This document shows positions 1 to 64,000 of a stretch of 64,000 bases of DNA, one piece after another. The DNA is from Actinomycetota bacterium (GTDB taxonomy: Bacteria; Actinomycetota; Actinomycetes; Nanopelagicales; Nanopelagicaceae): NCBI GenBank assembly GCA_016870895.1, contig VGAA01000003.1, positions 1 through 64,000 of the forward strand. The letters are read 5' to 3'. Position 1 is the first letter of the stretch. Each line of letters opens with the position of its first letter. Position numbers and translations under genes: made by a program. A model generated the notes under the pieces. The model was given only the letters and a program-made list of their open reading frames with translations, did not search any database and had not been told where the DNA came from.

Positions 1-671
1 TGCATTCCATCTACTTTGCCACCCCGCAAAGCGATTTCAGGCTCAAAGCCTTCTACCTCTTGTGGTAATTTTTCATCATCTGGGATATATGGTGGATTTG
101 CCACAACTAAATCAGCTTTCACTCCAGGTAATGCAGTTAGTACATCCTGTACAACAACCCTAATTGGTAGGTCATATTTTGCGATGTTCTTATTTAACCA
201 TACAACTGCAGGCTCTGACTTTTCTACAGCAATAACTGAAACACTTAATCCCTTCAGGGCTGCTTCAGAGGCAATTGCAATTGAAATTGCGCCACTTCCG
301 GCACCAAGATCAATGACACTTTTTGCATCATTGCTATTTTCCATTGAGGTTAGAAAGCCAATTGCTCGATCAACTAGTAATTCGGTTTCTGGCCGTGGAA
401 TTAGTACCCCTTCGCCCACCTCTAGATCTAAATACCTAAATGGCGCACTACCAGTTATGTATTGAACTGGCCTACCTAAAAGTCGTTGACTAATTAGTTC
501 TTTGTACTCGGCTGTAATTGATTCAATTCGATCATTTGGTATCTCCAAAGCCTGAGTGTGAATCTCTTTGCGAGATACACCAAGTACATGGGCTAAAAGG
601 AGCTCGGCATCTACTATAGAAATTTTGTTTTTCTCAAACTGTGTAAGAGCTTGTCTTAGTAGCTCTTTCAA
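1..671 (-). CDS. prmC: Peptide chain release factor N5-glutamine methyltransferase (PrmC/HemK), 3' part truncated by window edge
   Basis: Hand translation of the minus strand from TTG at 671 gives [37 protein letters not shown]...[28 protein letters not shown]...[16 protein letters not shown]...NPPYIPD. The NPPY motif is intact, and the gene follows prfA with a TTGA overlap. Confidence 0.9.
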
Positions 672-1747
672 GAATTACCTGCGATTAACTTTGCGGTTCG
701 ATCAGCATCAAGTAGTGCTTGAATTACGGCCTCCAAATCACCGTTCATCACTGAATCTAGATTATTCGCTTTGTAATTTACTCGGTGATCACTCAATCGA
801 TTTTCAGGAAAATTATAAGTTCTGATTCGCTCACTTCTATCTACAGTTCTAACCTGACTCTTTCGTTCTGCTGCTGCAACTCTTTCAGCCTCCTCTTGGG
901 CTGCTGCTAACATGCGAGCGCGCAAAATTCTTAGTGCTGATTCTTTATTTTGCAGTTGGCTCTTTTCATTTTGACACGCAACCACAATTCCAGTTGGAAT
1001 ATGGGTAATTCTTACCGCAGAATCAGTGGTATTTACGCTTTGTCCACCTGGACCAGATGATCGATAAACATCGATTCTCAAATCATTCATATTGATATCT
1101 ACATCAATTTCTTCAGCCTCTGGCAAAATTAAAACACCGGCAGCGGAGGTATGTATTCTTCCCTGGGACTCAGTCTCTGGCACCCGCTGTACTCGGTGAA
1201 CGCCGCCTTCAAATTTTAATTTCGCATATGGAGTTTGGCCAGGTTGGACGTTTGATTTAGATTTTATTCCTACTGAAAGATCCTTATATCCACCCATATC
1301 ACTTGGCGTAGCATCAATAACCTCTATTTTCCAACCTTGCTTTTCGGCATATCTGGAGTACATCCTGAATAGATCACCAGCAAAAATTGCTGACTCATCT
1401 CCACCAGCCCCAGCTTTAATCTCCATAATTACATCTCGATCATCATTTGGATCTCTTGGCAGTAATAACTCCTCTAGAATTTCACCAGCTTTATCCTTAC
1501 TTTTTTCTAACGCCTCAAGTTCAGATACAAATGCAGGATCGACCTCAGCCAACTCTTTACCGGCATTGAAATCATCTTCGGCTAATTTGTAAGCGCGGTA
1601 GCCAGCAATGACTGGCCCTAATTGTGCATAACGCTTTCCCAGCGATCTAGCCTTGTTTTGATCATTATGAATTGCTGGATCTGCCATTTGCGCCTCTAAT
1701 GATTCGTACTCAGCTAACAACTCATTTACCTTTGCAAATCTCTCCAT
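668..1747 (-). CDS. prfA: Peptide chain release factor 1
   Basis: ORF 359 aa with the GGQ motif ([20 protein letters not shown]); adjacent to prmC and rpmE. Confidence 0.97.
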
Positions 1748-1782
1748 TTATACCCTCCCTTCTTCAAATATGGATGTAAATT

Positions 1783-1824
1783 AAAAAGAGAGCACACTCC
1801 ATCTTTCGATGCATGTGTGCTCTC
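1783..1824 (-). terminator. Intrinsic terminator downstream of rpmE
   Basis: Perfect 10-bp inverted repeat GAGAGCACAC/GTGTGCTCTC (1788-1797 and 1815-1824) followed on the minus strand by TTTTTAA. Confidence 0.8.
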
Positions 1825-1834
1825 GTTAAGAAAA

Positions 1835-2059
1835 CTACTTGGTGCCGGACTTATCGGCCTTTCCAAAACGCTCCTGGAATTTGGCTACTCGGCCACCAGT
1901 ATCAAGAATTCTTTGCTTACCGGTATAAAACGGGTGACAAACTGAGCACACTTCAACGTAAATTGAACCAATTTCTTTTGTGCTGCGGGTAGTGAATACC
2001 TCACCGCAACCACAAGTTACTTTGGTCTCCACATATTGTGGGTGAATTTCATTCTTCAT
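1835..2059 (-). CDS. rpmE: 50S ribosomal protein L31 (zinc-binding C+ type)
   Basis: 74 aa; [24 protein letters not shown]...[17 protein letters not shown]. Confidence 0.97.
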
Positions 2060-2188
2060 ATTTCTCCTTGTTTTTTACTGGATCAAATTCATTTCCTAAA
2101 AAATGAACTTGTGAACCAGTAGGACTAGTGAAGTACTAGAGGGGATAAGAATAACTCTCAGTGCTATGTGGTCAAAATTGACGCTTAC

Positions 2189-3808
2189 TTAGGCCTCAAC
2201 GCTCTCCTTGTTAGAAGTGCTGCCAGATGAAGATTGCTCTCCACCAATAGTTGTTTTTTGGATTTGCAGCAGGAACTCAACATTTGATTTGGTGCCCTTC
2301 ATCTTCTCAAGTAATAGTTCAAGGGCTTGTTGTGGCTCAAGAGCATGCAGCACTCTACGAAGTCGCCAAACAATACTTAATTCTTCAGTACCCATGAGGA
2401 TTTCTTCTTTTCTTGTACCAGAGGCAACGACATCAACAGCTGGGAATATTCGCTTATCGGCAAACTTACGATTGAGAATTAGCTCCATATTGCCAGTTCC
2501 TTTAAACTCTTCGAAAATAACCTCATCCATCTTTGATCCGGTATCAATCAAAGCCGTCGCCAAAATAGTTAATGAGCCGCCATTTTCAATATTTCGCGCT
2601 GCGCCAAAGAATTTCTTAGGTGGATATAGGGCAGCAGAATCAACACCACCAGAAAGAATTCTTCCAGAAGCTGGGGCGGCAATGTTGTACGCCCGTCCTA
2701 AACGGGTAATGGAATCAAGTAGTACAACCACATCATGACCTAGCTCGACTAATCTTTTTGCTCGCTCAATTGCAAGTTCGGCAACAGTTGTGTGATCATC
2801 AGCTGGGCGATCAAATGTTGAAGCAATCACCTCTCCCTTTACTGAACGCTGCATATCAGTTACCTCTTCTGGGCGCTCATCTACAAGCACAACCATAAGA
2901 TGGCACTCAGGATTATTAGTTGTAATTGCATTTGCTATCGCCTGCAATACCATCGTTTTACCAGCTTTAGGTGGTGAAACAATTAGACCACGTTGACCTT
3001 TACCAATTGGCGAGATCAGATCAATAATTCGAGTGGTTAAAATATTGGGTTCAGTTTCAAGTCTTAATCTTTCTTGTGGATACAGCGGGACTAATTTAGT
3101 GAAATCCACTCGCTCTTTAATATTTTCAGGTTCAACACCATTGATAGTTTCAACTCTAACTAAAGCATTAAATTTTTCACGACGTTCGCCCTCTTTGGGT
3201 TCACGAACTGATCCAGTAATTACATCACCCTTGCGTAAACCGTATTTTCTGACCTGTTGAAGTGAAACATAAACATCGTTTGCGGATGGCAAGTAGCCAC
3301 CAGTCCTAATAAATGCATAACTGTCTAAAATATCGAGTAATCCACCGACTGGCAGTAGAACATCATCTGGTCCAATTACAATTTCACGCTCTTCACGATG
3401 GCCACGATCGCGATTTCTATCCCTGCCACGATCACGTCCTCGATCTCTACGATTATCTCTGCCGCCGAAACGTCGGTTCTCACCACGATCTGAGTCACTG
3501 TAAGATCCAGATGAGTTATTTGAATTATTCACTGCTGACTCACCACCAGAATCATTTCTATCAGCCTCTGAATTATTGTTTCTATTATTTCGATTATTTT
3601 GTCGTTCCATACGACGAGCCTCTCGTTCATTTTTAGCAGCCTCGCGATTTGCTGCCTGCAGGTCTGCGATAGATTGCACTAACTCAGCTTTTTTAAGGGT
3701 AGATGCGTTTTCAATACCAAGCTGTCCAGCAACTTTCTTTAAATCACCTAAAGCCATATCTACTAACTCAACCGCATCTGAGCGGCTAGTCTTTTTCATA
3801 TCTGCCAT
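2189..3808 (-). CDS. rho: Transcription termination factor Rho with long low-complexity N/R/G-rich insertion
   Basis: 539 aa; GQRGLIVSPPKAGKTMVLQAIANAI Walker A, VVLLDSITRLGRAYN; N-terminal NRNNRNNN...RDRGRDRGRDRNRDRG insertion. Confidence 0.97.
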   Translation of the reverse strand: MADMKKTSRSDAVELVDMALGDLKKVAGQLGIENASTLKKAELVQSIADLQAANREAAKNEREARRMERQNNRNNRNNNSEADRNDSGGESAVNNSNNSSGSYSDSDRGENRRFGGRDNRRDRGRDRGRDRNRDRGHREEREIVIGPDDVLLPVGGLLDILDSYAFIRTGGYLPSANDVYVSLQQVRKYGLRKGDVITGSVREPKEGERREKFNALVRVETINGVEPENIKERVDFTKLVPLYPQERLRLETEPNILTTRIIDLISPIGKGQRGLIVSPPKAGKTMVLQAIANAITTNNPECHLMVVLVDERPEEVTDMQRSVKGEVIASTFDRPADDHTTVAELAIERAKRLVELGHDVVVLLDSITRLGRAYNIAAPASGRILSGGVDSAALYPPKKFFGAARNIENGGSLTILATALIDTGSKMDEVIFEEFKGTGNMELILNRKFADKRIFPAVDVVASGTRKEEILMGTEELSIVWRLRRVLHALEPQQALELLLEKMKGTKSNVEFLLQIQKTTIGGEQSSSGSTSNKESVEA

Positions 3809-3952
3809 TTAGTTATTGCCATTCTTTCTTATTCATATTTTTATTGAGAAGTACCCAGAAAAAAGGTTTTAATTTTTGGGATTTTTATTATTTCTGTCGC
3901 ACTTTCCGACAGGGGTAAATCTACCACACCCAAGAGATATTGGGAAAAGCGC

Positions 3953-4903
3953 CTACTGTGCCCCGGTTTTGGCTATCTCTAGTTTTAAAGCATTAAACCC
4001 GGGAGCCAATGATGCTACCTGATCTATCTCGTCTTCACTGTTTGAATACAAAACCATAACTGAAGGGCCTGCTCCAGAAACTACCGCCGCAAGACCTGCG
4101 CCACGTAATTTCTCTACCAAGGCAATAGTTTTTGGCATTGCAGATTCTCTATACCTCTGGTGTAGTAAATCTTCAGTGGCCGTAAATAATAGATCTGGAC
4201 GCTCAGCCAAAGCATGCACAAGTAAGGCAGATCGGGATGAATTAAGAACCGCATCTTGGTGGGGAATATTCTCCGGCAGAAGTTTTCTTGCTTTAGTAGT
4301 AGCCAATTGATTTGCCGGTATAAGTAATAATGCTTTTATTCGATCATCAACCTTTAAACTAACAGCTTTTCCAATTTCAGTACTAATCCCATTTGAACTA
4401 ACTGATTTTTCAATCCAGGCAATTGTTGCACCACCATAAAAAGCCGAAGCAATATTATCTGGATGTCCCTCTAATTCTGTTGCTAATGTAATCAAATCAT
4501 CATCACTCATATATTGCTCACCTGTTAAAACTAAAGATCTGGCAAGAGTTAGGCCACCAACAATTGCACTTGCTGAGGAACCAAGCCCTCGACCATGTGG
4601 GATTACATTCAAAGCTCTAAGCGCTATGCCTTTTGGTTTAGCTCCCATATGCTCAAAGCCACGCAACATGGACTTAATAACTAAATTCTTACCATCTTTC
4701 TTTACCTCAGCTGCTCCTTCACCGCTGACATCAACATCAAAGTTTGGTTCATCTAACACTTGTGCGGCATAGCGATCACGTAGCTCTAGCGCTAAGCCAA
4801 ATGAATCAAACCCAGGACCAATATTGGCGCTAGTCGCTGGCACACTAACCTGCGCCATGGTGGCTTTAAAGGTTACACCGCTATTAACTTTCTTTGATGC
4901 CAT
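3953..4903 (-). CDS. thrB: Homoserine kinase
   Basis: GHMP kinase motif HGRGLGSSASAIVGG; in an operon with thrC and hom. Confidence 0.95.
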   Translation of the reverse strand: MASKKVNSGVTFKATMAQVSVPATSANIGPGFDSFGLALELRDRYAAQVLDEPNFDVDVSGEGAAEVKKDGKNLVIKSMLRGFEHMGAKPKGIALRALNVIPHGRGLGSSASAIVGGLTLARSLVLTGEQYMSDDDLITLATELEGHPDNIASAFYGGATIAWIEKSVSSNGISTEIGKAVSLKVDDRIKALLLIPANQLATTKARKLLPENIPHQDAVLNSSRSALLVHALAERPDLLFTATEDLLHQRYRESAMPKTIALVEKLRGAGLAAVVSGAGPSVMVLYSNSEDEIDQVASLAPGFNALKLEIAKTGAQ

Positions 4904-5994
4904 TATTTAAGACCAATTATCTTTGCAGCTCGTTTTAAATCAACTGGAATTACAATCGGTTTACCAGCAGAGTTTAAAACCCACTGCACATCTTTTAATC
5001 CATTACCAGTAACTGTTACAACGATTACTTGCCCCTTTGGCAGTTTTCTTTGTTCTTTCTTTTTAATTAAACCAGCAAGGCCTGCAGCACTTGAAGGTTC
5101 AATAAAGACACCTTCTTTTGCCGCCACTAATCGATAGGCATTTAAAATCTCTTTGTCAGTAACAGAATCGATTAAGCCCTTAGAGCCTACTTGTGCTGCC
5201 ACAGCCTGATCCCAAGAAGCTGGATTTCCAATTCGAATCGCAGTTGCAATAGTTTCAGGGTTTTTCACAATTTTATTCTTAACAATTGGAGCAGCGCCAG
5301 CTGCTTGAAATCCCCACATCATAGGTAAATTTCTTACCATGCCAGCTTTTTTATACTCTTGATAGCCCTTCCAATAAGCAGTTATGTTTCCAGCATTACC
5401 AACTGGCATGACATGAATATCTGGCGCAGTTTTTAACAGATCAACCACTTCAAAGGCTGCAGTTTTCTGTCCTTCAATTCGGAATGGATTTACTGAATTC
5501 ACTAGTGATACTGGATAATTTTCAGATAATTCTTTAGCTAGAGTTAAACAATCATCAAAATTACCCTTAACTTGTAATAACACCGCGCCATGAGCAATAG
5601 CTTGAGCTAGCTTGCCCATTGCAATTTTTCCTTGTGGAACTAAGACCACAGGTTTCATTCCAGCTTTTGTAGCATAAGCAGCAGTGCTTGCACTTGTGTT
5701 ACCGGTAGATGCACAGATAACTGCTTTTGCACCTTCCTCTGCCGCTTTTGAAATCGCCATGGTCATACCACGATCTTTGAAAGAACCAGTTGGGTTAGCT
5801 CCTTCAACCTTTAACCAGACTTCATTACCTAGTAATTTAGAAAAATACTCGGCATGAACTAATGGCGTCCCACCCTCACGTAATGTAATTACTGGTGTTT
5901 GTTCAGTTACTGGCAACCATTTTCTATACTCATTAATCACACCTTGCCATTGATGAGCACCTGATTTTTTACCAAACAAATTAGCAATAGACAT
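4903..5994 (-). CDS. thrC: Threonine synthase
   Basis: PLP site [14 protein letters not shown]; start/stop overlaps with thrB and hom. Confidence 0.95.
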
Positions 5995-7277
5995 TAATTA
6001 ATTCCCTCAACTCGCAAGACGCTAGCGACATCGGTTACGGCAGATAACTTGCCCAGATCTTTTACAGTTGCACTCAATGAGGATTCGGTAGAGCTATGGG
6101 TCATCACAATTAGCTCAGCCTTATCTCCTGCACCAGTTTGCCGAACTGTTTGAATAGAAACTTGTTGCGAGGCAAAAACATGAGCTACAGATTCAAGCAC
6201 ACCAGGCTTATCTGCCACATTTAATCTAATTAAATACCGAGTTTTAGTCTCACCAATTGGTGCAATTTTAAGGTCTGCGTAATCACTTTCTTTTGGCCCT
6301 ATGCCACCTGAAACTCTATGCCTAGCAACCGCTACTAGATCACCAAGTACTGCACTTGCAGTTGGCTCACCACCAGCACCTCGACCATAAAACATCATCT
6401 GTCCAGCGGATTCGGTCTCCACAAAGACAGCATTAAATGAATCTTTAACTGATGCCAGTGGGTGATCCTTTGAAATTAATGCTGGGTGTACTCGAACCGA
6501 AATACTTCCGTCAGTAGTTAACTCTGCGATCGCTAATAATTTAATTACCATATCCATAGCTTTAGCAACCTTCACATCAGCAGAGGTTATTTTTGAAATT
6601 CCTTCGCGATAAACATCAGCATCTGTAACTCTTGAATGGAAAGCAAGGCTAGCCAAAATAGCTGCCTTGGCAGCTGCATCAATACCTTCAACATCAGCAG
6701 TTGGATCTGATTCAGCGAAACCAAGATCTTGTGCTTGCTTAAGCGCATCGGCAAATGCTGTTCCATTTTCATCCATTTTCGTCAGGATGTAGTTAGTTGT
6801 GCCATTAACAATTCCCATAACTCGTAAAACATGATCTCCGACTAGAGATTCTCGTAATGGACGAAGAATTGGAATTGCGCCTGCGACGGCTGCTTCATAA
6901 TATAAATCTACATTCGCTTTATCAGCGGCCGCATACAAAGTTGCCCCGTGTTTAGCCAGCAAGGCCTTATTTGCAGTCACAACTGATTTTCCATTTTTAA
7001 TTGCATTCAGAATCAGATCTTTTGCTGGGTCAATACCCCCAATTACTTCAATTATTAAATCTATTTCTGGGTCAGAAACAACTGAATTAGAATCACTAGT
7101 AAACAAATTTGCTGAAAGACCATCACGCTTAATTTTGCTATCTCTAACTGCAATTTTAACTAATTCTAGATTTGCTCCGGCTCTAGAAGATAGGTCAGCC
7201 TTATTGGTAATGAGTAGTCGGGCAATTTGTAGCCCAACAACGCCGCAGCCCAGCATCCCTACTTTCAGTGTTTTCAT
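5994..7277 (-). CDS. hom: Homoserine dehydrogenase with C-terminal ACT-like domain
   Basis: [44 protein letters not shown]. Confidence 0.95.
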
Positions 7278-7296
7278 GGAAGTAAGTATCTCAAAC

Positions 7297-8670
7297 TTAT
7301 GACAGTCGCCGTGGCGCTTGATCTACATCCAGATTAAGCAAATCTTGCTCATTTTCCCTGCGCACAATCAATTTGGCACTGCCTTTTTGTACTGAAACTA
7401 CTGCTGGACGTGGCATGTGGTTGTAGTTGCTTGCCATGCTCCGGCCATAAGCTCCGGTTGCTGGCATAGCAAGTAAATCACCTGCCTTTACATCTTCAGG
7501 TAAATCAACATCAACAATTAGAATGTCTCCAGTTTCACAATGCTTTCCAACTAATCTGCTTTTGACTGGTTTTGCACTTGAAACCCTATTTGCCAAAAAT
7601 ACTGAGTATTTTGCACCATATAAAGCAGGTCGAATGTTCTCACTCATTCCACCATCAACTGAAATGTACCGACGAATTGAACCATCATCTAAAACTACAT
7701 TTTTACTTGTCCCAACGGTATAAATTGTTGTTGTTGTTGGACCCACAATTGCCCGGCCTGGCTCGATTGAAATTTTAGGTATAGAGATTCCAGCTTTTTT
7801 ACACTCAGTCTTAATCACTTTCGCAATTGCAGGAATTACATAATCAGGTGCAATCGCACTTTCAGATTTGGTATAGGCAATACCAAATCCGCCACCAATA
7901 TTTAGTTCAGTAAGCTCCTTTCCATACTTGCCTTTAAATGTAAATAGTACTTCGACTAGTCGTTCGGCTGCTAATGAAAACCCATCTAACTCAAAAATTT
8001 GGGATCCAATGTGAGCGTGAATTCCAGCCAAGTTAAGCGATTTTTCTAACATGCTTTGCTCGATTGCTTCACTGGCACTTCCAGAGGCAATTGAAAATCC
8101 AAATTTAACATCTTCATGTGCAGTAGAAATAAACTCGTGAGTATGTGCATCTACGCCAGGGGTAAGTCTCAAATAAATCTTTTGAACCTTACCTAGATTT
8201 TGAGCAATCGATGAGACTCTTTTAATTTCGTCAAACGAGTCGATAACAATTGTTCCTACACCTGATGCAATGGCTAACCTAATTTCATCCTCAGATTTAT
8301 TATTCCCATGAAATTCAATCGCCGCAGGTGGAAATTTAGCTGCCAAAGCCACCTGTAATTCACCTGCACTACAAACATCAATACCGACATTTAATTCTTT
8401 AAGCCATTTAGCAACTTCAATACTTATAAAAGCCTTGGCCGCATAGTAAAGCTGGCAATCTTCGAACTCTGATTCTAATGCTGCTTGCCAAGCTTTGGCC
8501 CGTAAGAAAAAATCATCTTGATCGATTATAAAAGTTGGTGAACCAAACTCTTTGACTAATTTTTGGGCGCTGCAGCCGGCGATTGAAAGATCACCGCCAA
8601 ATTCATTCTCTTTGGCAAATAATAAATTACTTGAGAATAATGAGGTTGGATAATTGTTACTTTTCATCAC
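7297..8670 (-). CDS. lysA: Diaminopimelate decarboxylase
   Basis: Fold-III PLP decarboxylase; YYAAKAFISIEVAKWL, HAHIGSQIFEL, SIEPGRAIVGPTTTTIYTVG. Confidence 0.95.
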   Translation of the reverse strand: MMKSNNYPTSLFSSNLLFAKENEFGGDLSIAGCSAQKLVKEFGSPTFIIDQDDFFLRAKAWQAALESEFEDCQLYYAAKAFISIEVAKWLKELNVGIDVCSAGELQVALAAKFPPAAIEFHGNNKSEDEIRLAIASGVGTIVIDSFDEIKRVSSIAQNLGKVQKIYLRLTPGVDAHTHEFISTAHEDVKFGFSIASGSASEAIEQSMLEKSLNLAGIHAHIGSQIFELDGFSLAAERLVEVLFTFKGKYGKELTELNIGGGFGIAYTKSESAIAPDYVIPAIAKVIKTECKKAGISIPKISIEPGRAIVGPTTTTIYTVGTSKNVVLDDGSIRRYISVDGGMSENIRPALYGAKYSVFLANRVSSAKPVKSRLVGKHCETGDILIVDVDLPEDVKAGDLLAMPATGAYGRSMASNYNHMPRPAVVSVQKGSAKLIVRRENEQDLLNLDVDQAPRRLS

Positions 8671-10352
8671 ATCTTCTCCGGTGCACTAACACCAAGTAAA
8701 TCTAAACCATTACTAATCACTTGGGCGGTAGCTAAGCAAAGAGTAGCTCTGGCAGAGTTTAATTCAGTCGGTTTTTCATCCCCTAATGGCAGTACTCGGC
8801 AATCATTATAAAATCTATGGTACTGACTTGCTAAATCTTCAATATATCTAGCAACTCGATGTGGCTCTCTTGCTTGCGCGGCAGCTGAAACAATTCGTGG
8901 AAACTCTGCCAATAGTCCGATTAATTCTCGTTCTCGCTCATGAACTAAGAGCTCTGGATTAAAACTCTTGATTTCATAATCAATTCCATAATCTTTAGCA
9001 TTTCTAAGAACTGCACAAATTCGAGCATGTGCATATTGCACATAATAAACAGGGTTTTCATTTGTGTTCTTTCGTAGCAGGTCAACATCCATAACCATGG
9101 GGGTATCAGTAGGAAATCTAGTTAGAGTGTATCTGGCAGCATCTTTGCCTACTTTTTCTACTAACTCTTCTAAAGTAATAATTGTGCCAGCCCGCTTAGA
9201 AAGTTTTATTTCTTCGCCACCTTCAATAATTTTTACCATCTGGCCAATCAATATTTCTACATCTTTATCTTTATCATCACCAGCACATGCCGCTATTGCC
9301 TTAATTCTTCCAACATATCCATGGTGATCTGCTCCCAACATATAAATACAAAGATTAAATCCACGCTCTCTTTTACTCACATAGTAAGCAGAGTCCGATG
9401 CAAAGTACGCAAATGAACCATCGGATTTAATCATTACGCGATCTTTATCATCACCAAAGTCAGTCGTTCTGAGCCAGATTGCACCCTCTGACTCATATAC
9501 ATGCCCTTGCGCCTTTAATTTATTTAATGAATGATCAAAGAAATTATTCTCATATAATGCTTTTTCTGAAAACCAAACATCAAAATGGGTTCCAAAATTA
9601 TCTAAAACCCTATTTTGTTGAGCTAATTGAAGTTTGTATCCAGCATCGCGAAAAGCAGCGATCGATTCACTCTCTGGCAAGCTAATTAAGTCGGGATTAC
9701 TTTTTTGTATTTGATTTGCTAGATCTTCAATATATTCACCATGATATCCAGATTCAGGTCGTGGTTGATTTAATGCTGCTGCCCTAATTGAAGCGCCAAA
9801 TAAATCCATTTGATTTCCGCGATCATTAACGTAAAACTCACGTGTAACTTCAGCGCCGGCGGCACTTAAAACTCTGCCCAATGAGTCGCCAACAGCTGCC
9901 CAGCGAGTATGTCCTAAATGAAGTGGCCCAGTTGGATTCGCACTTACAAACTCTAGATTTATCTTTTTTCCAACTAGCAAATTACTAGAGCCATACTCTT
10001 TTCCAGTAGAAATAATCTTAGGAATAATTGCCGCCTGGCTGGCGGTCGCCAAAAATATATTTATAAATCCAGGCCCGGCAATTTCAGTCTTGCTTATGCC
10101 TGCCGGGGTTAATAAATTATTACTGTTCATAGAATCGATAATCACCTGCGCAATCACCCTGGGCTGCAAATTTGCCTGTTTTGCTAGCGTTAATGCAATT
10201 GAGGTTGCATAATCTCCATGGTCGCGATTTTTTGGTCGCTCTAAAATTATTTGAGCGGGAATCTGGCACTGAAGTAAATTTGATTTTTTGGCTATTTCCA
10301 GCGCTTTATAGATTGCCGAAGCAACCTCACTTTGCACTGAATCTGCACTCAT
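8667..10352 (-). CDS. argS: Arginyl-tRNA synthetase
   Basis: 561 aa; SANPTGPLHLGHTRWAAVGDSL (HIGH region); 4-bp overlap with lysA. Confidence 0.96.
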   Translation of the reverse strand: MSADSVQSEVASAIYKALEIAKKSNLLQCQIPAQIILERPKNRDHGDYATSIALTLAKQANLQPRVIAQVIIDSMNSNNLLTPAGISKTEIAGPGFINIFLATASQAAIIPKIISTGKEYGSSNLLVGKKINLEFVSANPTGPLHLGHTRWAAVGDSLGRVLSAAGAEVTREFYVNDRGNQMDLFGASIRAAALNQPRPESGYHGEYIEDLANQIQKSNPDLISLPESESIAAFRDAGYKLQLAQQNRVLDNFGTHFDVWFSEKALYENNFFDHSLNKLKAQGHVYESEGAIWLRTTDFGDDKDRVMIKSDGSFAYFASDSAYYVSKRERGFNLCIYMLGADHHGYVGRIKAIAACAGDDKDKDVEILIGQMVKIIEGGEEIKLSKRAGTIITLEELVEKVGKDAARYTLTRFPTDTPMVMDVDLLRKNTNENPVYYVQYAHARICAVLRNAKDYGIDYEIKSFNPELLVHERERELIGLLAEFPRIVSAAAQAREPHRVARYIEDLASQYHRFYNDCRVLPLGDEKPTELNSARATLCLATAQVISNGLDLLGVSAPEKM

Positions 10353-10449
10353 TTGAGCAAGGTTACCCGCTTAAGCTTGCTAAAGGTCGCTGAGTTTTGG
10401 TGATGCCGCTATTTAAGCCGTAATCTTTGCCCCTCACTTACTTGGCAAT

Positions 10450-10531
10450 GCGGGAGTGGTGAAATGGCAGACACGCAGGTCTTAGGAACCTGTGCTTCGG
10501 CGTGTGGGTTCAAGTCCCACCTCCCGCACCA
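10450..10531 (+). tRNA. tRNA-Leu (anticodon TAG), CCA encoded
   Basis: Folds by eye: acceptor GCGGGAG/CTCCCGC, anticodon arm CAGGT-CTTAGGA-ACCTG, T arm GTGGG-TTCAAGT-CCCAC, long variable arm, 3' ACCA. Confidence 0.95.
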
Positions 10532-10567
10532 GTTGTATTTAATAATTTTGTAGGGAAGGCTAAAGGC

Positions 10568-11359
10568 ATGGCAGATAAAAATTTCTTATCATGGGTTGGA
10601 TTTAAGGGCGAGGATGAGAGCAAGCCTGCGCCATCACAAAATGCGTTAGAACGAATTCGCGAACTGGAAAGTCAGTTAAATGACCTTCGCTCTAGGCGTG
10701 ATATCACGGGATTAAGCCGTGAAGAGTTTGAAATATTAGCTACTGAAACCGCAATGAGCATAATTAAATCTGCTCAACAACGTGAAGCTAAGGCCAATGC
10801 ATCGGTATCTAGGATTATAAATGAAACAAATAGAGCAGCCAAAGAAAAATTAGATAGTGCTGAATCTAAAGCAAAAAATATTCTTTCATCGGCTGAGTCC
10901 CGAGGTCGTAAATATATATCAGCTGCCGAAGATGATGCGGCTGAACTTATTATTAATGCTGAAGGTAAAGCTGATGAGATATTAAATAAATCAGCACGTG
11001 AGGCTGCTCATATGACTACAGCAGCAAGACGAGATGCTCAAAAATTAATTGAGGATGCGGCAAAGAATATCATCGATTATCGCTCTTGGCTATCTTCTGC
11101 AATCTCTGAAGCTGAAAGATTACACCGAGCACAGAATGCATCTCTAAATGCAGCAGAGCATGCAATTCAGGAGTCAAGACAAAAACTAAAGCACGCCTTT
11201 GATCGACTTTCACAATTGCAAATGGATATTAATGCAAATCTAGATGGCCAAAATAGACCTGCTGGAAAAACTTATATACCAGGTGCTGGTAAAAAAGCAG
11301 CTGCTGCTGCAGCTAGAAAACAAAAAACAGCTAACAGTAAAAACAAGAAAAAGAAGTAA
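10568..11359 (+). CDS. Coiled-coil (DivIVA-like) protein with Lys/Ala-rich C-terminal tail
   Basis: Likely start MADKNFLSWVGFKGED (10568), because the longer ORF start at 10502 lies inside the tRNA. Long charged heptad-rich region and tail GKKAAAAAARKQKTANSKNKKKK. Confidence 0.7.
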   Translation: MADKNFLSWVGFKGEDESKPAPSQNALERIRELESQLNDLRSRRDITGLSREEFEILATETAMSIIKSAQQREAKANASVSRIINETNRAAKEKLDSAESKAKNILSSAESRGRKYISAAEDDAAELIINAEGKADEILNKSAREAAHMTTAARRDAQKLIEDAAKNIIDYRSWLSSAISEAERLHRAQNASLNAAEHAIQESRQKLKHAFDRLSQLQMDINANLDGQNRPAGKTYIPGAGKKAAAAAARKQKTANSKNKKKK

Positions 11360-11401
11360 CCTAAAGTTTGAAGTTAATAACTTCATCTAGGTGATATTTT
11401 T

Positions 11402-13168
11402 ATGAGCTCAAAAAATACAACTGGCAAAATAGGCATCCGCCATATCTCCTCAATTGATGGGCTAAGAGCAATTGCAGTTATTGCAGTGGTGCTCTATCAC
11501 CTAGGCATCTCTTGGATTCCAGGTGGATTTCTAGGAGTTGATTTATTTTTTGTAATCTCTGGATATGTCATTACTCGTTTAATTCTGGATTCAATAAATC
11601 AATCTAGCGCATTAGATCTACGTGCATTTTATGCTGCAAGATTAAGGCGAATTTACCCAGGTTTATTATTCATGGTTATCTCTACCATTATTTTCATTGG
11701 TGTTTGGGCACCGGAGGCAATAAAGAGATTTTTGACTGATCTACCCTATGTACTAACTGGCACGATGAACTGGTCACTAGTTGCCAGACAGCAAGATTAC
11801 TTTGAAACTATTGGCAGACCACCACTACTTCAACATACTTGGTCACTTGCTGTTGAATTGCAGTACTACTTAATTTGGCCCATCATTTTACTTACAGTTT
11901 TAAAGTATTTTGGCAAAAGGCATATTGCTCGTTCGGCATTAATTATTGCCATGGTATCTGGTGTTGCATTATTTTTTGTTTCTTTCCAACTAGATCAATC
12001 AAATGCTCAGCAAGTTAGCCATGTTTATTTTGGGACAGATACACATTCAATTGGCTTATTTCTAGGATCAGCACTTGCTGTCTCTTGGATTCCCCAAAAT
12101 CTAAGTGCTGATATAGAAAAAAGGGCTCAAGATGTAATTGATGGAATTGGTGTAGCTGGTTTATTAGGTTTAGTTGCCACATTTTTATTTATTGATGCAA
12201 ACAATGCCAACCTTTATCAAATCGCTTTTCCATTAGCTGGAGTATTTGGGTGCTTGGTAATTATCTCGTTGGTTCACCCAGCATCGAGATTTGCGCCAAT
12301 TATTAGTAGTGCCCCCTTTCGCTGGGTAGGGCAGAGAAGTTATGGAATATACATATGGCACTGGGTTATTTTTCAAGTCACCCGTCCCAGCGTTGATTTA
12401 ACTGGTGAAACTTGGGCGCTTTATTTAGCCCGAGTCTTACTGGTACTAGCGCTAGCTGATATCTCACTTCGTTGGGTAGAGATTCCATTTCGCCAAGGAG
12501 TAGTTCAAAACTGGTTTAGAGGAATGAAGTATCGCTCAGCTAAAGTAAAACTTCGCCAGCAAATATCTATTGTGGCTTCAGTAATAGTTGTGCTTGCCAT
12601 TACATCATCTATTTCAATACAGGCTATTAACAAGGGAGAGCAGATTGCTACCGATATAGCCCAAGGTACAAATGATCAGAATATTGAACAGAAAGATCTC
12701 GCTGACACAACTGGACTTTGGGTAACTGGCGATAGCGTAATTTTAGGAATTAGAAGTAAATTGGAGAGTAAAGAGCATGTCTCATTGGTCAATGCCCGAG
12801 TTGGCCGACAGGCTCCTGAATTGTTAGCCGCACTCCGGGTAGACCAAGTTGCAGTGCCAGAATCACCAGTTATTTTTAATCTAGGAAATAACAATGCTCT
12901 TTCTGAACAAACAGTGATTGATATTTTTGAGGTTGTTAAAAACCAACCCCAAATTATTGTGGTGAACACTGCAGTTCCAAGAGCTTGGCGAGAGCAAAAT
13001 AATTTGATTATTTCTAAAGTTTCATCCCTTTATTCAAAAGTAACCTTAATTGATTGGGATCGAATTTCGAAAGATCGTCCAGAATTATTTGCACCAGATG
13101 GCATTCATTTAAGTCCATTAGGATCCGATGTTTATGTAGATTTAGTATTGAGTGCGCTAATTAAATAA
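11402..13168 (+). CDS. Acyltransferase 3 family protein (OafA/YrhL-like) with C-terminal SGNH domain
   Basis: 588 aa; IDGLRAIAVIAVVLYHLG...GGFLGVDLFFVISGYVIT; multiple TM segments; C-terminal WVTGDSVILGIRSKL and DGIHLSPLGSDVY. Confidence 0.9.
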   Translation: MSSKNTTGKIGIRHISSIDGLRAIAVIAVVLYHLGISWIPGGFLGVDLFFVISGYVITRLILDSINQSSALDLRAFYAARLRRIYPGLLFMVISTIIFIGVWAPEAIKRFLTDLPYVLTGTMNWSLVARQQDYFETIGRPPLLQHTWSLAVELQYYLIWPIILLTVLKYFGKRHIARSALIIAMVSGVALFFVSFQLDQSNAQQVSHVYFGTDTHSIGLFLGSALAVSWIPQNLSADIEKRAQDVIDGIGVAGLLGLVATFLFIDANNANLYQIAFPLAGVFGCLVIISLVHPASRFAPIISSAPFRWVGQRSYGIYIWHWVIFQVTRPSVDLTGETWALYLARVLLVLALADISLRWVEIPFRQGVVQNWFRGMKYRSAKVKLRQQISIVASVIVVLAITSSISIQAINKGEQIATDIAQGTNDQNIEQKDLADTTGLWVTGDSVILGIRSKLESKEHVSLVNARVGRQAPELLAALRVDQVAVPESPVIFNLGNNNALSEQTVIDIFEVVKNQPQIIVVNTAVPRAWREQNNLIISKVSSLYSKVTLIDWDRISKDRPELFAPDGIHLSPLGSDVYVDLVLSALIK

Positions 13169-13190
13169 TCTGTAAAATAATTTGTAAAAA

Positions 13191-13217
13191 ATAGCCCCTG
13201 ATCTCTCAGGGGCTATT
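13191..13217. terminator. Bidirectional terminator hairpin between convergent genes
   Basis: TAGCCCCTGA-TCTC-TCAGGGGCTA with flanking A and T tracts. Confidence 0.8.
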
Positions 13218-13235
13218 TAAATTACTTGTTATGGT

Positions 13236-13976
13236 TTAAGACCAGCTACCTGGCAAACCATGAATCTTGCCTTCAACAACTTTACCATCTGAATAAACTG
13301 TTGAGACCTTAACCTGCACCCAACCAGAAGTATCGTTCTTAGTAATTTGTTGCTTGAACTCAGTCGCTGGCACAGTTGCTACCAAGCGCCAATCGCCCAC
13401 GCCGTTATCGCGTAACTCAACGTTGTAGCCAGTAATACCAGCAGATGCTGCTGGTGCTTTCCAATTAACCATGGCGCCAGTTTCATTATAAATAGAAACG
13501 ATTCCGACTGGAGCCTCATAAGCTGTAATTGGAGTTTCACCTGGCTCAGTTGTTGGCTGCTCAGCTGGCGTATTACTTTCTGAAGCAACTGGTGTTGGTG
13601 TCACCGTTGTTGACTCAGATGATGAATTTCGAGATACAACAGCAACTGCCAAAATTAAAATACCAACTACTACTGCGATCGCAACAGTCTTTGAGGATCC
13701 TGAGCCGCTGCTCTTGCTAACTGAGGCTGTTCTAGCGGATGCAGCAGGTCTTGGGGTAGTTGAAATTGATGAGATTGAAGATCTTGATGATCCGCTAACT
13801 GGTACTGCTGGTATTGAATACCGAGTAGATGAACGGGCTGATCGCTTTGCGCTCTTTCTTACACTTTTCTTAGCTGAAGATTTTTTAACACTTTTCTTAG
13901 CTGAAGATTTTTTAACACTCTTCTTAACACTGCGTTTTGCAGATGCTTTCTTAGCTGCTCTCTTCTTTGCTGCCAC
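13236..13976 (-). CDS. Membrane protein with histone-H1-like Lys/Ser/Ala N-terminus, one TM and a fibronectin-III-like C-terminal domain
   Basis: MAAKKRAAKKASAKRSVKKSVKKSSAKKSVKKSSAKKSVRKS..., TM KTVAIAVVVGILILAVAVV, Thr/Pro/Glu linker, then IVSIYNETGAMVNWKAPAASAGITGYNVELRDNG... Confidence 0.65.
   Translation of the reverse strand: MAAKKRAAKKASAKRSVKKSVKKSSAKKSVKKSSAKKSVRKSAKRSARSSTRYSIPAVPVSGSSRSSISSISTTPRPAASARTASVSKSSGSGSSKTVAIAVVVGILILAVAVVSRNSSSESTTVTPTPVASESNTPAEQPTTEPGETPITAYEAPVGIVSIYNETGAMVNWKAPAASAGITGYNVELRDNGVGDWRLVATVPATEFKQQITKNDTSGWVQVKVSTVYSDGKVVEGKIHGLPGSWS
13861..13925. repeat. 27-bp in-frame tandem repeat (about 2.4 copies) encoding SVKKSSAKK
   Basis: ACACTTTTCTTAGCTGAAGATTTTTTA repeated exactly at 13861-13887 and 13888-13914, with a partial third copy. 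Confidence 0.9.
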
Positions 13977-14095
13977 TTAAAACTCCTTTAGTCATTTACG
14001 CTAGTTAAGTTCACTAACCTTATTTAGATGAAGGTATTCCTAGGGAAGGATGAGATAAGGATACAACACCAAGTCCGTGATTTATTCGCATGAAA

Positions 14096-14722
14096 TTAGA
14101 GCAGTTCAAGTAGAACTGGCGCGATTGCCCGTAAGGCCCGCCCGCGATGGCTAATTTCATCTTTTACCGCAGGAGATAATTGCGCCAAAGTTTTATCAAA
14201 ACCTTCTGGCAAAAAGATCGGGTCATAACCAAAGCCATTATCACCATGCGATTGTCGAGTAATTTCACCCTTTAACTCACCTAGCATCTGGTGCTCGACT
14301 TTATGACCGCCGGCAGCTGGTTGGTAAAAGGCGACCACTGTTTTAAATTGTGCTCCCCGACTGCCAACTGGTGTCTTAGCTAATTGGGTTAAGACTTTTT
14401 CAATATTTAATTTATCCCTAACCTTGGCATCAGATCCGCTATAGCCAGCGTATCTGGCTGAATAAATTCCAGGATCACCATTTAGTGCGTCAATAAATAA
14501 TCCACTGTCATCTGCTAAGGCAGGTAGCTTTGTAAAATCTGAAATTTGCCTAGCTTTTAGCCAAGCGTTTTCACTTAAACTCTTTCCACTTTCGACTACC
14601 TCAGGTAGATCTGGAAAATCAGCTAGACCTAGAATCTTTACTTCGGCAGCTAAATTACTGAGTAATCTTTCCAACTCTGCGATCTTGCCAGTATTTTTTG
14701 ATGCTAAAACCAATTTAGACAT
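14096..14722 (-). CDS. rdgB: XTP/dITP pyrophosphatase (RdgB/HAM1)
   Basis: MSKLVLASKNTGKIAEL...ALADDSGLFIDALNGDPGIYSARYAG; GFGYDPIFLP. Confidence 0.95.
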   Translation of the reverse strand: MSKLVLASKNTGKIAELERLLSNLAAEVKILGLADFPDLPEVVESGKSLSENAWLKARQISDFTKLPALADDSGLFIDALNGDPGIYSARYAGYSGSDAKVRDKLNIEKVLTQLAKTPVGSRGAQFKTVVAFYQPAAGGHKVEHQMLGELKGEITRQSHGDNGFGYDPIFLPEGFDKTLAQLSPAVKDEISHRGRALRAIAPVLLELL

Positions 14723-14731
14723 TTTGTAAAA

Positions 14732-15457
14732 TTATTTAGATAAGGATTGGATTTGAAGTTGTGTTAAATTAGTACAGCCCTTAGCACCTAGATTTAATAA
14801 TTGATCTAGTAAATTGCGATCAAATGGTTTTCCTTCAGCAGTTCCTTGCACCTCAATGAAATTACCATCCCCGGTACAGACTATATTCATATCAGCTTGG
14901 GCAGCAACATCCTCTTCATAGCAAAGATCTAGGGTTGGTATGCCATCGATTATTCCAACTGAAACTGCCGCAACTGATTGTGTTAAAGGATTAGAGCTGG
15001 TTGCAATGATGGATTTTGATTTTGCCCAAGATATCGCATCCACTAGGGCCACATATGCCCCAGTAATCGCAGCTGTTCTAGTGCCACCATCTGCTTGCAA
15101 CACATCACAATCAATCACGATTGTGTTCTCACCCAAGGCTTTCATATCTACAATGCCACGTAAGGATCTGCCAACTAATCTGGAAATCTCTTGTGTTCTA
15201 CCACCTAACTTACCTTTAACACTCTCGCGATCAGATCTAGTATGAGTAGCTCTGGGTAACATGGCGTACTCACTTGTTACCCAACCCTCACCCCTACCAA
15301 CTAACCAGCGGGGCACTCCTGGGGTAAAGGATGCAACACATAAAACTCTGGTCTTACCAAACTCAACTAAAACTGATCCTTCGGCATTATCTAACCAATG
15401 GCGGGTAAATTTAATCGGCCGTAATTGATCACTTGATCTGCCATCGATTCTGCTAAT
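14732..15457 (-). CDS. rph: Ribonuclease PH, apparently initiated at ATT
   Basis: The track ORF starts at GTG 15316. The conserved N-terminus (I)[47 protein letters not shown] lies upstream in frame, preceded by AGGAG-N7-ATT and an in-frame TAA at 15463-15461. Confidence 0.9.
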
Positions 15458-15529
15458 GATTTATCTCCTCTTGATTCCTAATTTAAAACTAAATTCTTCG
15501 CTTTAATCCTGCTGATTAGCACTTGATAG

Positions 15530-16357
15530 TTAAATCTTATTAGTCACTGATACTACCTCTGGGCCGAGAAATCTTCGTGCTAACGAAGCAAAATTGCCCG
15601 CATCCCCGGTGGCTACAAATCTATGGTTGGCAGGAGAGCTTTGAGTACTTAATAAATCGGCCTCAACTAAGGTTTTATAGAGATCCTTTGCCGTCTCTTC
15701 AGCACTAGAAACTAAGGTGACATCATTTCCCATGACATAGGAGATCACACCAGTTAACAATGGATAATGGGTGCAGCCTAAGACGAGAGTATCAATCTTG
15801 GCCTGCTGCATTTGAGATAAGTAATCCTGGGCAATTTTTGTAATCTCATCCCCTGAGGTTTTACCTTGTTCAACAAACTCAACAAATAGTGGGCAGGCTT
15901 TAGAGGTAATTTTCAATTGCGGTGCCGCAGCAAATGCATCTAAGTATGCTTTGGAATCAATAGTGGCGGAGGTGCCAATGACGCCGATATTGCCACTTCT
16001 AGAGGCAGAGACAGCTCGGCGAACTGCAGGTTGAATAACCTCAATTACCGGGATGGCGTAACGCTCGCGCGCATCACGAAGCATTGCCGCACTTGCAGTA
16101 TTACATGCAATCACAATTGCTTTGACGCCAGCGGCAACTAACTGGTCGATAATCTCTAGTGCGTAAGTTCGAACCTGGGCAAGGGGTCTTGGGCCATATG
16201 GGCCGCGGGCGGTGTCTCCAATGTAAAGAATTGATTCCCCAGGTAGCTGATCAATAATTGCTCGGGCAACAGTTAAGCCACCAACTCCAGAATCAAAGAT
16301 TCCGATCGGAGCATTTTTACTGGTTACAGATTTATGGGTTGCAGAGTTCGTGGCCAT
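15530..16357 (-). CDS. murI: Glutamate racemase
   Basis: [39 protein letters not shown]. Confidence 0.95.
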
Positions 16358-16603
16358 TTGAGGTAAGTGTAAATGCAGCCATCAGAAGTAGTGATCTTGA
16401 AAAAATGTCCGATTTGCCCCCTTTTATGTGTGAAATCTTAAGAATTAGGTGGAATTTGGGGTGGATTGTCTTGATGAACCGGCTGGTAACCACCACTCTA
16501 TTGCCTAGGCAATTAGTCGTAGTCTGCATATGAGGTTACGAATCTTTGCTGGCTCATATCCAAAAGGACATGAGCAAACTAAATGCCTATGGAGGCTTTT
16601 TAG

Positions 16604-17374
16604 ATGAATTCAATTGCATTATCTGCAGATCAGTTCGGCATCGTTTACAACATTCTTTCATTTGGACTTGTGTCAATGCTTGCCTGCACTATCTACACTC
16701 TAGTTGCACAACCTCGAGTCCTACCGAAGTACCGTACAGCACTTGTAATGTCATCTATGGTGACATTTATTGCGGCTTACCACTATTGGAGAATTTTCGA
16801 CTCTTTTAGTGATTCTTTTGTAGATGGTTCACTAAAGGTAGGAACCGCTCAAGGAACATTCAATGAGGCATATCGCTACGTTGACTGGATTCTGACAGTG
16901 CCGCTACTTCTGGTTGAAGTAGTTGCAGTTCTTGCTCTTGCTAAGGCAGCGGCTTCTTCATTAATTAACCGCTTAGTGCCTGCATCAGCCGCAATGATCG
17001 CGCTTGGTTACCCAGGTGAGATTTCAACCGACAATAACACCAAGGTTTTATGGGGTGTATTGTCAACAATACCTTTCCTATACATTTTGTATGTATTGTT
17101 CGTCGAGCTTTCAAAGTCTCTTGATCGTCAGCCAGCAGGGGTAGCTGCGACCGTTGGTCGTCTACGCATGCTATTGATCGCAACTTGGGGCGTTTACCCA
17201 ATCTCATACTTGCTACCAATTCTTGGTCAAGATGCATTGGATCCGGCAGCGTTTGTTAATCGTCAGATTGGTTACACAATCGCAGACGTATTAGCTAAGT
17301 GCGTATTTGGTCTAACAATCCTAAAGATTGCAAAGATGAAATCCGTGGCTGAAGGAATGAAGGACGATCAGTAA
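16604..17374 (+). CDS. Actinorhodopsin-type light-driven proton pump
   Basis: 256 aa, seven hydrophobic segments; helix C RYVDWILTVPLLLVEV (D-T-E pump triad at the proteorhodopsin 97/101/108 spacing); retinal lysine region IADVLAKCVFGLTILKI; SD TGGAGG upstream. Confidence 0.93.
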   Translation: MNSIALSADQFGIVYNILSFGLVSMLACTIYTLVAQPRVLPKYRTALVMSSMVTFIAAYHYWRIFDSFSDSFVDGSLKVGTAQGTFNEAYRYVDWILTVPLLLVEVVAVLALAKAAASSLINRLVPASAAMIALGYPGEISTDNNTKVLWGVLSTIPFLYILYVLFVELSKSLDRQPAGVAATVGRLRMLLIATWGVYPISYLLPILGQDALDPAAFVNRQIGYTIADVLAKCVFGLTILKIAKMKSVAEGMKDDQ

Positions 17375-17393
17375 TAGTCTGTAATTAATTGAG

Positions 17394-17423
17394 GTGGGGC
17401 TGAGATATCGGCCCCACTTTTTT
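17394..17423 (+). terminator. Intrinsic terminator of the rhodopsin gene
   Basis: GTGGGGC-TGAGATATCG-GCCCCAC followed by TTTTTT. Confidence 0.85.
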
Positions 17424-18000
17424 ATCGCCATAGATGATTAAGCAAGTTCTCCTGAATACCACCCAGCCAAAAAAAGACCGCGAAAAGAGGTTTTTGTTGA
17501 TCAGTATCCGGCATTAACTTATAATTTTCAAAACTTCTTTGATCAATATTTAGCCGCACTGAAAGTGCCAATCTCAGATCATTAATTGCAATTAACCATC
17601 GAGTTGGATCGCTGATGGCAATATCTGCTCGTCCCGACTTATGATCAGCTGGTAAAACCAACTGCTGCCTTAGATACAAAAGGTGATCTTGCTTTAATTT
17701 TCGCAATGCTGGCTCTGTATATTTTCGAAACTCATCCGCGCTCTCTGGATCAGGATATGCATTTGGTAAAAGTCTCTTGAGCACAGGATCTTCCGGTTGA
17801 GATATCGTAGATTGAATGTCTTCCATAGCTGCCACCAAAAATTGATCAAATGAATCATCGGATTGATAACGCTGATTGAAACTTTCTTCGCCTAGTAGTT
17901 GAAGTAACTGTTCAATAAGATCAATTAAAATATGTAACTCATCAATGCTCAGCGGTACAGATAAATCCCCAGCTGCCGGAGAACCTTTAAACTCGACCAT
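17422..18000 (-). CDS. DUF2017-family protein
   Basis: Directly follows clpS, as is common in Actinobacteria. Likely start [12 protein letters not shown] at 18000; the longer track ORF runs into clpS. Confidence 0.7.
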
Positions 18001-18283
18001 GATCTTCCCGTTGAAGTGTTGCCCAGAGTCCATGCTCATGCAAACTTTGAACCGCACGTTCCATTTCTTCTCTAGTTCCAGAAGCTACAACTGCTTTTCC
18101 TTCATTATGAACTTGCATCATTAGTTCATGCGCTTTTTCCTTTGAAAATCCAAATAATTTTATAAACACATACGTGACGTAATTCATTAAATTAACTGGA
18201 TCATCCCAAACAATAGTTACCCAAAGGTGATCAAAAAATTTACTTAAATCTAAAACCTCTTCAACTTGGGTTTGGGAACTCAT
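17987..18283 (-). CDS. clpS: ATP-dependent Clp protease adaptor ClpS
   Basis: 98 aa; [49 protein letters not shown]. Confidence 0.95.
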
Positions 18284-18290
18284 GCACTAA

Positions 18291-20009
18291 TTATCTAACT
18301 AAAACTGTGAAGAGTTCACTACTTCCGGCAGAATTTTTTACCCCCGCTTCAATCAGGATCTGATAAGAATGAATCCCTGGAATGGATTGAGTAATGGCAA
18401 AATTAAATGAACCATTGATATCGGTTGTATAGGAACCTATCGACTTTCCATCTTGCAGTACAGATAACTTAATTCCTTGGGCTGCCGGCAGTATTTGACC
18501 AGAGATTGGATAAGTGGCACCTACTTTTATCGATGTTGGGAGAGGCAGGATAACTTTTGGAACCACCGAGATACTCTTTTCAGAAGTTATACCTTCAGTT
18601 CTTTCCCAACTGCCCTCTGAAACCAATCTAACAAGACTTTTCTGACCAATCACTACTGGAACCGAAATCGCACCGGTGGCATCAGTTACACCGGCAGCCA
18701 AGCTGCGCCAATTGGAATCATTGCTATTTTTAATTTCAAATCTAACATTAAGGGCTGATACGGGAGTCTTGTCTGGTAATTTAAATGTGGCAGCTAGATT
18801 AAATGTCGAACCATATGAAATCTCAGTTAAATCAGCCGAAATAGTGCTAATTACTTGGTCTGGCGCAATAGATTTAGCAATTTCGCGAACCGCACTCATT
18901 GCAGCCGCATTTTCCATCCCAAAGGTCCAAACTGCTATTCCGCCTAATCGATACTTACCAACTAAATTTGTTCGTGCGGCATAACTTCTCTCATCAGGAA
19001 ACCAAACTTTCCTAGTTGCGGTACAAGCAATTGCCGAGTTTGTCGGGTCCATGTAAGTTTTTGTATAAGTGAATGTTGATTCAGCGTGTGTGCTGTTGTA
19101 AGTAGGCACTGCTTTGTTATTTGAAGCCAGATTCAAAGCTTCACGCATCACAACCACTGCTTTTGCCCCTACAACTACAGAAGATGCAAATACTGATGGG
19201 CACACACCATCTACTTTTGTTACCCAATCTCGCCCATAACCTGGAATTCCTAGAAAAACTTTTGAAGCTGGCATCTGAGTAACTGCGTACTTAACCGCAT
19301 CCTCAGTCCATTCAAGTGGTCCAATGGGGCCTGGTGTGGTTGTTGAAAAATCATAAGCCATGATTCTGAGTCGATCTATATACGGATCAATCTCACTCCA
19401 AGAGTAAACAGAGTTACCTGCTCGCTTTGTCTCTTTAGCAAAGTCTGGAGGGGTGGTTACAGATAAAAGTTTATTTCGTGATCTTAGTTCACCTGAAAGT
19501 TGTTTTATAAAGGAAATCCAATTGGGCTTAAGTGCAGGCCAAGTAGATCTTCCATCTTTGGTATAAAACGTTTCAAAATCTAAATCAATTCCATCATAAT
19601 TCTGCTTGAGAACTAATTCTTTAAGGTTTTGAACGATAGTATTTCTAGAACTTTCATTTGCTAATAGATTTGCAAGAACTAATCTTCCGTTGTCATCAGT
19701 GATTGTTGGAAGCAAAATAATATTGTTTGATTTTAACCTTGCTATAACTTGTTCTTTTGGAGTTGTGTATCCTCCAAGAGCATACTTATCTTTCACATTC
19801 ACTCCACCAGTTAAGCCATACCAAAATGGCGAGACATCTCTAAGTAAATCTAGGTTCCCTTCAACAGTTGGAAGATTTCTACTTAATGAATAATCTGGTA
19901 ACCAGCCAGATAAAATTCTTCTGGGAGGATTATCTGCTGAAGCTGGAATAGTGGTTGAGAATAAAAGGAATGCTGCGAGTAGAGCGATCGTAGATTTACG
20001 CGATTCCAT
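18291..20009 (-). CDS. Secreted glycosyl hydrolase family 18-like protein with C-terminal Ig-like repeats
   Basis: Signal peptide (STIALLAAFLLFSTTIPASA); catalytic motif YDGIDLDFETF; PASKVFLGIPGYGRDW. Confidence 0.85.
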   Translation of the reverse strand: MESRKSTIALLAAFLLFSTTIPASADNPPRRILSGWLPDYSLSRNLPTVEGNLDLLRDVSPFWYGLTGGVNVKDKYALGGYTTPKEQVIARLKSNNIILLPTITDDNGRLVLANLLANESSRNTIVQNLKELVLKQNYDGIDLDFETFYTKDGRSTWPALKPNWISFIKQLSGELRSRNKLLSVTTPPDFAKETKRAGNSVYSWSEIDPYIDRLRIMAYDFSTTTPGPIGPLEWTEDAVKYAVTQMPASKVFLGIPGYGRDWVTKVDGVCPSVFASSVVVGAKAVVVMREALNLASNNKAVPTYNSTHAESTFTYTKTYMDPTNSAIACTATRKVWFPDERSYAARTNLVGKYRLGGIAVWTFGMENAAAMSAVREIAKSIAPDQVISTISADLTEISYGSTFNLAATFKLPDKTPVSALNVRFEIKNSNDSNWRSLAAGVTDATGAISVPVVIGQKSLVRLVSEGSWERTEGITSEKSISVVPKVILPLPTSIKVGATYPISGQILPAAQGIKLSVLQDGKSIGSYTTDINGSFNFAITQSIPGIHSYQILIEAGVKNSAGSSELFTVLVR

Positions 20010-20040
20010 GAATTTTAGGGTATCGGTTAAATCTGAGAAA

Positions 20041-20298
20041 TTACTTTAAGCGGGCGTGAATCTCTTTACATGTTGGGCAAATGGGAAATTTTTCAGGATC
20101 CCTATTTGGTATCCATTTTTTTCCGCATAAAGCTCTAACCGGTTTTCCTGTAACTGCAGATTCTGTTATTTTATTCTTATCGACATAGTGCGAAAATCTC
20201 TCGTGATCACCATCATCTGTTGGTGCCAACCTTTCAACAGCGAGTACCCCAGATTTGCCAGATTTACCGCGTAAATCATCGAGAAAGCCCATGGGCAA
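20041..20298 (-). CDS. DUF3039-family small protein
   Basis: GDHERFSHYVDKNKITESAVTGKPVRALCGKKWIPNRDPEKFPICPTCKEIHARL, recognised as the actinobacterial DUF3039 pattern. Confidence 0.8.
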   Translation of the reverse strand: MPMGFLDDLRGKSGKSGVLAVERLAPTDDGDHERFSHYVDKNKITESAVTGKPVRALCGKKWIPNRDPEKFPICPTCKEIHARLK

Positions 20299-20332
20299 AT
20301 CCTAATCCAAAAATATCGCCTACCATTTACCA

Positions 20333-21286
20333 GTGAGCACAAAATTAAAAGATCTGCTGCGTACATCTGACTTATCAAAATCAGATATTGAGCTACTACT
20401 TGAAACCGCAGGCAAGTTTGCCAGCAATCCGTTGCGCTCGAAAAAGACTTTGGCCAAAAAAACTGTTGCGATTTATATGACCAAATCTTCAACTAGGACT
20501 CGACTAGCCTCGGAGACTGCAGTGGCCCATCTGGGTGGAACCCCTATCTTCCTTCGTGCAGATGAGCTGCAAATTGGTAGAGGTGAAACTATTTCAGATA
20601 CTGCAAAAATTATCTCGGGTTTTTGTAGCGCGCTTATTGTTCGAACTTTTTCCCAAAGTGATATTGATGAGTTAGGAAAGCATGCATCGATTCCGGTAAT
20701 AAATGCCTTAACTGATGATGATCACCCAACGCAACTTTTAGCGGATTGGATAACTTTAAAAGAGAATTTTGGAAAGAGTATTTCGAATAGAAAGTTAGCT
20801 TATGTTGGTGACGGTAATAATGTCGCTACAGCTTGGTTAACTATGGGTGCAACTATGGGTGCTCACATTGTGGTTGCCACTCCAGGCGGTAAGTGGGCAC
20901 CAAATGAAAATGTTATTAAACAAGCAAATGAAATTGCGAAGAAATCAGGAGCAAAGATTGAAATCCTAACCGATGCTAAATCAGCCGCGAAAAATGCTAG
21001 TGCGATCTATACTGATGTTTGGATGTCTATGGGAGATTCAGAATCAGATCGTTCTGAAAAAATGTCGGCGTTAAAACCATTTATGGTAACCCCTGAATTA
21101 ATGTCACTTACTTCCTCAGATTCAGTATTTATGCATTGCTTGCCAGCACATCGGGGTGAAGAGGTTTCTGCTGAAGTCATTGATGGCCCAAAATCTGTTG
21201 TGTTTAGACAAGCATTTCACCGAAGAACTACGATCCAAGCATTGCTCTACCACCTGAGTAAGGGTGACTTAAAAGGAAATAATTAA
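20333..21286 (+). CDS. argF: Ornithine carbamoyltransferase
   Basis: KSSTRTRLASE, DDDHPTQLLADW, FMHCLPAHRGEEV. Confidence 0.92.
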   Translation: MSTKLKDLLRTSDLSKSDIELLLETAGKFASNPLRSKKTLAKKTVAIYMTKSSTRTRLASETAVAHLGGTPIFLRADELQIGRGETISDTAKIISGFCSALIVRTFSQSDIDELGKHASIPVINALTDDDHPTQLLADWITLKENFGKSISNRKLAYVGDGNNVATAWLTMGATMGAHIVVATPGGKWAPNENVIKQANEIAKKSGAKIEILTDAKSAAKNASAIYTDVWMSMGDSESDRSEKMSALKPFMVTPELMSLTSSDSVFMHCLPAHRGEEVSAEVIDGPKSVVFRQAFHRRTTIQALLYHLSKGDLKGNN

Positions 21287-21311
21287 AGCCAAGGTTAGGT
21301 AAGGTAGGCGG

Positions 21312-22436
21312 ATGCGAATTTCGGTACCAAAGGAGATTAAGCCTGGCGAGAAACGGGTTGCACTTGTCCCAGACATTATTTCTAAATTAACAAAATTAGG
21401 ACATGAAGTCTTCATTGAATCTGGCGCAGGTGTTGCAGCAGATTATTCAGATGAGCAATTTCTAGCAGCCGGAGCACAAATTAAGCAAGGTGATGTATTA
21501 GCTAATAGCGATGTGGTTTTATCCGTACAACCACTCACACCAAACCAAATTAGAAGTTTGAAAAAAGGCGCTTTAACTATTTCATTTTTATCACCAACTA
21601 CATCAACTGATTCCATTGATGCTGCAGTTAGCGCATCAGTTACAGCACTATCACTTGAATTAGTCCCTCGAATTTCTAGAGCGCAATCGATGGACGCACT
21701 AACCTCACAAGCGCTGTGTGCTGGATATAAGGCAGCATTGGTTGCTGCTGAATTATCCCCTAAGTTTTTCCCTTTACTTATGACAGCTGCTGGAACTGTT
21801 ACACCGGCAAAAGTTGTTGTACTTGGTACAGGAGTTGCCGGTTTACAAGCTATTGCAACAGCAAAAAGATTAGGAGCAGTTGTTTCGGCATATGATGTTC
21901 GAACATCGTCAGCTGATGAGGTTAAATCCATGGGAGCAAAATTTATTTCATTAGAGCTTGAGGCATTAGAAGGTGCTGGCGGTTATGCAAGAGAAATGAC
22001 TGAAGAACGTGCAACTAGGCAACGTGAATTGCTTACACCATTCATCTCTGCGGCGGATGTATTAATTACTACAGCTGCAGTACCTGGTCGCACTGCGCCT
22101 CGATTAGTTACTGCAGCCATGGTTTCACACATGACTCCCGGATCAGTTGTAGTTGATTTGGCGGCGGAAAGTGGTGGAAATGTTGAAGGTTCAGTTTCTG
22201 GTGAATTAGTAATTACAAAAGATGGCGTAAAAATTTGGGGTGCAAAAGATGTCCCTAGCCAACTGGCATTTCATGCTTCGATGCTATTTTCAAGAAATGT
22301 TGTTAACCTAGTTTTATTAATGAATAAGAGTGTTGATGGGAAATCGACTGGACAGATAGAGCCTGATTTCTCTGATGAAATTATTGATTCTGCAACGATA
22401 ACTCATAATGGAATTAGACGAGAGAAGAGTAAATAA
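21312..22436 (+). CDS. pntAA: NAD(P) transhydrogenase subunit alpha part 1
   Basis: MRISVPKEIKPGEKRVALVPD..., KVVVLGTGVAGLQAIATAKRLGAVVSAYDVR. Confidence 0.95.
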   Translation: MRISVPKEIKPGEKRVALVPDIISKLTKLGHEVFIESGAGVAADYSDEQFLAAGAQIKQGDVLANSDVVLSVQPLTPNQIRSLKKGALTISFLSPTTSTDSIDAAVSASVTALSLELVPRISRAQSMDALTSQALCAGYKAALVAAELSPKFFPLLMTAAGTVTPAKVVVLGTGVAGLQAIATAKRLGAVVSAYDVRTSSADEVKSMGAKFISLELEALEGAGGYAREMTEERATRQRELLTPFISAADVLITTAAVPGRTAPRLVTAAMVSHMTPGSVVVDLAAESGGNVEGSVSGELVITKDGVKIWGAKDVPSQLAFHASMLFSRNVVNLVLLMNKSVDGKSTGQIEPDFSDEIIDSATITHNGIRREKSK

Positions 22437-22762
22437 TGGTAAATGATTTAATGAGCAATGAAATAGCTTTGCTCGCTATTTTCTTACTCTCGATATTTGT
22501 CGGTTTTGAAGTTGTTTCTAAAGTTTCTACAACTCTGCATACGCCACTTATGAGTGGAGCAAACGCAATTCATGGCGTGATTCTGGTCGGAGCAATTGTG
22601 GTAGCAGATCATGCACAAACAACTCTTGAAATCTCACTTGCTATTGCTGCGGTTATTCTTGCAACGGTCAATATGGTTGGAGGATTTGTTGTGACCGATC
22701 GAATGTTGCAGATGTTTAAAGGTAAACCTAAGCAAAAGAAAGTTAAGCGTGAAGACAAATGA
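22436..22762 (+). CDS. pntAB: NAD(P) transhydrogenase subunit alpha part 2 (membrane)
   Basis: 108 aa; VGFEVVSKVSTTLHTPLMSGANAIHGVILVGAI; overlaps both neighbours. Confidence 0.95.
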   Translation: MVNDLMSNEIALLAIFLLSIFVGFEVVSKVSTTLHTPLMSGANAIHGVILVGAIVVADHAQTTLEISLAIAAVILATVNMVGGFVVTDRMLQMFKGKPKQKKVKREDK

Positions 22763-24144
22763 GTCGCAACCTTTATGATCTAATTGGGCTGGCAGCAGGA
22801 ATTTGTTTTATATTGGCATTAAAAGGTTTATCTTCGCCAAAGTCGGCACGAAAAGGTAATTTAATTGGTGCCCTCGGTGCAACAATTGCCACAGTTATCG
22901 TCTTCCTTTATACAAATGATGCCAAGGCATTGAATAATCAGACTTTAATTTTGGTGGCTATTGGTTTTGGGGTGCTTGTCGGTGTTCCTGCGGCAAGAAA
23001 AGTACAAATGACTGAGATGCCGCAATTAGTTGCACTATTCAACGGCGTAGGTGGTGGTGCAGCTGCGCTGGTGGCATTAGTCGAGTATCTAAAATTAGGA
23101 GATGAAGCAACAGTGGCGATTGTTGTTGCCACTGTATTTACTGTAATTGTGGGTTGTATTTCCTTTTCAGGATCAATTATTACTTTTCTCAAACTTCAAG
23201 AGCTAATGACAACTAGACCTGTTGTTTTTCCTTTTGGTAGACAAATAATTGCACTCACCTTAATTGGTATCTTGTTAAGTGGTGGTTGGGTAATTGCGAG
23301 TGGTGGTACAACACCATTATTAATTAATGGCTTGTTATCACTGATATTCGGTGTACTTTTTGTGCTACCAGTAGGTGGTGCAGATGTTCCAATTGTAATT
23401 TCACTATTAAATGCATTTACTGGATTAACTGTTGCCGCATCTGGTTATGTACTTCAAACAACTCTATTAATTATTGCTGGAACTTTGGTAGGAGCCTCAG
23501 GCACAATTCTCACTAAATTGATGGCAGAGGCAATGGGTAGATCTTTATTTGGAACTCTATTTGGGGCTTTTACTGCAAAACCTCAACAAAGTTCTGGTGA
23601 AGCTGATACTAGGCCATTTAAATCCGGATCAGCAGATGATGTCGCGATATTACTCAACTATGCACAACGAGTTGTAATTGTGCCAGGATTTGGATTAGCG
23701 GTTGCACAAGCCCAACACACAGTTCGCGAATTAGCCGATTTACTTTCAAAAAAAGGAGTTGATGTTGCCTATGGAATTCATCCAGTTGCAGGTCGTATGC
23801 CCGGTCATATGAATGTTTTACTGGCTGAGGCAAATGTTCCATATGAACAGCTAATTGAAATGGAGGAAATAAATCCAACATTTCCGCAAACCGATGTTGT
23901 TTTGGTAGTGGGTGCAAATGATGTTGTAAATCCAGCTGCAAAAAATACACCAGGATGCCCTATTTATGGAATGCCAATTTTAGATGTGTCTCTAGCGGTA
24001 AATGTAATATTTCTCAAAAGATCTATGCGACCAGGATTTGCTGGAATTGAAAATAAACTGCTTTTTGAGGCAAAGACAACTTTACTATTCGGAGATGCAA
24101 AGGATTCACTTACAAAAGTAGTAAGCTCATTAAAATCACTTTAG
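22759..24144 (+). CDS. pntB: NAD(P) transhydrogenase subunit beta
   Basis: 461 aa; VPGFGLAVAQAQHTVRELADLLSKKGVDVAYGIHPVAGRMPGHMNVLLAEANVPYE. Confidence 0.96.
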   Translation: MSRNLYDLIGLAAGICFILALKGLSSPKSARKGNLIGALGATIATVIVFLYTNDAKALNNQTLILVAIGFGVLVGVPAARKVQMTEMPQLVALFNGVGGGAAALVALVEYLKLGDEATVAIVVATVFTVIVGCISFSGSIITFLKLQELMTTRPVVFPFGRQIIALTLIGILLSGGWVIASGGTTPLLINGLLSLIFGVLFVLPVGGADVPIVISLLNAFTGLTVAASGYVLQTTLLIIAGTLVGASGTILTKLMAEAMGRSLFGTLFGAFTAKPQQSSGEADTRPFKSGSADDVAILLNYAQRVVIVPGFGLAVAQAQHTVRELADLLSKKGVDVAYGIHPVAGRMPGHMNVLLAEANVPYEQLIEMEEINPTFPQTDVVLVVGANDVVNPAAKNTPGCPIYGMPILDVSLAVNVIFLKRSMRPGFAGIENKLLFEAKTTLLFGDAKDSLTKVVSSLKSL

Positions 24145-24152
24145 AGGAATCG

Positions 24153-24620
24153 TTAAATCCCCTCATATTCGAGAGCTAAACTCAATGCCGCAATCGCGGC
24201 ATCAAATCCTCTATTTTCTTGACCCTCTGATAATCCTGCCCGTTGGTGTGCTTGCTCTAAACTATCACACATTAAAATTCCGAAACCGATAGGCTTATTT
24301 CGAGTCAGTGAGACTTGCATGATTCCATTGGCAACACCCTGGCAAACATAATCAAAGTGAGGAGTGTCTCCTTTCAAGATTAATCCAATAGCAATTACTA
24401 AATCTGAACCAGCGTCTAATAATTTTTGAGCAGCGAGTGGAATCTCGAAAGAACCAGCAACTTTGTGCACCGAAACATTTTTGCATCTTGCCCCATCTAG
24501 AGCTTTCTTAGCGCCACTAACTAATGCATCACATATGTATGGGTGCCAACTTGATTTAACAATTGATACTTTCAATTGTGCTTCATCTAAAGTACTAATT
24601 TTAGGCGATAATCCGGTCAT
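24153..24620 (-). CDS. ribH: 6,7-dimethyl-8-ribityllumazine synthase
   Basis: VHKVAGSFEIPLAAQKL, LILKGDTPHFDYVCQGVANGIMQVSL. Confidence 0.95.
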   Translation of the reverse strand: MTGLSPKISTLDEAQLKVSIVKSSWHPYICDALVSGAKKALDGARCKNVSVHKVAGSFEIPLAAQKLLDAGSDLVIAIGLILKGDTPHFDYVCQGVANGIMQVSLTRNKPIGFGILMCDSLEQAHQRAGLSEGQENRGFDAAIAALSLALEYEGI

Positions 24621-25825
24621 TATTTTTCCCCCATAATGTGATTTAATTTAATCCTCTTTGCATCTAAATACCGAGTATTTTTACTATTTTTGGTGGTAAT
24701 TATTGGAACCTGTTTAACCTCAATTGATTGATTGACTAAGGCTGACATTTTCTCTGGGTTATTTGTCAGTAAATTTATCTGACTGATATTAAGATTTTTT
24801 AGTATCAGAGCCGCATCTTCCCATGAGCGAAGATCTGCGATATGGCCCAGTGCAAGATTAGCTTCAACGGTATCTAAACCTTTATCTTGAAGTTTATAGG
24901 CCTTAATTTTCTCTGATAATCCAATGCCTCTTCCTTCATGCCCTCTTAAATAAATTATTAACCCACTTCCATCGCTTTCAATTTCGTCCATCGCTTTATT
25001 CAATTGATCTTTACAATCGCACCGAGTTGATCCGAATACTTCACCAGTTAAACACTCTGAATGAACTCGAACCAACATACCTTTCCGTTTAATCTCACCG
25101 TAAGATAAAATCGCATGAGTATGGCCGTTTGAGCCAAAATCCGTGGCTATTTTCCAATCCTTATTCATTCTTGGTAAATCACTCCAGTCATATTCAACTA
25201 TATCTGGCTTAATTAGTATCTTTGATTCTAAGAAATACTTTGTTAGCTCTGCAATACTAATTATTTGTAAGTTGTTAAGTCTCGCAAACTCTTTAACTTT
25301 TTTACCAGTCATCATTGTTCCATCATCATTAACTAATTCAGATAAAACTCCCACCAGACTTTGACCCGTTAAAGCACTGAGTGCTACTGCAGCTTCCGTA
25401 TGGCCAGCCCTACCTGCAAGCAAAGCCCTATCGGCAACTAACGGGAAGACATGACCTGGCCTAACAAAATCTTTAGCTTTAGTTTTATTATCTGCAAGTG
25501 CAATGATTGTATTAGTGCGCTCTTTTGAACTTATCCCAGTGGTCAATCCAGCCTTGTAATCAACTGAAACTGTAAAGGCCGTATGTTTTAAATCTTGATT
25601 ATTTGTAACCATTTGAGGCAGGTCAAGTGTGCGTGCTCTGTCAGAAGTTATTGCGACACATATAACTCCTGAAGTATGACGAATCATAAAGGCAAGTTTG
25701 TCCTGAGTGGCATGTTGTGCAGAGAGAACTAGGTCAGCTTCGTTTTCACGCTTTTCATCATCAGTAACAATAATCATTCGGCCAGCACAATAATCATTTA
25801 AGGCTTTTTTTAGATCCTTAGTCAT
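24620..25825 (-). CDS. ribBA: Bifunctional DHBP synthase / GTP cyclohydrolase II
   Basis: DDEKRENEADLVLSAQ, RPGHVFPLVA, HSECLTGEVFGSTRCDCKDQL, LRGHEGRGIGL. Confidence 0.95.
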   Translation of the reverse strand: MTKDLKKALNDYCAGRMIIVTDDEKRENEADLVLSAQHATQDKLAFMIRHTSGVICVAITSDRARTLDLPQMVTNNQDLKHTAFTVSVDYKAGLTTGISSKERTNTIIALADNKTKAKDFVRPGHVFPLVADRALLAGRAGHTEAAVALSALTGQSLVGVLSELVNDDGTMMTGKKVKEFARLNNLQIISIAELTKYFLESKILIKPDIVEYDWSDLPRMNKDWKIATDFGSNGHTHAILSYGEIKRKGMLVRVHSECLTGEVFGSTRCDCKDQLNKAMDEIESDGSGLIIYLRGHEGRGIGLSEKIKAYKLQDKGLDTVEANLALGHIADLRSWEDAALILKNLNISQINLLTNNPEKMSALVNQSIEVKQVPIITTKNSKNTRYLDAKRIKLNHIMGEK

Positions 25826-26420
25826 TACTTTGACCCCCTCTCGTTAATCGCTCAACATACTTTGCGAGAAGGTCTACCTCGACATTTACTAGATCGCCCA
25901 CTTTTTTACTCGCCAGGTTAGTTCTCTTTAAAGTTTCCGGAATCAACCAAACTGCTATTAACTGTCCCGTTATCTCGCCAATAGTTAATGAAACGCCATC
26001 TAAACAAATTGATCCCTGAGGAACTACATATTTCAATAGGTGGTTAGGTAACTTTATTTGAAATTGAGTCCACTTCATAGATGGTAAAATTTCAGTAATT
26101 TCAGCAGTCGCATCAACATGACCTTGGACTAGGTGTCCCCCAAAACGATCTATAAATCTCATAGCTAACTCCAAGTTCAATAGATCACCTGCCTTCAAAT
26201 TTACTAGTGCAGTCAATTCCAAAGTTTTCTTCATCACATCAGCCGTAAACCCTGAATCTGTAACATTTGTTGTAGTTAAGCATGCACCATTTACGCTGAT
26301 TGAATCACCGATTTTTAAATCACCTGTAACATTATTACAGCTAACCTCTATCTTTACTGAATCTTTAAGATGAGTGATATTTTGCACTTTTCCCACCTCC
26401 GCAATTAAGCCTGTAAACAT
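25818..26420 (-). CDS. ribE: Riboflavin synthase (alpha subunit type)
   Basis: MFTGLIAEVGKV... two lumazine-binding repeats; GGHLVQGHVD, CLDGVSLTIGEI. Confidence 0.94.
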   Translation of the reverse strand: MFTGLIAEVGKVQNITHLKDSVKIEVSCNNVTGDLKIGDSISVNGACLTTTNVTDSGFTADVMKKTLELTALVNLKAGDLLNLELAMRFIDRFGGHLVQGHVDATAEITEILPSMKWTQFQIKLPNHLLKYVVPQGSICLDGVSLTIGEITGQLIAVWLIPETLKRTNLASKKVGDLVNVEVDLLAKYVERLTRGGQSND

Positions 26421-27409
26421 TATTGATTCTTCGCTAAGATAATTTTGAGATCAGTGTCAACCATTTCTGTACTTTTCACTTTATACATAACTCGATTCTC
26501 TAAAGAATTGATGCCTAAATCGTCTATGAAACTTTGGCCGCTTCCCAGTAAAGATGGAGATAGATAGATATGCATTTCATCTATAACTCCAGATTTCATA
26601 AGGAAAGTACCTAAAGTTGGACCTGCTTCAACCAATACTTGGTTTACTTCAAGCTTTGCCAAGAAATCTAACAGCACATCTAGGTTATGACTGTGAAGAA
26701 AATAAGTTTGCGCAGATTGATCCTTTAGGTTACTTGCAGGTGGAATTAACCTATGACCCATTACTAATCTCCTGGGCTGCTTTACATTTTCCTCTCTTGT
26801 ATTCAGTGAAGGATTATCTGCTAAAGCCGTTCCGGTTCCTATTAAAATGACATCAGATTGACTTCTCAACTTTGAAACTTGTGCTCTAGAAGATTCGCTA
26901 GTTATCCACTTTGAGTTTCCATCTTTGGCGCAAACTTTACCATCTAAGGTCATGCCAATCTTCCAAATAAAATATGGACGGTTATTTTTAATCTTATTTA
27001 ACCAAAATCTATTAGAATAGGTAACTTGATCTTGCAAGACCCCACCTATAACATCAACCTGAGCAGCTCTTAAATGATCTGCCCCTCCTTTTGCTACTAA
27101 ATTTTGATCTGATACTGCGAAGACCACTTTCTTGATCCCAGATTTAACTATTAAATCTGAACACGGGGGTGTTTTTCCGTAGTGATTACAAGGCTCTAAT
27201 GTTGTAATTAATGTTGCACCTTTTGGGATCTCTCTAATTTTATTTATTGCTTTTGCTTCTGCGTGCAATCCCCCATCATGAAAATCTTGTGAGATCACAG
27301 CTCCTGATGAATCAACGATTAATGCGCCAACAATTGGATTTGGGCAAGTCTTTCCTAATCCACGCAGGGATAATGCATCGGCTTGTGCCATCAATGCTGA
27401 GTAATCCAC
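26420..27409 (-). CDS. ribD: Riboflavin biosynthesis protein RibD (deaminase/reductase); GTG start proposed
   Basis: PNPIVGALIVD, HAEAKAI, TTLEPCNHYGKTPPCSDLI. The track start at 27481 lies in the FMN riboswitch P1; GTG at 27409 (VDYSALMAQADAL) is more plausible. Confidence 0.9.
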   Translation of the reverse strand: MDYSALMAQADALSLRGLGKTCPNPIVGALIVDSSGAVISQDFHDGGLHAEAKAINKIREIPKGATLITTLEPCNHYGKTPPCSDLIVKSGIKKVVFAVSDQNLVAKGGADHLRAAQVDVIGGVLQDQVTYSNRFWLNKIKNNRPYFIWKIGMTLDGKVCAKDGNSKWITSESSRAQVSKLRSQSDVILIGTGTALADNPSLNTREENVKQPRRLVMGHRLIPPASNLKDQSAQTYFLHSHNLDVLLDFLAKLEVNQVLVEAGPTLGTFLMKSGVIDEMHIYLSPSLLGSGQSFIDDLGINSLENRVMYKVKSTEMVDTDLKIILAKNQ

Positions 27410-27478
27410 TAGACGCCCCCAAATAAATATCGGGGTACGCAAAAGAAAATGACGTAATAACAGCCCGCCACTTACACA

Positions 27479-27600
27479 CATTTTCTCTCATCCGGACTTT
27501 AACCGTCGGTCTTGGAGTTTCACCAAGTCCACCGCTAGCTGGATGCAGGCGGGTCGCAGACTTTAACTGCCGGTTCGGAATTACACCGACCCCGAAAATG
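27479..27600 (-). promoter_or_regulatory. FMN riboswitch (RFN element) upstream of ribD
   Basis: Minus-strand sequence CATTTTCGGGGTCGGTGTAATTCCGAACCGGCAGTTAAAGTCTGCGACCCGCCTGC...GGACTTGGTGAAACTCCAAGACCGACGGTTAAAGTCCGGATGAGAGAAAATG matches the RFN consensus blocks, and P1 closes with CATTTTC/GAGAAAATG. Confidence 0.95.
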
Positions 27601-27662
27601 CAGCTTGAGTGTACCAAAAAATTATTATTATACAAACTGAAAATAAGCGTAATTTTATATAG

Positions 27663-29000
<1,338 letters not shown>

Positions 29001-29187
29001 CTAACCTTTACACTAAAACCCCGCTTGATTTAAGAATTAGAGCATTTTTTATTACTCAGCCCACAAAAGGCGTGAAAACTGGCTAGATGGTTTTCTACAT
29101 AGGGAGCTCCGTACAGAATATAAAATATAGAGCTAATCATCATTACCTATTAATTACCGGGTCAATAAACACGGGTATTATTTCAAT

Positions 29188-29562
29188 ATGAGTATAAAAA
29201 GACTCTTCTCAACCGAGCGCTGCCGGACTCGTGCCAGTTATCTATTAAAATTTGAATCTTTGATACTTTTTGGAACAGTGATTTATCTGTTAATCGCTCC
29301 GTTTGTATCAGAGGTCAGCGCTCCAGCAGCACTCTCCGCTGAGATAGTTTTTGGAACTTTGGCCAGTATTGGATTATGGTTTTCCGCCCGAGGCTTTGAT
29401 ACGCAAAAATCGTTCGGAAGAGCACCAGCAGTTTTAGCCAACCTAATTGCACTTGGTGTCTCTTATTACATGATTACTGGAAACTTTCTAATTGTTGGAG
29501 TGCCATTGCTTTTTCTATCATTAATAACATTAATCTCTGCCGCCCTTGGCTACAAAGAGTGA
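29188..29562 (+). CDS. Hypothetical small membrane protein (four predicted hydrophobic segments)
   Basis: 124 aa, strongly hydrophobic; no family recognised. Confidence 0.6.
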   Translation: MSIKRLFSTERCRTRASYLLKFESLILFGTVIYLLIAPFVSEVSAPAALSAEIVFGTLASIGLWFSARGFDTQKSFGRAPAVLANLIALGVSYYMITGNFLIVGVPLLFLSLITLISAALGYKE

Positions 29563-30291
29563 TTACCAATCAACTATTTTGCGATCTTCCCAAAGTAAAC
29601 CCGTTTTATCTTTTGTAGGGTCAAACTCTCTTGTAGCTAACCAGATTGCAGTTTCAGCTCCTTCTTGTGCACTCCTAGGGGCATCTGGTCCACCCATATC
29701 GGTTCGACAATGGCCTGGACAAATAGCATCAACTAAAAATCCTCTTGCGCCTAAACCAGTTTCATAGGAGAGATTTTTAACAAAAGCATTTACTCCCGCT
29801 TTACTAATTCGATAAGGTGCAAGACCCCCATGAGTTCCAGGTCCTGACATTCTTCCTAAACATGCAGAATAAATCACAACTCTACCCGATCTAGCCTCAA
29901 ACATGGCAGGAGCTAATTCATTAACTGCGGTAAAAACAGCATCTAAGTTAATTGACATTGTACGGCGCCATTCCGCATCAGTAGTCCTTAAAGTTTTAGA
30001 CATTTTTTCGCTCATAACTCCGTGAGCTAAAATCAAAACATCGAGTACACCTAATCCATTAGATGCTGCATCTAGATTTATCTCTTTTAAAACTTTTCGA
30101 AATTTTTCATTGTCTGCTACGTCAACTGCTCGATACTTACAACCAAGTGTCTTGGCACTTTGTTGGGCACGCTCTTCATCTTTACCAATTATGTAAACAA
30201 AAAATCCAGCCAAGATGAGAGCTTTGGCAGTTTCATATCCAAGCCCCCGAGATCCACCAGTAACTATCGCCCACTTCATATTTGGATGCAT
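29563..30291 (-). CDS. SDR-family oxidoreductase
   Basis: AIVTGGSRGLGYETAKALI, ILAHGV, catalytic region YSACLGR...YRISKAGVNAF. Confidence 0.88.
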   Translation of the reverse strand: MHPNMKWAIVTGGSRGLGYETAKALILAGFFVYIIGKDEERAQQSAKTLGCKYRAVDVADNEKFRKVLKEINLDAASNGLGVLDVLILAHGVMSEKMSKTLRTTDAEWRRTMSINLDAVFTAVNELAPAMFEARSGRVVIYSACLGRMSGPGTHGGLAPYRISKAGVNAFVKNLSYETGLGARGFLVDAICPGHCRTDMGGPDAPRSAQEGAETAIWLATREFDPTKDKTGLLWEDRKIVDW

Positions 30292-30458
30292 GGGGCTATC
30301 TTTGCCACTTTTAAAGGTCTACTACTAGCCCATTAGATGTGCGAATGCCCACTTTCACTAAACCCTTATGCCTCAGACGGCCTACATTACCTTGCTCTGG
30401 CAGTTAAGATTAACCTGTAACAATTGAACTCAAGCATGCTAATTGGGGAGTCAAATAG

Positions 30459-33400
30459 GTGAGCCAAGCAGGAGCTAACACACCGGCTAACCACTTTGGT
30501 GGTTCATTTGGTCCAAATGAGTGGCTTGTCCAAGAGATGTATGAACGCTACCAAACCGATCCATCCTCAGTTGATAAAGCTTGGTGGGACTTCTTTTCAG
30601 ATTTTAAAGGTACGCAATCTTCAAACGGTGCAACTACAGCTAATTCGCCAAAGCCGGGGACTCCTCCGATTCCAAAATCGCAGCAGACTCAAGTAGTACC
30701 AGTGGCGACTCCCGCACCAGCAATTGTTGAAACTACAGTCAAAGCAAGCCAGCCAGAAATTAAAAAAATAGATTTACCAGAAAAAACTTCTAAAACATCT
30801 TTCAAACCAGCAGACCCAGTTGTGAAACCAATTCCAACACTCATAACACCCGGTGCATCAGAAGTGGAACCAATACGAGGTGTAGCAGCCCGTGTCGTAC
30901 AGTCAATGGAAGGTTCCCTTACAGTACCAACTGCTACAAGTGTTCGTGTTGTTCCAGCCAAATTAATGATTGACAATAGAACTGTAATTAATAATCATCT
31001 AAAGCGTGGCCGCGGCGGAAAAGTTTCATTCACACACTTAATTGGTTACGCAATGATCAAGGCGATAAGAGCCATGCCAGAGATGAACTCATACTTCACT
31101 GAATTAGATGGGAAACCTGCAGTTGGACATCCTGAACATATTAACCTAGGAATTGCTATCGACTTAGCTAAAGCAGATGGATCAAGACAATTATTAGTAC
31201 CTTCGATCAAAGGTTGTGAAGAGTTAGATTTTGCTCAATTCTGGTCAGCCTATGAAGATGTTGTACGTAAGGCCAGAAGTGGTGCGTTAACTGTAGAGGA
31301 TTTCGCTGGCACTACTTTATCCCTGACAAATCCAGGAACCATTGGAACTGTGCATTCGGTACCAAGGTTGGTACAAGGCCAAGGAATGATTCTCGGTGTT
31401 GGAGCATTGGATTATCCAGCAGAATTTCATGGTACAAACGAGCAAACGCTTGCTGATCTAGCAATTAGCAAGGTAGTTACTTTAACCAGCACATATGACC
31501 ACAGAATTATCCAAGGGGCACAATCTGGTGATTTCCTGAGAAGAATTCATGAAATATTACTAGGTGAAGAAAACTTCTATGATGAGATTTTCGAAGCGCT
31601 ACGAATTCCTTACGTTCCTATTCGCTGGGTTGCTGATATGCAATTTGAGAAAGATGATGTAAGCAAAACAGCCAGGGTACAAAAACTAATCGATGCCTAC
31701 AGGACTACCGGGCATCTAATGGCAGATGTAGAGCCATTAGCTTATGTCCAACGATCTCATCCTGATTTAGATGTTATAAACCATGGTTTGTCCCTATGGG
31801 ATCTTGATAGAGATTTCGCCACCGGTGGATTTGGCGGCAAACCATTTATGAAGTTACGAAGAATTCTTGGAATTCTGAGAGACTCATATTGCCGCACAAT
31901 TGGTGTTGAGTATATGTACATAGCCAACCCAGCGGAGCGTAAATGGATTCAGGAAAAAATGGAGGTAGGTGCTCCTAGGACAGCAAGAGATGAACAACTT
32001 CGTATTTTACGAAAACTAAACAGTGCCGAGGCATTCGAATCATTTTTACAAACTAAGTTTGTCGGCCAGAAACGATTCTCACTTGAAGGTGGAGAGTCGG
32101 TTATTCCAGTACTAGATGCAGTCATCTCATCAGCAGCAGAAACTGGTCTAGATGAAGTTTGCATTGGTATGCCACACCGAGGTCGATTGAATGTTCTAGC
32201 AAATATTGCAGGAAAATCATATGGCCAAATATTTCAGGAGTTTGAAGGAAATTATCGTGAAAATGAAGTGCACGGCTCGGGAGATGTCAAGTACCATTTA
32301 GGAACAAAAGGCACCTTTGCTGCTGAATCTGGCGCTACAACTAAGATTTATTTGGCGGCAAATCCTTCTCACTTAGAGGCCGTAAATCCGGTACTTGAAG
32401 GAATAGTTAGAGCAAAGCAAGATAAATTAAGATCAAAGGCTGGGGATTTAACAGTTGATGAACAAACCTCATTTCCTGTTTTACCAATTCTTTTGCATGG
32501 TGATGCTGCATTCGCTGGCCAAGGAGTAGTTTCCGAAACTCTTTCATTATCTTTGCTGAAAGGTTATCGAACTGGTGGCACAATTCATATTATTGTAAAT
32601 AATCAAGTGGGCTTTACAACCTCACCACATGCTGCACGATCTTCAACTTACTCCACTGATATTGCAAAGATGATTCAGGCTCCGGTATTTCATGTTAATG
32701 GCGATGATCCTGAAGCTTGTGTTCGGATTGCAAAAGTAGCCTTTGAATACCGACAAATGTTCAATAAAGATGTGGTGATTGACATGATTTGCTATCGTCG
32801 CCGAGGTCATAATGAAGGTGATGAACCAAGTTTTACCCAACCACTTATGTACAAACTCATCGAGGCCAAACGTTCGACTAGAAAACTTTATACCGAGGCA
32901 TTAATTGGTCGAGGTGACATCACTGTCGAAGAGGCTGAAGAAGTGTTACGAGATTACCAACAGCAATTAGAAGGTGTATTTACAGCGGTTCACAATACTG
33001 AGCCTGATAGCGATCCAAACTGGAAAGCTCCTGTGGTGCCATCACCAAAAATCGTTGATACTGCAGTAGCTGAGGCTGATTTACGTAAGATTGCAGATAC
33101 TCAATCTGCCATACCAAGTAATTTCAATGTACATCCAAAACTGCTCCCACAACTTTTAAAGCGAACTGAGATGTTGGATGAATCAACGGTTGATTGGGCA
33201 GCTGGTGAGATGTTTGCATTTGGTTCTTTACTTTTAGAAGGCCATCCAATCAGAATGAGTGGTCAAGATGTAAGGCGGGGAACTTTTAGTAATAGGCATG
33301 CGGTTGTGATTGATAAGGAAACTGGAGCTGAATTTTTCCCTCTCCGATCATTAGTGAACGATCCAAATCAATTCCATATCTACGATTCACTTTTATCAGA

Positions 33401-34220
33401 GTATGCAGTAATGGGATTTGAATACGGATACTCAGTTGAGCGCGATGATGCACTTGTTATCTGGGAAGCTCAATTTGGCGATTTTGCAAATGGTGCTCAA
33501 ACAATAATTGATGAATTTATCTCTTCTTCCCTACAAAAGTGGGGCGAGAGATCCTCGATAGTTCTATTGCTACCTCATGGATATGAAGGGCAAGGGCCAG
33601 ATCACTCCTCTGGACGTATTGAGAGATTCTTATCGCTGTGTGCCGAACAAAACATGACTGTTGCCCAACCGTCAACTCCTGCCTCGTATTTCCATTTACT
33701 GCGTTGGCATATGAAAAATCCATCTAGAAGGCCATTAGTGGTATTTGAACCAAAATCAATGCTTAGATTAAAGGCGGCAGCAAGTGGGCTTAAAGATTTT
33801 ACTACTGGCAAATTTAGATCATTTATTCCGGATGACAAAGTTACAAATGCAACCAGGTTAATTTTTACATCTGGAAAGGTTTACTACGATTTAATTGCAG
33901 AGCGAGAAAAATTAGGTGAACACTCAACTGCGATTGCAAGAGTTGAGCGGCTATACCCACTTCCGATTGAGGATATTGTGACTGAATCTAAGAAACATCC
34001 AAATGCCACACTGCTTTGGGTGCAAGATGAACCAGCTAACCAGGGTCCTTGGCCATTTGTTTCATCAGCAGTCAATGAGGCATTTATTGCGCATGAGGAA
34101 TTAAGTAATCGATCATTCCGTAGAGTTTCCAGACGCGCGACAGCAAGTCCTGCAACAGGAAACCACCATTTGCATGAAGAAGAAGAAAAAGCCTTAATGA
34201 CTGAAGCTTTTACTCGTTAA
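30459..34220 (+). CDS. kgd: Multifunctional 2-oxoglutarate decarboxylase / dehydrogenase E1 with fused E2-like domain
   Basis: 1253 aa, GTG start; N-terminal NEWLVQEMYERYQTDPSSVDKAWWDFF, E2 catalytic-type region TYDHRIIQGAQSGDFLRRI, TPP-binding E1 GMPHRGRLNVLANI...HGDAAFAGQGVV. Confidence 0.95.
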   Translation: MSQAGANTPANHFGGSFGPNEWLVQEMYERYQTDPSSVDKAWWDFFSDFKGTQSSNGATTANSPKPGTPPIPKSQQTQVVPVATPAPAIVETTVKASQPEIKKIDLPEKTSKTSFKPADPVVKPIPTLITPGASEVEPIRGVAARVVQSMEGSLTVPTATSVRVVPAKLMIDNRTVINNHLKRGRGGKVSFTHLIGYAMIKAIRAMPEMNSYFTELDGKPAVGHPEHINLGIAIDLAKADGSRQLLVPSIKGCEELDFAQFWSAYEDVVRKARSGALTVEDFAGTTLSLTNPGTIGTVHSVPRLVQGQGMILGVGALDYPAEFHGTNEQTLADLAISKVVTLTSTYDHRIIQGAQSGDFLRRIHEILLGEENFYDEIFEALRIPYVPIRWVADMQFEKDDVSKTARVQKLIDAYRTTGHLMADVEPLAYVQRSHPDLDVINHGLSLWDLDRDFATGGFGGKPFMKLRRILGILRDSYCRTIGVEYMYIANPAERKWIQEKMEVGAPRTARDEQLRILRKLNSAEAFESFLQTKFVGQKRFSLEGGESVIPVLDAVISSAAETGLDEVCIGMPHRGRLNVLANIAGKSYGQIFQEFEGNYRENEVHGSGDVKYHLGTKGTFAAESGATTKIYLAANPSHLEAVNPVLEGIVRAKQDKLRSKAGDLTVDEQTSFPVLPILLHGDAAFAGQGVVSETLSLSLLKGYRTGGTIHIIVNNQVGFTTSPHAARSSTYSTDIAKMIQAPVFHVNGDDPEACVRIAKVAFEYRQMFNKDVVIDMICYRRRGHNEGDEPSFTQPLMYKLIEAKRSTRKLYTEALIGRGDITVEEAEEVLRDYQQQLEGVFTAVHNTEPDSDPNWKAPVVPSPKIVDTAVAEADLRKIADTQSAIPSNFNVHPKLLPQLLKRTEMLDESTVDWAAGEMFAFGSLLLEGHPIRMSGQDVRRGTFSNRHAVVIDKETGAEFFPLRSLVNDPNQFHIYDSLLSEYAVMGFEYGYSVERDDALVIWEAQFGDFANGAQTIIDEFISSSLQKWGERSSIVLLLPHGYEGQGPDHSSGRIERFLSLCAEQNMTVAQPSTPASYFHLLRWHMKNPSRRPLVVFEPKSMLRLKAAASGLKDFTTGKFRSFIPDDKVTNATRLIFTSGKVYYDLIAEREKLGEHSTAIARVERLYPLPIEDIVTESKKHPNATLLWVQDEPANQGPWPFVSSAVNEAFIAHEELSNRSFRRVSRRATASPATGNHHLHEEEEKALMTEAFTR

Positions 34221-34534
34221 TTTCCCTTTTTGTACCTTATTAAAACTCTGGCCAGTAATTGATTCTGCTCAACCCATCCCCAGTCCCGAGAATCGGTACT
34301 TTTTAAATTGTCACCTTCTACCCAATACCTCATTACGCCGTGCTCACTTCGGCTCTGCACTACCCTTTTAAGTAGCCTAATTCCTGGTCGCTGCGGATCT
34401 TCAACTAAGTACACCTTCCCCACTTCTAGGGTGTGCTCTTTGCCACTTAGAAATCTAATTAACAGCCAATCTCCAGCATTATAGGTAGGAGCCATAGAGT
34501 TTCCTGAAACCTCTACTGTGCTAAAGCCGAACAT
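34217..34534 (-). CDS. sodX: S26-family signal peptidase-like protein, probable Ni-SOD maturation protease
   Basis: 105 aa; VSGNSMAPTYNAGDWLLIRF (Ser), IRLLKRVV (Lys); divergent from the Ni-SOD gene. Confidence 0.88.
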   Translation of the reverse strand: MFGFSTVEVSGNSMAPTYNAGDWLLIRFLSGKEHTLEVGKVYLVEDPQRPGIRLLKRVVQSRSEHGVMRYWVEGDNLKSTDSRDWGWVEQNQLLARVLIRYKKGN

Positions 34535-34585
34535 GCAGAGTATTCTGCCACCATAAGATTACTAATCATTAACCCTAGGAGATAA

Positions 34586-34993
34586 ATGCTAAATCTATTA
34601 AAGAAGTTAATAAAGCCAAGGCAAACTGTTTATGCTCATTGCGATCTACCATGCGGTGTATACGATCCAGCACAGGCAAAAATTGAGGCTCAATCTGTAA
34701 AAGCTTGCATGGAAAAATATGCTGCAAGTAGCGACAATGATTTCAAAGCTCGTGCCGTCGCTATTAAAGAGGAAAGATCAGAGTTAGTAAAGCACCACCT
34801 TTGGGTATTATGGACCGATTATTTTAAGCCAAATCATTTTGAGGCCTATCCCCAACTACATGTGTTATTTAATGAAGCAACGAAGTTAGCTGGTGCTGGA
34901 GGCAGTAAAGGTACTAATGATGTTGCTGTCGCAGAAAAACTAATCGGCAAAATTGATGAAATTGCAGAAATTTTCTGGGCAACTAAAAAATAA
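34586..34993 (+). CDS. sodN: Nickel superoxide dismutase
   Basis: Ni-hook HCDLPCGVYDPAQA after short leader MLNLLKKLIKPRQTVYA. Confidence 0.96.
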   Translation: MLNLLKKLIKPRQTVYAHCDLPCGVYDPAQAKIEAQSVKACMEKYAASSDNDFKARAVAIKEERSELVKHHLWVLWTDYFKPNHFEAYPQLHVLFNEATKLAGAGGSKGTNDVAVAEKLIGKIDEIAEIFWATKK

Positions 34994-35000
34994 TTAAGTT

Positions 35001-35036
35001 ATCGCTAGTGGCCTAAATATTTAGGCTACTAGCGAT
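35001..35036. terminator. Bidirectional terminator between sodN and the thioesterase gene
   Basis: Nearly perfect inverted repeat ATCGCTAGTGGCCTAAATATTTAGGCTACTAGCGAT; the minus-strand arm contains the thioesterase stop codon. Confidence 0.75.
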
Positions 35037-35471
35037 CTTATTTTCGCCAATAAGATTTTCTTTTTCAGCAACCATAGTTTCTGCGGCAACACGAGCCATA
35101 AAAGAGACTCGTTCTACAAATTTACGAGTGATAAATCCTGAAGCCACTAATCTTGCACTTTGATGAACCTCTATTTCGAAATTTAATTGTCCGTCTTCTA
35201 AACCAATACATCTGGCTGTTGCATGAATCTCATGATTAATACCTACGGCACCTTGAATTTGAAATTGTAAATCAGTTGTAACTGTTGTTTCACCAAAATC
35301 TAAAAATTCAATAATTGCTGTGCTGCAAGCACTCTCCATGAGCGCAGAAATCTGACTAGAACTAACAACTGGCAGGTCATTTACCCCCTGCGCAACATAA
35401 GTATCTCCTGGGCGAATGGTCATATTAGCCATACCAATAGCACCCATTACTTGCTCAGCTTTCATAATCAT
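35013..35471 (-). CDS. Hotdog-fold thioesterase family protein (FlK-like)
   Basis: VVSSSQISALMESACSTAIIEFLDFGETTVTTDLQFQIQGAVGINHEIHATARC hotdog pattern. Confidence 0.7.
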   Translation of the reverse strand: MIMKAEQVMGAIGMANMTIRPGDTYVAQGVNDLPVVSSSQISALMESACSTAIIEFLDFGETTVTTDLQFQIQGAVGINHEIHATARCIGLEDGQLNFEIEVHQSARLVASGFITRKFVERVSFMARVAAETMVAEKENLIGENKIASSLNI

Positions 35472-35490
35472 AAGATTAGTGATTATGTAA

Positions 35491-35892
35491 TTACTCTAGC
35501 GGGAACTCCCTGCGTATTTCGCGAGTTATTTCTATTTGAGTCGTACCTTCATCGGTAAATTCCGTATAGGTTGTTTGAGTAAAGGTAAATTCAGTAATAC
35601 TCTGTGTTTGGCTCGACCGAATCATTTGATTATATAGATCCTCAATTTGGTTATTTATTCGATCATTCAAATCATCAGGCGCCTGCTCGGTTAGAGCATT
35701 ACACAATAAGTTTCGAACCAGGTTCAAGTTGTGGGCTTCTTGCTCCATTTTTGATCGGCATGAGACGCAGTTACCAAAGTGATTCTCTACCAAGTCAACT
35801 TCATTAGTATCAAATAACTCATGATCGATATACAGAACTATATTAGGTAATACTTGATCACAATTAATAAACTCCTTGTTATTAAAACTCAT
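35491..35892 (-). CDS. rsrA: Zinc-containing anti-sigma factor, RsrA/RshA-like
   Basis: [15 protein letters not shown] (HxxxCxxC); starts overlapping the end of the sigR gene. Confidence 0.85.
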
Positions 35893-36599
35893 GACTTATC
35901 ACCTGCTTTATTTTTCCCGAATCCTCTTTCTTTAGCGTAGGTAGCAAGAGATGCACGGAGAAGTTTTCTACCTCTGTGTAATCTAGACATTACCGTACCC
36001 GTTGGAACGTTTGTGATCTCCGCTATTTCTTTATATGAAAAACCCTCGACATCAGATAGATAAACAGCAATTCTAAATTCTTCTGGCATCGCACTTAATG
36101 CATCTTTTACATCTTTGTCTGCAATACCTTCTAAAACTTCGTCCTCAGCTGATTTCCCTTGATCACTTGTGTGCGAAGAAGCATCTGCAATTTGCCAGTC
36201 CTCAACTTCACCTGCTGATATTTGTGGTCTACGTTGATCTTTTCGATAATTATTTATAAATGTTGTTGTCAGGATTCTATATAACCAAGCTTTTAGATTT
36301 GTTCCCGGCTCAAATTGATGAAAGCTGGTGAAAGCCTTAGCAAAGGTATCTTGAACTAGGTCTTGAGCATCGTGAGTATTTTTCGTATACCGAAGTGCTG
36401 CACCGTAGAGTTGTGATGTAAAAACTAATGCATCGTTTTCAAACCTTATTTTTCTTTGCGCTAAGGTTTCTTTATCGCGGTCAACTACAGCAGGTAGAAA
36501 TTTGTCATTACTCATTTGGTCTAAGGCTACCTCGAATGCAGTTTTGGAGTTGGGAGTGAATATTTTATGAGAAGTAGTTAGGCGCCTAAGTGCATACAT
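35889..36599 (-). CDS. sigR: ECF sigma factor SigR/SigH family
   Basis: [85 protein letters not shown]; followed by rsrA and near aroA-rsgA. Confidence 0.93.
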
Positions 36600-36607
36600 G
36601 GCTGCAA

Positions 36608-36633
36608 AACCTTGGAAACCTCAGATATATTCC
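36608..36633 (-). promoter_or_regulatory. SigR-type autoregulatory promoter of sigR
   Basis: Minus strand GGAAT (36633-36629), exactly 18 nt, GTT (36610-36608), matching the known sigma-R consensus GGAAT-N18-GTT. Confidence 0.8.
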
Positions 36634-36703
36634 CTATCCAATCCGCTCAAGCGCAAACAACGCCAAGTCCCGGTGAAGTGAGCGGAAGGTAGACTTAATA
36701 CAT

Positions 36704-37999
36704 ATGGCAAATTGGAAAGCACCCTACAGGTCTGGACTTACCCCTGCCAGCAAACCAATTCATTCTCAGATAATTATTCCAGGCTCTAAATCAGCCACCA
36801 ACCGTGCGTTAATTTTAGCGGCGCTTGCCAAAACTCCTTCTCGATTAAGAAGACCGCTTTCGTCAAGAGATACAGACTTAATGGTCAAAGGATTACAGAG
36901 TTTAGGGATTGACATTTCTGTTATTAAAACAAATGGTGGATTTGACTATCAAGTTGTTCCAAACAAGATGTTAGGCCCAGCAAGTATTGATGTTGGAAAT
37001 GCTGGAACAGTGATGCGTTTCTTACCACCCATTGCGGCACTTGCAAAAGGCTTAATTCACTTCGATGGTGATGCTAGGTCTTATGAAAGACCTTTAGCTC
37101 CAGTAATTAAAGCATTAGAACAACTTGGAGTAACTATTGAACATAATGGTAAGTATCGACTTCCACTTACTATAAATGGTGCTGGAAAAATTGCCGGAGG
37201 CACAGTAGAGGTAGATGCTAGCTCCTCTAGTCAGTTTGTTTCCGCACTACTTCTACTTGGCCCTGCAACTGAAACTGGTATTACCATTAAGCATATTGGT
37301 GAGTCTTTACCATCTTTGCCACACATTGAAATGACAATTCAAATGCTGAAACTATATGGGGCAAAGGTTGAAGTTGGTGCAAATAGTTGGCAGGTCAAGC
37401 CCACAGATTTAATAGGCCAGGATATGATCATAGAGCCAGATCTTTCAAATGCCGCTCCATTCATGGCAGCAGCAATGATTTGCGGCGGTAGCGTTGAAAT
37501 ACTGGACTGGCCTAAAATCACATCTCAACCGGGAGATCAGTTGAGAAATATTTTTTCTAAAATGGGTGCAAAAATTGAACGAAGCGAATTAGGTTTAAAA
37601 ATTTCTGGAACCGAGAAAATTCTAGGAATCGATATCAATCTTCAAGAGGTTGGTGAATTAACTCCCTCTATTGCAGCAGTTGCGGCGTTAGCTGAGACTG
37701 AATCAAGATTATTTGGAATTGCCCACCTACGATTGCATGAGACTGATCGACTTTCAGCACTAGCAACTGAGATAAATAATCTTGGTGGAAAAGTGATTGA
37801 AGGGCCAGGTGAGTTAAGTATTAAGCCAACACCTCTAGTTGCAAAACAAGAATTTAAAAGCTATGAGGATCACCGAATGGCCACTGCTGGCGCAATCATT
37901 GGTTTAGCAGTTGAAGGAGTTGTTGTTGAAAATATTGAAACTACAAAAAAGACTCTTCCAGATTTTCCTGGTTTGTGGGCGGAAATGCTTAATGGCTAA
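36704..37999 (+). CDS. aroA: 3-phosphoshikimate 1-carboxyvinyltransferase
   Basis: IPGSKSATNRALILAALA, GNAGTVMRFLPP, LHETDRLSALATEI. Confidence 0.95.
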   Translation: MANWKAPYRSGLTPASKPIHSQIIIPGSKSATNRALILAALAKTPSRLRRPLSSRDTDLMVKGLQSLGIDISVIKTNGGFDYQVVPNKMLGPASIDVGNAGTVMRFLPPIAALAKGLIHFDGDARSYERPLAPVIKALEQLGVTIEHNGKYRLPLTINGAGKIAGGTVEVDASSSSQFVSALLLLGPATETGITIKHIGESLPSLPHIEMTIQMLKLYGAKVEVGANSWQVKPTDLIGQDMIIEPDLSNAAPFMAAAMICGGSVEILDWPKITSQPGDQLRNIFSKMGAKIERSELGLKISGTEKILGIDINLQEVGELTPSIAAVAALAETESRLFGIAHLRLHETDRLSALATEINNLGGKVIEGPGELSIKPTPLVAKQEFKSYEDHRMATAGAIIGLAVEGVVVENIETTKKTLPDFPGLWAEMLNG

Positions 38000-39053
38000 G
38001 TCACATAAAAATTGGGATGAAGATGATGTGCGAATCAACAAATCCAGGCAATTTGGATCGACTAATAAAACTAGGCCAAGAACTAAAGACCGACCTGATT
38101 ATTCAAAGGCAATAACTGGCATAATTATTGAAGTAGACCGTGGTCGAGTTAAGTGTCTATTAACTATGAATGAGTCTTATGCGGTTGTTACTGCTATGAA
38201 AGCCCGGGAATTAGGCAAGAAATCTGTAGTTGTAGGTGATCTGGTTTCTATAGTTGGAGACACATCAGGAGAGGAAGGGTCGCTGGCGAGAGTCGTTGCT
38301 GTCCATCCCAGAAAAAATTCACTAACTAGAACTATTGATGACAATTTAAATGATGAAAGAGTCATCGTGGCTAATGTAGATCAACTTGCAATAGTCGTTT
38401 CGACCACAAATCCAGAACCACGAACTGGCCTGGTGGATAGAGCCTTAGTAGTTGCGTATGATCAAGGAATTTCACCTTTGATTGTTATGACTAAACAAGA
38501 TTTAGCAAATGGTGATAACTTTCTTGAAACCTATAAAGATTTAGAAATTCCTGTATTTAAGACTGATAAAAGTTCAGATTTATCTGAGTTAAGGAATATA
38601 TTAACTGGAAAAATCACAGTGTTAATCGGACATTCTGGCGTAGGTAAATCAACTTTAGTCAATAATCTTCTCTTAAAAAGTGAGGAAAATAAACAAGTTA
38701 ATACGCAAGTAAACTCATATCGTCAAACCGGAGATGTAAATGAAGTAACTGGTAGAGGTAGACATACCTCCTCAAGTGCGGTGGCTTTGTCACTATCCTC
38801 CACATTTTCTAAAGAAAACTTTGGTTGGATAATCGATACTCCTGGTGTTCGTTCCTTTGGAGTAGCTCATATTCAACCATCGCGGGTAATTGCTGCATTT
38901 CCCGAGTTTTCCGAACCAATTTCATTATGCCCAAAGAATTGCTCACATAATGAACAAGATTGTGCATTAAACACCTGGCAGAGTTTTGATGAGAAGAATC
39001 ATGCTCGACTAGCAAGCCTACGGAGAGTTTTATCTATCGGACAAGGTAAGTAA
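37992..39053 (+). CDS. rsgA: Ribosome small-subunit-dependent GTPase A
   Basis: Circularly permuted GTPase; TKQDL, GHSGVGKSTLVNNLL, DTPGVRSFG, C-terminal CxxxCxH zinc site CPKNCSHNEQDC. Start ATG 37992 (MAKSHKNWDEDD). Confidence 0.92.
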   Translation: MAKSHKNWDEDDVRINKSRQFGSTNKTRPRTKDRPDYSKAITGIIIEVDRGRVKCLLTMNESYAVVTAMKARELGKKSVVVGDLVSIVGDTSGEEGSLARVVAVHPRKNSLTRTIDDNLNDERVIVANVDQLAIVVSTTNPEPRTGLVDRALVVAYDQGISPLIVMTKQDLANGDNFLETYKDLEIPVFKTDKSSDLSELRNILTGKITVLIGHSGVGKSTLVNNLLLKSEENKQVNTQVNSYRQTGDVNEVTGRGRHTSSSAVALSLSSTFSKENFGWIIDTPGVRSFGVAHIQPSRVIAAFPEFSEPISLCPKNCSHNEQDCALNTWQSFDEKNHARLASLRRVLSIGQGK

Positions 39054-39068
39054 GAGTAACCTTTCACT

Positions 39069-41375
39069 GTGAGTGAGTTATCAAGACATAAAGAGAGTAA
39101 AACTAGACAGGTTGACCTTCAAATCTCTGGTATGACCTGCTCTTCCTGTGTTGGTACAGTTGAAAAATCACTTAATAAGTTGCCGGGAGTAAGGGCCGCT
39201 GTGAATCTAGCAATGGAATCGGCCCACATAATTGCCCCCTTAAATATTTCAGAGCAAGAACTAATAGAAACCGTTAAAAGCTCAGGTTATTCAGCTAGCG
39301 CATTTAAAGGCGAAAGAGAATCATTTGAAAAATCAAATCGCTTAGGTATAAGACTATTTTTCACACTGTTATTTTCTGCTCCAATAATTGTTATCTCAAT
39401 GTTTCATGATATACATGGAAAAGTTGACCAGCAATTACTTTCACTAATCGATAGAACCAATGTATTTTTAAATGATAACAACCAGGATCTGGTGATTAAT
39501 TACCCAAACGCGCCAATTAGTACTTGGTTGCTAATAATTTTATCACTGCCAGTTGTTTTTATCTTTGCCTGGCCAATTCACAGAGCAGCCTTAAAGAACC
39601 TATTACACCCAACTATGGATACTCTAGTTTCATTGGGATCATTGATTACATTTATCTGGAGTACATATTCTGCCGCAATATATACCCCGAATGAAAGTCA
39701 AACTTCTTTTGTATATGCTGAAGTTTCAGCAGCTGTAATATTTTTTGTCATGTTAGGTCGATACCTAGAGCACAAAGCGAAACGAAAAGCCGGCTCAGCA
39801 CTTTCTGAATTATTTAAATTATCTGCGTCAGAAGTTGAGATTCATAAAAATGGCCAGACAAAGCACATCCCTATAACAGAATTAGAAATTGGAGATATAT
39901 TTGTTGTAAAGCCAGGTGAAAAAATCGCAACTGATGGCACAGTAGTATCGGGCTTTAGCACAGTGAATAATTCCTTTTTAACTGGTGAATTTACCCCGCT
40001 TGAGGTGACAGTTGGCAGTCTGGTATTTGCTGGCTCGATTAATAACAACGGAAATTTGCTTATTAAAGCTTCAAGAGTTGGATCTGATACTGAGTTAGCA
40101 AGAATTACTAGGATGGTACTAACTGCACAATCAGAAAAGGCACCTGCCCAGCAACTTGCCGATAAGGTAAGTAAAGTATTTGTTCCAGTTGTTTTAATTC
40201 TTGCAATCGCCACTTTTTTAACTTGGTATTTGATGAATCAAAGTATTGCTGAATCCATTTCAATTGCAGTTGCCGTCTTAGTAATCGCATGCCCTTGTGC
40301 ACTTGGTCTGGCCACACCAATTGCATTAATGGTGGCCTCAGGTAAGGCGGCCAAGAACGGCATCATCATTAGATCTCCAAGATCTATCGAAAAAGCGGTA
40401 GGGATTACGGATGCAGTCTTTGATAAGACTGGGACCTTAACCACTGGAAAAATGGAATTAATCGAGATGGTCTTGATAAATAATCCACTAGATAAGCAAA
40501 GCACGGAGATATCAGCCGCCGACCTAATGAGTTATGCATTAAGTCTTGAAAGCATGGATTCTCATCCGATCGCTATCGCAATATCTGAGTCCTTATCGAA
40601 ACAAGGTGCAACCAAGTGGGAAGTTTCTGAATTTGAACACACTCCTGGCGCAGGGGTAACTGGACGTATAAAGCCCAATACTTCAACAAATAGCAGAGCA
40701 GTTTTAATTGGCTCACCAATATCAATAGCTCGCAGTACTACGGAGTTTTCGCCAAAATTATTGAGTGCAATAGAGGTGGCAAAGAATCGGTCTAGCTCTG
40801 TTGCAGTCTTAGCAATAGATGGTCTGGCGTATGGAGTATTTGAAATTGGTGATCAAATAAAGGTAGATGGCAAGGTGGCAATTGAAAAACTTGAAAAATC
40901 AGGAATCAAAACATGGTTAATTACAGGCGATACTGAATCGGCAGCTGTAAACATAGGTTCTCAAGCTGGGATTGCAATCGATCATATTTTTGCCTCAGCA
41001 ACACCAGAAGACAAATTGAATTTTGTAACTTCGCTTCAAGAAAATGGAAAAGTGTTGATGGTTGGTGATGGCATAAATGATGCCGCAGCCATCACTAAAT
41101 CTGACTTGAGTATTGCTATGGGATCTGGGACTGATACCTCAATTGCTGCTGCCGACATTACCTTAGTTCGACCATCTTTATTGGCAGCCATTGATGCGAT
41201 GAAAATATCTAAGAAAACCGTAGGAGTTATTAAATCTAATCTTGGTTGGGCTTTCTTATATAACGTGGCTTTTATTCCAGTTGCAGCCACAGGAAACCTT
41301 TCACCTATGTACGCTGCAGCAGCTATGTCACTTTCATCATTATTTGTGGTACTAAATAGTTTACGAATTAGGTAA
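39069..41375 (+). CDS. copA: Copper-translocating P1B-type ATPase with N-terminal HMA domain
   Basis: GMTCSSCVGTVEKSL, CPCALGLATP, FDKTGTLTTGKM, MVGDGINDAAAI. Confidence 0.93.
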   Translation: MSELSRHKESKTRQVDLQISGMTCSSCVGTVEKSLNKLPGVRAAVNLAMESAHIIAPLNISEQELIETVKSSGYSASAFKGERESFEKSNRLGIRLFFTLLFSAPIIVISMFHDIHGKVDQQLLSLIDRTNVFLNDNNQDLVINYPNAPISTWLLIILSLPVVFIFAWPIHRAALKNLLHPTMDTLVSLGSLITFIWSTYSAAIYTPNESQTSFVYAEVSAAVIFFVMLGRYLEHKAKRKAGSALSELFKLSASEVEIHKNGQTKHIPITELEIGDIFVVKPGEKIATDGTVVSGFSTVNNSFLTGEFTPLEVTVGSLVFAGSINNNGNLLIKASRVGSDTELARITRMVLTAQSEKAPAQQLADKVSKVFVPVVLILAIATFLTWYLMNQSIAESISIAVAVLVIACPCALGLATPIALMVASGKAAKNGIIIRSPRSIEKAVGITDAVFDKTGTLTTGKMELIEMVLINNPLDKQSTEISAADLMSYALSLESMDSHPIAIAISESLSKQGATKWEVSEFEHTPGAGVTGRIKPNTSTNSRAVLIGSPISIARSTTEFSPKLLSAIEVAKNRSSSVAVLAIDGLAYGVFEIGDQIKVDGKVAIEKLEKSGIKTWLITGDTESAAVNIGSQAGIAIDHIFASATPEDKLNFVTSLQENGKVLMVGDGINDAAAITKSDLSIAMGSGTDTSIAAADITLVRPSLLAAIDAMKISKKTVGVIKSNLGWAFLYNVAFIPVAATGNLSPMYAAAAMSLSSLFVVLNSLRIR

Positions 41376-41377
41376 AT

Positions 41378-41454
<77 letters not shown>

Positions 41455-41508
41455 TCGGGACCTAAATCTTAGAGTAGGTTCAGCACTAAACCAAAATAGA
41501 TGAATTTA

Positions 41509-44445
41509 TTATCTATTTTGAGCGGAGACTAATGCAGATATCGCAGCTTTAACTCTAGCTCTTGCACGATCTTCAGCAGCACCATCTAAACGCTTTTGTG
41601 CTGCTTCAAGATCTGCAAATGCAGATTGCAGTGATGCTATTGCAGATTTGATTGCTTGGCTTGTGCCAACTCCACCATTAATTGGTAAATCAGATTGATT
41701 GGTAGGAGCTTCAGTTCCAGAGTCGCCGCCAAATACTTGATCTAATGCACCTTGCAAAGTTTCACTGAATCCAATTTGATCACCAAATGAAACTAAAACT
41801 CTTTGTAGTAGCGGATATGCAGCGGTATTTCCGGTTGCTCGTACATATACCGGCTGAACATAAAGTAAGCCTTTACCAACCGGCAATGTCAATAGATTAC
41901 CTAGTACAACATCTGCTCCACCTTGGCGAAGTAGTGATAGCGAAGTTGCAACTTCAGGTTTTGCTTCAAAATTTGATGCTACCTGTGAAGGGCCAGCAAT
42001 GTTTGTTGACCTTGGTAATTGCAACACCGTTATTTTTCCGTAATTATCACCAGCATCAGCATTCACCACAGCTAATGCAGTTAAATTTTCGCGTCCACCT
42101 CGAGGCACAAATGGGGTATAAAGCGAGAAAGTTGGCTTATCTTGCCCAGGTATCTGCATGGTCAAGTAGTAAGGTGGCTGAACACCAGAGTTAGCTCCAA
42201 AGGTAGAGGGGTCCAGAGGCACCCTCCAAAAATCCTGTCCACCATAAAAGGCTTCTGCAGTTGTTACATGGTAGGCGCTCAAAATATCTCGCTGAACTCG
42301 GAACATGTCCTCTGGGTATCGAATATGAGATAACAAAGCAGGAGTTATTTCGCTCTTAGCCTTAACACTACCCGGAAATGCTTTACTCCAAGTAGCTAGT
42401 ACCGGATCTTTTTCATCCCATTGATAAAGCGAAACTGTGCCATCGTAAGCATCAACCGTTGCTTTCACTGAGTTTCTTATGTAATTCACATTGCGATCAT
42501 CTAAAGATGCGACTGCATTTGATCTACTTGTTAGAGCATCTCCAGTATTAGCTAGATTAACAATTCGAGAGTTTGGATATCCAGCATTTGTTGTATAGCC
42601 ATCAATAATCCAAAGTATTTTGCCATCAACGATTGCAGGGTATGGATCACCATCAAGTGTTAGCCAAGGAGCAACTTTTGCTACTCGCTCTCTTGGGTTT
42701 CTTTCAAAAAGAATTTTAGACTCAGAATTTATTAGATTTGATAAGACAATTCTTTGTTCTTGATACTTAATTGCAAACAGTAATCGGGTAAAAAGAGAGC
42801 CCATCGGCACTCCACCCTTACCTGTATAGGTGTAATTCTTTTGCCCATTTGGCGAGCTATCATCTGGATAGTCAAGCTCAACAGGATTTGATGCAGCTGG
42901 TCCACCAATTATTGAGTAATCTGGAACATTTTCGCCAAAATAAACTCGAGGTTGAAATTCACCCAATCCCTTGGTCGGTGGAATATCTCCCACCAAAAAT
43001 GATGGTTTACCATCGGTGTCTACGGTATTTCCATAGGCACCAACCAGTCCAAAGCCATGAGTATAAACAAGGTGATCATTAATCCAGTTACGAGACGGAT
43101 TACCATCAATATTTAGTTCACGAACCGACACCACAACATCTCGCTCTTTACCATCTATTGTGTATCGATCAATATCTAATGAATCAGCAAATGCATAGTA
43201 CGGCTTAATTTGTTGTAGTTGCCTAAAGGTGGCTGATAAAACATTTGGATCCATTAATCGAATATTGGAAATGGTTGATGCATCATTTGATAATTGCCCA
43301 GCTGATGTGGCAACAGTTGCTTGATAATCTTTAACCTCAACTTGATCCAGGCCATATGCAATACGTGTAGCATCAATATTTCTTTGGATAAATGGCGCTT
43401 CTTTGGTTGACTCAGAAGGCTTAACTTGGAATTGCTGAATTGCTGCTGGATAGATCCCAGCAATCAATACCGAGGCAATCACCATTAATGCAACGCCTGC
43501 AGTTGGTAGTAGCCAAGATTTACGAATAATATTGGCAAAAAAGAGAAGTGAACAGACTAGTGCTATTGCTGCCAAAATTGATTTGGCAGGTAATAAAGCG
43601 TTTACATCTGTATAGGTAAGACCTGTTATCAATCTTCCCTCTTTTAAGGTCAGGGCATATCTATCAAACCAGTATGCCACTGACTTAAGTAAAACAAGTA
43701 AACCAAGAAGTATCGAAAGTTGAACTCTGGCTGCAACAGTTGTTCGCTCTTCTTTTACTGCTGGTCTGATGCCACCATAAATGTAGTGAACCGCTGCTGC
43801 CACAATCAACGACAAGATAATTGTTGAAATAGCCCAACCAATTAATGCTTGGTACATAGGTAATTTAAAGGCAAAGAAGGAGACATCTAAACCAAATTGT
43901 GGATCTACTACCCCAAACTCAGTTGAATTTCTAAAAAGTAACCACTGTTGCCAAAATCTAGATCCTGCAGTACCTGCAAAGTAAAAGATTGCTAAAAAGA
44001 TGACTATTCCGACCAACCTTCTAATTGGCTCAATTTGTGCACGGTAGCGCTCAAGGTTGTCTGCCTCAACCGATACTGGAACATATACTGGACGCTTGCG
44101 AAATGCCACTAAAATATTTGCAGAGATAAATAGTGCAGTGACAAAACCAAAGCCTAAGAATAAAAATATTTTCGTAAATAATGTTGTTTGCCAAACATTT
44201 ACATAATCAACTGAGCGAAACCAAAGTAGATCGGCATAAAATCCACTTAGCGAAACTAGGATACTGGCTAATATAAACAAAATAATAAAAGTGATGGTTA
44301 ATGGACTTATCCTTCTTCGGCCACCACTTCGATTTGCAAATGGATTAGGAAAGCTGCCACCAAAGCCACCGCTACCGAAACCGCTGCCACCAAATGGATT
44401 GTTATTTCGATTAAAACCGCCACCACCAAAGCCCGAATTACTCAT
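41509..44445 (-). CDS. UPF0182 family membrane protein
   Basis: 978 aa; SGFYADLLWFRSVDYVNVWQTTLFTKIFLF; large domain with PPTKGLGEFQPRVYFGENVPDYSI and FIQRNIDATRIAYGLDQVEV. Confidence 0.92.
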   Translation of the reverse strand: MSNSGFGGGGFNRNNNPFGGSGFGSGGFGGSFPNPFANRSGGRRRISPLTITFIILFILASILVSLSGFYADLLWFRSVDYVNVWQTTLFTKIFLFLGFGFVTALFISANILVAFRKRPVYVPVSVEADNLERYRAQIEPIRRLVGIVIFLAIFYFAGTAGSRFWQQWLLFRNSTEFGVVDPQFGLDVSFFAFKLPMYQALIGWAISTIILSLIVAAAVHYIYGGIRPAVKEERTTVAARVQLSILLGLLVLLKSVAYWFDRYALTLKEGRLITGLTYTDVNALLPAKSILAAIALVCSLLFFANIIRKSWLLPTAGVALMVIASVLIAGIYPAAIQQFQVKPSESTKEAPFIQRNIDATRIAYGLDQVEVKDYQATVATSAGQLSNDASTISNIRLMDPNVLSATFRQLQQIKPYYAFADSLDIDRYTIDGKERDVVVSVRELNIDGNPSRNWINDHLVYTHGFGLVGAYGNTVDTDGKPSFLVGDIPPTKGLGEFQPRVYFGENVPDYSIIGGPAASNPVELDYPDDSSPNGQKNYTYTGKGGVPMGSLFTRLLFAIKYQEQRIVLSNLINSESKILFERNPRERVAKVAPWLTLDGDPYPAIVDGKILWIIDGYTTNAGYPNSRIVNLANTGDALTSRSNAVASLDDRNVNYIRNSVKATVDAYDGTVSLYQWDEKDPVLATWSKAFPGSVKAKSEITPALLSHIRYPEDMFRVQRDILSAYHVTTAEAFYGGQDFWRVPLDPSTFGANSGVQPPYYLTMQIPGQDKPTFSLYTPFVPRGGRENLTALAVVNADAGDNYGKITVLQLPRSTNIAGPSQVASNFEAKPEVATSLSLLRQGGADVVLGNLLTLPVGKGLLYVQPVYVRATGNTAAYPLLQRVLVSFGDQIGFSETLQGALDQVFGGDSGTEAPTNQSDLPINGGVGTSQAIKSAIASLQSAFADLEAAQKRLDGAAEDRARARVKAAISALVSAQNR

Positions 44446-44464
44446 GCGCAGATCTTATCTACTC

Positions 44465-45526
44465 CTAGGCGATACTTTTACAACTTGGATATTGGGTGGT
44501 ATCAGGTGATCTAAGAATTGAGACGGCCTGGGAGAGTGTGGCGATTGGCACAATTTTCATCTCCGCTTGGGCCTTGGCATTAAGAATCTCATCAATATCC
44601 CCAAGTTCTTCGCAATTTCTGATGGGTGTAAAAAATAACTCCACCCCAGCCTTACTGGCTCCAATAATTTTCTCAGCAATTCCTCCGATTGGGCCAACTA
44701 GACCATCTTGCGTAATTGTGCCCGTACCCGCAATATTTCTAGATCGAATTAAATCCTCTTTAGTCAACTTATCAATTACGCCTAGTGCAAAAATTAAACC
44801 TCCGCTTGGCCCACCAGTTTCAGCAAGTCTTATTTTCACATCAAATGGAAAATCAAATTGATTTCTCAATCCAATACCGATAAATGCAGAGCCATCATCT
44901 CGGGCGGAGAGCTTGATTTGTTGTTCAACTATATTTGTACCCGCCCGTAAGACCTTTACACTTACCTGATCTCCTGGTTTTTTTTGCTCAAGTTCGCTTG
45001 CTAATTCGGCTTGAGTTTCATACCTTGAATTGTCAACAGTTAGAAGCTCATCTCCAACCTTTAGCACTTTAAAAGCATTACTTTGCTCATTAACCTGGCC
45101 AATAATTAATTTCGAACTTAACTCATAACCTAAGTATTTCAGCGCCGCTGCAGTTGCATTGAGTTGAGAATCTGCCATCTCCTGTGCTCCCATTTTCATG
45201 GATTGCTCTGTCGTCTCGCCCTCTGGGTAAACCTCAACTCGTGGTAACACAGCCCTATCTCGAGCAATCCAACTATATAAAACATCAAATCCAGTTATAT
45301 AAGAATCTGGATCGGTGACCATAACCGATGTCACCGATAATTTGCCAGTTGTGGGATAGACCTGAGTACCAGAGATGGTTATCGATGAGCCCAAAATGTT
45401 TTGCGGATCACCTGGCGATAAAATCACATATGGTGATTTGATTAAAAAAGCGGCCAAGATTAGGACGGTTAGAAGTAGTTGAGTTGATCTAGGTAGTCTA
45501 GATTTTACGGGAAGAATTGATCGCAT
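44465..45526 (-). CDS. PDZ domain plus Lon-like S16 protease domain protein (YlbL family)
   Basis: LKVGDELLTVDNSRYETQAELASELEQKKPGDQVSVKVLR (PDZ); GGPSGGLIFALGVIDKLT (S16 Ser motif). Confidence 0.9.
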   Translation of the reverse strand: MRSILPVKSRLPRSTQLLLTVLILAAFLIKSPYVILSPGDPQNILGSSITISGTQVYPTTGKLSVTSVMVTDPDSYITGFDVLYSWIARDRAVLPRVEVYPEGETTEQSMKMGAQEMADSQLNATAAALKYLGYELSSKLIIGQVNEQSNAFKVLKVGDELLTVDNSRYETQAELASELEQKKPGDQVSVKVLRAGTNIVEQQIKLSARDDGSAFIGIGLRNQFDFPFDVKIRLAETGGPSGGLIFALGVIDKLTKEDLIRSRNIAGTGTITQDGLVGPIGGIAEKIIGASKAGVELFFTPIRNCEELGDIDEILNAKAQAEMKIVPIATLSQAVSILRSPDTTQYPSCKSIA

Positions 45527-45535
45527 TATCTCTTA

Positions 45536-45712
45536 TTAATTTTTATGACGAAAAGTATTTTGGAACTTCTTAAACTTATTTACCGACCTGCTTGTTTGAT
45601 TATCAAATTTAGATTTATATTTAGTAAGCCAGACTCCATAGAGAATGGAACAAAACACCGCACCAATGGGAATGACCCACCAGATTAAGGCAGAAAGCGG
45701 GGCGGAGCTCAT
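45536..45712 (-). CDS. Unlisted 58-aa single-TM protein
   Basis: Hand translation: MSSAPLSALIWWVIPIGAVFCSILYGVWLTKYKSKFDNQTSRSVNKFKKFQNTFRHKN*. It sits in the gap between the divergent YlbL-like and DUF2342 genes and is below the ORF track's length cut-off. Confidence 0.6.
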   Translation of the reverse strand: MSSAPLSALIWWVIPIGAVFCSILYGVWLTKYKSKFDNQTSRSVNKFKKFQNTFRHKN

Positions 45713-45807
45713 AGGCCAATCATATTCAGCGGGGAAGAAAAAGGTAGGCAGGATTGTTATAGAGAATTGCGATATCTTTAAGTACTCAAAATAGATGGGA
45801 ATTTTTA

Positions 45808-47124
45808 ATGAGCTTCGGTTTCCTACCAGCAGATGGGCAGCCTGACTTTGAGGCGCTGTTTAAAAAATTCTCAGAAATGGGGATTGATTCTGAAACTTTA
45901 GCTGGTGCTAAATCCTTTATTGAAAATATGCAATCTCCCACTGCGGCTAATCAAAACTTAATCAACCCAGCAACTCTTCGATCAATCGCTAAGAAAATAA
46001 TTGCAACCAAAGGTGATTTACCAGTCGGCATAACTGATCAACGGGAGATGGCGGACTCTATTGCGATTGCTAATACCTGGCTGGATACTGAAATTTTATT
46101 TCCGGCAGCTACCTTGCCCTCCGATAGCGCATGGTCCAAGGGAGTTTGGCTAGAGGAGTCATTATTCGGCTGGCAGCGGCTGATTGAACCCCTGGCAGCC
46201 GGTATGGCAGATGCCTTAGCAAAGGTGATAACTAACCCAACCACCGCACTTCCAATTGAAATCACCGCTCAGGTCGATCAATCTCCAGAGCAACAAGAGG
46301 TAATGAAGCAGATGGTGGCGAAACTTCTCCGAAGTTTTATGGGCACGCTAATTGCCAACCAATTAGGACAAGGAATTGGGCTGTTAGCTAACTCTATTAC
46401 TAGTGCTAATGATGTAGCTATTCCGCTACTTACCTCCAATAGTGGTCCACATTTAATTCCACAAAATATAAATGAGTGGGCACAAGGCTTAGGAATTGAA
46501 AAATCGGAAGTTAATCTCTATTTAGCATTACGAGAGGTGGCGGCGAGTAGATTATTTTCAAATAACACCTGGCTGCACTCCTACCTAACTGATGCTATTA
46601 CCACCTATGGCCAAGGAATCACTATCGATGTTGAATCTATTACTCGCCAAGCCGAAGCGGCGATGAGTTCTGGCGATATTGATATCAATGACCCACAATC
46701 AATTAATATCGCTTTGAACTCAGGCCTATTCACACCGCAGCAAACTCCAGCTCAAGAGCAAGCATTAACAAAATTAGAGATGGCTTTAGCCTTAATTGAG
46801 GGCTGGATTGATCATGTTATTTCCCAAGTGGCAGCCGATCGAATCCCAAGTTTTAATGCATTAATTGAAAATTCTAGACGCCGACGTGCAACTAGCTCTC
46901 CTATGCAACAGATGTTTGCTAGTTTACTTGGTTTAGAAATTTCACCAAGAAAATTAAGGGAGTCAGCCACTTTTTGGGGTGAGGTAAAGAAATTACGCAA
47001 TTCAGATGGTCGAGATAAATGTTGGGAAGATCCAGCATTTTTACCAATGCCTAAAGATTTAACTGATGTGGCGGCGTTTTTAGATAGCGTGACAGTTCCA
47101 GATGATCTATCTGGATTGATTTAA
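45808..47124 (+). CDS. DUF2342 family protein (putative zinc-dependent metalloprotease / hydrolase)
   Basis: 438 aa; MSFGFLPADGQPDFEALFKKFSEMG, ALALIEGWIDHVISQVAADRIPS; syntenic with Rv3195. Confidence 0.85.
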   Translation: MSFGFLPADGQPDFEALFKKFSEMGIDSETLAGAKSFIENMQSPTAANQNLINPATLRSIAKKIIATKGDLPVGITDQREMADSIAIANTWLDTEILFPAATLPSDSAWSKGVWLEESLFGWQRLIEPLAAGMADALAKVITNPTTALPIEITAQVDQSPEQQEVMKQMVAKLLRSFMGTLIANQLGQGIGLLANSITSANDVAIPLLTSNSGPHLIPQNINEWAQGLGIEKSEVNLYLALREVAASRLFSNNTWLHSYLTDAITTYGQGITIDVESITRQAEAAMSSGDIDINDPQSINIALNSGLFTPQQTPAQEQALTKLEMALALIEGWIDHVISQVAADRIPSFNALIENSRRRRATSSPMQQMFASLLGLEISPRKLRESATFWGEVKKLRNSDGRDKCWEDPAFLPMPKDLTDVAAFLDSVTVPDDLSGLI

Positions 47125-47147
47125 AGTTAGATTTTAAAAAGCGAAAT

Positions 47148-47280
47148 CCCCGGCCGCACATTTCCTATCTGCCTTCCCCTTGCAGATATGAAACGGTTAT
47201 CCGGGGACTTCGTAGCGCTAACTTAGGTTAATCAATCCGGATAATCAACTTGATCCGACCAGTTATTTGGCGTTTTTTTA
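47148..47280 (+). ncRNA. Candidate structured RNA / attenuator of unknown class
   Basis: CCCCGG...CCGGGG enclosing perfect hairpin TATCTGC-CTTCCCCTT-GCAGATA; mutually exclusive 10-bp pairing GGTTATCCGG (47195-47204) with CCGGATAATC (47237-47246); then GTTTTTTT. Confidence 0.4.
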
Positions 47281-47443
47281 AGTTTTTTTTGGCCAGAATC
47301 TGGTAAATTGAAGATGTTGTAATCAAAAAACATTTCGTGCGGTATGCCTAAATATAAAGTCGATATAGGTATGCGTAAAATTACCTAATCTCTGTGGATT
47401 AACCTGTGGAGATAACCTAAATTATGGTGGATAAAAAGAGGTA

Positions 47444-48076
47444 ATGGTGGATAACTTTGAACAGGAAATTCTTTTTGGAGATTTACTGCCACCAATAGCC
47501 CAAATTTCAAAGCGCAGAACCAAGCGAACCTCATTATTACCGGACGGGTTACCAGAGTTTAAGGTGGTTAGAAGTCGAAGGAGACGAAGCAGTATTAGCG
47601 CCTACCGACAAGGTGGTGTAATTCAGATCAGTATTCCATCTGGGATGAGTAAGCAGGATGAGATCGCAGCCATCCCCGAGATGATCGCAATGGTTTTGCG
47701 ACGAGAGGCAAGAGAGCGAAAAACCGATGATCAATTGATGCAAATAGCACTTGAGCTCTTATCAAAACTGCTACCTGAATTTGATATCAAACCGGCAAGT
47801 ATTAACTGGCGCAATATGAGTGAGCGATGGGGCTCTTGCACCACAGTTGATCGGACCATCAGAATTTCAGATCGCCTAATTGGTGCACCCACCTATGTTT
47901 TACACTACATAATTTTTCATGAGCTAATACATCTTAAAGTTCCAGGCCATGATCAAGATTTCAAAAATTATTTACACCGATTTGGTGATCTAAACCGGGC
48001 TGAAGCCTTCCTGGAAGGTTTTGAGATTGGTTGCCAAGTTGGTAACTCTGGTGTGATGTCGGCGGTAAATATCTAG
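47444..48076 (+). CDS. YgjP-like (DUF45) zinc metallopeptidase
   Basis: WGSCTTVDRTIRISDRLIGAPTYVLHYIIFHELIHLKVPGHDQDF (HExxH variant HELIH). Confidence 0.88.
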   Translation: MVDNFEQEILFGDLLPPIAQISKRRTKRTSLLPDGLPEFKVVRSRRRRSSISAYRQGGVIQISIPSGMSKQDEIAAIPEMIAMVLRREARERKTDDQLMQIALELLSKLLPEFDIKPASINWRNMSERWGSCTTVDRTIRISDRLIGAPTYVLHYIIFHELIHLKVPGHDQDFKNYLHRFGDLNRAEAFLEGFEIGCQVGNSGVMSAVNI

Positions 48077-48233
48077 TTTTACCCCTTTTTTTCACCTTCT
48101 AAGCCAATATTTTTGATTTTACGCGTGGAAAACCCCAGTTGAGCGTGGTGTGAGGGGTATGGTGTTGCCATTCGTACTCTCGCGCAGGAACTCCCCTGCG
48201 TGCTCCCAAGAGTGCGGCAGATGGAGGAAGAAA

Positions 48234-48392
48234 ATGGCAGAAGAGTACAAGGGTGAGGCCTACTGCGTTAAGTGCAAAGAAAAGCGCTCTTTTGAAGGAC
48301 ATGTAAAGGTCTCTGATTCTGGTCGCCGCATGGCGCAAGGAATCTGCCCAGTTTGTGGCACAAAGGTAAATCGAATTCTTGGTAAGGCTTAA
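48234..48392 (+). CDS. Small two-CxxC zinc-ribbon protein (DUF5679-like)
   Basis: MAEEYKGEAYCVKCKEKRSFEGHVKVSDSGRRMAQGICPVCGTKVNRILGKA; SD GGAGGAAG immediately upstream of ATG 48234. Confidence 0.82.
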   Translation: MAEEYKGEAYCVKCKEKRSFEGHVKVSDSGRRMAQGICPVCGTKVNRILGKA

Positions 48393-48415
48393 CCAAAACG
48401 CAATTACAAAAAATT

Positions 48416-48447
48416 AAAGGGACCGGCTATTAACCGGTCCCTTTTTT
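48416..48447 (+). terminator. Intrinsic terminator downstream of the zinc-ribbon gene
   Basis: AAAGGGACCGG-CTATTAA-CCGGTCCCTTTTTT. Confidence 0.9.
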
Positions 48448-48481
48448 GTTAACCCTTTCTAGTTAACAGTTGATTTATAAA

Positions 48482-48922
48482 TTAACTTGCTACGGCAACC
48501 TTTGCCGGTCTACCTGGCAATCTCTTGCTCTGAATTACTTGACCTTCATCAAATAACTCTCCGCCCCAGACACCGCATGGCTCAGCTCTAGATAGTGCAG
48601 CAGTTAAGCACTTAGCTCGTACTGGGCAGAGGCCACATAGCGCTTTAGCTTGGGCAATTACTGGTGCACTTTCGCTAAAAAAGAGCTCTGGATCGGCTGT
48701 ATGGCAGGGTAGAGAGAGTGGCTGGACTGGGCTCTTAATTTCAGGAGCGAAAGGATTATCAGCGCGCTTGTAATCACCCTTGGCCGTTGAGTTTGTGCTG
48801 TAGTCGGTATAGGAGATTACTGGTGCATCATCATATGCCCAGGTGACATCGGCCAATCCGATTTTTGCAGTTGGGCCTTCTGCCCAACCTGGGATTAGTA
48901 GTTCGCTGAAGAGAACGGTCAT
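48482..48922 (-). CDS. whiB7: WhiB7-like Fe-S transcription factor with long N-terminal extension
   Basis: SLPCHTADPELFFSESAPVIAQAKALCGLCPVRAKCLTAALSRAEPCGVWGGELFDEGQVIQSKRLPGRPAKV; four Cys, GVWGG, AT-hook-like GRP; immediately downstream of uvrD2 as in mycobacteria. Start MTVLFSEL (48922) is favoured over GTG 48931. Confidence 0.85.
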   Translation of the reverse strand: MTVLFSELLIPGWAEGPTAKIGLADVTWAYDDAPVISYTDYSTNSTAKGDYKRADNPFAPEIKSPVQPLSLPCHTADPELFFSESAPVIAQAKALCGLCPVRAKCLTAALSRAEPCGVWGGELFDEGQVIQSKRLPGRPAKVAVAS

Positions 48923-48995
48923 CGTTCTCACCTTTCCTTTCGTTATCTTTCATTGGTTTTATACTTCTTGCCTATTGGCTTTTATTGTTTTGGAG

Positions 48996-49034
48996 AAAAG
49001 AAAAAGGCCCCCGAATCATTAGATTCGCGGGCCC
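48996..49034 (-). terminator. Intrinsic terminator/attenuator between the uORF and whiB7-like gene
   Basis: Minus strand GGCCCGCGAATC-TAAT-GATTCGGGGGCC (11 of 12 pairs) then TTTTTCTTTT. Confidence 0.85.
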
Positions 49035-49053
49035 CTTGGCTTCTATTTCGACT

Positions 49054-49230
49054 TTAGCCGATATAGCTCCTTGGGGTGCGATCTGATGTAAAGGTGTAAA
49101 AACCCTTATTAGAGCGCTTATTTGTCCAGTCTGAGCGATATGAAGATTTCGCCGCAACTGAATTGATGGCAGGTGAATTAGCAGCAACCGCGATTGCAGT
49201 AACTGTCGTTGAATCAATTAACTTTGCCAT
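49054..49230 (-). CDS. 58-aa upstream ORF (candidate whiB7 leader peptide), not in ORF track
   Basis: MAKLIDSTTVTAIAVAANSPAINSVAAKSSYRSDWTNKRSNKGFYTFTSDRTPRSYIG*; 177 nt, hand-translated; ATG sits 7 nt after a TATTCT -10-like element. Confidence 0.6.
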   Translation of the reverse strand: MAKLIDSTTVTAIAVAANSPAINSVAAKSSYRSDWTNKRSNKGFYTFTSDRTPRSYIG

Positions 49231-49237
49231 GTTGCAA

Positions 49238-49279
49238 AGAATAGAGCATCAGGCAGAGCTGGTGCAACTTAATTAAATT
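49238..49279 (-). promoter_or_regulatory. Candidate whiB7-type promoter: AT-rich element, -35 and -10
   Basis: AATTTAATTAAG directly upstream of TTGCAC (49267-49262), 18-nt spacer, TATTCT (49243-49238). Confidence 0.55.
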
Positions 49280-50912
49280 GCTCTAAAAATACGCTGGGCT
49301 TGCCCGCATAGGTGATACGAATTTGCTGCTTTGCTCGAGTGACTCCAACATAAAAAAGCCGTCGCTCCTCATTGAAATCATTACCCATCGGTAATACCCC
49401 ATCTGAGATGCCAATTAAATACAGATGATCCCACTCCAACCCTTTAGCCCCATGCAATGTCGAAAGTGTGACGCCTGGCAGGATGGGTGGATTATTTTGC
49501 TCAGCCCGATCTTCAATCTCTCGTAGAAATACTCGCATATTCTCACCACCATTATCTTTAATGCTTTTGGCTAGTCTTAAAAATGCGGTCACATAATCTG
49601 CATCGCCAAAGGGTTGTAGTACTGAAACTAGATCGGCAAACCAATCTCCGCCTTCAGATGGCAACACTGAAGCGCTACGGATTAATCGCATGGCATCACG
49701 GACATCTACCCGCTCAAAAAAGCGCTCACCAGATCTAATTTGGCTGACCACTCTTAAATTGTTAAGCCCTGATTTAACCTGATCTAGTTGAGCATTAGTC
49801 CTTGCCAAAATAGCAATATCTGAAGAGTCGATGCCACTGTCTATCTGCTTTTTTACCTCACTTGCTACATAGGCAATTTCTTCTGCAGCTGAGCTAAACC
49901 CGTTTACCAATGGCTTTTCACCATGGGTGTTAACCGATTGCAATTCAATCCCATGCTCACTAACTAAGTTAGCTGCGCGAAGAATTTTATTTGCTGAGTT
50001 AATAATCTCAGGAGTTGATCGATACCCAGTCGTGAGCCGGAAAACTTGAGCATTTGGAAATCTATTCTTAAAATTTAACAAAAAGTCTGAGGTTGCTCCT
50101 GCAAATGAGTAGATGGTTTGTGCAGCATCCCCAACCACACAAATCTCCTCCCGATTTCCTAGCCATAAATTTAGTAATCGTTGCTGAATTGGTGAGACAT
50201 CTTGATATTCATCAACTGTGAAGTATCGATATTGATCCCTAATCCGTTCCCTGACCCCGCGTTCTTCCTCAAGCATTCCGATCGTTAAAAGTAAGACGTC
50301 CTCAAAATCCAAGGCGCGCTCCTGTCGCTTTAAGGATTCATAAGCTTCATAAACTTGAGAAATCATTCCTAGATTTTCATTGATACTCTTATTATTCGGC
50401 AACTTAATTAAACGATTACTTTCAATTGCCTTTTCATGGTAATGCTCTGGAGAAATCTCTAATACTTTTGCCCATTCAATCTCACCTGCGATTTCACTCA
50501 GCACAGCAGCCTGAGCAGGAATTGCCACCTCAGCTCGTATAATTGCCTGACTTAAAAATCCAGACTTGGTTGTCAAAAGGGTAGGAAATTGACCACCAAA
50601 TGCATATGGCCAAAAATATAGAAGCTGTTTGATCGCTGCAGAATGAAATGTCCGGGCAGAAACATTTGGTACTCCAAGCGCTCTAAGTCTGGCACGCATC
50701 TCACCGGCTGCTCGAGCCGTAAAAGTAAGTGCCAATACCTTGGTTGGATCCGTTACGCCAGAATTAATTGCATATGCAATCCGATTAGTAATTACTCTTG
50801 TTTTTCCAGTACCCGCACCAGCAATTACACAAACTGGGCCATGGATTGCTGTTACAACAGCTAATTGCTCAGCATCTAATTCCGTCAATATCTGCTTACT
50901 GTCTACCGCCAT
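49269..50912 (-). CDS. uvrD2: UvrD/PcrA-like helicase, UvrD2-like
   Basis: VIAGAGTGKTRVITNRIAYA, TFTARAAGEMRARL, FTVDEYQDVSPIQQ, STLHGAKGLEWDHLYLIG; synteny with nudC and whiB7. Confidence 0.9.
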   Translation of the reverse strand: MAVDSKQILTELDAEQLAVVTAIHGPVCVIAGAGTGKTRVITNRIAYAINSGVTDPTKVLALTFTARAAGEMRARLRALGVPNVSARTFHSAAIKQLLYFWPYAFGGQFPTLLTTKSGFLSQAIIRAEVAIPAQAAVLSEIAGEIEWAKVLEISPEHYHEKAIESNRLIKLPNNKSINENLGMISQVYEAYESLKRQERALDFEDVLLLTIGMLEEERGVRERIRDQYRYFTVDEYQDVSPIQQRLLNLWLGNREEICVVGDAAQTIYSFAGATSDFLLNFKNRFPNAQVFRLTTGYRSTPEIINSANKILRAANLVSEHGIELQSVNTHGEKPLVNGFSSAAEEIAYVASEVKKQIDSGIDSSDIAILARTNAQLDQVKSGLNNLRVVSQIRSGERFFERVDVRDAMRLIRSASVLPSEGGDWFADLVSVLQPFGDADYVTAFLRLAKSIKDNGGENMRVFLREIEDRAEQNNPPILPGVTLSTLHGAKGLEWDHLYLIGISDGVLPMGNDFNEERRLFYVGVTRAKQQIRITYAGKPSVFLEQFN

Positions 50913-51823
50913 GACTCATTACCCTTTAAATCAGTATCTGCCCCATCTCCATACCAAGCCTGTATCATTTGCCTAGCCACACTTATCTCTAAAGGCAAAA
51001 TTAGCGAATTATTTAATATAGCTTGCTTCATATCAGATTTTGAAAACCAGCGGATTTCTTCAATCTCTTCGCCATCAGGTCTAGCTAACTCTGGTGTATT
51101 GGTAACTGCTTCAAATGCAATCATTAGCGATGCCGGGAATGGCCACGGTTGAGAGCCAAGGTAATTAATCTGGGTTAACTTAACTCCAGCTTCCTCCTCA
51201 ACCTCTCTAATTACGCAGTTCTCAAATGACTCACCGGGCTCTACAAAACCGGCAAATGTAGAGAATCTATTTTTTGGCCAAACTTTTTGCCGACCAAGCA
51301 AGATTCGATCTGTCTCATCTTTTACTAAAACAATTATTGCACCGTCAGTTCTTGGATAATGTTCACTATTGTCGGCTAAACATTTTCTTACCGCACCAGC
51401 TGAAATCACAACTGTTGGACCACCGCATTGTGAGCACATTGGATGTTTTTGGTGCCAATTTGCTAAACCTTGCGCATGTACTGCAAGGCCAATATCTCTA
51501 GGCGATAAAAACGTTCCAATCTCTCGTAATGTCTTTAGTTCATACTCACTCTGAATATCCTCAGCTAAGTGGCGAACAAAAAATGTTTGGTCATCTTTAA
51601 GCCCTAAGAAATAATCGGTTGCAGATTGATAAGAACCCAGTAAGCCACCGGGTGTAAAAAGTAATTGGTTTTGCTCTGTGGAAAATCTCTCATTTACGAA
51701 AATCATTACATTTGATGTTGGCCAGATAGATTTTAAATAGGCCTTATCAGTGCGCAGACGGGCAGCTCTATCCACCTTAGCTACTGCAAGTGGAAGTTTT
51801 AGTGGTTTTTGGGGCGCCATCAC
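50903..51823 (-). CDS. nudC: NAD(+) diphosphatase (NudC-like Nudix hydrolase)
   Basis: CSQCGGPTVV zinc ribbon half; Nudix box GFVEPGESFENCVIREVEEEAGV; SQPWPFPASLMIAF. Confidence 0.93.
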   Translation of the reverse strand: MMAPQKPLKLPLAVAKVDRAARLRTDKAYLKSIWPTSNVMIFVNERFSTEQNQLLFTPGGLLGSYQSATDYFLGLKDDQTFFVRHLAEDIQSEYELKTLREIGTFLSPRDIGLAVHAQGLANWHQKHPMCSQCGGPTVVISAGAVRKCLADNSEHYPRTDGAIIVLVKDETDRILLGRQKVWPKNRFSTFAGFVEPGESFENCVIREVEEEAGVKLTQINYLGSQPWPFPASLMIAFEAVTNTPELARPDGEEIEEIRWFSKSDMKQAILNNSLILPLEISVARQMIQAWYGDGADTDLKGNESWR

Positions 51824-51848
51824 CTGCCGACCCTACTAGCCTGTCGTC

Positions 51849-52709
51849 ATGGTTGTCGCCCCCGGTCAGAGCATGAGAGTGCTCTCGTGGAATATCTTGC
51901 ATGGCCAGGTCATTCCGCCATCTAATCAAGTTGACCAGCTAGCCAGTTTAAAAAGTGCAACTGCTCAAGTGGTATTAAATTACCAACCAGATTTTATTTG
52001 CTTGCAAGAGGTTGACTACCAACAACCTAGATCGGATTTATTAAACCAAACAAAAATTATTGCCGAATCTTCTGGACTTAAATACTGGGCCTATTTACCT
52101 GCAATTTTTGGCACTCCTGGGGAGAAGTGGAAAAAAGTCATAAATCTGGAGCAATCCATTATCACCTCTAAAAATGAATCAATCAATACCGCTAAGAGTT
52201 ATGGAATTGGTATTGCTACAAATCAACCTATTAAAAAACTTTATGCCAAAAAACTTGGAAAATCAGTAATCGGGATGCCGCTATTGATTCCTAATGAGAA
52301 AGGTACTGGGGTTAGAGTGATCTATGTTAAAGATGAACCCAGGGTTGTATTAATTATTGAACTAGAAAATGGCATAACTATTGCTACTACCCACTTATCA
52401 TTTGTACCTGGGTTAAACATCTACCAATTAAATCGAATTAGTTTTTTGCTAAGAAATATACCGGGTAAAAAAATTCTAGCTGGTGATTTAAATTTACCTG
52501 GAAATTTGCCATCAAAATTAAGTGATTTCAGATCGTTGGCTGCAGCTGCTACCTATCCGAGCTGGAAAGAGAAAATTCAATTTGATTACATTATGGCTAA
52601 AAAGGATTTAGTAAAAAATAATAGAGTTACCGCTACTCTTATAAGAAGCACTGGCAGACCAATTATTTCAGATCATATTCCAATTGGGGTAGAGCTTAAA
52701 TTTCAATAG
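51849..52709 (+). CDS. Endonuclease/exonuclease/phosphatase family protein
   Basis: VLSWNILHGQV, FICLQEVDYQQPR, ILAGDLNLPG, SDHIPIGVEL. Start may be ATG 51873 (MRVLSWN). Confidence 0.88.
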   Translation: MVVAPGQSMRVLSWNILHGQVIPPSNQVDQLASLKSATAQVVLNYQPDFICLQEVDYQQPRSDLLNQTKIIAESSGLKYWAYLPAIFGTPGEKWKKVINLEQSIITSKNESINTAKSYGIGIATNQPIKKLYAKKLGKSVIGMPLLIPNEKGTGVRVIYVKDEPRVVLIIELENGITIATTHLSFVPGLNIYQLNRISFLLRNIPGKKILAGDLNLPGNLPSKLSDFRSLAAAATYPSWKEKIQFDYIMAKKDLVKNNRVTATLIRSTGRPIISDHIPIGVELKFQ

Positions 52710-55700
52710 GAACCTTTGAAATTAACGCCTTTAGTTGTTCTTGATTCATTATGTCAGCCGGCCTTACAGTTTGATTATCTGCTACATAATGAAAGGCCGC
52801 ACTTATATTTTCAATTGGCACAGATTTTAATTTTGAATAGGCTAGTCGATACATAGCAAGCTGAATTGCGGCTGTTTCTAAATCATCACCTGATTTAATT
52901 TTGCCAGTTTTCCAATCAACAACCTCATACTTATCATTTTCGAGTTTATATACCGCATCAATTCTTCCTCGAATTAAAATGCCATCAATCATCGTTTCAA
53001 ATCCAAATTCAATATCAGCAGGAGTTTTTGTAGCCCACTGACTTGCCAACCAGGATGATTGCAATTTCTCTAATGGCGCATCTGATTGCAAATCAACTGC
53101 TTGCAAACTCTGATTAAACAACTCATCAATGGAGATTAGGGATGGATGATTAAAATGATTTTCAAGCCACAGGTGAAATTCAGTTCCCCTGCGAGCATAT
53201 TTATCTATGTGATTTGGCATTGGCCGACGAATCCTAAGTGCTAGCTCCTGTGGCTCTTTTGCCAAATAAAGCAAGGTTGAGACCGATAATCGAGTTGGTA
53301 ATACAACTTTTAAATACTTTTCTTTACCCCTGATCTCATTTATTATTGCTTGCATATCAAATAAAATTGATTTTTGCTCATCATTATTGATGGTTATAAG
53401 TTGCTCCTCAATTTTCATAATTGAAGATTGATTAGTTAAGTCAGCTACCTTACGCAACCTCTCAAAATTATGGTTTGGGCTTGGCCAAATGGCTGTTCTC
53501 GGATTTTCCTTAAGTGGATTGATGCCATCTGGCACATCTGTTTCACTAATTATGCTTGCACCTTCAATATCTTTTGTAGCGGTAGCAAAGATCTCAAATA
53601 ACTGACTTGGGTCAACTGGTTTGTTACCACTTCTAAAATGTGAGGTAGTACAAAGCAGGCCTTGTTTTGCTCTAGTGATAGCAACATAAGCTAATCGTCG
53701 TTCCTCTGTTAACTTACGAGCCCTCCACTGATCATCAAATCCTTCTAAAGCTTTTTTCAAATTCTTGTTATCCGCAATTTTCTCAAAGTGAATTGCTGGC
53801 AATTGCTCAAAATCTCCCCGCAAACTAACTGGGATTGATCCGGCGTTGCTTATCCAGTTATCAGATTTTTTACCAATACTTGGAAAATTTCGTTCTGCTA
53901 AACCAGGAATGGCAACATAATCCCACTCCGCCCCTTTTGCGGCATGAATCGTTAATATCTGAACAGCATCACTTCGAACATCAACTTCGGCTGGTTTTAA
54001 TCCCCCCTCTGCCTCCTCTGCGACTTTAAGCCATTGTAAAAATGAGATTAAAGTTCCACCATTTTTTTCAAATCTGGCAGCCTCATCTAAGAATCGATCT
54101 AGATTTCTCCTGCCATTTTGCCAACCATCTCTAACTAAAACCTCACTGTCTAATGACAAAAATTGCTCAGCTTCATTAATTGCTTCGGTAATCGAGCCAG
54201 TTAGTGATCTTCTAAGTGAGCGTAGGGAGAGTGAAAATTTTCGTAACCGCTCAAGTCCTTCACTGCTAAATTTTGGAGTTAAGTGATAACTAGAAAACTC
54301 CTTTGGAGTTAGTGTTAACAATAGCTCTAATGATTCAATTATCGATCCAGACGCAAACTCATCCGCTGTTTCAGTTGCCTCAATGTTTTCCTCTAAAGCT
54401 TGCTTGAGCTGTTTACTTCTTGAGTATTCATTTGATTTTGCAAAAGATTTTGTGAATGCACCAAGTGCCATTAAATCTTTTGCTCCTAACGCAATATGTG
54501 GACCGGTTAGAAGGCGCATTAAAGCTGTTCCTGAATCTGGCATGGTTAAACTTCTTAATAAAGCAACAATGTCAGATACCTCTGGGGTATGAATTAATCC
54601 ACCCACACCTGGAATATCAGTTGGAATGCCTACATCTAATAACGCGCTTTGAATTTGATCTATCTGGGATCGATTACGCACCAATACCGCAAAGGTAGTT
54701 TTCTCATTTTCAGGAGAAGTGTGGCGGTTTTTATCAAACCAATACTTACTAAAGTATTCAGCTATTGCGTTTGCCTCTTGTGCTTGCGTTTCATATATTC
54801 CACACCCAATCTCACCAATGTGAGCATTTGGTCGTGCGGATAATTTTTCTACATTCTCTTGAGTTGAAATTGAATCAATCATTACATTTGCCAGATCTAG
54901 TATTGATTTATCATTTCGCCAAGTTGTCAGCAGGGTATATCGAGTAGCTTTACTATTAAATGATTGAGCGAAGGTATCTAAGGTTTCTGAACTGGCACTG
55001 CGCCAGCCATAAATTGCTTGATTTGGATCTCCTACAGCTGTAACTGGATGATTATTACCGAATAAGTTGGATAAGAACTTAATTTGATTAAATGATGTGT
55101 CTTGATACTCATCAAGTAATACAACTTTATATTTACTGCGCTCAATACTTCCGATGTCATCATTATGTTTATCTTTGCTCTCTTTTACTAATCTAGCCGC
55201 GATTGACATGTGATCATTGAACGTTAAAAGTCCATGCTGTCGGCGCCGCTCATCAAATGCGGCAACAATAGGTAAAATAGCTAGTCTTTGATTTAGCTCC
55301 TCTTTAAACTCTAATACTGGAATTGTTTGTCGGTCAGAAAAATTAGATATGTGATTAAGTAATTTATGGGTGTATTCGATGATCTCCGCCGCTGTTCTAT
55401 CATTTTCAGCAAGTGCGGTAGATAGATCCATAACCTCTGTAACAACTGATTTTGGTGAGCCATTAATCGGTAGATCATTACCGGCAAACCTACTTACCTC
55501 TTCAAATGCAATTTGCCAGGCCGCAGCCTCCCCAATCGGATCTGAATCAGCATCCAAACCAATTCTGATGGCATGATCTGCTAGCACTTTGCCAGCGTAT
55601 GAATGATAGGTAGAAACTGTTAGTTCAGATTCATCAAGATTTTCTGGAAGTAATTTGGCGCTTTTTAATTGGCGTAATCGATACTTAATTCGCTTTGAAA

Positions 55701-55950
55701 GCTCACCTGCAGATTTTCTAGTAAATGTTAAACCCAATAATTGATCTGGTTTGATTAATGAGTTTGCAACTAGAAATAGAACTCGCTGGCTCATAGTTTC
55801 TGTTTTTCCAGAGCCTGCCCCAGCAATTACGACCGAAGGCGCTAACTCGGACTGGATGATTGGAATCTGCTCTTTGGTAGGAAATCTAAATGTAGGGTCC
55901 ACCGCCTTAATTCGAGTGGCTATCTCTTCTGCTGAGTACTTAATACTCAT
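52696..55950 (-). CDS. adnB: AdnB-like helicase-nuclease
   Basis: VVIAGAGSGKTETMSQRVLF, VLLDEYQDTSFNQ, ILTIHAAKGAEWDYVAIPG, C-terminal nuclease YEVVDWKTGK. Start MSIKYS (55950) follows the adnA stop by 2 nt and is preferred over the 55989 track start. Confidence 0.9.
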   Translation of the reverse strand: MSIKYSAEEIATRIKAVDPTFRFPTKEQIPIIQSELAPSVVIAGAGSGKTETMSQRVLFLVANSLIKPDQLLGLTFTRKSAGELSKRIKYRLRQLKSAKLLPENLDESELTVSTYHSYAGKVLADHAIRIGLDADSDPIGEAAAWQIAFEEVSRFAGNDLPINGSPKSVVTEVMDLSTALAENDRTAAEIIEYTHKLLNHISNFSDRQTIPVLEFKEELNQRLAILPIVAAFDERRRQHGLLTFNDHMSIAARLVKESKDKHNDDIGSIERSKYKVVLLDEYQDTSFNQIKFLSNLFGNNHPVTAVGDPNQAIYGWRSASSETLDTFAQSFNSKATRYTLLTTWRNDKSILDLANVMIDSISTQENVEKLSARPNAHIGEIGCGIYETQAQEANAIAEYFSKYWFDKNRHTSPENEKTTFAVLVRNRSQIDQIQSALLDVGIPTDIPGVGGLIHTPEVSDIVALLRSLTMPDSGTALMRLLTGPHIALGAKDLMALGAFTKSFAKSNEYSRSKQLKQALEENIEATETADEFASGSIIESLELLLTLTPKEFSSYHLTPKFSSEGLERLRKFSLSLRSLRRSLTGSITEAINEAEQFLSLDSEVLVRDGWQNGRRNLDRFLDEAARFEKNGGTLISFLQWLKVAEEAEGGLKPAEVDVRSDAVQILTIHAAKGAEWDYVAIPGLAERNFPSIGKKSDNWISNAGSIPVSLRGDFEQLPAIHFEKIADNKNLKKALEGFDDQWRARKLTEERRLAYVAITRAKQGLLCTTSHFRSGNKPVDPSQLFEIFATATKDIEGASIISETDVPDGINPLKENPRTAIWPSPNHNFERLRKVADLTNQSSIMKIEEQLITINNDEQKSILFDMQAIINEIRGKEKYLKVVLPTRLSVSTLLYLAKEPQELALRIRRPMPNHIDKYARRGTEFHLWLENHFNHPSLISIDELFNQSLQAVDLQSDAPLEKLQSSWLASQWATKTPADIEFGFETMIDGILIRGRIDAVYKLENDKYEVVDWKTGKIKSGDDLETAAIQLAMYRLAYSKLKSVPIENISAAFHYVADNQTVRPADIMNQEQLKALISKVPIEI

Positions 55951-55952
55951 GA

Positions 55953-58900
55953 TTAAATCACCCCTCTGCCTTGGGGTTGAATTGGGCAAGATGATTTAAC
56001 TGCACAACTTCGGCAGCGATCATTAATCTTGGCAATAAATGTATTACCACTCATTTGCTCGGAAATTTCTAATAGCTCACTAGTTACCGCTTTTTCATCC
56101 ACTTTTTCTTGCGGTCTAGATTTAGCTTCTTTAGCTTTTGCATCTCCGATAAAAATTAGCTCAGCCCCTGAAACCTCTTGATGCTCTAACTTAGTCTTAA
56201 AGGCATTGTTAACTACTGCTAATTGATAGCTTTGTAATTGCTTGTTATTTCTGGCATCTTCATAACTTATGGCTGTCGCACCTGTTTTTAAGTCAACGAT
56301 GTAATACTTATTCTCGTTAGTTAGTTCAATCCGGTCAATTGAGCCGGAGATGACTGAATTACCTAATTTAAATTCGAATCTTTCTTCAACTGAAACTAGC
56401 TGATTTTTATTCTCTAAATTCCAACCATAAAATTTTTTGAGCATTTGAGCTGCTCTGCGGTATTCATAATCTTTAATCCAACCTTTGTTCATATCAATTA
56501 ATGTCCAAGCACCCTTAAGTTTTGCCTCTAATTGCGCTAGTGAGAGTTCAGGTTGTTGCTTTAATTGCGCTGCAATTACATGGATAGCTGTTCCTAATAC
56601 CTGAGCTGTTGAATCTGCATCTTTTCCACCACTTTGCTCAAGTAGCCATTTAAGCTCGCACTCAGTAAAGGACTCTAGTGAGCTAGGTGATATACGTTGT
56701 TGCTCATCTTCGCCAATAACTGGTGCACTAGTTGATAACTCTTTAATGCCCACCCAATTTTTAGGATCTGCTGATCTAACACCGGCATCTGCTAAAGTTT
56801 TTAAGGCAGAGGTAGCAAACGCAATCTCTCCTACATCCTGTGCTTGCATGGCCATTCTGCGCAAAGTTGCAACTATGGCTGGTTGGGTAATAGATCTTTC
56901 ATTTACAGTTAATTGGTAATCATCTGGAGCATATTTTTCAAAGTATCTAGATGGTTGATTATCTTCCTGTACTACTGCAGTTATAAATAGTTTTTCAGTT
57001 GATCTACTTGTTGCCACATTTAATAACCGCATTTCATCTTCAGCTAAACCAGAGGCTGCGATGGCATCTAATTGTTCTGGGTTACTGATCCCATGCCTGA
57101 ATATTTCTACTAATCTTTCAGTACCTAACAGTGATCCTCGCTGTTTTAGATTAGGCCAACTGCCATCTTGCATGCCAGCTAATGCTACGTAACGCCACTG
57201 AAGTCCCTTTGCTGAGTGAACTGTTAATACCTTAACAACTTCGCTACGTTGGGCAGATGCTGTAATGCTATCGGCCAAAATTTTCTCACCTAATAACTGA
57301 TCAATAAATAATCCAACTTTAGCCCCAGGAAGCCGCTCACTAAATCTTCTTGCTACCTCAAACAAAGTTATCACCGCATCTAAATTTTGATCAGCAATCC
57401 CACCTTTACTTCCACCGGCTAATGCTTGCCTTTGCCAAAGATTGGCAATACTTTCCCCATTATAATTTTTGGCATTACTCCAAATGCTCCAAAGTAGATC
57501 AGAGATATCTTTTGATTTAGCTAAAGACTTTTTCGCCGCTTCAATCAAATCATTTATCCGCTTTAGCGGCGTTAATTGTTCCCAAGGTAGATCAACACTC
57601 TTTGCAGTTAATGCTTCTAAAATTAATTCAGTCGAACTCTTGCGCTCATCAGTTGATTGCTCCTTACTTAGTGCAACTCTCATCTGGCGCATTAAAATTG
57701 CATCTGCTCCAGCAAACTCACTATAAAGAAGTGATTGGATTTGATCCCAATTACTTGGGGAGAGTTTGATTTGGCCAATTGCAATTTGGGCAATGGTAAG
57801 TATGGGCTTAATTGCTGGATTATCTGCCAAAGACAGAGCAGCAGCATCAATTTGAAGAGGGATTTGATTTTGAGCAAATGCTCTACTTAATGCTGCAACC
57901 TGTGCGCCAGGAGATCTTAAAATTACCGCCATCTCAGACCAAGGCACGCCATCTCTTAAGTGCGCAGCTCTAAATTGGTGAGCGATGAAATTAGCCTCAT
58001 CACTTACACTGCTTAATGCGGCAACTTTTGGATCGGTGGCATTTCTAAATTTTTTAGATAACTGGATTTGGTTTCTAATACCAAAATGCTCTAAATCGAC
58101 TAATAAATTATCTGGATCTGCTCCTCTAAATCTGCCAACTGCACTCTTTGGATCGGCAAAAATCACTAACTCTTGGTTACTAAGTAGTTTTAATAATTTA
58201 CGCTGGGCTCGGTCTGATTCTTCAAACTCATCAACATATATAACTTTAAATAAATTTTGATACCTCTGAAGCAATTTTGGATTACATTCTAATCTCTCAA
58301 TTGCATAAATAATTATCTCACTTGGATCAATTCTGGTTAATGAATTACTGGTAGTGCCATCCCTAAGTGCTAATGTTTTTTGATACCTACTCCAAAAATT
58401 GCCAATATAGGGCCAATATTTCTGACCATACTTGGTTGCATACTTATTTAATTCACTTGGTGAAGTGCCACGTTCGGTTGCTCTGCCAATAAAATCTCGT
58501 AACTCTTTGGCAAAACCTCTAGTTGATAGAGCTGGTATTAATTCAGCTGGCCATAGATTTGAATCTGGTTTCTGACTTAAACTTTGAAGATCAACTGCTA
58601 ATAATTGAGAAATAATTGCATCCTGCTCCGCACCAGAGAGTAGGACATATTTATTGCTTGGATTATTTTCCGAAGCAGCAATTGGATCATTTAATATCAA
58701 AAAGGCAATTGAGTGAAATGTTCTAGCGATTGGCTCATTTACGGTGTGTAGGTGCGAGTTTGCAGATGCAATTTGATCTCGTAATCTGCTGGCATTTTCT
58801 CGGCCATAAGTGATAGCCAGTATCTTATTTGGATCATCCCCAGTTGCAATTCGATTAGCAATTGCTGCAACTAAGGTAGAGGTTTTGCCACTACCTGCTG

Positions 58901-59033
58901 GACCCAATACCAGTAATGGTGATCCTCTATGATTTATTACCTGCTGTTGTTCATTACTTAATTGGGTAGCAGATAAAAAATTAGCAGAGTTTGATGGGCG
59001 AACTAGTTTTAGCTTTAATTCCCCTGTGGCCAC
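55953..59033 (-). CDS. adnA: AdnA-like helicase-nuclease with C-terminal Fe-S cysteines
   Basis: LVLGPAGSGKTSTLVAAIANR, YVDEFEESD, TVHSAKGLQWRYVALAG, nuclease YYIVDLKTGA, SFTECELKWLLE...CRSCAVKSSCP. Confidence 0.9.
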   Translation of the reverse strand: MATGELKLKLVRPSNSANFLSATQLSNEQQQVINHRGSPLLVLGPAGSGKTSTLVAAIANRIATGDDPNKILAITYGRENASRLRDQIASANSHLHTVNEPIARTFHSIAFLILNDPIAASENNPSNKYVLLSGAEQDAIISQLLAVDLQSLSQKPDSNLWPAELIPALSTRGFAKELRDFIGRATERGTSPSELNKYATKYGQKYWPYIGNFWSRYQKTLALRDGTTSNSLTRIDPSEIIIYAIERLECNPKLLQRYQNLFKVIYVDEFEESDRAQRKLLKLLSNQELVIFADPKSAVGRFRGADPDNLLVDLEHFGIRNQIQLSKKFRNATDPKVAALSSVSDEANFIAHQFRAAHLRDGVPWSEMAVILRSPGAQVAALSRAFAQNQIPLQIDAAALSLADNPAIKPILTIAQIAIGQIKLSPSNWDQIQSLLYSEFAGADAILMRQMRVALSKEQSTDERKSSTELILEALTAKSVDLPWEQLTPLKRINDLIEAAKKSLAKSKDISDLLWSIWSNAKNYNGESIANLWQRQALAGGSKGGIADQNLDAVITLFEVARRFSERLPGAKVGLFIDQLLGEKILADSITASAQRSEVVKVLTVHSAKGLQWRYVALAGMQDGSWPNLKQRGSLLGTERLVEIFRHGISNPEQLDAIAASGLAEDEMRLLNVATSRSTEKLFITAVVQEDNQPSRYFEKYAPDDYQLTVNERSITQPAIVATLRRMAMQAQDVGEIAFATSALKTLADAGVRSADPKNWVGIKELSTSAPVIGEDEQQRISPSSLESFTECELKWLLEQSGGKDADSTAQVLGTAIHVIAAQLKQQPELSLAQLEAKLKGAWTLIDMNKGWIKDYEYRRAAQMLKKFYGWNLENKNQLVSVEERFEFKLGNSVISGSIDRIELTNENKYYIVDLKTGATAISYEDARNNKQLQSYQLAVVNNAFKTKLEHQEVSGAELIFIGDAKAKEAKSRPQEKVDEKAVTSELLEISEQMSGNTFIAKINDRCRSCAVKSSCPIQPQGRGVI

Positions 59034-59098
59034 GGCTTAATTTAACGCCACCGATCTGACATTAATGGGAGATTAATGAAATGGTAGAGATTTTAGGC

Positions 59099-60997
59099 TT
59101 AGGAGTTTTCGTTTGCTCGCTTGGCTTTTGAGGTAATGCGAGCGCGGGTTGAACCATCCAAAATCACCTTACGAATTCGCACTACCGCAGGGGTCACCTC
59201 AACACACTCATCCTCGCGGCAAAACTCAAGAGCACCCTCCATATTTAATTTCTTAGCTGGTATCAAGCGTTCCGATTCATCACTACCGGAGGCTCGCATA
59301 TTGGTTAATTTCTTTTCTCGAACGCAGTTAACATCCATATCCTCGCTGCGAGAGTTCTCCCCAATAACCATGCCCTCATAAACCTCATCCCCTGGTTCAA
59401 CAAATATTGAGCCACGATCTTGTGTGCCATAGAGTGCGTAACTTGTGACAACGCCCAGGCGATCTGAAACTAAGGAGCCAGTTGATCTAGTTCTAAGCTC
59501 ACCATGCCAAGCTTCATAACCATCAAATACATGGTGTAAAAGTCCAGTACCGCGAGTTTCAGTTAAAAACTCAGTTCTAAAACCAATTAAGCCTCGGGAT
59601 GGAACTCGGTAATCTAATCGGATCCAGCTAGTGCCATGGTTAACCATCTGCTCCATGCGCCCTTTACGAAGTGCCATAAGTTGAGTGATCACACCTAGAT
59701 ACTCCTCTGGGGCATCAATTGAAAGCCGCTCCATCGGCTCATGTAATTTGCCATCAACCATTTTAGTTACCACCTGCGGCTTACCAACAGTTAACTCAAA
59801 TCCCTCTCGCTTCATAATTTCAACTAGGACGGCAAGTTGTAACTCACCTCGACCCTGCACCTCCCAGGTATCTGGTCGATCAGTATTTAATACTCGAAGT
59901 GAAACATTTCCTACTAGCTCAGTATCTAATCTATTTTTGACTTGGCGAGCAGTTAATTTTGAACCACTCTTGCCCGCTAAAGGTGAGGTATTGATTCCAA
60001 TAGTCATCGAAATACTTGGCTCATCTACGGTAATTAATGGCAATGGGTGTGGATTTTCTAAATCAGCTAATGTCTCACCTAAGGTAATAGTTTCAAAGCC
60101 AGCTACAGCAATTATGTCGCCCGGGTGTGCCTCAAGTGCTGGTACTCGCTCAAGTGCTTCGGTCATTAATAACTCAGAGACTTTTACCTTTGACATTGAG
60201 CCATCAGTTTTAATCCAGGTTACTGTTTGACCTTTTTTAATCACACCCTCTCTTACTCGACACAGCGCTAACCTGCCTAAGAAAGGAGATGAATCTAAGT
60301 TTGTAACATGGGCTTGTAATGGTGCACCCTCATGATATTGCGGTGCGGGAATGGATGAGAAAATAGTTTCAAATAAAACATCTAAGTTCTCCTCTTTTGG
60401 CATGCCACCATCTGCTGGCCGCTCTAGCGATGCTCTACCTGCTTTAGCTGAGGCGTAAACAATTGGAAACTCAATTTGATCCTCATTGGCATCTAAATCT
60501 AAAAATAAGGCATACGCCTCATCTACTACCTCTGCGATTCGAGAGTCTGGTCGATCTACTTTATTAATTAACAAAATTACGGGGAGATTTTTTTGCAAAG
60601 CTTTTCTAAGTACGAATCTAGTTTGGGGCAGTGGTCCCTCGGAGGCATCAACTAATAAAATAACGCCATCTACCATCTCTAAGCCGCGCTCTACCTCGCC
60701 ACCAAAATCTGCGTGCCCTGGGGTATCAATAATATTTACAATTTTGTCGCCACGTTTTACCGCTGTATTTTTTGCCAGGATGGTAATTCCTTTTTCTCGC
60801 TCTAAATCCATCGAATCCATCATTCGATCTTGACCCTCATCTTGTTTTTTATGAGCGGCAAATGCACCAGATTGCCATAACATGGCATCAACTAAGGTGG
60901 TTTTACCGTGATCTACGTGAGCAATAATTGCCACATTTCTCAAGTTATCTCGAGTCTTTACTGGCAGATCTTTTAAGTGTGCTTGTTTTTTAGACAT
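59099..60997 (-). CDS. typA: Translational GTPase TypA/BipA
   Basis: NVAIIAHVDHGKTTLVDAMLWQSG, DTPGHADFGGEVERGL, NKVDRPDSR. Confidence 0.96.
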   Translation of the reverse strand: MSKKQAHLKDLPVKTRDNLRNVAIIAHVDHGKTTLVDAMLWQSGAFAAHKKQDEGQDRMMDSMDLEREKGITILAKNTAVKRGDKIVNIIDTPGHADFGGEVERGLEMVDGVILLVDASEGPLPQTRFVLRKALQKNLPVILLINKVDRPDSRIAEVVDEAYALFLDLDANEDQIEFPIVYASAKAGRASLERPADGGMPKEENLDVLFETIFSSIPAPQYHEGAPLQAHVTNLDSSPFLGRLALCRVREGVIKKGQTVTWIKTDGSMSKVKVSELLMTEALERVPALEAHPGDIIAVAGFETITLGETLADLENPHPLPLITVDEPSISMTIGINTSPLAGKSGSKLTARQVKNRLDTELVGNVSLRVLNTDRPDTWEVQGRGELQLAVLVEIMKREGFELTVGKPQVVTKMVDGKLHEPMERLSIDAPEEYLGVITQLMALRKGRMEQMVNHGTSWIRLDYRVPSRGLIGFRTEFLTETRGTGLLHHVFDGYEAWHGELRTRSTGSLVSDRLGVVTSYALYGTQDRGSIFVEPGDEVYEGMVIGENSRSEDMDVNCVREKKLTNMRASGSDESERLIPAKKLNMEGALEFCREDECVEVTPAVVRIRKVILDGSTRARITSKAKRANENS

Positions 60998-62063
60998 TAA
61001 ATCTAAACTCCACTACATCGCCATCATTCATCACGTAATCCTTACCTTCCATTCGCACCTTGCCATTGGCGCGGGCTTGCACCATTGAGCCAGCAGTTAC
61101 TAAGTCATCAAAGGAGATAACTTCGGCTTTGATAAAACCTTTTTGAAAATCTGTGTGAATTACTCCAGCTGCAACTGGGGCGGTATCACCTTTATGAATC
61201 GTCCACGCTCTGGCCTCTTTTGGGCCTGCGGTCAGATATGTCTGCAATCCTAATGTATTAAATCCCACTCGAGCCAATGTAGTAAGGCCCGGCTCACTTA
61301 ACCCAATAGATTTAAGTAATTCCAGCGCGTCTGCCTCATCTAAATCAGCTAACTCAGCCTCAGTCTTTGCATCTAGAAATATTGCCTCAGCTGGGGAAAC
61401 TAATTTTGCTAACTCTTGGCGCAAATTATTATCAGCTAACTCGGCTGCATCAACATTAAATACATATAAAAATGGTTTAGCAGTTAATAGTTGTAATTCA
61501 CCAATTGCTGATAAATCAACCGATGATCCTTTAAGAAGTTGACCTTGGTTTAATACTTGAGAAGCAACTTTGGCCGCTGCCAAAACTGGTGCTTTCTCCT
61601 TAACCGTTCTAACCTCTTTTTCTAATCTAGGAATAGCTTTTTCTAGAGTTTGTAGATCGGCTAAACAAAGTTCGGTATTAATTGTTTCCATATCTTTTTT
61701 TGGATCAACATTGCCATCTACATGCACCACATCATTATCTTTAAACACTCGAATTACCTGACAGATGGCATCACTTTCTCTGATATTTGCTAAGAACTTA
61801 TTGCCCAGGCCAGCGCCCTCAGAGGCACCTTTGACAATTCCAGCAATATCTACAAAGGAGACGGAAGCGGGCAGGATTTTTTCAGATTGAAATATTTTAG
61901 CTAGGACGGCAAGCCGCTCATCTGGCACACCCACCACACCAACATTGGGTTCGATAGTGGCAAAGGGGTAGTTAGCAGCTAGGACATTGTTCTTAGTTAG
62001 GGCGTTAAACAGGGTGGACTTACCCACATTTGGCAGACCGACGATTCCAATTGAAAGGCTCAC
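60990..62063 (-). CDS. ychF: Redox-regulated ATPase YchF (Obg family)
   Basis: [58 protein letters not shown]. Confidence 0.96.
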
Positions 62064-62114
62064 GAGGGGTAAAGCCTACGCAAGTTTGTCAGCACTTGAT
62101 GCCACTATAACCCC

Positions 62115-63275
62115 ATGCCCGCATCGATAACCTCCCTAATTATTGGCCTTGCCATTGGCATACCGGCAGGTTTTGCCATTGGTTACCTATTAAAAGCTTT
62201 GCGCCATAAATCAAGTGGCAGCGATGGGGCATTACTTGATGATTATAAAAAACAGCTTGAGGCGGAGCGAAGCAAAACTGAAAACTCAATTAAGTTAACC
62301 GCTGAGTTAACGGCCATGAAATCAACCGTTGAAAAATTATCACTGCAATCTAATGAGGCTAATCGAGTAAGAAGTGAGGCTGAGGCCAAACTTGAAACCA
62401 CAATTAATGAGATGCGCCGGGCTAGTGAATCTATTTTTGATGAGACTAAAAAAATAGCTGGTGCACTTTCAAATAGTCAGGCACGTGGAAAATTTGGTGA
62501 GGCCCAACTTGAGTTACTTTTACAATCAGCAGGGCTTAGAGAGGGACAGGAGTACTCAAGACAAAAATCAACCACCGATGCAGATTCATCTGGTATTCCA
62601 GATATCACAGTAAAGATGCCTGGGGGTTCGGCCATATTTATCGACTCTAAATTTCCATTTGATCGCTTTTTAGATGCCTTCGGTACCGATGTGCAAAGTG
62701 AACGGGATGATTTTTTAGCTCAACATACAAAAGATTTACTTAAGCATGTTGAAGCGCTGGCAAAACGTGGTTATCACAAATCAGCTGGCTCTCCTGATTT
62801 TGTGGTCTTATTTGTGCCATTTGAAACCTTGCTAGCTGAAGCCTTAAGAATTGATCCCACCTTTTTGGAAAAAGCATTTAAATTAAATGTCACCATCGCT
62901 ACCCCAACCTCAATGATGGCGCTACTTAGAACTATTGGTTATATTTTTACTAGAAATAAATTGGCAGATAATGCCGATGAGATTCAAAAGGTGGCAAATA
63001 CCTTTTTAAAAAATATCACCTTACTTCATGGCAAGATTGTGGCGGTTGGTAAGGCAATCTCATCAACTACAAAAGCTTATGAAGATTTAATTCCAACTGC
63101 TGAAAAAACTGTATTAAGCCCAGCTAGAAGAATACATAATTTAGGAGTAGCTGGTGATAAAGATAAGTTAGCAATTGAGTACCCAGAATCCCCAGGAGCA
63201 GTGAGAGAGCTAAGATCAATTTCAGCAGAGGATGATTTCATTGAGGTCGAAGAGATTGAGGCAGATGACAAGTGA
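62115..63275 (+). CDS. rmuC: DNA recombination protein RmuC
   Basis: GALSNSQARGKFGEAQLELLLQSAGL, FIDSKFPFDRFL, ATPTSMMALLRTIGY. Confidence 0.94.
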   Translation: MPASITSLIIGLAIGIPAGFAIGYLLKALRHKSSGSDGALLDDYKKQLEAERSKTENSIKLTAELTAMKSTVEKLSLQSNEANRVRSEAEAKLETTINEMRRASESIFDETKKIAGALSNSQARGKFGEAQLELLLQSAGLREGQEYSRQKSTTDADSSGIPDITVKMPGGSAIFIDSKFPFDRFLDAFGTDVQSERDDFLAQHTKDLLKHVEALAKRGYHKSAGSPDFVVLFVPFETLLAEALRIDPTFLEKAFKLNVTIATPTSMMALLRTIGYIFTRNKLADNADEIQKVANTFLKNITLLHGKIVAVGKAISSTTKAYEDLIPTAEKTVLSPARRIHNLGVAGDKDKLAIEYPESPGAVRELRSISAEDDFIEVEEIEADDK

Positions 63276-63685
63276 GTAATCTGCCAATTAATTCACCAAT
63301 TAAAGGTCCTGGGCTAACTAAGCCTGGGGTAATTGTTTTGCAATTTTTAGTTATCTTTTTGTTCCAAGCAGTTGAATTACTCTTTAGATCCTCCCTAGGC
63401 ATAATCACAGCGATCGCTATCTGGATCGCTTTTTTTGGTGCAATTTACCTAGGCCGAGTTGGCACCTTATATGTGGCCGCAGTTTCACCACCGATCTCAC
63501 TTTTAATCTCGTCATTGATTTTAATGCCAACAATTGGCGGCGGATCCTTTATGCCAACTAAATTGTTACTAGATTTAGTATCAGGTTTAGCGGCAATTAA
63601 TTTTTACCTACTAAGTGGAGCGGCAATAACCTGGTTTTTATGGTTTAAAAAAGAGCGAGGTAGGACAGATTCAGCTACTTACTAG
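63272..63685 (+). CDS. Small membrane protein (DUF6542-like)
   Basis: 137 aa hydrophobic protein located between ychF/rmuC and ispH. Confidence 0.55.
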
Positions 63686-64000
63686 CGGCTTTAATATCTT
63701 TTCTAAGCTCTGGTGGGATTGCAAAAAGTAGATGCTCCTCAGTTGCAGTTATAGTCTCTACCTCACCAAAACCACGCTCAGCTAACCAGTTAAGTAAATC
63801 CTTTACCAAAATCTCTGGTACCGATGCCCCACTGGTGACACCAACTGTATTAACACCAGCTAACCATTCATCCTTGGCCTCTGCGGCGTAATCAATTAAG
63901 TAAGCAGCCTTGGCGCCATACTCCAGGGAAACTTCAACTAATCGAACTGAGTTTGATGAGTTGGTTGAGCCAACTACTAAAACTAGATCAGCTTTTGGTG
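63675..64000 (-). CDS. ispH: 4-hydroxy-3-methylbut-2-enyl diphosphate reductase (IspH), truncated by window edge
   Basis: Hand translation [72 protein letters not shown]...; stop TAG at 63675-63677. Confidence 0.93.

Follow-up and report, generated by a model that had tools for sequence, protein, structure and literature searches.

The spacer at positions 47125-47443 of the window (the whole 64,000-nucleotide stretch of DNA that was analyzed) is 319 bp long and extends from the stop codon of a DUF2342 gene (47124) to the next start codon (47444). The gene before it encodes a Zincin_2 metallopeptidase (45808-47124, plus strand; Pfam PF10103) and the gene after it a YgjP/SprT-like metallopeptidase (47444-48076, plus strand; PF01863), both assigned from Pfam matches and synteny. 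Next comes a gene for a zinc-ribbon-like DUF5679 protein (48234-48392, plus strand; PF18930), for which distribution was considered as well. A WhiB family regulator on the minus strand (48482-48931; Pfam Whib) is WhiB7-like by its C-terminal motif and neighborhood. Elsewhere in the window, an FMN riboswitch (RF00050) at 27476-27603 on the minus strand scores 106 bits, which is well above its gathering score.

All of the sequence elements given in a preliminary description of the spacer are present. CCCCGG and CCGGGG flank TATCTGC (47166-47172) and GCAGATA (47182-47188), which enclose a 9-nt C-rich loop on the plus strand. The segment GGTTATCCGG (47195-47204) can alternatively pair with CCGGATAATC (47237-47246) by nine Watson-Crick pairs and one G-U pair, and plus-strand T-tracts of seven (47273-47279) and eight (47283-47290) nucleotides lie further along. 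When a 176-nt stretch is compared with dinucleotide shuffles, both strands fold better than expected (z = -2.6 for plus and z = -3.6 for minus).

Comparative analysis bears out the claim of a structured RNA in this spacer. Of 100 related genomes searched by BLAST with the spacer, 54 have a match. These 54 belong without exception to the family of the window, and its more distant members keep only a conserved core (approximately query positions 10-127) rather than the whole spacer. In an alignment of 49 home-family sequences to a two-helix structure (A2), 95.6% of cells pair and 11 of 25 pairs have changed on both sides (5.4 in shuffles). None of 500 shuffles reaches this covariation, and slid controls score far lower. 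Single-base length changes inside the element in the same alignment argue against a coding function. A class-wide alignment of 40 distant examples plus ten from the home family (A5) has 92.2% of cells paired and 20 of 23 pairs changed on both sides, with 183 double-changed cells versus 57.5 in shuffles, and here too none of 500 shuffles matches the observed covariation, which also stands far above slid controls. A covariation analysis of the kind that had been proposed as a check recovers strong covariation of the outer and inner helices, both within the family and across the class.

The strand of this RNA is indicated by the wobble pairs of its outer helix. All 55 wobble cells are G-U when the minus strand is read, whereas on the plus strand every one of them would be A-C, and the consensus folding energy is -34.5 kcal/mol for minus versus -17.7 kcal/mol for plus. 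These two results place the RNA on the minus strand, as do the promoter and U-tract described below, and not on the plus strand that the earlier reading had implied.

The predicted minus-strand gene encodes an RNA of about 78 nt (47136-47213), and the R1 covariance model matches it at 47137-47214 with 99.5 bits. Promoter spacing and the U-tract place its 5' end near 47213 and its 3' end near 47136. Folded alone, the 78-nt RNA has an MFE of -38.3 kcal/mol (z = -5.45). The outer helix, P1, consists of 12 pairs between a 5' arm, CGAAGUCCCCGG (47201-47212), with compensatory changes, and a 3' arm, CCGGGGAUUUCG (47142-47153), in which the G-U cells fix the strand; 99.6% of its cells are paired in 43 distinct sequences. 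P1 is separated from the inner helix by an internal loop. Its 5' strand, AUAAC (47196-47200), is nearly invariant in the home family, has similar counterparts in several other families and is absent from Nocardioides-like ones. Its 3' strand, GUGCGG (47154-47159), as placed in the A2 alignment, is mostly UGCGC in the family, and its first G can also join the inner helix as a basal pair. The two arms of the inner helix, P2 (47182-47195 and 47159-47172), also carry compensatory changes, from UAUCUGC/GCAGAUA to UAUCAGC/GCUGAUA, UGUUUGC/GCAAACA and others. P2 is capped by a 9-nt apical loop, AAGGGGAAG (47173-47181), which is nearly invariant across the class: it occurs in 49 of 49 home-family sequences and in 48 of the 50 in A5. 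One sequence (L270) retains it despite a closing stem altered to CAG/CUG. In family f26, one relative (L133) shows the loop variant CGCAGGGGAAGGCAG, with DnaA boxes close by. P1 is followed by a U-tract (47136-47140) that resembles the 3' end of an intrinsic terminator. Most home-family members retain this tract, and GC-rich lineages often lack it, so the 3' end of the RNA is uncertain in the latter.

A sigma70-type promoter is found directly upstream of the hairpin, with a -10 hexamer TAAGTT (47220-47225, minus strand) that fits the TAnnnT consensus and a -35 hexamer TTGATT (47243-47248) at a 17-nt spacing from it. The pattern TTGnnn-N16..19-TAnnnT occurs upstream of 186 of 190 unique instances of the RNA versus 4.7% of shuffles. 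The spacer is 17 or 18 nt in 185 of these 186, and the distance from the promoter to the loop mostly falls in a narrow range. The two plus-strand T-tracts appear as A-tracts upstream of the -35 hexamer when read on the minus strand (47273-47290), where they may serve as an UP element and not as a terminator for the plus strand. With its own promoter, a conserved structure and no sign of coding, the element is very likely an independent small-RNA gene, and this prediction is well supported.

The RNA is transcribed convergently with the DUF2342 gene and divergently from the YgjP-like gene in the window. In most lineages it lies near DUF2342, YgjP-like and DUF5679 genes, and its placement relative to the YgjP-like gene (divergent, upstream or downstream) depends on the lineage. 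This variable orientation to its neighbors suggests that it is a transcription unit of its own and not the leader of one gene. An obligate partnership with DUF5679 was considered and set aside because the co-distribution is loose and confounded by descent. DUF5679 is present in most RNA-bearing genomes and also in many genomes that lack the RNA, and the link may be one of shared neighborhood only.

Of 395 genomes sampled from the class, 137 have a match to the R1 model (E <= 0.1), a few of the weakest matches being terminators, and the RNA is almost always present in a single copy. All 41 of the home-family genomes drawn carry it. In the genome that contains the window, which is 64% complete, the loop together with its closing pairs is found a single time. 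Among the matches with names are many Nocardioides, Nanopelagicales/acI and Frankiales MAGs. A draw from the phylum scored with R1 (E <= 0.01) adds few others, and this count is a lower bound because R1 is tuned to the home family. Two of them (L130 and L132) are genuine; both belong to a single family that lies outside the class but within the phylum, and their RNAs are accompanied by DnaA boxes spaced 12 nt apart. Weak model matches in families f4, f17 and f19 look like ordinary GC-rich terminators. Pattern matches in Blastococcus, Actinoplanes, Actinomyces, Microvirga, Salinivenus, Bacteroidales and Elusimicrobia have no R2 match and are attributed to chance. Phage-borne copies were also dismissed, as eight pattern matches on viral contigs have no R2 match and are missing either the hairpin or its promoter context. 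Contigs labeled as Fonsibacter and Spirochaetaceae MAGs (L209 and L210) carry the actinobacterial RNA, and for this reason they are probably mis-binned actinobacterial contigs.

Inspection of the region upstream of the RNA revealed repeated TTGTCCACA/TTATCCACA sites that resemble DnaA boxes. In the window there is one such site, TAATCCACA, at 47393-47401, and TTATCCACC occurs both at 47426-47434 and over the first codons of the metallopeptidase gene (47446-47454). All three are on the minus strand with one mismatch, and the full 64 kb contains 18 such sites on both strands together. Among 145 dereplicated loci, counting boxes with at most one mismatch, the upstream regions hold 309 boxes in the sense orientation (the RNA strand) and 22 in the antisense orientation, compared with 8.3 expected from shuffles; the corresponding numbers for the downstream control region are 2 and 8. 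At least two boxes are present in 101 of the 145 loci and at least three in 62, most commonly with a spacing of 12 nt, and 29 have no box at one mismatch. Without any prior motif, the commonest upstream 8-mers are TCCACAGG, GTCCACAG, TCCACAGC and TGTCCACA. As a positive control, the dnaA loci of the same genomes show the same box consensus and pairs 12 nt apart, so that the locus has the box cluster, matching the consensus at the genome's own dnaA, that is expected of a DnaA-regulated locus. In the genus of the window, 180-240 bp separate the boxes from the predicted transcription start of the RNA, and the boxes run as far as the beginning of the metallopeptidase gene. Because they extend this far, they could instead serve the YgjP-like gene in this genus, which would then itself be DnaA regulated. 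Elsewhere, boxes accompany the RNA where no YgjP-like gene is seen nearby or where it is not divergent (L090/L103, L089/L091 and L099/L117). The RNA is separated from dnaA by 12-20% of the chromosome in complete home-family genomes and by 25-33% in family f26, and this distance indicates that the locus is not oriC. We consider a linkage of the RNA gene to DnaA probable on the basis of these box patterns.

The scan against known families that had been recommended earlier returns none: Rfam 15 (4227 models) gives no gathering match at this place in the window, and in E-value scans of the spacer and six distant homologous loci all Rfam scores are far below gathering. Bacterial small SRP RNA (RF00169) is likewise a small hairpin RNA with a purine-rich tip, but it does not match the locus and scores above cut-off elsewhere in seven of seven relatives. 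6C RNA (RF01066) is an actinobacterial hairpin RNA composed of two stem-loops with C-rich loops. It has no match at the locus, where there is instead one hairpin with a G-rich loop. The locus also has no match to 6S RNA (RF00013). Ms1 is structurally related to 6S RNA as a long hairpin with an internal bubble, and both are much longer than the approximately 78 nt found here; the present RNA differs as well in its nearly invariant apical loop and in an internal loop that is not kept class-wide. Ms1 is reported to be a small RNA of the majority of Actinobacteria, and it was found by gene synteny (PMC9130861; PMC4191392). A full-text search of open-licence papers finds no description of the RNA, which apparently represents an undescribed family.

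Two known systems resemble the DnaA-box arrangement. The datA and DARS loci of E. coli are DnaA-box clusters in non-coding DNA away from oriC, a likeness that concerns box arrangement and chromosome position alone; unlike in those loci, the boxes here precede a conserved RNA gene that has a promoter of its own. In Mycobacterium tuberculosis, one of the five DnaA-bound regions detected by IDAP-seq, Rv3843c-RVnc0040, adjoins an annotated ncRNA, and its homologue in M. smegmatis is DnaA bound by ChIP-seq (PMC7738170). The small RNA MTS2975 lies between Rv3843c and Rv3844 (PMC3207917), and we infer that RVnc0040 and MTS2975 are the same ncRNA. The region offers an independent example in which DnaA binds beside a small RNA. 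The likeness is one of arrangement, and the neighboring genes are not those found here. Genomes of family f4, presumed from their size to be mycobacteria-like, have no genuine match to the RNA, their weak match being a terminator. A mycobacterial counterpart was set aside, as 200 kb from each of two of these genomes contain neither a DnaA-box cluster nor such a loop.

The explanation that we favor, with somewhat more confidence than doubt, is a self-contained small-RNA gene, read from the minus strand and probably controlled by DnaA, whose product would act in trans through its loop. Transcription would begin from the sigma70-type promoter at the base of the hairpin, and the resulting RNA of about 78 nt is predicted to fold into the 12-bp outer helix, the small internal loop and the inner helix, leaving the 9-nt purine loop exposed. 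Judging from the covariation and from the promoter and terminator sequences, the outer helix and U-tract would then end transcription. By binding the one-way array of boxes some 60-240 bp upstream, DnaA most likely sets the timing or level of this transcription, which would tie the RNA to the replication cycle. Because much of a major bacterial class keeps one copy of this structured RNA, with a loop that hardly changes, its role is likely to be a general one. A more specific version, which we put forward tentatively and at less than even confidence, is that the DnaA array switches the single-copy RNA and that the loop captures a conserved protein, thus reporting the state of DnaA or replication to the rest of the cell in a system old enough to be shared by two classes of the phylum. 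If true, replication control in Actinobacteria would have an RNA-based branch that has not been described before. Even if only the DnaA control of the promoter is correct, the RNA would be an output of the replication initiator in Actinobacteria that include the freshwater acI lineage and culturable Nocardioides, and a full-text search of open-licence literature finds no report of a link from DnaA to an RNA output.

The plus-strand riboswitch or attenuator that was originally proposed is almost certainly not the correct reading. Inverted repeats fold on either strand, which is why a plus-strand structure can be drawn at all, but the minus-strand G-U pairs of P1 would become A-C mismatches, and the alternative helix is not conserved. 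Apart from the window, only its closest relative (L002, 91%) has the CCGGATAATC partner required for mutually exclusive helices, and the plus-strand T7 and T8 tracts keep neither their position nor their length among relatives. These observations make the switch most likely a chance feature of the genome that contains the window. Its layout fails as well: the transcript converges on DUF2342 with no same-strand gene downstream in the window, its orientation to neighbors differs among lineages, and we find no conserved alternative helices ahead of a regulated same-strand gene. Rfam is silent as well. Of the kinds of RNA that had been offered, a small RNA is the one that stands. Reading the minus strand as a cis-acting element, either a terminator between convergent genes or the leader or attenuator of a neighbor, fares slightly better but is still very improbable. 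P1 with its U-tract does resemble a terminator, and a DUF5679 or YgjP-like gene is downstream on the same strand in several lineages. A terminator would not need an invariant loop, however, many GC-rich instances have no U-tract, and the promoter found in nearly every instance and the changing orientation to neighbors both favor a separate gene.

Two further possibilities accept the minus-strand transcript but change what it does, and we regard each as unlikely, though deserving of more weight than a cis element. In one, the DnaA-box array would be the main element, titrating or modulating DnaA in the manner of datA or DARS, with the RNA or its transcription as an accessory that resets the nucleoprotein complex. 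The dense one-way boxes, often 12 nt apart and far from dnaA, are compatible with such a role, and in E. coli read-through transcription of a tRNA is reported to dissociate IHF from datA (PMC10950094). Against it, the boxes vary more than the RNA in number and position, some loci lack recognizable boxes, and the nearly invariant loop together with the covarying stems implies selection on the RNA product rather than on transcription alone. In the other, to which we give an equally low weight, the RNA would be an antisense-type regulator whose G-rich loop pairs with C/U-rich mRNA, the 16S anti-Shine-Dalgarno sequence or C-rich loops of small RNAs. The loop is exposed and purine rich, and by reasoning rather than computation AAGGGG could pair with the anti-Shine-Dalgarno CUCCUU with one G-U. 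In three complete small genomes from the genus of the window, however, the 12-letter complement of the loop plus adjoining letters is matched nowhere but at the RNA gene, and sites with one mismatch show no excess over a backwards-pattern control. On these counts, pairing along the full loop with some other RNA was rejected, although a 12-letter pattern is a crude test that is silent on seed pairing of 6-7 nt. The conceivable C-rich partner 6C RNA was found in just one of 12 genomes tested from the carrier lineages, and near-invariance of the loop across a whole class would be unusual for pairing with mRNA.

For the trans-acting small RNA that we prefer, protein binding by the loop is thus more likely than long base-pairing, as the loop remains fixed across lineages of very different base composition. 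The internal loop may provide a second contact site. In the A5 alignment it takes a GAUAAC or GAGAAC / GCGA-type form that is common to many families and is absent from the Nocardioides-like sequences.
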